A DNA stretch of 64,000 nucleotides from Aphelocoma coerulescens (Eukaryota; Chordata; Aves; Passeriformes; Corvidae): NCBI RefSeq assembly GCF_041296385.1, contig NC_091023.1, positions 11,222,924 through 11,286,923 on the forward strand, read 5' to 3'. The notes under the pieces were generated by a model, which saw nothing but the letters and a program-made list of their open reading frames with translations, had not been told where the DNA came from and did not search any database. A program made the translations under genes and the position numbers. Below, one piece after another: positions 1-64,000 of this stretch (positions within the stretch are counted from its first letter, which is position 1; every line of letters begins with the position of its first letter).

Positions 1-42
1 CTTTTCTGGCAAGGACAAGGTAATAAACATTCTCCATCCTCT

Positions 43-74
43 CCCCCTGCCCTCTCCCCCCACCTCCCTTGCCC
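43..74 (-). repeat. C-tract cluster with G-quadruplex pattern on minus strand
   Basis: Five C-runs of 5, 3, 6, 3 and 3 bases are separated by 2-4 bases, so the complementary strand fits the usual G3+N1-7 quadruplex pattern. This is a sequence-pattern call only. No gene or promoter is visible next to it. Confidence 0.5.
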
Positions 75-3000
75 AGTTTCAGTCCCTATTTCACTTCAAG
101 GATGCCAAAATCAAATTTTCAGCATCTCCAGGAGTATTATTTCTTCTTCAGACAAAGAGAGGTAAAGTGGCCTTACAGCTTTCATTACCCACTGTTGTAA
201 GACCCCATCTCTTGAGGCACAACCTGTGGGAAATAATGGCAAAGCACACGGGAGAATGGAAGTGATCTGCCCCTCATCTGCTCTGAAGGGAACATGAGCA
301 CCTGAAGAAAGGACTTCTGCAGAGCAGATGTGACAGAGCACAGTGCATGTACATGGTCAAAGTACTTCCCTCATCTCTTAGGGGTAAAATACTATTTTCT
401 GGAAAGCAACCATTGCCCACTGGACGCAATATCTCCTTCAGAGCAATACTCCTGAGTTTTCTTTATTGGTGCACACCAACACACTCTCGTCTGCCAGCAG
501 GAAGAGTCATCCATCTTTTGGAGCTGGTAGAACTGTTGTTTTGAAAGTGTGGTCTCTTACTACAGCTACAGCTTACTACAGCAGCTTTTGGGCCTGTGTT
601 CAACAACAGATAAACTCCTTGTGCCTGCCACTGCCACTTTTCACCTGCTAGATAACCTGTATTTGTATCTGCTCTGTGCAGTTCCTGTGAGTTGTATTGT
701 TTTTATTTAAACTTTTTGTATTTTTGATAGGCACTCAGAGTACTGTGTGCCCTCAGAGCATAGATTCCCACATCACTGTTTCCTCTTTCAACAGCTCCAG
801 TAATGACCCCCAAGTACTCAATCTTGTATGCAGACACAGAGTACAGGAGTTCCACTAATTTCACCAAGTCATGTTGACAGAGACCCATTTATGAAACAGC
901 AAACAAGCAGGAAGTCCAAATGCTAAAGGTGGGCAGTCACATCAGAAATTAGGTCATCTGTACATACCCATAAGTCAGAAAGAACATTCATAAGCTGTGG
1001 AGATGCTACTTGAGATCAGAAACTCACACTTCCTAACACGTAATACTCCAAATATGATCATTGTAGAGTTTTTTAAAGCACCCTCAGTAACTGTTGCTTT
1101 ACAGAAATGTGGGTGGGTTTAGAATTGTAAATTGATCTTGAACGTATTCTAATACTGACATACAAATACAGAGTTTTGTTAGCAGAAATCTGAGCAAAAT
1201 CGTGTGGGAGCTTAATTGTGAAGAAGATAAATATTCTTGCTAAATATTTTTTGTTCTCTGATTACTCTGAACAAAATTTTTTTGTTTTCTGATTACTATT
1301 TTTAATCTGTTAGGGGCATCTACTTACATCATTGAGTCGTATTAACTGGTTATTATTACCTGTTAAAGAAATATAGGAGTTGATATAAAGAGCCAAATCC
1401 ACTGGATGCCAATGTGATTAAAGACTCAACCTTGAAGATGCAGTTACTCTTTCTCTTACAACTCAATCTAAGTATAATCCCATTGGCTTTACAACAGTTA
1501 CTCTGAGTTTACACATGTGGATGTGAATGGACAGTCAAGCAGAGCAAGTGTCAAGCACAACTTAAACAAATAAAATAAACCTAATAGACCTTTCCAAAAC
1601 ATCGTATGACAATTAACAGGGACAACTGTTTGAATCAATTTCATTTCTGCCCAACTGGCACATTTCTTGTTATCAAATTGCAAACAGCTTCTGATCATTA
1701 TAAAACAAGAAGTAAAGGTAAAATGAGAGTTCATAGGATTTATTAACAAGGAGAAAACAAATTCATAGGTGTCAGCATCAAAGCACCTTAAAAAGACAAA
1801 TTTGAATACCTTTGTTTTTGCACTACTTTTGACAGAAAAGTCTGACAGTCCCTGACTGAAATGTCCTGGTTTGGTGTTCACCAGTGCAGCTGGTGTTGGG
1901 CTCAGATCCAATATGGTATTTTGTGAAACACTGCAGAGGGAATGGAATTGCCAGAAGATCTGTGTAACAAGAGGTTTCAGCACAAAGGGGGAGGATTAAT
2001 TGCCCTGTCATATGAAGGACCTAGATGGAAGGATCATAGTCCACTCTCAAGAAATTCGCATCAGTAGCAAGGGGAATTTGGGGAATAGAGAAGGTATTGC
2101 TAATGAGCTCACATTAACTGACCTCAGCTGCAGAAAGCACACCAATGTCACATAAAAACGCTGTTCAGGGATCAGAGTCTGACTAGTATAAAATAGGTGA
2201 GCCTGTGTGAGGTATCAACGCTCATAGGAAAACTCTCTCAAAAGGAAGGGAGATTAAGGCACTTCTCTTTCTTAATAAAGTTTTGAAAACACAAAGGAGG
2301 ATAGCAATATCAGCCCAAATTTAATGAGAGATGGAGACATTCACCAAGATTTCTGACAGAGCCGCCCTTCCCCCAAGCCAAATGAAGCACTGCTGGTTCA
2401 AAACGTCCAAGAGTAGCATATTAATGAGAAACGGTAACTCACATAATCATTTCTCCTCACAGCACGAGCAGTAACTGTTTAGTTACCTTTCCAGGGGTCC
2501 TGCCTGCAATTAGCTCACCCAAATGTTGACCTATAAATAACTGCCAGAAGGAGCTTTTGACAAAGGATCTCAAAGCACTGGACAGCAGGTGAGTGAAGCC
2601 TGGTTTAGACTGTCCTTAGGCACTGCTGACAGGTGACACACTGCAGAAGGAAAAAGATTATTCACTGAGATATGGAGGCTCCTCAGAGCTTGAGCTAGAG
2701 TTACACCCATTAATCACGTTAGTTATACAATGTAATCAGCTGTTAAAATACAGAGCTCCGACTCAAGATAAAACCAGTAAAATTAAACAAGTGAGTGACC
2801 TGGAAGTGCAGTGGCTTGTGACTTGTTTCCCACTGCTCTCCCCTTCTTCCATGAAGTACATGGTCCAGGTGTAATGCTATGCTGCTTATTGCTTTCCACT
2901 AATGGCAGCTGGCACCCAGTAATGCCCTGCACACTCTAGGGTTCCTTTTCCATTCTTCTTAATTAATTTCCTTTTCTACCTTATTAACTTTTATATATAT

Positions 3001-4635
3001 ATATGAAAGTCTAGGGAAAATACCTTGTTCTAAATTGCATATTTTCTTAGATTTCAGTGTATATCAGCATACCATGGGTAGTTCTTTTTCCTTGCAGCTC
3101 TCAGTGAAAATTCCCTGTTTTCAGTGAGTGCAACAGGATTTCAGTCTGTTTGCATTCAATCTAGATGTTTTTCCATGCTTTCCCAAAGTATTAGGAATAG
3201 AGCAGAAAACCCCAAATCACTATTTTCAATATTTACAAGGTGTTCTGGTGTGAAGAATTTATTTGAAACCCCACTAAGTTTTGCCCTCTGGTATATGCCC
3301 AGTTTTAAGCAGAGAATTCAGCTCAGGCTGTCAAGATGGAGTCAAGCAGATGCCAACCTTTGGCTCACATGGATTGGAGCAATACCAGTGGGCAAAAGGG
3401 AAAAGTGAACTGCAGAATTCTATGCACAAGTCTGAGCCACACACAAGTCATGGCTTTTGAAGTTAGGAGCTAGGCAGGATATCACTTGTCTCTTGTACTT
3501 TTAAACATTTCACTTTGCTTACCTTTAGATCAGCTATTTCATTTTCAAAGGATACATGGGTTCAATTACAAATTAACTTTTCCTGCACCTCTAACTTGAC
3601 AGAGCAATTCTTAGTTTCAGCATTGACAAGTTTTTCTGCCTAACAAAATAATTCATTGCAAATGATTTAATATGACCTGAGGAGAATTGTAAGACAATAA
3701 AAATACTGCCTTAAAAAATACAGCGTAGCATTCTCTCTCCCAAAAGGTTACAACAGGATGTGTTTGACAGCCTTGGTTTATAAAATCATTCTGGTAACAC
3801 TTATATGTACAAGAATTGTCAAACTTGGTGTTACTAGAGGTCAATTGTCACGTTCTCACTTAATACAAGTGTAAGATAGAAGTGACAAATTTCATTGTAG
3901 CCTGACAGTTTTAGATGTGCAGTAGATATAATATCAAAAGTATGTCTTACATCAGAAGTGGCATTCTTAACATTTCTCAACTGAATACATATCCTTCACA
4001 ATGTTTTGATCTTCTTGTAGCAGGACATGAAAAATGCACAGGAGAAAGCTGCCTCCTGCTCTAGCAAGCTATTTCCTATGAGCCAAATATTTTAAGTGCT
4101 GCATTCTTTGTTATTTTCGATCAGCACAGTGATAGGAACAAGCCTCAAGAGAGTTCTGGCAGATTCTAGGACAAAGAAATTTTCAAGAAACTATCGAAAT
4201 ACATGGTTTTCTATGTTAGTATCACTCTCTATTTTTTCTTTCTATTTTTTCCCTCTTGCATTATGCTGTACCCTATTAAATGGTCACATGGTTCAAATTT
4301 CTTATTCTCATCCTAGCAGCTGGCAAGGATGAGCTCAACTCTACCTGTATTCATTTTTACAGTGATGCTCTAGTTACCTAAAGAATCATGAAATCCACTA
4401 AATTCTCAGACAGGAGTGATCTGAATAGTTGGTGGAGTCCTTGAATGCCATATCTTCATAAGCTCCCCAAAACTGTGAAAATACCAATGATAAATAGATA
4501 TTTTGCCTTTGCGACTTTTTCAAGGCAACACCATTCTTTGAGTCTAAGGGAAACTGCAGAGCTGGTAGCAGTGACTTACAGATAAGATTCAGTAACTTAA
4601 TCTCTACTAGATATTAGATAAGATGCCCGTGTATG

Positions 4636-4667
4636 TGTGTATATGTATATATATATACATATACACA
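4636..4667. repeat. 32-bp perfect palindrome (TG/TA-rich)
   Basis: The 32 bases read identically on both strands, with no spacer, made of TG/CA and TA steps around a central (TA)n core. This can extrude as a cruciform or simply reflect a microsatellite that grew symmetrically. It lies in otherwise featureless DNA. Confidence 0.85.
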
Positions 4668-5107
4668 TTAAAGATTCCAGAATTATTGACACAATGAATT
4701 GCTTGCCATATTCAGATTGATTATGACTTGGACAATAATATCGTTTCTCAGAAACTTAATATAGGAGTGAACAATATATTTCCAGGAATAGTTAAAGAAA
4801 AAGGTTTGATATTTCACCTCATAGATAGATGGAAATCATGCTGATGCCCAAATCCTAAAATCTTTTAAAAGGACAAAAATGTAAAATCAGTTGTACAGCA
4901 GCGTCTGTTTTACCTCACATATTATATTATTACCAGCAAACTGTGAAGAATCTTTTTGGGGTTTTTTGGGGTGTTTTTTTGGTTTGGGGGAGTTTTGTGG
5001 TGTTTTTGCATATATTCCAAAAATATAGGAGAAAGTTTTGATTCTAACAAAATAAAATTAAACACCTGATATTTTACTGAGGGGAAATTCCATCATAAGA
5101 TGTTGCA

Positions 5108-5158
5108 GTTGAAGCAGATGATCATTGTAAGTCCCTCCCAACTGAAATCACTTATCCT
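5108..5158 (+). mobile_element. Diverged CR1 LINE 3'-end fragment
   Basis: The stretch follows the CR1 3'-terminal pattern (GTTGgaacTAGATGATCtttaaGGTCCCTtCCAACc...): GTTG, AGATGATC, GTCCCT and CCAAC are retained in order with the right spacing. The terminal 8-bp repeat has decayed. It is much older than the four clear copies in this window and only about 50 bases are recognisable. Confidence 0.5.
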
Positions 5159-6787
5159 AACAAATTACTTTATTGGCTAGTCAGTAAAACCCTTAGAGTC
5201 CATGAACATTTGTGATGGCTCTTGGCAAACCTGAGAAAGGAGATCTCTTTGTATCAGGGAGGCTGAAGACAGCCTCAGCAGGGCATTGCCCTGCCTGTGT
5301 GGATATAGCACTCAGGTCAATTAAAATTCAGTTGCTTTGGAGACAGAGAACTGAAATGTTTCCTGCACAGGGACACAGAAAGGCCCAAGGAGCTGTACTT
5401 CACATGCCCTGGACAGTCAAAGCCACTCCATATCTGGCTAAGGCAAATTAGCCAGATAGGAAAGGACAAGAGAAACGGTCTCTATCCTGAAAGAAAATAT
5501 GAACACTGTAAGTATCTTTCAAAGGGGTGACACAGCAAAGATTGTCAGAGGATTACTGCAGTCTTAATGGAGACAAATCAGGAGTTTGGAACTATGAGCA
5601 GCAAAGGAAGAGCTGGAGGCAGGCACACCCGAGTCTTCAAGATGTGAGGCACCAGTTATAAATGAAACAACTCTCTTGTCTAGATTATTGCTAGATATCA
5701 GGAAAACATCACTCAGAATGAATTATTTCAGTCTAGAATATGGGAAGGATTATTTTTTAAACTACAGGATTTTTTTAGCTAAAGTTGCCCATTAAAAATT
5801 TCCAGCCTTCCTATTAACTACAGTATGTCTTTGCGATTAATTACAGCATGTGGCAGCAATATACACTGTGATACATATATTTTTCAGAAAGGAAAAGAAG
5901 CCAGATGATCCAGCAGAGCAGTGCAGTCACGTCCCCAGCAAGCACCACTGCTCAAGACCATCTGCCTTGGCAGAGTATTAAGGACCCTCACTCAAGAGTG
6001 AGACAGTGGCTAAGCAAAATCTTTTGGTTATGAATCCTACAAGAGCAAAGCAAACTTTTCAAGCTAATATTTGAAATAACTTTACAGGTAAAGAAGAAGA
6101 AGCAACAAGAACATATTAGCATTTCTTTGATATATATTTGCCAAATGAATAATTTTTCTTCATGCTTCTTTAAAAAGGACTGTGATTACCACATCCCATT
6201 TTCATATTCAAAAAAAGTGAAGCATGGAAACTTTCCTTTGGAGCACTGAAATGTGGCATTAATACTTACAAGGCTGTTTTCCTAATTTTCTTGAAAAATA
6301 TTTATAATAAGTAGCAGTTTTTCTCAAAAGAAAATAAGTTCCTTACCCATTCACTGAGAAATTATCACACTAAGGAGAGTCTTTTTCAAGCAAACCTCCC
6401 ACATCAGCCACTGAAGCAGCTAAAACCTGCACACTCCTTTTCAGCAGCCCAGCTCACTCATTCCTCCCAGCTGAGGAAAGCTGTGTGCACTGGACTAGGG
6501 AGTTCAGTGTATTTTTCAGTGTGAGCATTTATTTTCTGGTCTGTGCAATTCTAACCTGTCTGCTCTCACGAACATTATGGGACTCTGACAATTTCTAATG
6601 ATGACAAAGTAATTCAGCACTGTCTGGGTTTATTCCTCCAGGAATACGCTGCTTTAGCAGAAGCACATTTGCAATGTGCATGACCCCTGCTCTCCTTCAT
6701 AAATCTTTCTGACAAAACGAAGAGCCAGGGTAGCATTTGGAATGGGAGCAGTATCAACTGCTGCATCTTCCTGCTTTAGGAACTGGT

Positions 6788-6886
6788 AAAAAATCTCAGA
6801 TGTATTTAATCTGGTATAAAAGACATTATTTCCATTTTTAAAAAATCTCAGATTATTTAATGCAGTCTAAAAGGCATTATTTCATA
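6788..6886. repeat. Diverged two-copy tandem repeat, unit about 52 bp
   Basis: Two successive units begin with AAAAAATCTCAGAT, pass through TATTTAAT and a TAAAAGRCATTATTTC block, and differ by a few substitutions and small indels. The first unit begins at 6788 and the second at 6840. This is a local tandem duplication that has since drifted. Confidence 0.75.
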
Positions 6887-9069
6887 AAGCTACCAAGCAA
6901 ATCAGAAAAGCCCAAGAGAGCCAGTTCATTCAGGAGGTGAAAGCTAAAGGCAGGGCTCATTTCAGATGGAATTGTGGGTCTGAGGTGGTCTCAAAAGAAA
7001 CATAATCACTAGTACAAAACTGATACTTCTAGAAACATTGGCTGAGGTCCATGGGGCCACTGTGTCTGCAACAGGAGGGGAAGAAAAGCTTCCTTAACAT
7101 TAAATCTGTCTTTCAGAACTTCTGGGGTGGGGCATTTCATTACTGGTGCAATGTAGAGTAGCCCCCAGACAGTTCTGCCTCTCCATGGTCCTTTCAGACA
7201 TTACGAGCAGCCAAGAACAACTGAAGGACTGAGTAACAACCAGCATTAACAGCAAAATAAAGTTGGATAATGTAGGTAAAAACCTTATACTAATGAGCAG
7301 GACATTCTAGGAAATAATGATTTTTAATAATGGCCACATGCCATGAAGATCCAGTCTGGGTCACCTTTTACACACCCACCTCTGCCACAGTAGGACAGGG
7401 ATACAACTGCTGCCAAGAATGTTGAAGGCAGCTTCTCTGATCTTCTGTGTGGAACTTCAGCCCCATACCCGGAAAGTTTCTGACATCATTCTAAAAAATT
7501 TCCTTTGTATCTTTCTATTGAAAAACTAAAGGGCTGAAAATAAAATGTAATTCTTTTCTTATTTCTGCATTTTCAAATTTTGTGAGCATCTCCTTCCACA
7601 GTTCCTGATGGAGCATGGGCTGGAAGGCCTCTCATCTGTTTAATCATCCAAGCAGAAGCAGCATTCATTCTTTGAGCATGAACCCCAGCCTTCTGCTCTA
7701 AAGCAATACAATTGCTTTTCTCTGCATCACAGAGAGATTCATATTTATTCAAATCCATACTTTTTTATTTATTTGGCTGGTAGAATTAAACTGAGAGAAT
7801 CAAATACAAATCTAGAGCCTGCAAAGCACTCCTTAATTGAAGAGAGCCTCCATTTGTGTTTACACAGCATGTTTTAAATTCTTTGTTATTGGTTTTAAAC
7901 AGCGCTATTGATAAAAATTGCAAACTGAAAAATTAGACCTGAGCACATTTCTGACTTTTAGGGAAGCTTTGACTGACAATGCAAGATGTTGTAGCCTGTC
8001 AGACCCTGTTTCCTTAAAACATTCTTAGAAGACTTATCTATAAAAGCCCTTCAAGCTTGGAGTCTTACATATTGAGTTCTGAGCTGAACTTTCTCGTGTG
8101 GATTTATCACTAATTACCATCCCGGTGGGAGGTTTTGGGGGGGAAAAAATTCCCATACATATTCTGAGAAACCAAATGCTTTTGTATACAAAAGGAACTG
8201 TATTTTTTAGCTACTACTGCTCTTACAGAAGTATGGGCAAATAGTGGAAATAATGTCTACACTCTGGTTACACAAGCAAGCTATTTTAATTGTTGCTATT
8301 GGAAGACAAGTACCAGCATACTACATCTGAAATCATCTGGAAAAATGTATTCTTTGGCTTTTTTTCCATTGAATGAAATGTTGTTTAAAACAGAGAAAAC
8401 AGTTCTACTTCCTGGTATGTTTTTAGTGTGTCTTCAGGGCATTGCTATTTATTCTGCAAGGTCAGAGTAACTGTATGCTATTCATTTCCCTGAATTTTTG
8501 AAATAGGGCCTAGCATCTATCAATTAAAGTGACAGATGGACTTTTGTCTATTGTAAGCTACAATCACTGATATTTCAGAACTATTTGCTTTTACATCAGT
8601 TCTCTACTTGTCTATTTTTCTTAATTATGGCTTCAGAGACAGTTTAACAAATTCAAAAATGCAAAAAACAAGAAAAGGTCCAGGTTAAAAAGTAATAGTT
8701 GAGTAAGAATAGTTATAAAAATAAATAATGAAAACAACTAAAAGCTAAAATGCAACATTCTGGTTTCCTCTAATGGCCAAATAGTGCTAAAAAAGGATTT
8801 CTCCTTTAAAACATCTCCAGGCTTTTGATACCTGAGCAAAGTATTGATGGCTGCACATTGAAAAATGGATTTAATTAGTTTTTGGGCCAGGTTGTGTGCA
8901 TACTGGAGAACTACTGAGAAAATGTTTAATGGATGAAGACTGGGAAGGTCAGGAAATCTTCATTGCATATTTTTTTAAACCTTTGGTCTTGCCATGATTG
9001 CCATCACAGATATATTCAAATTGCCATCCTGATGTTTTTGCTCATCCAAACTGGCATCCCTATTACTAT

Positions 9070-9097
9070 TACATCCCTATTACTAAATAGGGATGTA
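9070..9097. repeat. Short hairpin, 11-bp perfect stem
   Basis: Arms TACATCCCTAT (9070-9080) and ATAGGGATGTA (9087-9097) are perfect inverted repeats around a 6-base loop. No T-tract or coding region adjoins it, so there is no reason to call a terminator or RNA gene. A further direct copy of CATCCCTATTACTA lies just upstream, pointing to local duplication. Confidence 0.75.
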
Positions 9098-12000
9098 CTA
9101 TTTTCAGATTTACTATCTGAGAGTTATGACTAATAGAGGACAAGGAACCAGTCAGAAGACAGTGACTTGCTGGGGCATTTCTGGGAAAGCAGTCTCAGCA
9201 TAATTTTATTGTGCACATTTGGAGGATGTGGTCACTGCCTACCCTGTGGCAAGTTCCCCTTTCACATCCTCAGATGTGGATAGTTTGAACCACTTTTTTG
9301 AGACCTATTTCAGTGTCTCTTCCCCATCCCCAGTGCTAACAGCCTCCCCAGTCTTTACAATGTCTGACAAGTCCATAAAATTATGTGGGCTATAGAGGTG
9401 TATGGGGAAGTCTCCTGGTCCTGTGTCAGCAATGCCATGCTGTGTATTCTCTGGGGTAACAGCAGCCCCACGTTTGCCCTAGAGCCAACAGCAGGGATAT
9501 TACAGTGGCTCTGGACTCCTCTAAGGGTCACAGCCCCTATCATTACCCCAAGAGAGTGTAGAGCTGTAGATTGCCGTGTAGAGGCCATGTGTTCTGCTTA
9601 TACCTATAAAACTGGATTATGTGTGACACCCACACTGCTGCTTGAGTTAGCACTGCCCTGATCAACAGATGAAGCAGCCCAGTTCTGCAGTTCCAGCTCC
9701 TCCTCCTCTGTACAGACACTGTTTTTGAAGTTTAACTTTGGGAAAAGATGAAACAGAGAACATTTGAAATAACACTTTTATCATAAAATGAGACTTCTTT
9801 ATTAGCACAACAGACTCTATCCAATATCAGGTAACTCCCTTTTGTCCAGTGTGGTGAAGGACAGCAAGGGAGAATGAACTGGATGAAGTGGGAAGCTGTG
9901 CTCATTTAGTTCAAAAAGCCTCTCAAATACCAGCCTTGCACAAGTCCTGTCTTCTCCTGAGAACTTCATCCCAGTTAGGATGTTTGGAAGTTATATCTAG
10001 TGTAAAGATAATTTTAGAATGGTTTAACCACCTGTGGTTTAAGCTCTATTAGCCAGTCTAATAACTAGTAGTGCTATCATTGATGCTGAACATTTAATTA
10101 AGAGCAATTTCTGATTACTTACTGCAGTGGTTGGGACCATGAAAGAGGTGATGTGCCAGCATTCCAACTTGATACTTGAGGCTGTTTGGACACTGTGGGA
10201 CCCATCCTCCAGTTCCACAAAGCAGGCTGAGCAGAAGGGTGTGAGAGCAAATTCCCCAAACTTGGCATACATAGATCATGGACAAAAGATTGCAAAACAT
10301 CTACAACAGGTAAAGAGACAGAAGAGATGGCAAGAGAGCACGAAACATCCTGGAACAAACAGATGCTGCAAAGTCCATATTTTAGTGTGAGTAATATAAT
10401 AAATGGAAAAACAGGCAGACTGATAGGAATAGAGCAATATAAAGGAGTCAGTACAAAGTAAATAAGGCAATAAAAATCCATACCAAAACCAAACTAAGTC
10501 CTTCTAAAAGATGCTCTGTATCTAACAGCTACTCAAATGCTGTAAGATATGGGAAGCATCTATGTGTAGCTGTTGGGATTAATCCCTGTATCTAATGTCA
10601 AAAAAGATTTTTCAAGTGTGCTTTGCTTTTGCACCAGTGCAAAAGGCTGCCAGTGCACGACTAAATAAGTATTCACATGTTATTTAAAAATAATTTTTAT
10701 CTCTTGGGTAGTTCTATCCTGTATTACCATATGAATGTAAACCAGCTGACATTGTGATGAATTGGAAGAGGTTTCTTAGGCATTTATTAGGTATTTTGTT
10801 ATATTTACTATTTGAAAATATTTTCAGTGTTGTGCTGGAATTCTGGATAGCCAAATAAATAGGTAGCAATCTAAGTCTGAAAAAAACCAGTCCACAATAA
10901 CCTGCAGACTCTAAAGTACTGCCACCTATCAAAAAAAACCCTAGAGAATTCAGATGCAAAAGAAAGGCATTTTTTTGATACTCAGGATCTCACAAAACCA
11001 GCCACTTTAAGCCTGGGGAGGAAATGACGGAGTAGCTTAACGACCTTAACATTTCATAAATGGTATCAGTGGACCCTGCAAGGGAGTCACTACATTTGTA
11101 ACACTTTTCCTTAGTGCAATATTGAAATTGAGAGTTACTGCAAAAAACACTGCTGGCCTGGCGATTGTGCAGTATTTTGATGGATTTAGATGAGATTTGG
11201 ATTTAGAGAGAGAAAACTGGGAAAAGATGCCTGTGTAATTTAAACTGTGATTGCTGAGCAGAACAACATCCCAGCTATAAAGCTGTAAAAGGAAAAACAA
11301 AGGTTCTGATATTTCCCTCACTAGAAACATAAGTAGTGTGGGACTGAGGCAAGGAAAGAAACAAAACAATCAATTCAATATTCAAACAAAAACCAAACAA
11401 ATAAAAAATACTCTTTTCATGACACAGAGCAAAATTTCATGACAAACATGCTTGTATCATCTTGAAGTGATTTGAAGTCATAAGATTCATGCTATGAAGA
11501 TGAAAGACAGCAATAAAAGCAGTTATCACTAGGACTCTCTGCCCAGAGCAGGATATGACTTGTCCTGTTCTCCCTCCCAGCTCCTTGTAGCCTTCAATCA
11601 AGGGTGGCCAGCCTGGCCAGAGTACCCATGTGGAAAGGTGGGAAGAACAAAAGCCAGCTCAGACTGAGGAATTTTGCAAGTTACAGGGTTGTGTCAGCAG
11701 CCTAAGCACATACCAACTGTTGTTACTTGCTGGTCTGGGAACAATAAATCACTGTCCAGCTCCACAGTTCTTCCTCAACACTATACAAGGCCATTGCTAT
11801 CCTGGATTAACAGATCCATCAGCAGTTTCCATGAGGCACATCCTCTGTTCCAGCAGAGGTGAACACAAATGCCTAAGCTGGAATTCTAGCAACAGTGGAG
11901 GAGATGGCACAGCAATACAGAGGAGGCTGTAGAACAATAAAATGCTCTTTATTTCACCCCCATGCAGTGCCCCAGGCTCTGATCCACAGCAGTCACCCTT

Positions 12001-15000
12001 TGCAGCACGGCTCACAAAAGAGCACACATTTTGGCCTGTATACTGTATACTTGCAGTGCCAAATAGGTTTTTTCTCTGATTGCACCCAGATAAAACATCC
12101 AAGATTTCTGTCATAACAGCAGACAGAAAAACAAATAATGTGTATTACTGCACAGCTTCCTTGCACAAAGACTGGGGTAAAAGTGTATCTTACCAATCTG
12201 CCATGAATCCCGGGTTTTCCTTTGGCTAATTGCTGGTACACATGCCATGCCATGGGCTGGCTATATGAAGACACCCAAGCTATTAAAGGAAATTCTCATA
12301 CACAGAAATCAACAGCTTCAAGCTGTTAGGACTAGTCACACTTTGAGTACATGCTGCTTGACAGTGAGAACTATGCAACAGCAATTTATTGTTACGGAAA
12401 ATTCTGCCTCCATGTTTCTTTCATTAAATAACTTATTTTGTCTTTATTTCTAGCAACCAAAATAAGGTAGGATCAAGTTTAATGACTTCTGAGGCAAAAA
12501 CTTGCACTAAAGTATATTTTTTTTTGTAAAGTGTGGAAACATCCACTGATAAACAACTGTTTGTCTGTCCAGCACCTGAAGAAGACCCACATTCCTGCAC
12601 ATGCCAAACCAGCTAACACAGTGAGGATATGATGAACCGTGAAAGAACAGAATGTCTTGTTCATTTACATACAGTAAACACATGTTTCATCCAAACACAA
12701 TTGTGAAATAGTTTTGAAATCCTTCTTTCATTGCAGTTTGGAGACTGTTGGCTAACAAGACTCCCAGAAGGTTTTATTGTCTCTTGTTTACATGGGAGGA
12801 TCAAGTTACAAAAAAAAATGTTTTGGAAATATAATTTGTGTTTTGTTTCCTGAGCACCTTATTTCTGTTGAACTAGTATTTCTACAATTAAGCATCAGGC
12901 ACCTCCAGGATCCTTCCAGCATAAACTTATGCTTTAAAGAAAGACATGCATAAAATCTGGCACACATAATGATAGTCTGTCTTTATCACCACAGTCAAGA
13001 TAAAATTTAGAAGCTGGAAACATGGCTGTCTAGCAGTCATAATTCTATCTGCATTTATCTGGCACCAGCTTTCCTTACTCTTTATTTTGATTCATTCTGT
13101 ATTTTATTCTCCAAATATTTTCTTAGATTGAGTACCTGTAGTACTAATCCCTGACATGCTGAGTAATTCTAATTCTGGCCACTTATGGGAGTAGGTGTGG
13201 AGGCTGTGCAAGACTTCACAGAATGAAATCCAAAAGACAAAACTGGCATATATTATAAAGTCATCATGGCAACAGCAAAATGAGTTTCCATGAAAAGATG
13301 TCTTGGAGGAAAGTCTGTGTATCTCAGGGAGCAAGTCTCAAAGTTTTCCAGCAATGGATGCTGAAGAGCATTTCAGGAATCAAGGCATGCCCAAAGGAAA
13401 ACCAAATGAAACCAAAACAAATCAGGCTAGATAGTAAGCTTTTACTTAAAAAAAAAAAAGAGTTCTATTTTGAAATAGACATAAGTGTAACAAGCTTGGT
13501 GTTCTCTCCTGGATGCCTGGCAGTCAGGGAAACCCACACCATCAGGGCCTGGTCTGACAGAGGCCAACCCTCGTGTACTCTTCCAAGTATATTACAGCAC
13601 AAAGAGAGTAAAACTGGGAAGGAGGAAGAAAAGGACAACAAACAGCAGGGAATGCAGCGAGGCACAACATTTTTCATCTTCAGAAGTAATGCTTTGTAAT
13701 TTCTGTAATGAGTTTCACTGATGAGTTTGAAGAGATCTGTTAATGGATTTCTTAACTCACATAATGTCCTTCTGTCATAGCAGAATTAAATTGATACACA
13801 AACAAGTAAACTGAGAAGCTGGGAAAGCCCATTCCTGGCCAAACATGAGCAGTCCAGCTGGGAATGGGGTGAACCTGCAGATGCAGCAGCCCCTCCCATC
13901 CCATGGCACTGCCTCAGGAATGTGCCACCAGGAGAAAGACAACTGGGCCAATGCTCCCTTCTCCCCTTCCACACCTCTGCTGCTCATCTGTTCCCTTCAG
14001 GTCCTGCAAAGTTCCAGCTTTTGCTTTTGGTAAGTTGTAAACCAGAGTAAGTCAGAGCACCCACAATATGGTTTAGTGAAAATGGCACCAAACGTTTGAG
14101 CATCAATGATCCCTGAAGTATGTGCATAATTAGGAGAAAATCTACTCCAGTCTAGCTCATGGCCACACCAGCCAATTATCATAATCAGCAATCATCTAAA
14201 AATCCAAGACTAGAACAATGTCAATGTGGAAAAAGAAATAATTTTATGATTTGCCTTTACCCAGAGAATATGTCATAAAACAGGCACCAAAAGTCATTTG
14301 TTTCTACAAAAATTGTACTTCTGTGCTTCCTTTTTTTGTGAATAAAACATCCATTAAGCATTTGGGAACACCATGAGTCAGAGGAAGCTTGCATGGGACT
14401 CTCAGCGTGTAGGACAGTACTATTGTTTTAAAGTCATCAGCTTGGGATGGCTATCACCACATTAAGAATGACTTCCAAAGCCACAAAAAGTAGAATTCAG
14501 CCATGACTATCCCTCTCTATCTACTAAAAATAATTGAAAGACTGGAATTTTTTGTTCTAATAGTAATCAAGAACCAAAGAAATGATGGAAGCAATAGCAC
14601 AGTTACAGTGTATGAATAGTCATTGATGGATGAGGTCTGAAAATTATTCTGATCATTAAAGGCAAGTGGAAGCCAAGCAAATCAAAAAGAAATAGGAATT
14701 TTCAACACTTAGTCTGGATGTGCAGGTCCTCACAGAAGAATAGCAATTTAAACATCTGTTACTGTCTGCAACAATTTCAATCTTGAGAAATCAGTGTCAA
14801 GATTTTTTTGGGGAAAGGACCCTGTGTTGTGACTCAGTATTTGGTTCAAACTGTACTTAATTAATCATTGCTGCAAATGTCACTGAGCTGTAATTCAGGT
14901 AGAAATAATGAAACTCTAAAGTAATTTGATTTACAGCTGATGATCACCTTGGGAGGTTCTTTCTAGAAGAGGTCATTTCAGAAAGTCTTTAAGGGAATAC

Positions 15001-18000
15001 TGGGGTTAAAGATAGTCTGAGAAATTCTAAAGGGGTTTTTTATTGGCAAGAGGTAGAAAGGTCAAATCAAAGAGGGTCTTTTGGTCATAGAAATATTCTC
15101 GGTACAAAAGCTTCACTCAGAGAAAACAGTGTGACCGTGTACTCATTCCCTAGCAGATCAGATGTATGGAACTGGCCCTATTGTTAATAAAAATCCACTT
15201 TCATGACAATGGCTGCAATTTACTTCTTCTCACCGCCAAGAAGCCATGTGGCCAGAGGGACCACTATGGACAGATGGAGCTCCTGTCTACATACCTTCAA
15301 ATTATTATTTTACTGCACCTATGTTAAACAACCCCAGAATTCCAACTCTGGTTGTAGTCATATTTAAGAAATAAAGTTTAGGCCCTAAATTTAAAAAGAT
15401 TTTCAAAGAAAATAAAAGCTGGGAGGTTTTTTATATACCTCTCTTGCTTTACTTTTCAGACAGTGTTAACACTGTACAGTCACTTCACTGAACCTTGGAC
15501 TCATCTGCAATGTAGCAGCTCAGCAGCAATTCATTTCTGCTTTACTTAAAATTTAACTTCTTTTCTTTTTTTTTTTTTTTCAGCCTGGAAGGACAGAAAT
15601 AGAGCCTCATTCTGTTTTAGAGACATAACAGAAAAGGCACATACTTTGCACATACTTCAGACACAGGCTGGTTTTGACTGGCACCACCAATATTGAGCAG
15701 ATCTAGGCATTTTATCTCCCCTATTGGAATAATTTCAGATTTACCTTTAGTTGATCTACCACTCTTGTAGCTTAGCTGTGCAGATAATTGTAGCAGGTGA
15801 GCAAAAATATAAAACAAGGTAAAACTACATAGAAAGCACACCATAATATGAAAGAAAGCCTTCAATTTAACTTACCATCTCTGTGGCACGTGAGAATACC
15901 TTATCCCTGAAGGGAATGTGACACCCACCAGGTGTCAGGTCACCCAGTAGGTTCTGAAATGAAAGAGGCACCATATCACTGCTCATGGTCATTCCACAAA
16001 AATCTCTGCTCAGTATTATCAGGGGTTTTTTTATTATTGTAAGAAAAAGAGAGCACTGAAGAGGGAGCACTTGCAATATCCCATCTGGGGAGCAGCAGTC
16101 CTGTGGCTGCTGGATGCTCATGCTCACTCAAGTCTGAGCCTTTCCAAGTAACCCCTGCCACAAGCTTTCCCAATCCTGTTTTATATAGAAATGTTCAGTT
16201 CTTTCCCTTCTTTTTAAACTTCTGGTTTGTTTGGTTTAACAGCTGAGTGCCCTAACCTAACTCAGGGACAGCTGCATTTCACACCACCGAGAAGGGTACA
16301 GAACAGTTGGGTGACAGGACCTGGGAGACCAGCCAGAGCGGACATGCAGGATTGCTCCGTGCCTGTGCCGTGTGGGAGGCAGGGAGGGCACAGAGGCAGC
16401 GAGGCAGGCTCTGGTCTAGCCTAACAGCTAGCCCATGTTTAAGAGTGGACCAACGCTCTCCCACAAAGGAAATAATACCAAGGAGCATGGGCAATTGTTT
16501 TTCTTGGTACATGATGTTGCTTCTTGCATTTTTTGGGTTCAATACCTACTAATAATCTCTTCAGTAATTTGTTAGAGTAGCCTCTGAAGTCTCTAGGTTT
16601 TTTATGGTTTTACTTGTTTTTCTCTTACTCACATTGCCTTTTCTCTTTGATGTTCTGTTTTTCAGTGTTTGTTATGGCATCGCAAGCGTCGCCCAGAAAT
16701 CAGTGTCTCACTCAGGCGTTACATAACAGTTACACCAGATATTGCTGATGTTTCCCACTGTTTACAAAGCAAAGTCGTTTTGCTCTTCATGTTTCCAGTA
16801 CACAATTGTCAGTTTACAAATGAGCAGTGACTGAGTCATTTTTGCCAAGCCATCATCTTTTCACCCGCTGTATCCTAGTCCCAAGTGACAGGGAGCACAC
16901 GGCAGGAAGAGCCATACCAGAAAGGGCAGATAATCCGCTGATGTAGAAGAGGGAAATTGTTTTAACTTGATGTAAGTGGTTAGGAGGTTATTTCAATGCT
17001 ACTAATAAGTCTTTTAATTTGGCAGTGTTGATGCAGGGTTATTTTTTTTAACTGGTTGTTTTCCTTTCAATTTCTAACATTCATTACTAAGACCTAAATC
17101 TTTGGCCACAGTAAACTCTCTCCTCTCTGACTTTCCTAAAATTACACTGAATTACACGTGCTGTGGCCTCCACCCCAAATCTACAGCCATGTATTTAAAG
17201 GGTGCTTGCAATTAAAGTGTAAAAGTGAAAAAAGTTGGTTTGGTTTTGGTTTTGCCTCCTGTGTCCTAATCTGAAGGTGTCACAGAGCATTTGGGTAGTG
17301 ATCGTGAGCAAGGCATAGCTAACTTCTGGGCCAAATCCTGTCCCTTCCCTGAAGATTTACCTCTCTTAGTCTGTCTCTGCCAGCCCTGGCATGGTCCTTC
17401 TATATGCATGTGCTTTGGAAAAGGGGCCAGGTGACATACAGGGGAAGAAATGTGGGCTATGCAGAGCATTATTCTCTTGATGTCAGAATTTCCCAGTGTA
17501 TGCTGTAGAGCCAAGTGGACCTCTTTCTTACATATCACAGCTCTCCCTCTAAAAGTTTAAAGCCATGAGCAGTAACTCTCTTATGCAGTGCTTTTCCAGG
17601 CCATGGTGGAAGAGTCAGTCCAAAGAGCCCATGTGTGAATCTGCTCTCAGACAGCTCTTCACTGCACTCCTGTGTGTTTCCAATAGGCACAGTAGTGAGG
17701 CAGCATCAGCACCAGTACCCTGCCATCTGGGTGATGGATGTTAGCAGTCATAAATAATCACTGAATCCATGAGAACTAAGAGGAGCTCATTCCTTTGCAG
17801 TCCCAATAGCGTGCCACACCATGATACATTGCTGTGTCTCATAGAAATGAATTGGTCTTTTCTCTTTTTGTTCCTCCACATTGCCATTAGCATTTCCCTG
17901 CAGTGAATTTTATAACCAGGTTAGGTGACTATTCTTCACAAAACTAGTTTCAGACTTTCCTAGGCACAGCGGAGGAGCAAGGCTGTCACACAGAGAGCTT

Positions 18001-21000
18001 CACTATTGCTGTGATGCCTTCTGGGCTGCAGTGAACTGAAATGTTTTTATTTTAAAGGCTTGGCTTTGAAAGAGCAATTTCACCTTCTGAGTTGCTAATG
18101 AAATAACTACACTCGTGCCAAATTGAAACTGGTACTGCACACTAAAAAGAGACAAGGAACAGCTGTGTTTGCCATTATGGCTTCCACTTACGAAAGGGTT
18201 TCCTTCTCAGCTCCCAGATCTTTGCACGAATAAGCAAAGCTGCAATTGCACAGCTTTGAGAGCCCCAGCATCCTTGTCTGCTATGCATTTTTTCTCAGGG
18301 TTTGCCCTGAGGCTGCATGGAGGGAAAGAAAAGAAGTGACAGATAGAAATAGATGTCTTAATTGATACTGTTCTCTAAGCGGATGAATAGATGTTTGAAG
18401 TTAAATGTGACCAGTCCAGGCACACTGAAAATTCACTCCACCTGAGTGCTTTGTTTGCTTAAGGGTTTGCTTTGTTTTCTTTACTTTCCAAGAACCCTTG
18501 GATGACTTCATAGGATCTTACGAAAAAAGATAATCACAAATAATAAAGCAGCTCCAGTTTACACCCACACAATGATAACTGTATTAATGAAATTGTTCCT
18601 TTTTCTACTGTGGTAAAAGACCATTCAGCATCATCCTTACCAATTTCCATGTTGTACAAAACTACCATAGAGAGGAAAAATTAATTTGTCCAGTATTTTG
18701 TCATTAAAAGGAACCAAATGAGGCTTTAGGTCATAGCAGTGTTTTATCTGGGTGACTCACTTCAATCTTCCTGACACACACTTCACTCTCTTCTCTATTC
18801 TGCCTGAGCAGAACTGTTAATGGGCCTTTGCAAAAGGCCTTTAACATTTCTTAACGTATTTTCCCTGCTCCTCACCTCATTACTGTCCATTTTAAGCAGT
18901 TTCAAATTATTTCTCCTCATACATACTCAGAACATCCTTAGAATTTTTGGTTTCTGGGTTCCTCAGTGACACACATGGCTGAAATGTACCCATTTGACAC
19001 CCTGCCCTGAGCACTGACATCCAATAGTCAGCCATACCCTGCTGCATGCAGCTGTTGGAAGATGATTAAATTGTATTGCCTAATCTTTTCTCAGGATCCA
19101 TGTTGCAATTTTCTTTGTGGCACAGCCTCCCCTTCAGCAGCACCACCTCTGTAGCAATCAACTTTGCATTGCTCCCAAACTGCAGACATAGCAAAGTTTG
19201 ATTGCTGCCTAAGGTAATACATTGGGCAATAAAATTGTGCCTGTCCTGAGCACTTCTGCCTCAGTGTCAGCAGTGTGTCAAAAATATTCACCTTTATGGC
19301 TTCATCTAATGCCAGATGGTTTGTACTGAGATATGGTCAGAGTGTCTGTACATGGTCCACAGGATTTCAGTTCGCAGGATGCCAACCCTTCCCTGCTCTC
19401 AGGTGGTGTTACCCCCCCATCTGCAGAAGCAAGAAAAAAGGCCCAGCCAGATTGTCACAAATGGCTGCTATACAGGGTTGGAGGAGGCAACAGGAATTGT
19501 TTTCATGTTTCATGAACCGTGTTCAAGCTGTTTGCTGGATGGAAATGGTGAGCCAGCACTGGGAAAGCTTTTTGGGAATATTCAGGAACTTGAATACACT
19601 TGGATTAGAGAGTGGCTTGGGTTATGCGACAGTCATGTGGGCACTTGCTGCAGTTTATCACCCATAACTGAATCTGTGTTCTCATAGCAAATGACTTTTA
19701 ACTTAGTCTTCTCCTTAACACTTATGAAATCATCCACTGATTGTTACCAGTGTTTCCTGAAGATGAAGTAGTTTGGTCTAACAGAGCAGACACTTTAGGC
19801 AGGGAAAAATATACTACTCTTTTTGCAATGGGTTATTAATCCCTCTACCTGTTTTCTTTAGGTACAATAGTGGTCTGCAGAGCAGGGAGTGACAACCCCA
19901 GGTTGGGCAGAGAAGGCAGGAAATATAACCCATGGTTTCCTTAGAAAAACCCCATTGGGAGCTGGACATCAAAGCTGGCTGTCTATTCAGGCTTGCAGGC
20001 AGAACCCACTCCCAGACTTGTTTGCTGCATTGTGCCCATGTGGAGCATCTGATGTGTACAAAATGGAAGACTTATTCTGAGATCTGAACTTGATCTGTAA
20101 GTCTGCAGTTAAGATCTTTCTTTTACAGACAAAGGAAATCTTTCCTAAAATTTGTTGGATTTGCTTCACAGTAAAGTGGTTTTCATTTAAGATGTCTTTG
20201 TGTGTTGACAACCTTGTCTGAAGGTTATTTCATTGTATTCTCCTTGATCAAGTGCTATTCACAATACAGTGGATGTCATGACCCAGTAATCCCTTTTAAT
20301 AAAATTCAATGTCTCCTGACTAGCTAGCAAAAGGAGCTCCTATTCAAATAATTACCAGACCTTAGCATTGAACTTGTGATTAATATCAAATCAGAAATGG
20401 CTTTTGCTTTTCCCCTTCTTCTCACCTTGAGTGAATTTGGGTTTGCTTAATAGATCTAGATGTCATCAAAGTCCTGAAAATCTGCACACACACTATAATA
20501 AAGACAAAAAATAATTTCTGATGGGTACATTAATTCACCTCATAAGGCATCCTGTTAATTCCCTTGTCCCTTAAACTATCTAAAGCTGCTGATGTTGCAC
20601 ATTTGTCTCCCTAAAATAATTAACTCTTATCAAAATCCACTGTGCTTCATTTATTCAAGCATAACAAGCTTGTTGCTCACAACATACAGTTTGTCTTTGA
20701 TATCAGAAACATGAAAATACTGTAAAAGAAAGAGGCTCTAGATCCAGAAAGGGCATGGGTGTTTGGACTGTTCTCTCCTATTTCCCAGGGAAATGACTTC
20801 AGCTTGTGAATTTGTCCAAGGGCTTGGGTGTTGAAACTCCTTACTATGGCTTGTGCAGGATTAATCCAACTATATTGGGAAAAGTGGAGCAGTTTCTGCA
20901 GAAGAATGGGTACCACAAGATTACCTGTAAGGAAACACTCTTCTCTTGAAGCTGCTGCACTTTTCTGAATATTAAATACTTATGGAGCTGTGGAGAAAAA

Positions 21001-21089
21001 TACAATGATACGTGAGCTGGTAGGAACTCTGCAAGGTGGGAGATGAGGAAAACAACCTGATCAACAGGATACTCTCTGGACTTCAGTAA

Positions 21090-21095
21090 TAATAT
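21090..21095. repeat. Target-site duplication, left copy
   Basis: TAATAT directly abuts the outer TGTT end of the lower-coordinate LTR and is repeated exactly outside the other LTR at 23409-23414. The perfect match supports a single insertion with both ends intact. Confidence 0.85.
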
Positions 21096-21384
21096 TGTTA
21101 CAGTGGGGATTCTGCAACACGTGTATCAGACAACGAGACCCGTGGAAAAGGAATATCTATGGACGGATTCTTGCTAGATGTTTCAGAGATGTTTATTTCT
21201 CCAGCCGCATGGCCGGGCTCTGCCGAGGCACCACTCAATCACGGGACCCGAGGGTCCTTGCCCACGCAGGGGAACACAAACCAACCAATGGGGAACGAGG
21301 CTGACCGGGGCAGGGAAACTCTGTGCCTCCCCCCCAGGGCCCCTCTCCCAGGGCTACATGGCAGGGGGGGAAGGGACCCCAACA
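21096..21384 (-). repeat. 3' LTR of the Y-box element
   Basis: On the minus strand this 289-bp LTR starts TGTTGGGGTCCC and ends CTGTAACA. Reading along transcription it has a C/G-rich U3, an ATTGG (inverted CCAAT) core at 21285-21289 and an AATAAA poly(A) signal at 21192-21197, followed by a T/G-rich U5. I see no clear TATA box. By hand alignment it differs from the 5' LTR by about 15 substitutions and 3 single-base indels, roughly 5% divergence. Confidence 0.9.
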
Positions 21385-21405
21385 TCTCACCCGTTTATTT
21401 TTAAC
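21385..21405 (-). other. Weak polypurine-tract position with AATAAA
   Basis: The minus strand reads GTTAAAAATAAACGGGTGAGA straight into the TGTT of the 3' LTR, the place where a retroelement has its polypurine tract. It is A/G-biased but broken by several pyrimidines, so it is weak or decayed. An AATAAA lies at 21394-21399 just upstream of the LTR. It could be left over from the 3' end of the captured mRNA, or chance. Confidence 0.3.
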
Positions 21406-21634
21406 AAAAAGAGATTTAAAACTTAACATTGGAAACAACTGGATAAACATAACAAGAACAGTTTCAAAACAAAACAAGCCACCTTCCTGAGTCTTTAAAT
21501 GTCCAAACAGATTCTCTGGAACATCTTAAGGCTGACAGAAGGGAGACAGGACTCTCCAAGCATGCTTTGTGGGGAAACTGAGGCAGGAGAGGGTTTCTTC
21601 CATTTGTACCTGTTGGAACCCTAAACAACAATAG
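21406..21634 (-). other. Untranslated 3' part of the element interior
   Basis: This lies between the stop of the Y-box frame and the polypurine-tract position. It is T-rich on the sense strand, has no meaningful open frame and shows no envelope-like sequence. It may be 3' untranslated sequence of the captured transcript or of the parental retroelement; nothing in it decides which. Confidence 0.5.
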
Positions 21635-22189
21635 TTAATTTCTTCCCTCCCCCTCTTCATCCCCTACTCGGCATTGGAAAGGGATTTTTGGGGAAAAAAT
21701 TGGCAAAGGCATGGTTTTGTGAGGAAAACCATGGGTGAAAAAACGGATTGGGAATACACTGGGGGTAATAGGACATAGGGTAAAAGGGGAAGGTGGGATT
21801 AGGAAAGGGAGACTGTAGGGGTCTTTATAATGTGGATATTGTCTAACATGAGTACGATTTTTAGCATATATACTGCCTTTTACAGAAACACCATCAGGCC
21901 CGGTGACCTCTGCTGCTTGTAACCCTTTTCTACCTTGCACAATTTTGAACTCTACTACTTCTCCATCTTCTAAACTTGGGATGTATTTTTCAGGGTTATT
22001 CTTTCTAATAGCAGTTCTATGAACGAATATGTCCTCTTGGTTGTTAAACCTCATTATAAAACCGTAATTTTGTTTAACATTATACCATTTTACTATTCCT
22101 AAAACTTTAGCTATGATGATTTTTTCCTTTTTCCAAGTGGCTGCTGTTTTCTGTCTCGCTGCGTTTTTGGTTTTCTCTTTCGTTTTCGC
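21635..22189 (-). pseudogene. Y-box-type cold-shock domain (captured YBX-like retrogene)
   Basis: The frame is open from just after a TGA (22190-22192) to TAA (21635-21637), about 184 codons. The first ATG, at 22054, falls inside the domain, so an ATG-started product would lack the first strands. The cold-shock domain spans about 22108-21854: AKVLG, KWYNV, the RNP1-like NYGFI, the RNP2-like IFVHRTAI, KNNPEKY and VTGPDG-V all occur in Y-box order. From memory it matches human YBX1 at about 53 of 85 positions. The Trp, Phe, Phe and His that contact nucleic acid in YBX1 are all kept. After NRTHVRQYPHYKD the Y-box charged tail is replaced by an unrelated Pro/Phe-rich stretch. The domain has no introns, unlike vertebrate YBX genes, which points to mRNA capture. 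With no upstream start in frame, expression would need frameshifting or another start; more likely this copy is decayed. Confidence 0.85.
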
Positions 22190-22721
22190 TCACTTCCGTG
22201 TTGGAGCTGCCAGGGTTGCTGGGGCCGCGCGGGCTGCTTGTGCCTGCGCGCTCTTCCCGGGGTTGCATTCGGAGCCACGCGGGCCGGGCCGGGCCGCTCA
22301 GCTCCCCACGCGCCGCCACCTCTGCTCTCAGCTGCGCTGCCGCTGCCTGGGGCTGCACCCACGTCTCAGCTGGGCCCCCGAGTGATGACCCCCGGCGCCC
22401 TGCTCCAGCACTCATTTCGGCTGGGCGCGGCTCCCCTCCGCTGCCAGCCACCATTGCCAGCCGCCGCCTGCGTGCCACCGCTCTCGGTCGGGCGTTCACA
22501 GGGTTCGCTCCATCACGCGCTGCGCGGGGCCGGGCGGGCGCTGCTGGGTCACCCTGCTCCCGCCGCGCCTCGCTGCGCTGCTGACACTGCAGCTTGCGTC
22601 GCTCCACCTGCGCATGGGAACTGCCTCGCTGCTGCTCGAAGAGAGCTCGGTCCACGTGGGCGAGGCCACATGGTCCCTGAAGCAGTTTTAACTTCGCAAG
22701 GACACAGCTGACATTGTTCAA
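22107..22721 (-). other. G+C-rich open frame between gag-position ORF and Y-box domain
   Basis: This is a 204-codon frame, but its nominal start is TTG rather than ATG, so it is best read as an open segment, not a separate gene. The predicted sequence is rich in Arg, Ala, Gly, Pro and Gln, with a late Ser/Asn/Glu/Lys-rich stretch that runs into the A-rich sequence at 22115-22137. It overlaps the start of the cold-shock frame, which is +1 to it, and the end of the gag-position ORF, to which it is itself +1. It may be a fragment of a once continuous polyprotein, or the G+C-rich 5' end of the captured mRNA. I recognise no domain. Confidence 0.4.
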
Positions 22722-23007
22722 CAGTCTCGGTAATTAAATAATATTCATTAAAATATTCTTCCATCGGCATGTATTTTGACTCAGAAATTAACTGTGTCCA
22801 AACGGTCTTCCAAAAGTCTTTGGTAAGAATCAAATCCCAAGAAACGTAGAAAAAGTTCTTAAACAACCATGCCAGGAAATGTTTCCATTCCTTTTGAGCT
22901 TGAATTAAGCTAAAGTTTACAAATCGTTGTTCAAGAATCTTTTCAAGTTTAAGATAAATGCCCATATGCGGCTCTGAGAGCCAAGAGTCTTTCCACAGTT
23001 CCTCCAT
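22549..23007 (-). CDS. Gag-position ORF, 152 residues, function unknown
   Basis: This is the first ATG-started frame after the primer-binding site, about 94 bases downstream of it, which is where gag begins in retroviruses. Residues 1 to about 97 come from A+T-rich sequence and are unusually aromatic (many Trp, Phe and Tyr) and probably helical. The spacing of Trp/Phe residues loosely recalls the matrix domain at the Gag N-terminus of class II retroviruses. That is inference from pattern only; I cannot name the family with confidence. The last 55 or so residues run into the G+C-rich block and are Ala/Gly/Arg-rich and Cys-containing, probably out of the original frame. There is no capsid major homology region or zinc knuckle, so any Gag is truncated. 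Translation in this copy is possible but unproven. Confidence 0.45.
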   Translation of the reverse strand: MEELWKDSWLSEPHMGIYLKLEKILEQRFVNFSLIQAQKEWKHFLAWLFKNFFYVSWDLILTKDFWKTVWTQLISESKYMPMEEYFNEYYLITETVEQCQLCPCEVKTASGTMWPRPRGPSSLRAAARQFPCAGGATQAAVSAAQRGAAGAG

Positions 23008-23100
23008 AGTTTAGAGATGGAACAGCAAAACAAATACAAGAAGAGAAATCCAGAGTTTACTCACAAATCAGTCGCTGTCTTTAGGGATCCCGGATTGTTC
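23008..23100 (-). other. 5' leader of the Y-box element
   Basis: About 93 bases lie between the primer-binding site and the gag-position ATG, which is short for a retroviral leader. A packaging signal would be expected about here, but none can be recognised from sequence alone. Confidence 0.5.
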
Positions 23101-23118
23101 TGCTCACATTATCCACCA
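23101..23118 (-). other. Primer-binding site, tRNA-Ala-like
   Basis: On the minus strand, two bases after the AACA end of the 5' LTR, the sequence is TGGTGGATAATGTGAGCA. It begins with TGG, as primer-binding sites must (the complement of tRNA CCA). It matches my recollection of the 3' end of a vertebrate tRNA-Ala(AGC) at 16 of 18 positions. Position and TGG start are seen directly; the tRNA identity rests on memory. Confidence 0.6.
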
Positions 23119-23120
23119 TT

Positions 23121-23408
23121 TGTTACAGCAGGGATACTGCAACACGTGTATCAGACAACGAGGCCCGTGGAAAAGAAATATCTATGGACGGATTCTTGCT
23201 AGATGTTTCAGAGATGTTTATTTCTCCAGCTGCATGGCCGGGGCTCTGCCGAGGAACTGCTCAATCACGGGACCCGAGGGTCCTTGCCCACGCAGGGGAA
23301 CACAAACCAACCAATGGGGAACGAGGCTGACCGGGGCAGGGAAACCCTGTGTCTCCCCCCGGGGCCCCTCTCCCAGGACCACATGGCAGGGGGGAAGGGA
23401 CCCCGACA
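23121..23408 (-). repeat. 5' LTR of the Y-box element
   Basis: This 288-bp LTR reads TGTCGGGGTCCC...CTGTAACA on the minus strand. It carries an ATTGG core at 23311-23315 and AATAAA at 23217-23222. The order U3 (C/G-rich, CCAAT-type), poly(A) signal, short U5 is that of a retroviral LTR and agrees with minus-strand transcription. Aligned to the 3' LTR it is about 94% identical. Confidence 0.9.
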
Positions 23409-23414
23409 TAATAT
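23409..23414. repeat. Target-site duplication, right copy
   Basis: TAATAT directly follows the GACA end of the higher-coordinate LTR and matches 21090-21095 exactly. Confidence 0.85.
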
Positions 23415-26400
23415 GTCCAGTCTATAGGAGAAATTAAAATGCCCAGACACCCTTTTTTTGATGGTAATTTAAGCATTCCAACAGGTGTAGGTGTTTTTAT
23501 GTGAGCTTCATACTTAACCAGTTAAGATCTGATGTGGGGGAACCACCTAAGGACTAGAGGGGCTGACCAGCTCTTTATCATCACTACAACAAGAAAGCCC
23601 AGAGGTTGCTCATGTTGCAGCCTCTGAAATGAGCAAAGGCTGCTGACTTTCCTGTCAACAAAGGCTCCAAGTACTTCTGGGCAGGGAAGATTAGTAATGA
23701 TGACAGCACAACATGTAATTTAATGCAGCCTGCTTTAAATGCCCTAAAAAGTCAAAAGAAAAGGCATCTTGCACTTCCCTTTCTCATGGATCACATACAG
23801 CTGCTGTGTGTCTCCAAACAGCTGCAACATTTGTCTGAGGAAGATGCAGGAATCTGTTTAGTGTCTGCATATTTGTCTGAAGAGTGCTTAACAAACCATG
23901 GGGATGATCAGCACTTTTAAAAAGTACCTTGCTCTGGGCCAACTCCTCCATGTCACACAGTGCAGAGGCCTCAATCCGACGTATACTGTGATCTAAACCT
24001 AAATATGCATTAAGGATAACATATACAAGTATCCAGCAATACCCAGAAATACACTCAGCACTGTGGTAAAAGGGCTCACAGCCTGGGTGGGAGGCAGGGA
24101 AAAGCCAGGAGTGAGCATTTGTCCAGGCCAGCACACTGTTCCTTGAGCAGCTCTAACCAAAGCCAACCCCACAGACAGAGGAAAGCATCCCAACTATCCC
24201 AGCTAGCAAACATAATTTTTTTCCTTTTGACAAAAAAGTAAAATACCATCAATTAAAAAATATTTAAAATATTATTCAACGTTTGTTTGGGTTCATTGTT
24301 ATAGCAGCACTGTGTGGCTGATGGATCCCTGGAGCAAATGAGTCGTTGCTGCTGTAGAAAGGTATGTCTGCCTGGCCATGACTTCCTGCTCTCTTGAGTG
24401 TGCTGACAGATCTAATCAGATACTTAACTGTGTTCTTTCAAAAGTGAACTGGAAAGGCATTCAATGACCAGTGAAGACATTTCCAAAGGAAAACACTCAC
24501 TTTCTCCTGAAAAAAAAAAAAAAAATACAAAGGATTAGCTCTCTTTGGAACTATGTTATTGAGAATGAATGGCTGTAAATGTGGATTGCATATGATTTAC
24601 TCTATATCCCAGGATTTGGGGGATGAGTCATATTACTGTACCAGACAATGGCCTGACAAATAAAAAAAAAATCTGCTTCTATTGGGAGAAAGAAATACAT
24701 AGTGGAGAAAAAGAAAGTGTTCTCCAGCACAATGATAAAAATAAATACATATTCAAAAGAATTGTGGGACTGCATTTATTTATAGCAGAAAAAGAAAAAA
24801 AAGGAAATGTTTTCATATCTGGATTTTTCATACTTGTTTATGTAGCAACTACATAGCATATACACATTATGTTTGCATTTTACATGTTTGTATGCATACA
24901 TAACAACAGTACAATTTTGAAAACTTATGTGTTGTCTGGCATGTCCTCAAGCCCTGGATCACTTCTGGACAGAAAGAAGGCAAACCCTAGAAATCTGCTT
25001 ACTTTGGATCTGGCCTCTGACACTCTTTGATGGATAATAGATAGGAGTACCATTTTTAACAGGCCTTCAGCAGAGATAAAAAAACCTATATATTAACTGC
25101 CATATTTCTGTGCTACATCAGAGAATGTAAGAGACAGGGTTTGACTGAAAAAAAAAATGGCCCCCTTGGCATGCGCTGATATCAAGGAATATTAAGTATT
25201 TTCTTCCAGCTCACTGAGCCTTCCCAGATTTAAGGCAGACCAGTACAGCTGTCCACAGCAAGGTAATACGTAGTACAGCCCTTTCAGGAAGAAGTCAAGG
25301 AGACAGCCAGCCAGAGGAAAAACGCTGAGCTAAATTCAACACAATATTACTGTTCATTGCTCTGCTCATTGAAACAGACTTGGAAAGGAAAGTGAATTTA
25401 AGCTCTACAGTGTGTGAAGTGTATATTAAATAGGAAGTTGAATCAAGTGACTATTTATTAGAAAGTACAGGAGATTCTGAGTAACACTATGTATCCTAAA
25501 ACCAGTCTGAGTTGTAGGAATGCCAGTTCAGGCAGCCACTAAAAGCAAAACCTGGGACCTGTGTTTCAAAATGTGAAATTCAGGAAAGGAAAAAAAAAAA
25601 GGAGGTTAAGATGCTTATAAAAGTAGGGTCCTTAGTATGCAACTACTTGAGTTATTGTTCCCCAGAGTAAAAATTGCTATGTCATTAGAAGTAATAAAGA
25701 CTTGTGGAAAACTGCCAGCCATGCTTTGCTCAGGGTAAAGAAAAGCAATGCAGAATTTTACTCCATCTTTCACCAGACTGCTTCAACTCTTTTACTTAAC
25801 TAGAAGCCCATCATAATATTACAGAATACTTCAAAAATGTAATTGGTTTGCAGAAATAAATTAGCTAACAGTGAATGAATCAGACTTTTTTTTCCTGCAC
25901 ACACCAGGCTGATCAATCCTCAGAGATACTTGAACTTGGAAAAGTCACAACTGAAAGCAGTGTTATAGGCTTGTCAGCCCTGTACAATTTTCTCATAATC
26001 AGGTCCTGGCTTTCATTCCTTCTTCTTGCTGTCTCCAAAGAGATACACGCCCACTGGCATGATACTTGTCTTGCTTTGTCAGGAGTGATGTGGAAGAATT
26101 GCAGAGTTGTGCATGGCTGAACTGAGCTTCCAGCTCCCTTTGAAGTCAAGAGAACAGCAGACAGTGTATGTTAGAGTATTTCTTTTATTGCATTTCCCAA
26201 ACCAGTGCTGCTTGAGAGCTTGCCAACGATAAGAAGTTGTTAGTTTCTGTACAGGAGAGCAGCAGCTGCTGGGCACATGCCAATTGTTTTAAGTATCAAC
26301 AGCACTGCCACCTGAAGCTATCAAAAACACAGCAGAGTGAAGGAGGAAAATGCTACAAACTCATCTATACATTTATATCCTGTGCTGCTGTGGGCAGGCT

Positions 26401-29400
26401 GCAATAATCACATACTCAGCCCTTCAAAACAGGGCTGACAAGAAAGTGACTCCAAACATAGCATAGCCAGGAGCGGGGTGAGTGTAAACTTCCAAGTGAT
26501 TGTCCCCCTTTGGGGTTTGCTGCTGGTTTTCTACTTTACTATTGTTTTGAAATCCTCTGTGCTGTTACAGCCGAAGCAGTAACCAGCAGTTCACTTGTTA
26601 ATGTCACAATTTGGGCCAGCAGTGGAAGCACCAGCTGGTTTGCTTCTGACAAAGGCTGCAAAGAAAGGGCTCTGGGCTGGGAGCACACAGCACTTCAACT
26701 TTGATTTGGAGAGCAGTGAGGATTGCCTTTTGATGCATAACTACTTCCATCACATGGTACAGGGCCTCCAGCGTACAAAGCTGCATCCATGATTATGGAA
26801 GTAAAACCATAGGATGGGCATAGGACTTCTGCAACACACCTGAAATGTGTTGAAGTTGTCACATCTCCATTACTCCCCAGTGTCTGCAGAGTTCTGCACT
26901 TGCTGTTTACCTTGACACATATTGGGGCAATAAATACTGAGTTATGAAATGAAATTCTGAAAGATCTGCAGAAAGTAGTTGTATACTTTCATTCTCTTTT
27001 CTTCACTCCACTTGGAGTAATGAAGTCATGAAATGGTTACTTTAATCCCACTCCCATTTTGTCCCATCTTGCAAATCAAAGTAAAATGAATAGGAGATCT
27101 CACTCTAGAGCACACTTCCTGCACCTTGCACCACTGCTGTCAGACATCATCCTCCACACAGTGCCCATCACCATTTTTCAGTATGAAGTGCTCCAGTCCT
27201 GTCTAAAGCCAGTCCTTCACACCTACAGAAACTGAAGGAATTTAGCACTGTCTTCCAGCAAGCAGGCACTGGTGCAAGTACTGATGGCAGACAAGCAGGG
27301 CCAGCCTCCAATGCAGTGTCCTCTCCAGTTCCTAAATGTCTCTACAAGACCTTTCCACCAGCAGGTGTTACTGAACAAGAGAAAACAGCTGTTTGCAGTA
27401 CCAGGGGCTCCTTCACACTCCAAGAACTTGCCATAGGAAATCTTGCCATAGGACATGCTGACACCTGAGAACAGGTCCAGGCAGTCGCCAGCCTTCCCTG
27501 GGGCTGTGTGGGGCACACCAGAGCCTCCACGAGCTGCTAGCATGGGCAAGATGCATCTAAAACAGGCCCATCTCTGGGGAGCAAAGGCTGCCTGTTGGAT
27601 CCTGCAGAAATTCCTCCTTCTCATGGTAAGAAACAGCCAAGATCACAGAGTCTCCATTTGGATAAACTGGAAGCAACGCACTAAAGATAGCTCTGAAAAG
27701 CCATGCCCAACTATTTCAATGGCAACTTTTTTCTTGGAGTGCTGGCAGTGGCTGTTGTACCAGCACACCTACACTCAGATACCAGGCATTTCAGATTTAG
27801 GTGCTGAACAGAAAACTTCAAAGCCTGAACATTTCTGGGGCAGGGAGAGTGGCCAAGAGAAGTTTCAGAAAGCATTTATGTGCTCAAACTTAAAGATAGG
27901 AAAATGCTACTCACCTGGGACATGCAATTCTTGGGAAAATCCAGATTTAGTTATCTTGCTTCTACTAAGTTTGAAGATGTTATTCTGACTATTTTGGGGT
28001 GGGTTTTTTTCAGAAATAAGGTCACATCTTCTATAAGAATTTAAATTATCTGTGTGCCTAATTTGTTTTGATTATCTGTGTTAAGTTATGAAAAATGGAT
28101 TACACATTCAAAACTCTCCAGAGAGGCTGCAGAGTTTTATGAAGGTACAACGGATATGATGCTGCAAAAGCCAGCTGGTTTCCACAATAAAAGATGATCT
28201 GAGATGAAAAGAATATTAGTTTTCCTGATCTCAGGCCTATTTTGAAATAATTATTAAAAGGCAGCTCCAACACTGTGTTAGAAAAGTGGATGGATGAGTA
28301 CCAAAGACATTTTCCTGTCTTTATGAAGGCCTGTTAATAAAAGGAAAATTTTAAAAAGTGAAATATACTACAACCTAAATATCTTCCCATGCAAAAAAAT
28401 GTGTTTCAAACTTACAGACAGGCGCTGAGGTGAGGCTGGCTTTGTATGTGGATGTCATAATGGTACAAAAGAAATGTTATACAGGATAGGTGACCCATAG
28501 TTTAAGAAGGCCATTCCTTGAATAGGATTAAAAATTGAAGACGATATAGGAAATAAAAAGGGCTATGGGGGTAGAAATGCCATAAGTGAGGGTAGCAAAG
28601 CAATAAGAACAGACCATTGATACCCTGTGCACTGTTGACAGCAGCAGGGACAGAGGATTAAAATCCTCACCTAGGGCATAATGGTCCATATCTGTCATGC
28701 AGAACTCGAGTGGTGGGGGTGAGGAGTTAGACCAATAATAATTACAATGAAGTTTAAGAGAACAAAAAGCCTTTGGACAGGCGGGGTGCAAGGGTGGGCA
28801 GTGTGGGGTGTGTCCATCCATGGCTGCACCCCCTTCCTCCAGCCCCTGTCGGAAGGGTGAGTGGGTGCTGCATGCCCCCAGCCACAGCCCCAGGTTGCAC
28901 AGACACAGCTGCTGACCCAGCCAACACACTCGTCTCATTCCCAGATGGCTAGTGAAAGCCTTCATGGAGTCACTAACCCAGGAGAGAGAAGGTAAATGTG
29001 TGTTTGCATCCCATACCCCACCATTTTTCATCCCATTTAAGGTCATTTCCAGCCATGAATGTTCAACTAATTAAGAGAAAACAAGACCTGATTTGAATTC
29101 CCAAGCTGAGACTGCAGCCTTGTCAGATTTCTTCTGCTGTCAGTAATTCCCGTTTTCTTTTGTGTTTTTTTATTCCTTTATCTAGTTTGAGCTGCCTGCA
29201 GGAGGGAAAACAAGCCCACTTGGAGGCTGTGTCTGAGGTATTGCCTCTAATAGTCCAGATTCAAGTCTGCTTGTTTACACTAAAACGCACCTGATCTCGT
29301 TAAAAAGGCTAACACGTGCTGCAGATAAAACCCTAACTAAAGACCTTAACTCTTTGGAAGTTTGTCTATCTTGGTGTTGAATTTACTGTGTAGTGACTGA

Positions 29401-29421
29401 GGTGTGCTGCCAGTGATGGAT

Positions 29422-29495
29422 TCAAGTTGTAATCTCAGCACGGGGGGGGGGCGGGGGGGGTGTGGGCGGGGGGTGTAATCAAGTTGTAATCTCAG
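29422..29495 (+). repeat. G-rich tract flanked by 17-bp direct repeats
   Basis: TCAAGTTGTAATCTCAG occurs at 29422-29438 and exactly again at 29479-29495. Between them lie G-runs of 10, 8, 3 and 6 (29442-29473) separated by 1, 3 and 1 bases, a strong G-quadruplex pattern. The arrangement suggests a slippage or repair event that duplicated the flank around the G-tract. Confidence 0.8.
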
Positions 29496-29645
29496 TTGAG
29501 GTTTTGTCTGCATGTAAATTACTGACAGTGTTAATGGCCATCAGCAAGGAACAAATAATTCTACTCAAAATGCTAGTGCCAGTTTCCTGTCTTTATCACA
29601 ATCCATTCTTAGGAAAGAGTAGTAAACTGAATAAAACAGCCTCCT

Positions 29646-29660
29646 CCCCCCCGCCCCCCC
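29646..29660. repeat. C7-G-C7 tract
   Basis: Two runs of seven C separated by a single G, about 170 bases downstream of the G-rich tract and on the opposite strand sense, so the two could base-pair in single-stranded DNA or RNA. Confidence 0.7.
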
Positions 29661-29805
29661 ATTCATGTAGAAACATTCTTCTTGAAAGCTTTATTCCAAT
29701 TAAAAGCTTTTTTTTTCCCTCCTTGCAGAGAAAAGATGTTCTACCTAGGGATGCATGTGCATTATCAGACTTGCATATTTGCATGTCTTTGTTCTTAACT
29801 TCTTT

Positions 29806-29809
<4 letters not shown>

Positions 29810-29837
<28 letters not shown>
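29810..29837 (+). repeat. Poly(A) run, 28 bases
   Basis: Uninterrupted A28. It could be the tail of an old retrocopy, but the sequence upstream has no recognisable gene and no flanking duplication is apparent, so it is listed only as a simple repeat. Confidence 0.8.
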
Positions 29838-29841
<4 letters not shown>

Positions 29842-32085
29842 TGACAAAGTTATTCCATTTAAATAGGAATTTTAGGATATAATTTCTACATAGAGTTGAA
29901 CTCCAGAAGTACTGGCCATGTGGTCAGATACACAGCTGGACAGATTTTTGTCTCACAGCACTCACCCTGCTCACTAGCTGGGAATGCTTAAATCCCTGCC
30001 CATTCCTAACACTCCCTAGCTTGTGTCACTGATCTGTTGTAATACAAAGGCTCACTGCCTCTCTTCATGGTCCATCAAATTTGAAGGCACCACACTGATA
30101 CTACTGGAAAAATAACACCCTGCACTAATCCTGCTCACTTTTGAGAAGGTTGCTCTCTGGGAGAAAGACTATTGGCATGGGTATTATGCAACTAAGTAAA
30201 CCCAACTGCTGTCATTAAGTTGGTAATATTTAAAAATAATAGTCTCCAACAAAAAAAAATATGTCCAGAATTTGCTACATCTTACTATATTTTCTATGCA
30301 ATGTTCACAAAAGATTGCCTGGTTCAGGTAATTAATAGTGATTTGCTGAAAAATTGATTGAAAAGTTGTGTTTTATGGCAACAGTCTGAGTTGATTTCTT
30401 TGTGTGATCTGATTTCTCTTTGTGCATTTCAGCACTGCAGTAGCAGCTGAAGGATAGACTGAATTCTTAGGTGGCTGTTTTGGTACCAGCAGCCAGGCAG
30501 AATTTATTGCCTGCTGTCATCCATTAACCCATACATATTTAAATAATAGAAAGTACCTGAAGATGATTAGCAGAGTAAATTACCTAAAGTAACGCAGTTA
30601 AAATAGTTCTGCAGTAGCTCTACAGCATGTCAGTGTCACTGAGGAGAGTGTTATGAAAAGGAGTGGAGTTAATGAAATGCCACTTCACTGTCAAGTGCTG
30701 AAGCACCACAAGTGGAGGACTTGTCAGCACAGACAGTGGTGGTGGTGAAAGGCGAAACAGATGGAATTGCACCGGCAAACAGAACCTAACTGACTGTGCT
30801 CTGTGCCACCAGGCAAGGTTAGATGCCACTGCAGTTTCTCATGGTGGCAAAGCACTCCAGGTGACTCTCAAGGCCCCATTTGGCACCAGCAGTGGTCAGA
30901 AAAAAGCATGGGGAAAGAGTCATCCATGTCTGCAGTGGGCTTCCCTCTCTCTGGCAGAGTTTTTGGCCAGGATTTCTGACCATATGGGCCCCGTGGAATC
31001 CCACAGGTTCCTGTCTGCAAATCTGGCAGTATCAATTTTTTTATACTATTTGCATTGGCTACTTTGTGAAATAAAGTCCATGAAATCATGTTTCTGGGTT
31101 TATGCTGTCAGCAAAATACTGAATAATGACACAAACTGCTCCCTCTGTAACAACCTCAGGTTTCTGCAACCCAGCAGACAGTGAAGCCTGCTCAAAGCTG
31201 ACTTGCTTGTCTGGCGGGTAGCAGAAAACTCCCAGTGTGGTAAAGAATGATTTCAGTGCTATCCCCAAGGGGCTTTCTGAGACTCAGGGAAAACAACAAC
31301 ACAGCCAGACCTTTGAAGGTGTCGGACCATGTTACCACAGCTTCCAGGAAGGGCTCAGAAACCTCTCAAGGAATCTCCCTGTTTAAGCAGCTAAAAATAT
31401 TTCAACAGTCTGTCCTCTTCTCTTTCAGAATAAAACTCTCCATCAACTAATGTTTGGGTACATACTTATGAAATGTGTACCACATCCCATCAGGGAGCTG
31501 ACAAAACCTTGTTTTTAGCATGAGAAAATTACTTATACTAACCCAATGTGGTGCAGCACCAGCAAGCAGAAGGATGAGTTCTGCAGGCTGGGAAGGAACC
31601 TTCTTGAGCTGGGCTTCAGCAGATCGTTCATTCTACAGATCAGTTAAACATTAAGTTGTCACAAAATGCAACACTGGCTATGCTATGTAGCCATATTCCT
31701 CAGAGCAGAATGGTGTCACTTAAAGACATAAAATTGCATAATTGTGTGCTTACTGTTCTAGCTACAACATTGACAAGCATTATATTTTATCTCCAAAGAA
31801 AAGAAAAAACGAGAGAAATGTTCATAAATGACCCCATCAAATCAGGTAACGAGCAGGAGACAAAGCAAAGAGTGTATTTTATGTACAGTAATGAAGGAAA
31901 AGCCAGAATTCCCATGGCCAGCCAAATGCCATTGATGATGAATGCAGGTAATTCTGGGGCAGGTACCCACAAACCAGGCACAGGGATTAAAAGGGCATTC
32001 CAAGATAATTAATGTAGTGTTTCATTTGTGCCTTATTTCATTTTTCTTCACCTTTCAGCCTTTTTATTTTTTTAAAGTGTTTTTG

Positions 32086-32111
32086 TTTTTTTTTTTTTTT
32101 TTTTTTTTTTT
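32086..32111 (+). repeat. Poly(T) run, 26 bases
   Basis: Uninterrupted T26 inside a broader T-rich stretch from about 32040. It could be a reverse-strand retrocopy tail, but no retrocopy body was recognised. Confidence 0.8.
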
Positions 32112-32924
32112 ATTGAGCATTTCTGCTCTTTCTATGCCTTGAGGGACTGCTGAGACTGAAAAGTGAACACCTTGAAAAACTCACATTATTTCAGTAAATT
32201 ATGCACATATATTCTGTAAAGGATCTGGGGACTTCCTGCTCACTGTAAATAGCATTTCTTGCTTTATTCCTGCAAAGCTTTACTATGCCTAGAAGCAAGA
32301 ATGCTTTTGTTGTACAGGAGCAAAGTCACTCCTTGAGAAGCTGCTTGGAAACAATAATATTAAACTACAAACCAAAAAACATGTTGACTTCCTATTTTTA
32401 ATGAGAGCTTCATTTTTCTTACCTTGCCAAGCCTGCCAAAATGCTCTCCAAATTAAATGTCATTCCTGAGGCCTAGAGATGTTCAGGTTGGGTTAGAGCC
32501 AGACCTAAGTGAATCAGAAATGAAAATATTTATTTAGTTGTAGAATTAGAAGTAGAAATATATGAAATCTTCCAAAACCATCAAAAGTCTTTCCAAAGAG
32601 AGCATCAGACTATAGCAGTCAAAGGCAGAATATGGCCAGAGTGTATTTAAACAAAATGCAGAAAAAGCCATAGAGAAAAAAAATCAAAGCTTTCCTTGAA
32701 ATAGACCTTGTTTGATTAAATGCACAGCATGGTTATTTTGGCTTTAATTCATTGTGATGTTGAGATCTGAGTGGTTTAAATCTTAATGCAGATTTTCTAC
32801 TGATGTGTGTTTACAGAGTTATTCACACCTTTGAGAAGTATTTTCAGGGAGATGGCAAAGTGGCCCCAAATTCAAATGTTTTTGTTACTCCACCTACTCT
32901 GTTAGCAAGTGCAAATATATGACC

Positions 32925-33196
32925 ACAGAATCATAGAATCATAGAATGGTTTAGCTTGGAAGGGACCTTAAAGATCAACTAATTCCACACCCCCCTGCCA
33001 TGGGCAGGGACACCTTTCACCAGACCAGGTTGTTCAGAGCCCCATCCAACCTGGCCTTGAACATTCCCAGGGATGGGGCAGCCACAGCTTCTCTGGGCAA
33101 CCTGTTCCACCACCCTCATAGTAAACAATTATTTCCTAATATCTAATCTAAACCTACTCTGTTTCAGCTGAAAGCCACTCCCCTTTGTCCTATCAC
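32925..33196 (-). mobile_element. CR1 LINE 3'-end fragment
   Basis: The left end reads CAGAATCATAGAATCATAGAATGG, the reverse complement of the CR1 3' ATTCTATG repeat. The standard CR1 3' untranslated landmarks follow (AAGGGACCTTAAAGATCA, CCCCCTGCCATGGGCAGGGACACC, AACCTGGCCTTGAACA, GGGCAACCTGTTCCA, TTTCCTAATATCTAATCTAAACC, TTTGTCCTATCAC). It is a 5'-truncated insertion of about 270 bp with no open reading frame left. One short internal deletion is seen after CTGTTCCA. Confidence 0.95.
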
Positions 33197-36100
33197 AAGG
33201 TCATCAGCACATGCATGGCCTTCTCTGTGCTTTGCTGCCAAGGCCTGGGTGGGAGCACAATCCAGAGACCAACGTCCCATTCCTGTCTCTGCTGTGGGAC
33301 CGGGTCAGGATTGTGGCGTGCTCAGGGTGCTGTGTGCATCCACCCAGACAGGAGAGGAACAAGTCAGCACCCTCCTCTGTGGAGGAGCAGAATGAACAGC
33401 AGCAGGAAATAAAACATGAAGGAGGCCAGAAGCAGCTGGGAACACTCATCTTCGCTCGTGTCTTTTCACTGCACTGCGAACAAAAGCCCGGCTCCAAAAG
33501 AAGGCAAAGCTCACCAATGAGATGTAAAAACATTGATGTTTTCTGAAGGTAAAACCATTTCTAAAATCATCTGGAGTCCTGCACAGGACACTGTTGGCAC
33601 TGGCACACGACATGGTGGCTCTGTGGGGGCTGCTGCCAGGCGAGTGACTGGCACCTCAGAGTTCCGCCTCCAGCTCCAAGAGGCTCCTTGGCTGTATAGA
33701 CATGTTGGAGGTTTTCATCTCATATCTGTCCCTGCTTGGGCTGAAATGATTTTACAAGTTTTGAAAGCCCCTGTATAACCTTTATTCACAAAAGAGGCTA
33801 CAACTTCCTCAAGTCCAGCAAATCCATCTATTATTCCCCTTAATATTTCGCAGCAGTCAGCTGGAGGCCCTGTCCCTGCTCTGCTGCGCAGGCTGCTCAA
33901 TGCCCTCAGTACCACACAGCTTCTTGACACTGCCCTGCACGGCAACATAAATCCATGGGCTATGCTTGAAAGACATAAATCTAGAAAGAAAAGACATTAT
34001 TGAACACGATGGGAGTGCAGGAGTTTTAACTCTCTGTTTTTACACCCCACGTCTCCCAGGCTGTCCTGATTCTATGGCAGCACTTGAGGAAGAACAGTCT
34101 TCAGCAGCTGCAAAGCATCAGCAGATATAGAGCTGCCAGGGCTCTTTCCCCTTTCTGTTTTATGGAGGGATACATAGCTGTGCAGTGAGAAAGCAGGACA
34201 TTCATCGAGCTACTTTCACAGAAGAATGAAGACAGCTCTCAGACAAACACTGTAACATCCAAATATTAGCAACTACCACATAACCACTACTCAGGCATGT
34301 CTCAGAAATACTCATTTAATATTGATGTTTCAAAAGAAAAGCTGAGGACCTTTCTGTCACAGAAACAACATTTTACAGAAGCACACAGCATCCAGAAACG
34401 TGCACTGGAACACACAAGGAGGCTCCCCAGTGCTGCTGGCCAGGGCTGGAGGGTGCTCAGGCTCTGCTGAGTTATGTGTAACACATTAAACTCATCAGGT
34501 TCAAGGCAGTGCTCCAAAGCCCCAGGTGAGATGAAGAGCCGGTGCACCAGACATAATGCAAGCCAAGGGCTAGGTGGCTCCTACCCTGGATGCTGCCAGA
34601 TTAGGTAGCAGTGGAAGCATCACTGTCCTTGACCAGCCCCCCAGGAACCATGACAGGAGGAAGGGGATGGCAAACTCTATTTTCCTATGTAGAAAATCAA
34701 AGCAGAGTGAGTTACTGAGGCTTACGGGGGAGAAATATGTGAAATAACTCAAAATGGCCACCCTATCTCTGAACTCTCCATCTTGAGACTGAAGCAGACA
34801 GCCACAAGGTCTGACTGTCACACAAGCACACAGGGACAGAAACCACAGTTCTGTGTTCAGTGCTGCCAATTGGTTTGATACAACACTTCATTTATTTGCA
34901 GAAACTGAATTTCCTAGGAAGAAATTAGCTATCGAATAGCAAGAAAGGATGATGTTCCCACCAATCGCTTCTGGAATCTAGAGAACACTTTCATTCTTAT
35001 TTTCCCTTTTTTTTTAACTTTTTTTTAAATTACCCTGTCATTGTAGCTCCTTGACGACTTACTGCTAAATATTTGAAAATCAAGAGCATATCCTTAGACC
35101 AGACTCAAATATCTTGTTTGTGCAAGACTGTGAATTACGTTGGCCAAATTCCCTCTTTCTGATACAATTCAGCTGACTTTGAGTTACTTACAGCTCATAG
35201 CAACATGAATGAGAGTAGATTCAGGTTCAGTGCTTCATTTTCCATCCACATCAGAAGTTAACTACCAGCTTTATTCCCTGATCCTCCCAAAAGGGCTGAT
35301 GATGGTGGTACACAAACAAAGGCGCCTTGACATGCAAAGAGTTGGATATGTTGTTGCTAAACAAACATGCCCATGTTAATTCCATCCTCATTAAAAATAC
35401 AAGACAAACATTCATCCCAGGATCCCAGACAGGCAATTGGTTCTAAGCACCAAAAAACACACAAAACACTCCAAAACAAACAGGAAAAAACCCTACTGTA
35501 AATCCATGGTAGGTAAACACTCAAAATTATAAACCTCAAAAAAGAAAACATCTTTTCTATGTCCTGTCTAGCATGTCTTGAATCTTGGAGAAAAAGATTT
35601 AACATTCTTTTTACCCTATCCACTTTTAATAGGAAAATCCAGGTGCAGATGTGGGCTTGATTCCAGTGCCAAGATCTTTGCTGTCTTCAATAAAGAGTTT
35701 AATGCCGTTTAACCCAGAGAAGCAAAGAGCCCTAAGATAGCAGCAGTAGAGATTCAGAATCCTAATTAATTTTCTGTTGGTCAGTTGTCACAAAGATTTC
35801 CTCAGTTGTCCTTTTGCTAATATGATTTTAAAAATATTAAATGGAATAAACTGTGGATAACTGCAGATAAATCAGTTGCAATTCTTGGTGAAATAATCAA
35901 TATTTATATAAGAAAATAGAATATATCCAACCAGAATTATGTTGTCATCTCCTCCCTCCCCTCGCTTCGTCCCTGCCCATGAGATTGTTCTATCATTAAT
36001 AAAGGGATAACCATAAATGTATGGAAACACCACTGGCTGAGCCTGTCTCATCATATACTGGTGTTTGGGAACTGAAAGCAGAAGCAGATGTTCTCACCCT

Positions 36101-36200
36101 GACAGCAAATCCACAGGGAGACATGACACAGGGACCTTTCCACCACAGGAGGAGAAATAATTTTGGGTGGTTTATGAAGATGAGCAGTTGATTTGAATTT
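33197..36200. other. Non-coding stretch between CR1 fragments
   Basis: No gene recognised. Open frames near 33204-33546 occur on both strands at once, in a moderately G+C-rich patch, and show no motif; they are best treated as chance. Confidence 0.55.
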
Positions 36201-36356
36201 CATAGAATTACAGAATGGCCTGGGTTGGAAGGGACCTTAAAGATCACCCAGTTTCAAACCCCCTGCCATGGGCAGGGGCACCTTCCACTAGCCCAGGTTG
36301 CTCAGAGCCCCATCCAGCCTGGCCTTGAACACTTCCTGGGATGAGCCAGTGACACT
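36201..36356 (-). mobile_element. CR1 LINE 3'-end fragment
   Basis: It begins CATAGAATTACAGAATGG, a slightly altered CR1 tail repeat on the reverse strand. AAGGGACCTTAAAGATCA, CCCCTGCCATGGGCAGGGGCACC, AGGTTGCTCAGAGCCCCATCCAGCC and TGGCCTTGAACACTTCC follow. The similarity fades after about 150 bases. It is a 5'-truncated non-coding copy. Confidence 0.93.
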
Positions 36357-39300
36357 ATTTTCCAGGAAGCAAGTGCAAGCCAGGTTCCCCTTGGCCTGGA
36401 AGGAGTAATTGGCAGAGAAGCCATTGATTACTGCACCTGCAGCAGCCTCACCCCTCCCGCAGTGCCACACCGGGGCCACACCCCCAGGCTACCCAGGGTC
36501 TGAGGTAAGCAGCAGCAAAATGGCCTTAGTGGGACATGCAGTGAAGACACCAAGAAATGCAGCAGCCCACGATGAGGAAAAGCTAACTGGCACATTAACC
36601 ATTGTAGCTGGCAGGAGGTCTGGGGGTTTTATAGCCAAATTCTAAGCATGGGGAGAAACAGCCTTTCCTGGGTGGCTGTGCAAGCGGCTGTCCCGAAGGG
36701 ATGAAGATGTCTGAAATCCCTACAGGTTGTGCCTCTCACCCATTTGGGGCAGCTGACTGCCTTTATGAGGCTCAAAGCAGGGTCCCAGGGCAGGCAGGGG
36801 CTGGCTACATGCTCAGCACACCCCAAGCAGCTCCTGTGTCCTGGACCCACCCACAGTGATACCAACATTTTCAGAAGCCCTTTGTTTCTAGGAGCACAGA
36901 CCACACACTGCTGTATTTCCTTCTGGACTAGGGTGAAATTCTGATTGAGAAAAACACTGACAGGAACTCAGATAATGCATCACATATTCAATATATTCAA
37001 TACAAATGAACAAATACCAGAATTTCTGACCTCCAGCCACAATATCACTTTTGTAATATGATGACATCCTACCAAGCTACTTCCTCCTGGTTCAAGAGCC
37101 AAATGCTATTTGCTGAAAGCCAGTTCAGTTTGTCTGAACTTAATAAAATATCCTTCTGCAACACAGCATAAGGATTTTCTTCTGAAAGAAATTAATAAAC
37201 ATTTGACAACTTAAACAAACTGAACCCTGCTGAAACCCTCTGAGGCTCAAACATATTGCTTTTTCTTACTTTCCCCCAGATCACAGATTTTAATGAATGG
37301 CAGGAGTAGACCATGTTATACAAGGGATTGTTATTAAGTAGATTTGGGGAAATACTAAATGTCCAGTGTCTGCCTGCTCACTAAAACTGTTCCATTGCAT
37401 TGATGGGTTTCACCAATATCACTTTCACTCCCATTTAAAGATACCTGAGACAAAATGATTTCCAGTGGAGGTACAAGTGCTGATAGTTATTATATGGTAT
37501 TCCAAGCCATGAGCAAAGCAAGAACAAGAGATTTTATGCACAGGATGCCTCCAGAGCTGGAGAAAACAGCTGAGACAGTGGCAGTCCCGCAGCCCATGGC
37601 TGCAGCCATTCTCTGCCATGGGGATTTGGATCTTCAGATGATCTTCATTTTCAAATGTTCAGCTCTTGAATTTGCTCCATCTTCTGCTCTCTACCTCTCT
37701 CAGAAGGCTGAAGAGAAAGTTTTTTCAAAGATCAAGAGACTACCAATAGTGTCATAATTAATTTGGCAATAATATTCAAACTATTGCAATGTGGTTTTAA
37801 AAGAAGTTTTTTATAACAGTTTTCTATGTGAAAACAGAGCCAGTTGCCAAGCAAAAGGCAATTACTATACAAGCTGATTTCCACTAGTGCAGCAAAGAAG
37901 CTTAGCAAAAAGAGATCACCTTCCCCTTATTTATGTACATTAAATGACACGGTCAAAAATAATAATAATTAAAAAATCAAAAAGCCCATTACATAACTAA
38001 TTTCAGGAATGATGTTGGGCTGTGAGGTTTTTCTAATAATGCAGTCTTTCACAAAGATGAGTTTTAACCCAGCCTCATGTAAATGCTGAGCTTTTTTTTA
38101 ATGACCATAGTAGTGGGGCAGCCCCTAAGTGAGGTGACACTTGAGTGCAGTTGGGTTACCCAGGAGTTACTCTAATCACTTAGAATTCTAATTTTAATTA
38201 ATAAAATAATTCTAATCACTTAGAAAAATGCCTTTAAGACTCCCTTTTCCCAAAAAGAATGGTATCTGTACAGACCGCAAACTTCACTTCTCTCCCTGTC
38301 AAAGGGAGGAATTATTCTGTAGGTGACAGAAATAAATGTTTTCAGATTACTGAAACAATTATACACAAGGAGAAAATAATTCATTTTGAGGTTTTACTTA
38401 AGAGACAAAACCCATTAAAATACGGTCTTTCCCCCACTGATGTCTGTAGCACTCTGCCAGAGCTTTCAATATCAGCAGGGCTGTGCCTCTCTTTCTTATA
38501 AGGAAAGACTCACTCTGTGATGATTACAAATGGAAAGACTGAATAGTACATCCTGCTAAGAAAGTCCCGTGACTGGGAAAAATTCCTCACATCTCCTGCT
38601 GCTGCTTTCCCCATCATCATTGGGGCTATTTGATGCCATGGTGGCGCTTGCAGGGCGGTCGGTGCTGCAGGGACAGGCACTGCTGCTCCCAGCGCCAGGG
38701 CAGAGCTGTAATTGGAAAGAGAAGAGGAGGTTAACACAGACACATCAGAATGGAGGGCTAAAGGCAGCAAGAGACAAACCCTTGCAGTGATGGAGTTATC
38801 ACAGCTTGGCTCTTTCCCGATTGTAATTTCCTGCAGACACACAGGGAGAGTGGGAAAAATCAACTTGTATGTGTTCCAGTTAAAACCACTGTCATGGTCT
38901 GTATGCCTTTCAAGATGAAAAAGTAAACCCCAGAGTATCAGGATCTGAATCCAGGGATGGATTTTCCTCCTAATTGCACAAAACCTCCAGAGCTGCAATT
39001 AGTCCTGAGAGCATCTCTGTTTTCTTGGTCCCACCTAAGGATTCAGCAGCATTCAATATCAATGCACATTGAGCACCTCACCTCACCATGTTCCGTTTGG
39101 GCTCAGTGATAGCACCCCCCGCCCGCCGACCCCCCACCCCCCCATGCTGGGGGGAACTGGGATAGGCTCTCAAAGGAGTTATGAATCTCTGTTAAGCTAA
39201 CTTCGTTCTCTACAGAGTTTTCAAATAATCACTGTTTTAAACATGGTATTTCACCAAGAGTCCTTTGCAGCAATCTAGCGCACTAAAACCTATCACCAGA

Positions 39301-42300
39301 GGAGAATTATCAGCAAAATGCACTGAAGTGCAAGAACCAGGCCACTTAGTTGCTTTGAGAGCTGACAGGGAAGGAAAGTGAAGATGCAGATGAGTGAGTG
39401 ACTTGCCTGGCTCTCAGGGGCCAGAGGTGAAACCGCGAGAAATCAGGTGCTAAGGGGATAAAAGGAAGCACTGAAAGTTCCACTGCCTCGACATGTGGGC
39501 AAGGATGACTGAAATGTCTTCTTTCATTTTGATGTCACTTTTCTGGGCAACTGATGTTTATATGTTTAGGAACAGAAGAGTCATAAGAGATAAGACACTG
39601 TTTTTTCTCAGGAGGAAACAAGTCTAATTCACAACAGAAATCTTTCTCTGTATTTTCACCATAGTGACAAAGTGACTCCTCTCTTTTCATTAACAATATT
39701 GTACTTGTCAAGCAAAAGTCAAGTCAATAACTAATAGCTTCTTGAAGCACAGGATCTTGACATGTGAGGCCTTTGCTTTCAGTTAATGGAAACAGGCCAT
39801 CATGAGAAAACTTGACTGTACCCTCCTGGTCTCACTCACCTCAGAAACTGATGAAAGACAGCAATCAGGGTGAGTGGGAATTCTGTATGGCAGGCTGGGT
39901 CCCCGTGGTCTTGCAGGATAGAAGACAAATTTATTTATTGTATTCTTGCAGTATTTTGCAGCATTTATTTGCAGCATTTTGCCTGCTCCCTATAAATTTA
40001 CTTTTGTTCATTCATGCTTACCCACTAGTAGACAAAATTTACCACCAAGGCTTATGTAAGGGTTTGCTATAAAAAATTAAAGGTACACATGAAAAAGGGG
40101 TGAACCAGTATTTTCCAATTGCTGCAGATATTCCATTCCAGTGCTTCCTAACAAGAGCCACTTTCAGGCTTATCAAAACGGGATAGAAATGGTTTCATCA
40201 GTGTGCTAGTGCTCCTTCAGTCACACTCTGACCTTGGGCAGGTAATTTATCTGTTCTGTGCTTCAGTTTTTCCTTCTACAGAAAGGAGGAATTGAATTTT
40301 ACCTTATAGGGGCATGCTGTGAAGCTGCAGAGTTTTAAGGCTGACAGGAGCAGACCTAATAAAGGGAGAAGATACAAGACCTGAGACAGATCCAGCTCTT
40401 GGGTTCATTTCCCAGGACTTTGCCATTACAGTGCAAGGCCAAAAGAATTTATTTTTTAAAAAATTTTTAAAAATAACAATGGGTAAGTCTTCATGAAAGT
40501 TAAACATGAGATTAGCTGCCTGTCAAAGTCATAACGTTAAATTTAAAACTTCTGAATTATGAGAGCTTTCAGATCAAAGGGCTACACTGTAGCTCAAACA
40601 GACCAGAAATTACAAGGCGTTTATATCCAACTGCCCCCCTGCCAACCTCTGCCGTGCAGGCTGGGCTCAGCTTCCAGTCAGCAGCTGCAGTGAACACCAT
40701 GATTTTCTAAGCTGCAACAAACTCTGCTCAGGAACTTCCCAGCAGCTGAGGAGGTCCCTGTGATATCACCCCCATACTTCAGTTGCCACCCCAGCAGAGC
40801 TGCAGTCCCTGCCCCATTGTGGCGTGTCCAGAGCACTCCCATCCAGCAGGGATAACAACTGGGGACTGCCAGCACATAAAAATCCAGCTGCATTGCTCTG
40901 TCCAGCCTGGTCTGTCTGCTCACTGATGGATAGATCAATGCATTCCCCACAGGAAAGGAGAGGGGCAAGAAATATGAACTGGGTTCAATCCAGAGAGACC
41001 TTGCTCATGGCAGCTGCTGATTGGGGCCCATACCTCCATCAGGAGCACGTGCCTATGTCCACTTTCCCACCCTGCAGCCAGGGAAACAAAATGACTCTGG
41101 GATATCTGTCAAACCCTTGCCCTCCTCTGTGCTTCTCTGGAGGACTTCTTTTTTGTAGGTTTTATTTCTTGTTTGGCTTCTATTAAAAAAATTCATTGAT
41201 TAAAGTAAAAAAATGATTAAATCTTCTTTACTTTCTCTCTAAACACCAAGTGTAGTTCTTGAAACTGCATTTTAAAAGGCAAGAGAACCTCAAGATGGGT
41301 CCTGCAGGGCTGGGACACGTCGTCTGACAAGGCAAAGGGCAGCCAAGGGCAGCTGCACGTGCCAGAGGGGATGTGGCTCTGGCACAGAGCAGCCAGTGGA
41401 CCGCACAGCTTTCCTGCTGCACTTCCGGCCGGGAAGGCTCCTGAAGGGCCCTCCAAGAGCGGCTGTTGGGATGTGCAGAGCCACAGATCCGAGCTGTTTG
41501 CTGCTCCTCTCGCCATCCCTCTCCTCTCCACTCTCCGGGTGACCAAGTGGATCCTCTGAAACAACTTGTCCCGAAAGATTCATTTATGGCTTTTTCTCAG
41601 GCAGCATTGCTTGCTAGATATTATTTCTGGTTATTTGGCCTTTTGGTTGCTTGATATGCCAGAAAATTAACATTTTTCTACTCTTTTTCTCCTGCTTTTG
41701 AGTTGTTGTATTTATTCAAGATGAAAGCCAGATGTTGTATTACTAAGAGAACTGTCTTTCCTAAAGGGAAACATTCAGCAGGGCAGAAGCAGACGTTACA
41801 GCTTTGCTGTGAATTATTTAAATTCCTCCTTCTTTTTTTTTTTTTCTTTCTGAACAGGAAATCCAAGAAGATGTATTTGAAAGCAGTAATATTGTGACTG
41901 CAGAATAAAAGCCATTTACCCTAATCCCTTTAAAAGCTGGTAATAGGGATTTAAAAGTACTGAAGTTTAAAAATGTTTAAATTTGAAGGAAAGACAAATC
42001 TAAACCCAAAATATTGGGGGGAAAAAAGAATGTTTGGATAATTTATGTAGCAAATACTTTACAAATCCAGCAACAGATAATTACTATCAAACCAGCTGGA
42101 TTTTTTTTTTATAGCCAGTGGTAACTGTTTTTCCTGCAGAGGCTCTTCTCCCAAAGCCAGGGTTTTAGCACAAATGGACCTAAATGATATTTTGCTTTAT
42201 GCTGAAAAAAGACACATCCTACAGAACATCTCCTCTGATATTGTGCTGGATGGGTACACTGTGATTATTTTCATAGGCAGCGTGGGATGGGAGGACTTGG

Positions 42301-45300
42301 GAACAAGTCATTTGTGCAAAGATCAACTTCCCCATGGTGCTGCCCAGGTGAGTTCTTGGGCCGTTTCTGACACCTGGGTTTGGCACTTGTGGAGCTGTGC
42401 TGGCTGTGACTCCTGCTCCAGTGCCGGAGGTGGGAAATGCTCAGTCAGTGCCTATTTTTCCTCTCCTTCTCGAATTTCTCTTCACAGTGGCTAGAATGAC
42501 ACTCATAGGAAGAACAGTGGAGAAGGAAAATGCAGTGTTTTCTCCATATTGAAATTCAACAGCAAATAAAAAACCCACTTTTTCGTGGAAAAAAAATAGA
42601 CTTTGCAACTGACTGATGGCCACCATATTCCCCTGTGAGCTGGGGCAAGAGCAGCCTTATGCATTGCCCCACCCCTTGACCCTGCTGTTATGGGCATGTT
42701 GGTCACACTTACTTGTGATCGCCATCCTTTCTAGTGCCAAACATGGCTTTGAAATCTAACTTTAGGAGCATAACTTTTTAAACAAAGATCCAAGCTTCTC
42801 ACACATCCAAATGAACACTTTGAAAATATCCATCCCATGTATAAGGTATAATCTTTAATATTTAAATAAATTGCATATATATCAGATACTTCTAATACCA
42901 AATATTCATAAAAATAATCATAATCCTGAAATCTCACTTACCCAGTTTTGGAAAACTTGTTAAAGTAGTAATGAAATTATCTACGTGTATAGAATGTTAT
43001 ATCTTTATTATTAAATATTTCCATTATGCCATTTCTGGAATATTTTTAGAATTAATATAATCTGTTGTAATGAAAAGAAGAGTACTGGCATAGCTATTTG
43101 ACAGAATGTGTTCCAGTTGAATGAGCTAATTAGCTTTTAATAATGAGATCCAGCCCATGGACTTACAAAGCAAGCTACTGGAGCCTAATGATTTCAAAAG
43201 CTATCACATTTACAAGTTAATGCCGTATAAATTATTCATGAGCATCTTTTAAATAAGTGTAATAAGTTATTTGCAGGGCTAGTGTTGCCTTAAAAGGAGG
43301 TTCTTCTGAAAAGTGCCTTTAGAAACAGAGCTTTTTTCGTGACCCCATATCCACCCTGTTTTTTGGTATTTTCACATGAAATTGCAGAAGTTTGGAAGTT
43401 GAAGGTCATTCACCAGCTCAGATTTCCTTCAGCCCACATCTCTGCTAAGGCCTGACAATCCCCATGGTTTAGGAGTGAGCAGAGGCATCAGAGTCACTCA
43501 GGGCAGTATTCAGCTTTTCTTATTCCCTCTCTTAATGGCAGATGGTTGCTGCCCATGCCTCCCTCAATACAGAAACCAATTCCAGGGAAACGTCCCAATG
43601 TTGAAGCCAGGAGAGCTGCACAGAGGCATCAGCAACACCCTTCTTTGTCACCCAGCCCTTTCTTTCATGGGCAGGTTCTGGCTCATCCAGCAGATTGAGA
43701 TACCTGCCCCTGAGTGCAAAGCACCTGTGAAAAGTCAGTAATTTTACAAACTGGAGAAACTTCCAACACAGGCTTTGTCACTCTCGCCCTGAAAAAAAAA
43801 GGCAGAGTTTCAGTAGCTAAAGGTGAATCAAGCTTACAAAATATACAAAAAAATGGGTCAGGAGGTGGTTCAGGAGATATTCTACAGGTAATTAAGAGTT
43901 TTGAGCCTAAAGGAGGAGCACTAATTTAGAGGGAAGGATCTCTAGGAATCTGGGGACTAAGGGCAAGGGAAAGGTTGGCTTGATTTTAAGATATTTAGGG
44001 TATTTATACTCTTTTGCTGTTCTCCTATTGCCATGCTTGGCCTGGCTTAATGAATTCCAGTTGCCAACTGAAACAGGACTTCAGCTCAGGGCTTCAGTTT
44101 CTATCACCTGGGGATGCTTTTCTTTGAGGTTCAGAATAGTTAAAACGGGTTCATCAAGAAATTGATTTGTGAGAATATTTGAAAGTCAAATCTTGTAGTG
44201 CACAATCATCTCTGTCAAACATCACTTTTTATGCAAAAAGAATCTCTCTTCTAGCAGGGATTTTTTATTTATTTTATATACAGGTCATAAATCTACAAGT
44301 TCTAATTCTAGCTTAAGACCAACAAACACACAGTAAGATCAAGGCAGGAATGCTTTCCCTGTTTAATTGCCTGTCTGAGTTACATCTTGTCAAAGTTCCC
44401 TATGATTTGTTTTCTTATGGATGGTCCTCTAGACATTTTCTCCAATTTGTTATTATGCTTACCAATAGGGGATCTTGGATGACTCAGAAACATCAATTCC
44501 TGTAGAAATTCAGACTTTCAGAACAATTCCTGCCATTCCATTCAGCTGTCATCATTTGGGATTGTTCTGGGTTTGATTTTAGTGAGTTTTTGAGTCACAG
44601 CACAATCTCTTTGACCTCAGAAGGAACTATATGGTCCTCCTCATATTTCTTATTTGATTAACTACAACTGGTATTTTTAAAGAACAGAGGAAACAGTTTA
44701 TTTCACAATTGGTCATTGAAAGCCAGAGAGTATTGTATTTTCTCTCAAAAAAGTAACTTAGCAATATTTATTTATCTTGTCAGGAAATAGGACGAGGGAA
44801 GATACTTGAACTTTGTTCCTCTTACTCACTGGTTACACAGAGAAGATGTTCAGTACAAATTTGAAGGGACAGAGGTTCATTAGATGTGTCAAACTTGAAA
44901 ATCACAGCTGTTTCACTATCAAAGTTCATTTGTACAACCAAAAGAGACAAGCTTGACTCAGAGGATTTCCAGCAAAGCATGTGCTGTTTACCTTGGGGGT
45001 CAGCTCAGGAACATGGAGTCACTCCTCAAGGGATGCTAATTATTACCACCAGGCTCTCCAGCTTCCTGTAGCCCTTCAAGCTGCATTTTAGCCCTGCTTT
45101 CTTCATCATGAGTAGGTAGCGACCACAGCAATCTGTGAGAGAAAGGCAGGTATATAGGCACAAACATCCACATGTGCATGACTTTCCCCCCAACACACAA
45201 AACATTATAGAAGTCCAAAATATCTCCCCACAGGGAAAGGAAATAAGAGCAAACACCAGGCCAGTATTACTTAAGAAAATTACACTGTTTTTAAAAGGGG

Positions 45301-47266
45301 ACAAAATGGCACATGGATCTGTGAGGGGATGCCTTCCACCTGGGTATCTTCCCTAAGCTCACCTCAAAGTTCATTCCTGAAGTTAAACCCCAGTTTTGCA
45401 GCAGTAGCAAGCCAAGCTGATGGGTCAGATGGTCTGCAGGAGGCTAAGAGGGATGACAGCAGTTGAAACACATCTCTGTATTTTTGTAAGAGGTATGAAA
45501 AGATTTTCAATGCATACTCCTGAAAAAAAACAATATAGATATTTAGTACTTCATGAACATTGTATCTGCTGTTAGCTGGGCTTTCAGAGGGCACCCCCAT
45601 GAAGCTCTGGTTCAAAAAACAAGTTGATGTTCACTTGCAGGTTTCGGAGAAGTCCTATCTTCACAAGCTCTGACAAGGTCCTTAAGGAAGAGACAAGGAG
45701 CATTGTCAGTATTTGGGCATGCCCATCAAACTAGTTTCCATAAACATCCCAAAGGCACATTGAAAAAAAAAAAAAGGAAATCGTTTTTGTCAATCAGTTT
45801 AAATTACTTAATTTACAAGATGTTGAAAAAAAACAATGCACATGTTCGCAGACAATTCTGAGCTCTGTTTTTTCCCCTCCTTTAATTAGTACTTTATTAA
45901 ACCTTTTAAAACCGTTAGTGTTTGCCAAGCAGTTCCATCAAGCTGCATCCATCAGTGAGTCCATGAGTTTTCAGTGGAGTGAAGAACAAATGAGCAATGT
46001 CAACAAGACATTCAGCTAAACAGGAACCAGGTGGGGTTTGACACAGTATTTTCAAGTAGTGCGTCATCACGTTGCATTCTTGAGCCTGGTGTGATTTCCT
46101 GGGAGCAGTGCCAAGGTCAGGCAAATCATTATTTGCCATTAATCACATCTTGGATATCGCATACACTTAAATTTCTCTTGTCCTTGTTTCTTTTGAACTG
46201 CCTCAGTCTTCTTTTGATTCTGACTGCAAGCTCTTGGAACAAGGATTTCCAACAATTTACAGTGTTTGGAGAAAGGCTGGAGTCTTCAGAGATCAGCCAC
46301 CAAAACTGCACTGATCAGGAGACAAGTGCTGGCTTCACAGACACGTGGAACAGCGCTTTCCTCTCCCCAGGGGGTGCTTTGTTGTTCCTGAGCTGTCACC
46401 CAGCGTAAAGTCAGAGTGAATGAGGGATTCCTCATCCTACAGCACAACTGTGAGGGATTCATTCCTGGAGCACAACTCAGCTCCCACCTGCCTTTCTGCC
46501 GTTCCCCGGCTGTTGCGTTTCCACCCAAATTAAATCTCAGCCATTCGGGCAGTTCCTGGTGCCTTTTTCTCACTATGGGCGGAGCCCTGACACGAGAGCC
46601 CAAGCCCTCCTTCCAGCCCCTTTCCAAACCTCCTTTAGCTGCCTCAGTCTCCAGTGCAACCAGCATGGTCCCCTCAGGCAGACAGAAGGAGGACCTGAGC
46701 ACAGTCTCCTTCTCCAGGATCAGGGCATGGCTTCATTTTGCAGATTCCATCTGCATGATATCTGGAAGATGCAATTTTCTTATATATTGAGCCATTAAAA
46801 AAATTTTACCAGCACTACATCTCCTATCTGATACAATCTTGCCTCAAAAACTCAATCTTGTAGCTCCTCCCCTTTCAGACACCTGCAGTGGATCTCTGCA
46901 TGACACATAACTGCCAGGAGCAAACCTAAACCCACTGCCTCGTTACTCACCAATTCCCAGCTCCAGGCAGACATTTTGCATCTTCACAGGCAGAAACCTC
47001 TGTCATTTTTCCCCTTCACCTCCTTTGTTGATTTAACATCTTAAAACAGATAATTTTAAGAGCCTTTTGGACTGAAAGGCTTCCTGGGTGCCTGCACCAT
47101 TACCCCTTCACTGTGTTTATTCTGAGCATCCAAAACCATCAACAGACAAATTAGACTCTTAATTACTGCAACAGGAAAATGAGCTTTGCTATTAAAAAAT
47201 CACAATGGTGTCTTGCTAGAATAAAATTTAAGAAACATGCAGAGCAAGGAAAAGCATCAGGTGGAC
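36357..47266. other. Non-coding stretch, no gene recognised
   Basis: No recognisable gene. It contains a C-rich tract with a hairpin (39115-39154), a pair of 15-bp direct repeats TCTAATCACTTAGAA (38171-38185 and 38211-38225), and a moderately CpG-containing patch at about 41270-41560 that is open in several frames on both strands. The 162-codon minus frame at 38510-38998 and the overlapping frames at 46286-46790 show no family motif. T-run at 41829-41842. Confidence 0.55.
39115..39154. repeat. C-rich tract with minus-strand G-quadruplex pattern and short hairpin
   Basis: C-runs at 39115-39120, 39122-39124, 39130-39135 and 39137-39143 are separated by 1, 5 and 1 bases, so the complement fits the canonical four-tract quadruplex pattern. 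The last C-run can also pair with GGGGGG at 39149-39154 across a 5-base loop. No gene start is recognised beside it. Confidence 0.7.
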
Positions 47267-47403
47267 ATAGAATCATAAAATGGTTTGGGTTGGAAGACAC
47301 TTTAAAAATCATCTAGTTCCAACCCCCCTGCCATGGGCAGGAACACCTCCCTCTAGACCAGGTTGCTCAGAGCTCCATCCAACCTGGCCTTTGAACACTT
47401 CCT
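47267..47403 (-). mobile_element. CR1 LINE 3'-end fragment
   Basis: It begins ATAGAATCATAAAATGGTTTGGGTTGGAAG, the reverse complement of the CR1 3' end. AAAATCATCTAGTTCCAACCCCCCTGCCATGGGCAGGAACACCTCC and the GACCAGGTTGCTCAGAGC and AACCTGGCCTTTGAACACTTCC blocks follow. About 137 bp remain, truncated at its 5' side. Confidence 0.93.
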
Positions 47404-50400
47404 AACATGCTTTGGTATAATTTCCCTAATGTACCTGGTCAAAGATGGACTGTTGATACATGTTTTCTTTGTAAAAAGCACCTCTTAAAAATTTTCTCTT
47501 TATCCTTTTTCCTAAAAGTCTTCAACAGTTTGCCATTTTGTAATTATTTTGTTATCTCCTGCATTTGTAGTTCATCAAATCTCTCATTAGTTGCTTATCC
47601 ACCAGGAATTGGAGATGATTATCACTCTGCTACTTTGAATTTATACTTTGATATGATAATTTGCTGTCTAGATTTTATCAGTAAGAGCCAGAGGAAGCAG
47701 CCTGAACACCCTGGCTGTAAGTTAATGAAGGATTTGTGGCCCTCCTTGGCAATTCTTTAACCATCGATCTGCCTCTGCAGGGACTTCGCCTAACGCCCCC
47801 CTCTGCCATGCAGTGAATTAGGTTGTGGTGCAGGGGGAGAAGTGATTATTCCAATACATTACTTCCAAGTCAGAGTGTCTAAACAGTGTCTACAGCCTGT
47901 ATGGGAAGGGATGGTATAAAGGACTTGTTTACAGCCCTGAATGCACTCACCTCTCTTGGAATTCATTAAGTAGGTAAATAGCCTGAGTGGTAGTCTGAGC
48001 TTGTGTTTTGTGTCCATTTGTAATTCAGTTGTAACTCCACTAAAACGGTTTTCAGTGACCTTTGCTAGTTCAGTGTGTATATTTGAGGGAAGAAAAGGGA
48101 GCTTGTTTTTCACTACCATTTTTTCAGTTATTTATTTAATAAAAAGCTAATGCCAGATAGGCTTCCCTGCTAGCACTAAAACTACATCTGAGCAGAGGAG
48201 TAGCACCAGTTTGCTAGTTGCCCAGTCTTTGAGAAGACAGACACATTTATTTTCACAGAAAACATGAGCAAAATTCAGCCATTCATCTGAACAAACGTTT
48301 TCCCCAGGGTGACGGTCCCTGCAGGGACCCTGGAGCTCATTTTGGTTTAGGAACAAAGGCAGTGTGGGATGCGCCTCTACACAGCTCATCCCTGCCAGCC
48401 TTGGCCTTGGGCACAACCTTGTGGTGACCCAGCACCGCTGCCAGAGAGACATCGTGCCCCAGCCAGCACTGCCGTCGCAGGGGGAGTGCTCTGGGCTCAG
48501 TGCAAGCCTAGACTAAAATAATTAAAGTCCCTTGTCAGCTGCACAGACAGAATGTCACTGTCACCAAAGCCAAATTCCCATAGTTTTACAACTCCCAAAA
48601 CAGGCTGCCAGCCTGCACCTGAGGCAACATTTCTGTGACCCTTCACCAACATTGACTAAGTAAATTCAGAAGGAAGATGATGACAAACACAAAAATTGGA
48701 ACAACCATAAAATTTTGCCTGTTTGTATTTTTCAAAACAATTCCTGTTTGTAAAAGTTCCCAGTTCTTGGACTCCTTGGCTCAGCAGCTGCTTGCCCGGT
48801 TGCATAGCAACTTTCTCTCTGCTTCTGCTTGCCAGAATCAAAGGGCCACATGTTGCATAAAATAATTAGAGTATTTCTTGGCTCAGAGGGACTGAAGTTC
48901 AAGCAGGCTGGCTGGCACCTTGCTGCCTGCACTGCTCTCTGGCTCCAAACTCCCACCTTGACAATAAGTGATATTCATAGCACTGAAATCACAGACCTAT
49001 CATTTGTCGTTTTTTTTTAAGGGCGCAGTATGGTCACTGGCCATCTCCTGCTCTGAAAATAAAGATGGAAGGGGTCTCTGTACAAGAAGATGATTATCCA
49101 GCATGAGGTGGGAGCATCCTTGTAAGAAAACCTGGTTTTACTACCATCTGGATTAGAAGACACAGTGCTCTCTTGGTCTTCCACAGTGAGATGTATGATG
49201 GCTATTTAATACTTCATAAAGATGCAAGACCTGACTGGGACAGCATCTCTGCATGCCAGTCATGAAAGTAATGGCAGTCAGCTCTGGACACACAGTCAGA
49301 GCCATGAAACCCACACCTGCCCTGGCTACAGCCTGGCATGGCCACAGGCAATGCCAGCCCATTGAAATATTATTGACAAAGCCTTTGCCTACTAGATTGG
49401 CTTTAGGACAACACCAGTTGCATTTTAGCATGAGGCTGAAGCACAGTGAGCTCTCAGGGTAACTCACCAGCTCCTTGCAGGACTGTGCTCTGGGAGGTTG
49501 CTGAGGGGACACTGTTTTGGTGGCATTTCATGTGTTTCTGCATACCTGTGCATTTCCTTTGGGGATGTACCCCAATAGAGAACATGGCCTTTCTGAAACA
49601 GAGACCCAAGCTGTGCCCCTCATCACTTCTCTGTTTTATGCTTTGTCCATAAAATCTATAAGGGTAGGCAATTACCCTAAATTCTTTCCAGCTGCCGCAA
49701 GCATAACCATCTTTAGAAGCAGTCCAACTTTCAACAGAAAAAAAAACCTAAAAGATCACTCTAAAAAGAGATGTTTTACAGGATCTTTAGGGCAAAAACC
49801 TGATCAAGCTTACAATGACAAATGACTGCCTTTGATGGAAATATGCAGATACACACGTACAAGGATTCAGCCCTGCTGTCCTGTATTCCTGCTGTTACTG
49901 GCAAATGGTCCATGGATTTAACGCAATCCTTTACTTGACCCTAAAACTTCCCCACATATTTTTTTTACATCTCATAATTTGCAGAGCACAGTGTCAGCAG
50001 GAAAGAAATCACAGTGAACAGTCATTCCATCCCTGTGCAGCAGCTCTGAATCACATGGGCAATCCAGCATGGTCCTTGCTGTGCTTTTGGGCCAGGCCAC
50101 CCATCAGCAGTGCCAGGGTTTGCTGACAAGCAACAGAAAAAGGCTCTGCCCTGGCAAGCAATCAGAAGAGCTCGCAGCAGCCACGCTCAGTGCCCACCAC
50201 GCTGTGTGGGGTCGGCTGGCAAACATGGCCTCCTGAGCTGTGGACACGAGCAACACATAAAACCTCAGTGGCTCAGGGAAAGCTGCTCAGTGATTTGGCC
50301 AAAGTGCCCAGCAAGCAGCTTCTGAGCATCCTGCCACTTCCTGACAGCTGAGACAGAATTGTCTCCTTTGTTCCTCTTTCCAAAACCCCACACTCCCCAA

Positions 50401-53400
50401 TTCTTCTCTGTAAATCCAAACGGGTGGCTCAGATGCAAACCACAGGAGAAGAATCAGCCCTATCTTGCATCTACCCATATCCTCTGGTGCAGGTCCTGCA
50501 CCAGCTTCAGAGGAGTCACACTTTATCTACATCACCCTGAAGGAAAGGAAAAAATCTGGCTATTTTCATCATCCATCCCTTTTCGTAGCACATAAAAAGC
50601 AGCTTACCTTGCTGGAAATATGTTGAAATCTCAGATTTAAAAGACCAAGGAACTTCCAAAGATAAGACCAGTGCTGGATTTGATCTGAAATTTGCAATGA
50701 AGAAAAAAAGGGCAGAAGCTCAGATCTTTCTTCTTAGTCTCTGTACAATATGAAAATACACATTTTTGAAGATGCTGTTTGCATTCATTTCATCCTAATT
50801 CTGATGCCTTTTCCCCTTAATCACCACAACAAATTCCAGTGAAAAAGCCACTCTCAATTTCCCCAATCCCATAAACATATATTCAACCCTCTAAAGATTA
50901 AATTTGAAGAGGGTAAGGGCAGAGACAGGTCACTTACTCACCTTACGGCAGGGTCAAACTTCCACCAGGAAAAGTCCAGCTGTGTCTGGACCTAGAACAA
51001 CTAGTGTCTAAGAGCACTAATTTGGGATGCTAATTGATCTGCAGGCAGGTACCTCCTCAACTCCTTTAATTTCTAAACAATTTTCTGGAGACCAAGATGG
51101 ATGTTTGTGCAGGGCATCAGAAATATGCAAACTATTTTTATATGTGTGAAGATAAATACATGTGCTAATTAGCAAATACTGTTTTTAGGGGGAATGAGGT
51201 ATCTAAACATTTTTTTAAAATTTGGCGTCAGCTGCAGGAAGTAGTAATACTGTGCTGCAAATATTTAGCAATGCATAAAAAGCTGGTTCCTGATCATCCT
51301 AAGAACACAGGAATTAGTAGAGATTACCCCAGAAAGAGTTTGTTTTATTAAAAGCCAACATACTCCACAAGATTCTTTCCACACACATTTCTTCCCAGCT
51401 GTCTGATGCGTATAGAGTGTAAGTGCACACACAGAGTGAGCAGGAGGCTGGCTGCAGCTTCTTGAGAGCTCAGCATTTAGATGAAACATTTCTAAAATTC
51501 TTCAGTCATCTTTCCAACTTAAAAAATACAATTATCTTTCCCCTTGCTATAAAGCTTCCCCTCCCAAAGAATGTCTTGGTGCCCAAGTGCCAATATGCCC
51601 ATCCCCATGGCTGCAGTGACCTGCCATGCCCATGTGCTCCCAGCTTCCCAGGCTCTCCAGCCCCCTCTGGGTGGAAGAACTCTTCAAAGGAGGAGCACAG
51701 TCACAGTCTGCTCTTATTCACTGTCCTGGAGGGTGCAAGGATGTATCCTGCATTCCTTTGGAAACTGCATGCCATCTGATGGGGACTTACACGCAGCCAG
51801 GATGCTTCACTCATGTTGTGATTTTACCTTAAATCCCCGTTACTTCCTGTAAATGCCAGCATGATCCAGCCTGAAAGGTGTGATGCAGCTCCTGCTGGGC
51901 TGGCCAGTGATGCCCAAAGCAGCTGACAGCAGACACAGGGGAGGAGACACTCAGCTTAAAGAATCCTAAGTTTTGGCTCTTCCACTGGGATAAAAACAAC
52001 CACTGAGCAATTTGTTGTTCAGGTGAGAAACTCTTCTGTTCACACAGCCCATGTGAGGAAGAAAAGGGTTGTTATTCTGAGAAAAAAACCACTGTATTTT
52101 CTATCTCATCCTCCCCCTAGGCTCACACTGACACAGAGCTGCTGGGTTATGGCTGCTCAGTATCCACAGCCGTGCTCTGGGCACAAGCTGGGGCTCTGGG
52201 CAGTGAGTTGAGCTCCACTCCTGCTGCTGCCTATTTGTAGCCTAAAAAGCCCTCAGGGAGCAGCCCAGACCACCACTCAGCTTGCCATTCAAACACATGG
52301 AGTGGCTAAGTGGGGAGTATCACCTTCACGCTGCTGAGGCCACCCAGTACCATGGGCCGCTCTGAGGGCTTTCATATCCCTGCCTGACTCCCAGGCTGTG
52401 TGGGATCCCTCATCAGAAATGAAGCACTGCCTGAGCAATATAATCTCCCTCCTTTTTTCTTCTTTAATGAATGCAACAATGACAGCACAGTTATGATAGA
52501 AGGTTCCCTCTGGCAACAGAATCATAAAATAAGAATATGATAGATCCTCTGTCTGTTCAGAGCTGTATGTTGGCTCTGGCATTTTTATTTTTTAAAAATT
52601 CAGCTCACAAGTAAATGAACTTGGGCTAAAGCTTTTGGAAGTTGGTTTAGTGATCTTGAATAGGATTTGGTCCCATGAAAAGTTTCTTGCAGCTTCTCCT
52701 ACTTTGAGTTGTAGAAATAGACATGGAAATAGCCATAGAAAAACCATAGATACTGGGGATTCTTCCTAAAAACCTCTCCTTGGTGATAAATATTGTTGTT
52801 CTTCAGATTTTTTACACTGTTTTTAGAAAATCAAGCAGTCCAAAGTTCAAAAATGTCAAACCTAAGGCTATTTGGACAACTTATACCATTGAATGGAAGA
52901 CACATTGATTACAGACATGTTTGGTGATATTAGCACCAAACATAAGTGTTTGAACATCACCTCAATGCTTCAAGAGAAAACCCCTCCTTAAAATCTCTAT
53001 GACAGTGGGAAATGGGGAGCCTTTTATCCTCCATGTGGAGACCTCTGTGGTGGCAGCTTTTGGCACACTGGCAAGTCCAGCTGAGGTCATGGAGCCCTTG
53101 GCTGTGCCCAGCTCTGAGGATGGCGTGACCTGCTCCTGAGAATATGTTGTGATGAGGGTGCAGGTGAGCATTATCACCTTTCCATCATATCCTTTTAGAC
53201 TTTTTAAAGCCAAAGGCCTTCCAGGAGAATATAAGAACAGCTGGACCCCTGGTTTGTCTGGTCTTGGTGTTTTCTGCACCAGCTGGATCCTTTCAGCCAG
53301 AAATGTCTCATCTTTGGCTTCCATCCAGTTATGTGGAACCGCATCAAAGCCATCAGTATTACCTCAGTCCCTGAACTGAACCTGAAGGGGAAGTGAAAAC

Positions 53401-56400
53401 CACTCCACCCATGGGCCTCAGCAAATAAATATTTGGTCTTTCTTTTCTTTAGGACTGTGAAAAAAGCCCCTTTTACCAACAACAAACCTGGGTACACATG
53501 AGAAGCTCATCCCAAAGGCAATACTTGAGCCCTGGTCCTAACTGATGGAAATAATGAATACATGATATACTGGTAAATCTTGTCTATGGTGCAGTAAATC
53601 TGTCTAAAATTTTGTAGTTCCCATAAAGTGAACTATTTGGCAATAAATTCTTTCAAGTCATAGAAACAGGACAAAGCAATGAAGATGCTGTCACTGAAAT
53701 GTAGAGAAAACAATAATTTCCAGCAAGTATTAATTTTATAAAAATATATATGCATAGTGCGTATAAAATACATATAAAATATATATTGATATAAAATCTC
53801 ATTACAGGGTATGCCAGGCATGCAGGTTTATGTGTAGAATACACATGCTATCCAACTACAAAATGTTACACAGTGATTTGTTGCTTTTAGCAAGTCTGCT
53901 CTTAAAACCGCAGTTCATAACCTTGACTATCCACATTTTGAACTGTAATGTTTATAGCAGGTTTTTTATACGGTAGTTTTCTCACTTATAAAACTATCTG
54001 TATGTTTAACACACCTATGAAAAAATATTTTCTTCCACTGCAATTGAAAATGGGTATTTTTTCACTAATTGGCAAAGCTATTTATCTGAAATATATTAAA
54101 TTAATTGGTTTGGCAATTGTTTGTGATTTTGCACTCTGACAGAATACGTAATTTGCATAAATAAATACTAAACCTCTGTCAACTTGGCTGACAAAAGTAT
54201 TCTCCCTTTTTTAGTTTTAAATTGCAGCATTTGCATTAAAATGGACAAGCTTGATAAAAACAAGCCACAAAGAGATAAAATTACCTTGGAAAGGAAATAC
54301 GGAATTCACTTAAGCAATTTCTTTGTGTCCAAAACACTCTTTGTAGGGTCATGTGTCAGTTTGGCAGATTGGGTTGGTGGTGTGTGCAAGAGAGTTTGAC
54401 AAGCCCAGAGGTACCAGAGAGAATGATCCTGATTCTCAGTATCACAGAAGAATTGCCGTGTCATACCTGTTAAGCAAACAGATTTGCAGTGAAATCTAAA
54501 TGAGGCTTATTTGGGAGATTTAGAAACCTGCCTAAAGAGTATCAATATTGCCAATACAAGCCTTAACCCTCTGTTGGGGTTTCCAGTTGATCTCAAGTGT
54601 GGTATTTGGGGTATGAACTCCAGTGTGAGAGGGTGGAAACTTTACACTCCTTTCTTAGCCCTGTCTTGGGTTATGCAAAGCACTGAGAAAGAGCAGGTTT
54701 GCTGTCAGTGGCAGCCCACTATTTGTGAGTGAAGAAAACCCTCCCTTTCTCTGGGAGTTAACAAAGGGCATGACATCCCAGCTGGGCTGCCTGGGCTTGG
54801 TGGGCAGCTGCTCAGCCGGACAGGGCACTGACCACCAGGGTATTTAACACTGTACAGCCAAGTGATTCCTTCACAGCTGCTGCTCCTCCAACACAAGCAT
54901 TTGCTATGCAGATCTATTAATTGCAAACTGAAAGCATCCACATACTCAGGATAGCTGCAACATTTTCCCCGGGAATGTGGGAGATATTTGACATTACCAG
55001 CTTCAAAGAGGGGGAGAGGGAGAGAAGGAATTTAATTCTGCTTGTGTATGAGGTAACGTCAATTCCTTGCAGTCAGGAGACTGGGGCTTAATTGATATCA
55101 TATGGCTAACAAAGTAATCCAAAGCCAGCCTCATTTGATTGCTTTTTAATAACTAATAACTCTCAGTGGGAGTCCAAAATATGTATGTATGAAAAAGAGT
55201 GCTGGAGCTGCCTCTGTTGTCTGCCAAGATCACTGTTACTGAAGCAAATTTGTACCTTTTGCAGTCCTGGAATAAATACCAGCAGTGGCTGGACACGTAC
55301 TCTCTCAGCCTGCCCCAGCCAGGAGTGTCTGGAAGAGCTGCAGAGGGGTTGGAGGGCATGTCCCTGGCAGTGGCAGTGGTTGTCCACCCTCGCTGGGGTG
55401 GGTGTCGATCCATGGCTGGAGAAAGGATTGAATCCCTCCAGATGTTCCTACCTTGCCTGCCCAGGCCAGCTCCACGCCTGGCATGGCTGCAGGGCAGATA
55501 AAGTTGTTGCCACTGGGCCATAAGTCAGTCAGAAATAATTTTTCCCATGGAGTTCATTGCTTTCCTGAGTCACAGATCCCAAAGCAAGGAACCATCCTCT
55601 GTGATGGGACAGGAGAATCATCCAGGGTTGGGCTGCTCAGTCCCCTTGGGTGGCCCCATGTCACCTCCCCTGGTGTTTAGAGTCTCCCTGCTCACTCCCC
55701 AGCCCAGGCAGTGTCAGCAGGCCACCAGCAGTGTCCCTCAGCGTCCCTCAGCCCAGCAACAGCACAGAAATCCACTGGATTTCCCTGAACAGCTGGTTGT
55801 AAAAAAAGCTCTGCCTGCACAGCAGGGTCCAGGTGCTAGCAGACTTTTACAGAGCAAGGTGTATGCAAAAATATGGTCTACCGACTACGGCTGACAAAAC
55901 CAGAGGCTGAGTCCTACTTTCCTCCCTTCTCTCCCTGCCCCAGCAGCGTGGCTGAAGAGGAACAAAAGGATATGACAATGTCACTGCTGTGTCACAGAGA
56001 GCCATGTGCCTCCCTCTAACCCTCAATTAGTGGGTGAGTGGCCAGGACTGGGCCATGTACGGCCAGGAGTCAGGGTCACTGGCTGGATCCCCAGGGCATC
56101 TCAGGCACTTCAGATCATGAAGTGGCCACTGTTCTAACCCTTAGCAACTAAAATATGTGTTGGGCAGTTACCTGAGGATGCTGTGAACCTCTTGCTGTGC
56201 CAGCCTGTGGGAGCAGGGCATCTGCAAAGGTGAAGCATTACCCCTGGGGAAGCTCCCACACTGGACATCTGACCTGCCGCTTTATGGCATTGGTGAAACT
56301 TCTCAGGGAGGGCTTTTTTGTTTCTTTGTCTGGACTTGGTTTTATTTGCAGTTTTTTGATTTGGGATTTGTTGGGGTTTGGATTTTGTGAGGGGTTTTTT

Positions 56401-59400
56401 TGTTGTTGTTTGTTTGTTTGAAGTTTTTTTTTGTCCAGGGGACCAAACCTTGAAAAAATGCTGATCCTGTGTGTCTTTCATTCTGCCCATGGTCAAAAAC
56501 TCTCCTTGCTGTGGTTGCATCTGGGTTAGTGTCAAAAGGAATTCAGATGGCTTATGTCTATAACCAGATGTAAAACTGGGCAAATTATACTTGGGATAAT
56601 TCATATGTACTTGATTTCTATTGCTTAACAAGAGAATGCAGGAACAAGCTTATTTAAAACAAGTTTGCAGAAGGGCATCAGAGTCCATGCACTGAAAGCG
56701 ATTAATAAAGGACCTCTCCTGGGATTATTAGAAAGACTACTAGGAAGACAGCAAATTATGAAAAATTAAAGATACTTGATGCAGGGCAGAAAGAGGAAAA
56801 CAAAACCCAGGCTGGATAATTAATGATGAAAACAAAATTATATTCTACTTGGGAAGAAAACAAACACATTCAGAGAGTCCAGGGGAACTTCTGTGAAGAG
56901 ACACTGATGACTGGAGAGCTACCACTGTTTCTGTGAAGCACTGGCAATGTATCAAAATTAGTAGAAAAATTATGAGCTTTAAAACAATTCTTCAGAAAAG
57001 CAGAGGTGAAATGCTAAAATTGGCTATTTTGTATTGAAAAAGGGAAGAAAAATTACTGCAGTGTCTATTGCCTTGCTATTCCTCCACTACTCCCCCATTT
57101 CCAAACCAGGAGAGGTAGCAGGCACATCAGAGCACCCCTCTTCCTACAGGGAGAAAATGGGAACAATTTATAAATGTCATTAGTGGAAGTGGTGTCAGGA
57201 GAGATTGTGGACTGTTACCCTTAAAGTGACTGGTGAATCTGTTTTACACATATGCATGCTGGTTTTACTTCACCTCTATAAAGCTGCCATTGATTAGATT
57301 TTCATTAAGACTCACACTAAATTGCACAATACTCACGTTTAAGTGAAGGTCTTTCCTTTGGCTTTCCACTTTCCCTGTTTCTCTTTGTCCACCATACCTC
57401 AAAATGATCATATTTTTCATTTTGGAGTATTAGAAAATCAAAAGACACTGTTATTTCATAAATGTCCAGTAAAAAGGGAAAACCAAATCAACCCAAACAA
57501 CAGAAAGCAATGCTTATTGCAATGAAATTGCAGTATGTTGTTGGGAAAATAGGTACTTTAGATTTCATCTTCAGTAAATACAGCTCATCAAGGCCCACAA
57601 GAACCAGCTTACAGCTCTTAAAAGCAAGAGTGGTGTTATGCAAGTTAATAATGAAGCAACATGGTTGGTAATTGCAGCAGATGATTTTGGGCTGCTTCTA
57701 AGCAGCAATACAGTAAGATCTGCTGTAGCTTTATACAGTATTGGTAGGCTTACAAAACCAACCAAAAACCCCAAAACCTAAACCAAACAAACCAACATTG
57801 GTCCCCTGTTACAGGAATGGTGCTGCTGTAGGAAAGAATTATAAGAAGCAGGGTTGATGTTCAGGCCTGTAATTGAAGGCTGCAGGCACTCAGCACTACG
57901 TGTGACAAGTTCCTCAAGACATTTAAAATGCAGATCTCTTGACTCCTCTTCCTGATATGAGTGAGTTGTTTAACCTCTATAATTTTATTCTCTGTCACTT
58001 GGCCATGGTATTAGTAATAGGAACAGCTTACAGCCTCATGGGGACATAAAAAATCAATTCTTAGGGTTTATACAATTAGAGGTTGTGTCCTTCACTATTT
58101 ATTGTTACCTTTCATCCCTAAGGAGCAGTACATCCTGGTAATTTGGTTTTTTCCTGTCCTTTCTCTGCACTTCCTTAACATCACCATTAATGCTGCAGAC
58201 CCAGCCCCTATCCTTGGAAAACTGAGGTGGTTTCTCATCCAGTGCCTTTGGAGCTGCTCCATTAGAGGTCCCCATGGGCAGGTAAAGCCACCTTCACCTT
58301 CAGTGTAAGCCGTGCCTCTCTCCAAGTGCTGACCATAGGTATCCAAGTCAGAGCCATGGGGAGTTCCCTGCCATAGCTCTCTCCTCAGTGAGACACAGCA
58401 AGTGTACAGATGTGGGACCATAACCATCACTTAATTGCTTCCATTTCACAATAAGATGATAAAAAAATTCTTGTGTCTGAGCATGCAAAGGTGCTCATAA
58501 AAAAATCTGTTAATTTTTATGCCTCATAAATGTAAGTTTGCTGTGAAAACATTCCTTTTAAAATCTGAGTTTATAGGACATGGAACAAATAGGATTTCAG
58601 AATAAAAGCCTGGTTTCTATTATCTTGAGAATTCTATTATTGTTAATTAATAACACTGCTTTGCCTTTGTTTTCAAGTCTTTTCAAGGCATGTATTTCTC
58701 AAGATCTGCTGTTTTACTGCTCTCCTTTGATGAATATTTTATCACATAGTAATGAACATCTTGTAAGGCAATTGTACAGTTTACAACTGTTACACAATGA
58801 AACATAAAGCAAGTGGGGGAAGCAAAAGCAGAATGCTATTAAACATTTAAACTTCTAGAAAAGCTGGAGTGACATAATATTAATTTATTCTAAAGCCAGG
58901 CAGCACATTGCCATTCTGCTCCTGCCTGCCACTTCCCTGAGTGGTGAGATTTGGTTGCTTGTGTTTGATCATATTATTAATCACCCTTTTGAAAGCATGG
59001 AAACAGGGAACCGTGGTGCCAGCGAGGCCACAGCCTCTGTCTGAGCTGGAACACGTGTCTCTGGCAGCCTCTCTTGATGGCACTGCAAGCTTCTCCCTGC
59101 CTGATGGTCACGGCAGCTGATCCAATACTGGATTTCATTTATGTCTGTGATGAAGAGGTATTTGAAAACCGTGCAGTGGGCTTCTGGTCTGAGCATAAGG
59201 CCTTTGCCCATCAGTGGCTGTACTGGGTGCCTCCCACAGATGCCCTCCTGATGCAGAACATCACCACTGGGGGAAAGCATTTTCAACAGACAAGACTTAT
59301 TTACAGGCTGACAAAATGTAGGCCTTAGGGCTGAATATTAATGTAAGAACCCTAACTGTAATAAACCAGCTGCTTCTAAGAAGTGCTGATCTCCAACAGC

Positions 59401-62400
59401 TTTCAATGCCCCTAATTTTTTTCCCCCAAATATTCTTTGCTGTTCTAAAAATCAGACTGCTTTCATTTCCCTCCCTAAACAGTCTTGTATCAAGCAGTGT
59501 TACCAGTTTGTTTCAGGACTGATTCTTGTGTCCTGCTAAAGTCAGAGACTTGCAAACTGTTTGTGAGACTGTTTTGAAGTCTTTGTGTTTTGGGGTTTTT
59601 TTAAACATTCATAACAACAGCACTGCATGCATGCTGAACAGTGTGCAGGTACCACAGATATGTTGTCACCATTACATGGCACCCCAAGGGAAGCTTCACA
59701 CAGTTCAAATGCAGGAATTCTTTCTGGTGGAGGAGCACTGGCATGTTTTTGTGGTGGGTGTTACATGGATGCATTTAGACTATTGCTGATATTTGTATTT
59801 TTTGTTATGAGGTGCAGATAAAGTGCTAAGAAAGGTTGTGCCCACCTTGACAGAAAAGGTTCCTCTTCTCTTGGCTCTCTCCTTCAGCTCCAGTTCCAGT
59901 CTGTACGGACAGTCCCAACCTTCACCATCCCACCTCAGTTCACAAGCTGATTTTTAATTGTTTTTCTTTTCTGAGAAATGGATAGAAAACCAAAGGTTGC
60001 TCTGTGCTGGGGGAAGCACCCTCCAGAGAGGAGGCTGAGACCAGTGGTCACGTGCAGATGTTAGGCCTGAAACAACAGCACAGGGTGAGGTCTGGAGACT
60101 TGGTTTCACTGCTCTGCTGTTCCTTAGGCTTTATTTTAAAAATATTATTTAAGTCTGTGAGAGCTGATGGTCTTGTATTGATACCTCTTGAAACAATGAT
60201 CCTTTTACAGCAAAGCCCTGTCACACTCTCCTGTTCTCCTGTGTGTTGCTGATACACTATTCAGAAAAAGTAGAAGGCCTAATACCAATACTTGTTGTGG
60301 AAAGATGTTCAACGGAAGGTCAGCAGAACTGTTTCTTCCCTTAAGGGTATGACAGAGGCAGTGGCATGGGGAATCCTTTCTCAGCCAGCTTCAGGAGCCA
60401 GTCTTGCCCCAAAGCATAATGTTACCAGTTTCCAGCTGCTTGAGGCCATATTTCTTCTATTGATGCTCCTTGAGCATGAGAAACTGCTGACAAACCAGAG
60501 TTTCAAATGCTCTGGATGGTTTTTGGTGTTTCTACTGGTTCAAGTGTATAGCAGCCTCTTCAGTAGCAAGGTAGAAGATCTGCCCAGAACTTAATCACCA
60601 TTCTATGAGAAATACTGAGTTTTATTTCAACACAAGGTTGAGTGGTTGGCCTCTATTACAGACAGTACAGAGGAGAACTTGGAGACCTACAGGAAGGAAG
60701 TAAAAATCAACCATGGTATGCTAAGTTTTCCATTTGGGGCAGACACAAGCACAAGGATACATATTCAGCTGCATAATACTGCCAGAACAGGAAAGAACTG
60801 TGTGATTTTATCCATCATCACTGTATTAGTGAAGAATTTTGCATGGGGGAGGGAGTAAACAGATTTTAAACAGCTTTAAAGACTTACTACTGATTTTTAA
60901 AAAGTTGCACAGCATGTGCAAAACCTATTAGCTTTGCTACATATTATCTGTGCATTCAGTTGTTTGATAGGGTTCACATAAAAATTAGGCATAGGAAAAT
61001 GAGAATATCAGATGGCTCTAATGAGGCAGATAGGTTTAAAAAGATGTAACACTCAGATTTCCTTGGAACACAAGCCACTTACTTCCAAAGACCCAACAAT
61101 GCACAGAACAGAGCACTGCTCTGCCTGCTCTGGTAATTCCCAGTTACTGAAGAGCCTCATATTACATTTTACTGTGTCTTCTTACACAGTACATTTACAT
61201 CTGAGAAAAAATAGTACTTGCTATCCTTGAAGTGCACACAAGAATTTTTAGCTGCATACCCATGTAAATGTAGAACTGCCTTGGGTTTTATCCTGGCATT
61301 AGTCTGCCCTTGCCTGGCACCTCTGAGCTGCTTCCAGACAGCCATTCCTGATTCACTGGAATGAGCTGATGGTGAAGCACAGCACACCACACCTTGAAGC
61401 TGTGGGAACACACAAATGGTTTAGGAAATCGCTATCACTATTGCATTTCGAATGGCATTAATCTCGAACCCAGCATTATTGCTATTACCTTATCTCTGGA
61501 TACATCCAAAATCCAGTGCCTTGAAGCCCATTTTTTCCACAGGCTTTCAGTGGGGCCCTCAGGCTAGCAAACTGAGTACTGAAAATCAGAGGTGGGACTA
61601 ACCAAATTAAACCTTTCTCCTGACCTCCTTTGCCAAGTATCCTTTGACACTTGCGTGGCCACCAGCCCACCCAAAGATGGCAAGGCAGGAGCCAGCTCAG
61701 CACTGTTTTGCCTTTGGCTGTTGCAAATGCTGTTGGAACATGCCCGGCCACTGGGTCCACCACTCAGGGAGGCACCAAGTAAGATGAAGGTGGAAAGAGG
61801 AGAGGGAAAGAGAAAGCAACATCTATTTTTGGACATTAAAATAAAGTATTTTAAAAATCACTAATGTTGGCAAGGAAAAATACTTGATTTGAGGTGTGCA
61901 AGTGAGCAAGTATATTTTTAAAGCTGGCATGAAGCCTGCCCTTTGTCCCACAGGATCTAATCCAACACCAGCTAAAATCACTTGCCCATGGACTTGCACT
62001 TGGTCTTTCATGTAAGTTAATACTTTACATAGAAACTCACAGCTCAAAATTACCCAATAGAACTGTTTGTAATAACTACCTTTCTATAAAAATAAGCCAC
62101 CATATTTTTAGGAGCATTTTAAGTGTTCACTATAAAATTTTATTATATATTAAACTTAATTACCCAAATTAAATTCTCAGTTATTGTACCTGTGCATGCT
62201 GTTTTATTCTTTGCTTCAGTGATGCCAGACACTAGAGTGATTCAATTTTATTTTGAAATTTTGATTGCATTTATTCAGGTATTTCAAGCTGGTAGTGAAC
62301 TAATGATAGAATATGGTTAAGCTTTAGTATTACTGACAGCAGCCACAAAGGCTCTGTACTGCCAGTTACGGCTGGCAACACACCCTGGGATTTTTTTGGA

Positions 62401-63597
62401 AGAAAGACAGCAGTGATCAAACAAATGGGACTGTCTTCTAGGTCCTAATGTTGAATCAAAAGCAGATTTCCATTTTGAAGGCAAATCTTTCTCAAAACCA
62501 GGTTTCCATAGATAAAAACATTACATCACCTTAGGGCAAAAGGGAAAGGATACAGTAAGAAATTTTAAGGCAAATAAGACTTATAGTTTGCCAAGCATGT
62601 GACTGCTGATAATTAATTTCATTTATGCACTTAGGGAACATCTTTTACATTCTTATATCCAGCATAATAATCTCCTCCCCCCCCACCCTGAGTCTCCACA
62701 GTATTAAACCACTGAAATAAGAAGTTACATTCTTATTATTTTGATATGAAATCTGAGTTCCCTGTTGCTCTAAATGTTGTAGAAGGCATATATTTTTTGG
62801 TAAACTCACTGATGAGCTCTGCTAGCCATACAAATCATACAAACATAATTCACTGCAAAGATATGCCCCTTTCAGAGACCACTTCATTTATTCCTTGCAG
62901 TAGCTGAAAAATCCAGGCATGAAATCATGTTTTCCAGCTATACTTTTTGTCATATTTATGGTCTCTTTGGTAAAATCAAAGGAATGCACTTCTGTGTAAT
63001 GGGCCATAGTTTGAATGGGGCACAGTAACCATCACACCATAAAATTTAGAGCTGGGCTGCTTGATTACAAAAGCATGTCCTCACTTCAGCCTTTGCACAA
63101 TGCAGCTGTTTAAATCACTGGGAGTTTAAAATTGGAGTCACTTGAGAACTAAAATTGCATGTGATGGCAAAATGGAAAAAGATATTAAGTTTGGGCTGCC
63201 AATTTCAGAGCCATTTCTAGAAGTCTGAGAGCTTACTGATAAAATTATGAGATGAAGAACATGCAGCAGTCATTAAACTTCTTTACTTTTGCTTGCATCG
63301 TGAGATTTCCTATCCCAACACTTTACTGTGGGATTCCTTGAATTTAGAAACAGGTACCAACAAACGAGAGCAGGGTAATGAGATTTTTGATGAATGGAGC
63401 CTTTAACTCCTGCTGGTTTCTCCTGAGATATGCCCTCTGCTCTTGCTCACTGGAACATGACTAAATGTTCATTTATTACTATGTTGGACAAAATCTTGCA
63501 ATCCCTACTTGGTTTAAAAATGTTCATGATGTGACAATCCCTTGTAAATTTTCAAGCACAACATGCTAATGCAATGACCACCCTCCTTTTCCTTAAG
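47404..63597. other. Non-coding stretch, no gene recognised
   Basis: About 16 kb without a recognised gene. Items seen are an A+T-rich patch at 53735-53805, a T/G-rich low-complexity stretch at about 56305-56435 (whose complement gives a Lys/Thr/Gln-rich open frame of 165 codons, clearly an artefact of the repeat), an A/C-rich stretch at about 57755-57800 and a C8 run at 62677-62684. The minus frames around 52962-53497 follow a splice-acceptor-like sequence but show no known domain. Confidence 0.55.
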
Positions 63598-63969
63598 GAG
63601 ATGAGCCTGGAGAAGGCTCCTGGGAGACCTCACTGCAGCCTTCCAGCACTAGAAGGGAGCTTATAAAAAACAGGGAGAAACTTTTTACACAGGCAGAAAG
63701 TGCTAGAACAAGAGGGAATGGTTTTAAACTAAAATAAGGGAAATTTAGATTTGATGTTAGGAAGAAATTCTTCTCTGTGAGGGTGGTGAGCACTGGCACA
63801 GATTCCCTGGAGAAGCTGTGGGTGCCCCATCCCTGGAAGTGTTCAAGGCCAGGCTGGATGGGGCTCTGAGCAACCTGGTCTAGTGGAAGGTGCCCCTGCC
63901 CATGGCAGGAAGTTGGAACTAGATGATCTTTAAGGTCTCTTCAACCAAGCCATTTACGATGATTTGATG
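63598..63969 (+). mobile_element. CR1 LINE 3'-end fragment
   Basis: This is the longest CR1 copy here and the only clear one on the plus strand. In order it has GGAGAAGGCTCCTGGGAGACCTC, CTTTTTACACAGGCAGAAAGTG, TTTTAAACTAAAATAAGGGAAATTTAGAT, GATGTTAGGAAGAAATTCTTC, GGATGGGGCTCTGAGCAACCTGGTCTAGTGG, TGCCCCTGCCCATGGCAGG and TTGGAACTAGATGATCTTTAAGGTC, ending in a decayed tail repeat (TTACGATGATTTGATG). The reverse transcriptase region is absent. Confidence 0.95.
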
Positions 63970-64000
63970 CTGAGGAAGATTTGTACCATGGCCTAGTTTG

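What the first reader, a model, noticed from the sequence alone, without database searches (positions are those of the whole stretch)
21090..23414. LTR retroelement that has captured a host Y-box cold-shock domain
Seen directly: two LTRs of about 289 bp, matching 6-bp target duplications, a primer-binding site, and between them an intronless cold-shock domain of the YBX1/YBX3 type in the element's transcription direction. Known: vertebrate YBX proteins are RNA-binding mRNP packagers encoded by multi-exon host genes. Inference: an endogenous retrovirus packaged or recombined with a Y-box mRNA and the hybrid then transposed by itself. I do not know of a described retroelement family with this cargo, so it is the best candidate here for an undescribed system.
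Basis: partly seen in the sequence, partly recalled or inferred. Interest (0 to 1): 0.88.

Follow-up and report, generated by a model that had tools for sequence, protein, structure and literature searches.

The report
Jay retroelement carrying a Y-box domain
A small retrovirus-like jumping element in a jay genome fused what looks like a piece of a viral coat protein to a stolen host RNA-binding (Y-box cold-shock) domain, kept that fusion working while it multiplied, and appears to have been copying itself recently.

Summary
Window 21090-23414 (minus strand) is a decayed copy of a dispersed family of ~2.2-2.3 kb LTR elements in a 1.33 Gb genome, taken here to be Florida Scrub-Jay. Of 40 loci picked by their cold-shock-domain (CSD) match, 39 also carry the same upstream region. 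Fourteen of 19 copies with both LTRs measured have exact, mutually different 6-bp target duplications. The N-terminal ~100 residues look like retroviral Gag matrix (the six best structural matches are RSV, MMTV and M-PMV matrix). Linker, CSD and Pro/Phe-rich tail follow. No capsid, nucleocapsid or pol was found, so the element should be non-autonomous. CSD and matrix were under purifying selection during spread (dN/dS 0.24-0.25); one copy has identical LTRs. I propose that the protein is an adaptor bringing element RNA into helper particles. That role is inferred; helper, primer tRNA and donor gene are unidentified. Ten literature searches listed no description.

The parts
21090..21095 (.). 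target-site duplication (TAATAT), copy beside the 3' LTR
   Evidence: sequence, flanks printed
21096..21384 (-). 3' LTR (TG...CA)
   Evidence: blastn with the 5' LTR; 94.8% identity, K2P 0.055
21385..21396 (-). purine-rich stretch before the 3' LTR (candidate polypurine tract)
   Evidence: sequence; the same position is purine-rich in L054 and L055
21638..21898 (-). C-terminal tail; its frame in this copy differs from the Pro/Phe-rich tail frame of the Corvus protein P0011 and of copies such as L047 and L048
   Evidence: comparison with other copies
21899..22099 (-). Y-box cold-shock domain (PF00313)
   Evidence: E 9.3e-21, residues 31-97 of frame 21638-22189; PDB Y-box proteins, best E 5.1e-33
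22190..22677 (-). Ala/Gly/Pro/Arg-rich GC-rich linker, frame broken in this copy
   Evidence: 49% identity to the linker of L048
22678..23007 (-). retroviral Gag matrix-like domain with its ATG
   Evidence: 84% identical to L048; fold test of the lineage-B domain of the family
23101..23118 (-). candidate primer-binding site (begins TGG); tRNA not identified
   Evidence: sequence
23121..23408 (-). 5' LTR (288 bp) with AATAAA and an ATTGG (inverted CCAAT, Y-box core) motif
23409..23414 (.). target-site duplication (TAATAT), copy beside the 5' LTR
   Evidence: sequence, flanks printed

Best explanation
SHOWN: the window copy belongs to a dispersed endogenous-retrovirus-like family whose only long protein joins a matrix-like domain, a low-complexity linker, a captured Y-box cold-shock domain and a Pro/Phe-rich tail. 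The protein was kept under purifying selection while the element spread, and copies with intact frames, and copies with identical or near-identical LTRs, exist. INFERRED: an ancestral class-II (alpha/beta-like) provirus recombined with a spliced Y-box mRNA, losing capsid, nucleocapsid and pol. The cold-shock domain stands where nucleocapsid would be and binds the element's RNA, and the matrix domain carries that complex to membranes or into particles assembled from a helper's Gag. Reverse transcription and integration are supplied by the helper. This would make permanent the association reported between MMTV Gag, host YB-1 and viral RNA.
Confidence: 0.6

Rival explanations
1. Transcriptional self-activation: the Y-box protein binds the ATTGG (Y-box core) site in the element's own LTR, or acts on its mRNA stability and translation, and so raises the element's expression; packaging is passive.
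For: ATTGG occurs in 68 of 80 full-length LTRs (about 23% in letter shuffles of the same LTRs) and lies in one of the 14 best conserved 12-base words of the LTR. YB-1 was reported to bind the RSV promoter (PMC6040738, passage).
Against: ATTGG/CCAAT is also an ordinary promoter box bound by NF-Y (recalled), so its conservation needs no Y-box protein. The conserved fusion to a matrix-like domain is not explained.
Confidence: 0.15
2. Passenger cargo: the CSD was captured and carried along without function; the family amplified only because its LTRs and RNA suit a helper.
For: Non-autonomous LTR families without functional coding capacity exist (recalled: VL30, ETn). Linker dN/dS is 0.60 against shifted frames 0.96 and 0.80, not far from neutral.
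Against: CSD and matrix dN/dS 0.24-0.25 with shifted-frame controls 0.73-1.37; third-position excess stronger on internal branches; 113 of 150 CSD matches in long open frames.
Confidence: 0.07
3. The protein serves the host: a domesticated matrix-CSD protein that binds retroviral RNA and interferes with assembly (as Gag-derived restriction factors do), retained by selection on the bird.
For: Matrix fragments could act as dominant-negative Gag (general knowledge); the frame is intact and conserved in many copies.
Against: Selection acts mainly on internal branches across many dispersed, LTR-bounded copies, which fits selection on the element. Whether any single locus is conserved between species was not tested.
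Confidence: 0.08
4. A Y-box retropseudogene landed by chance inside an older LTR element in this window only.
For: None found.
Against: The same LTR-matrix-linker-CSD-LTR layout is dispersed in this genome, and the protein layout is seen in Corvus.
Confidence: 0.01

Closest known systems
Crocodilian ERVs that captured KIT-ligand and nectin3 mRNA (PMC4299795, passages read)
   Same: ERVs carrying a host coding sequence taken from mRNA, with purifying selection reported on the captured frames.
   Different: There KIT-ligand was added without loss of a viral domain and nectin3 replaced env. Here an RNA-binding domain follows a matrix-like domain in one frame, and capsid, nucleocapsid and everything downstream are missing.
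Acute transforming retroviruses with gag-onc fusions (recalled)
   Same: A host sequence fused behind N-terminal Gag, replication-defective, needing a helper.
   Different: Those are not known to me as long-lived, multiplied germ-line families, and their cargo acts on cell growth (recalled).
Non-autonomous LTR families VL30 / ETn-MusD (recalled; a VL30 paper seen only in a search listing)
   Same: LTR elements dispersed in trans by a helper.
   Different: Not known to me to encode an RNA-binding protein of host origin under selection.
Plant LTR retrotransposons with captured genes (PMC3726574, abstract and section list)
   Same: Gene capture by LTR elements, some captured genes under purifying selection.
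   Different: Many different captured genes in plants; the abstract describes no matrix fusion and no single amplified cargo of this type.
MMTV Gag with YB-1 (PMC4486188, passages)
   Same: Retroviral Gag, its RNA and YB-1 are found together, and YB-1 knockdown reduces particle production.
   Different: There YB-1 is a host protein acting in trans; here a Y-box domain is encoded by the element and joined to the matrix-like domain.

Membership tests
LTR retroelement / class II endogenous retrovirus | paired LTRs with TG...CA ends | tested here: met
LTR retroelement / class II endogenous retrovirus | fixed-length target duplication, 6 bp | tested here: met
   14 of 19 exact, 2 of 19 with 5 of 6, 3 of 19 none; L054 and L055 exact
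LTR retroelement / class II endogenous retrovirus | tRNA primer-binding site | tested here: inconclusive
   TGG a few bases after the LTR in most copies, but the following bases vary and no tRNA was identified
LTR retroelement / class II endogenous retrovirus | reverse-transcriptase phylogeny placing it in class II | not testable with these tools
   no pol in the element; helper unknown
Retroviral Gag | matrix domain | tested here: met
Retroviral Gag | capsid (p24) and nucleocapsid zinc knuckle | tested here: not met
   Pfam scans of two open-frame copies at E<=10 list no Gag_p24 or zinc knuckle
Autonomous retrovirus | pro/pol/env | tested here: not met
   internal region 1.62-1.74 kb in 18 of 19 copies, 2.15 kb in L011; three window minus-strand frames and two open-frame copies show no pol or env in Pfam
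Y-box (YBX) proteins | vertebrate Y-box type cold-shock domain with RNA-contact residues | tested here: met
   W/F/F/H kept in 46, 47, 44, 46 of 47 copies (the role of these residues is recalled)
Y-box (YBX) proteins | Arg-rich charged C-terminal repeats (recalled) | tested here: not met
   tail is Pro/Phe-rich, so this is a captured domain, not a whole YBX protein
Gene-capturing (transducing) ERV | host coding sequence without introns inside the LTRs | tested here: met
   uninterrupted CSD; that host YBX genes are multi-exon is recalled
Gene-capturing (transducing) ERV | donor gene identified | tested here: inconclusive
   YBX2 144.2 bits against YB-1 142.3; jay YBX genes were not read

The most novel reading that the evidence does not exclude
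A vertebrate satellite retroelement carries its own RNA-packaging protein, made by welding a host mRNP-packaging domain to a viral matrix domain. The matrix-CSD adaptor selects the element's RNA and delivers it into helper particles, and the family is active in living jays.
Probability: 0.42. Interest if true: 0.92.

Novelty: new variant of a known kind. Interest (0 to 1): 0.8.

Why it matters
Host YB-1 has been reported to assist several retroviruses at the RNA and assembly stage. Here evolution appears to have made such a partnership permanent by fusing the two proteins, and the result multiplied widely. It gives a natural, replicated test of what a Y-box domain contributes to retroviral RNA handling and of how little a satellite retroelement needs. 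It also suggests that 'uncharacterized' cold-shock-domain proteins predicted in corvids (Corvus moneduloides, Aphelocoma) can be retroelement proteins.

Tried and rejected
Rejected: chance retropseudogene; passenger cargo; a full YBX protein (tail not Arg-rich); an autonomous element (no pol found).

Print: ten paper searches listed no paper describing a cold-shock-domain LTR element; two bird-ERV papers were searched for terms (PMC6523648, PMC8310711; passages) without such a mention. Only PubMed Central open-licence papers are held, and repeat libraries (Dfam/Repbase) could not be searched, so a repeat-library entry for this family may well exist.

Full report
1. The observation. On the minus strand, a 5' LTR (23121-23408) and a 3' LTR (21096-21384) are 94.8% identical (K2P 0.055), with TG...CA ends, and are flanked by the 6-bp duplication TAATAT. 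Between them lies a frame (21638-22189) with a cold-shock domain: PF00313 E=9.3e-21, best solved-structure matches Y-box proteins, best E=5.1e-33. A purine-rich stretch precedes the 3' LTR and AATAAA lies in the LTR. The primer-binding site remains a candidate: TGG stands a few bases after the LTR in most copies, but what follows varies and fits no tRNA that I could name from memory.

2. The genome. The window is G000:C11:11222924-11286923 of a 1.33 Gb assembly. A database relative, P0015, is labelled Aphelocoma coerulescens and sits on a contig of 4,676,095 bases, the exact length of contig C36 here. The published Florida Scrub-Jay assembly is 1.33 Gb (PMC11631490, passages). I therefore take the host as Florida Scrub-Jay (Corvidae). 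This is an inference from matching numbers.

3. It is a family. A search of the genome with the window's CSD frame scored 150 of 3,786 first-look candidates and listed 150 matches (candidates are not copy counts). I fetched 40 of the 150 loci: the first 20 mostly from the top of the list, the second 20 chosen for long frames or divergence. All 40 carry the CSD by construction. The informative part is the rest: the matrix region is present in 39 of 40 (not L017); 19 of the first 20 align to the window element over most of its length, with main pieces 80-92% identical (L017 only from its middle on). Of 21 copies measured first (window plus 20), 19 had both LTRs around the CSD in one orientation; L015 and L017 did not. 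Fourteen of these 19 have exact 6-bp duplications, all different from one another; two more match at 5 of 6; three have none, two of them with an incomplete 5' LTR match (counted by me from its output). LTR divergence runs from K2P 0.007 to 0.121 and element length is 2.2-2.3 kb, L011 2.7 kb. In the second 20, LTR matches on both sides were seen in 18; L032 and L050 showed one within the stretch fetched.

4. What it encodes. In the window the coding region is broken: the matrix frame and the CSD frame are out of register. In several other copies the same region is one frame of 434-450 codons. Its ATG lies about 110-120 bases after the 5' LTR in L025, L026, L028, L054 and L055, farther in L048 and L049. 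As I cut two copies the order is: 104-110 residues of matrix-like sequence; a linker of 183-188 residues rich in Ala, Gly, Pro and Arg; the CSD; and a Pro/Phe-rich tail of 63-67 residues. Two lineages share this plan. A is the window's. B (L054-L056) includes much younger copies: the LTR pair is 100% identical over 273 bp in L054 and 99.66% in L055. A and B matrix are 36-41% identical, and A copies' CSDs are 58-69% identical to that of L055. L042 and L052 look like A/B mosaics in CSD or tail, as expected of retroviral template switching.

5. Intact copies. A PF00313 search scored 150 of 1,607 candidates; 113 of the 150 lie in open frames (stop to stop) of 440 aa or more and no match has an inner stop (counted from hand-copied lengths). 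With the B matrix as query, 86 of 150 lie in such frames. Corvus moneduloides has database proteins of the same layout, one cluster with 24 members (P0011), and both lineages occur there: P0016 is B-like, and P0013 has an A-type matrix with a B-type CSD. The protein search reaches only relatives sharing short words, so absence elsewhere is not shown. A viral-contig scan found none.

7. Selection. Pairwise dN/dS among lineage-A copies (mean dN over mean dS; segments covered at more than 90%; pairs with dS of 0.03 or less dropped): CSD 0.24 (42 of 42 copies; shifted frames 0.95, 1.37), matrix 0.25 (36 of 42; 0.73, 1.35), tail 0.46 (13 of 42; 1.31, 1.21), linker 0.60 (30 of 42; 0.96, 0.80). L051, L052 and L054-L056 were left out of this count. 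Between the young copies L054 and L055 the CSD has 3 non-synonymous and 7 synonymous differences (ratio 0.12; Fisher p=0.002 with site numbers that I approximated), the tail 0.32, but matrix 0.70 and linker 0.62 are weakly constrained. Seven A-B pairs give CSD 0.18-0.26 and matrix 0.26-0.38, with matrix synonymous sites near saturation. Single-pair controls scatter widely (0.23 to 4.73); in L048-L028 one control (0.23) is below the coding CSD value (0.32). With branch lengths fitted separately by codon position, third against first-plus-second positions is 3.9 on internal and 1.7 on terminal branches for CSD, 2.5 and 1.4 for matrix, 1.4 and 1.2 for linker. The constraint thus acted mainly while elements were multiplying, as expected if the protein serves the element.

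8. How it most likely works. No capsid, nucleocapsid or enzyme was found, so the element should be mobilised in trans. The same genome holds many gag frames (150 scored of 3,086 candidates, all above the family cut-off; a 613-aa open frame recurs more than twenty times), so helpers are plausible, but none sharing LTR, leader or matrix was identified; one sample of 701 bases showed no similarity. The conserved parts are a membrane/assembly-type domain and an RNA-binding domain whose four RNA-contact residues (recalled) are kept in 46, 47, 44 and 46 of 47 copies. The simplest reading is an adaptor: the CSD in place of nucleocapsid grips the element's RNA, matrix brings it to assembling helper particles. 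Host YB-1 is reported to co-localise with MMTV Gag and RNA, with knockdown reducing particle production (PMC4486188, passages), to affect MLV and MMTV production in an RNA-dependent manner and to bind the RSV promoter (PMC6040738, passages). The main rival, action on the LTR, has support from an ATTGG motif in 68 of 80 LTRs against 23% in shuffles, but that motif is also an ordinary promoter box. The two are not exclusive.

9. Known or new. ERVs that captured host mRNAs are known: crocodilian ERVs took KIT-ligand and nectin3, with purifying selection (PMC4299795, passages). A matrix-Y-box fusion forming a dispersed, recently active family was in none of my ten paper searches; Dfam and Repbase could not be searched. 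I rate it a new variant of a known kind. The donor is a Y-box gene; YBX2 scores marginally best, not decisively.

Noticed in passing
G000 contig C645 (1239193, 1256888, 1274582) and contig C643 (nine listed matches between 1157015 and 1685033): Y-box elements recur at a regular 17.7 kb spacing on C645, and nine listed copies, several with identical scores, lie on C643, suggesting that elements were also multiplied by tandem or segmental duplication.
   Followed up: no
L042, L052: Copies that look like A/B mosaics in the CSD or tail, suggesting recombination between lineages during reverse transcription.
   Followed up: partly
G000 genome-wide; L028:1490-3424 and L028:7411-9096: Many retroviral gag genes with long open frames (several recurring exact lengths such as 613 and 646 aa), i.e. 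probably recently active proviruses that may be helpers.
   Followed up: partly
window LTRs 21096-21384 and 23121-23408; 80 LTRs overall: An ATTGG (inverted CCAAT, Y-box core) motif is kept in 68 of 80 LTRs of an element that itself encodes a Y-box protein.
   Followed up: partly
L012: Two copies of the element region lie next to each other in one 9.9 kb locus.
   Followed up: no
proteins P0001 and P0006: Two short ENA contigs (705 and 505 bases) of unknown origin encode 73-78% identical CSD pieces.
   Followed up: no
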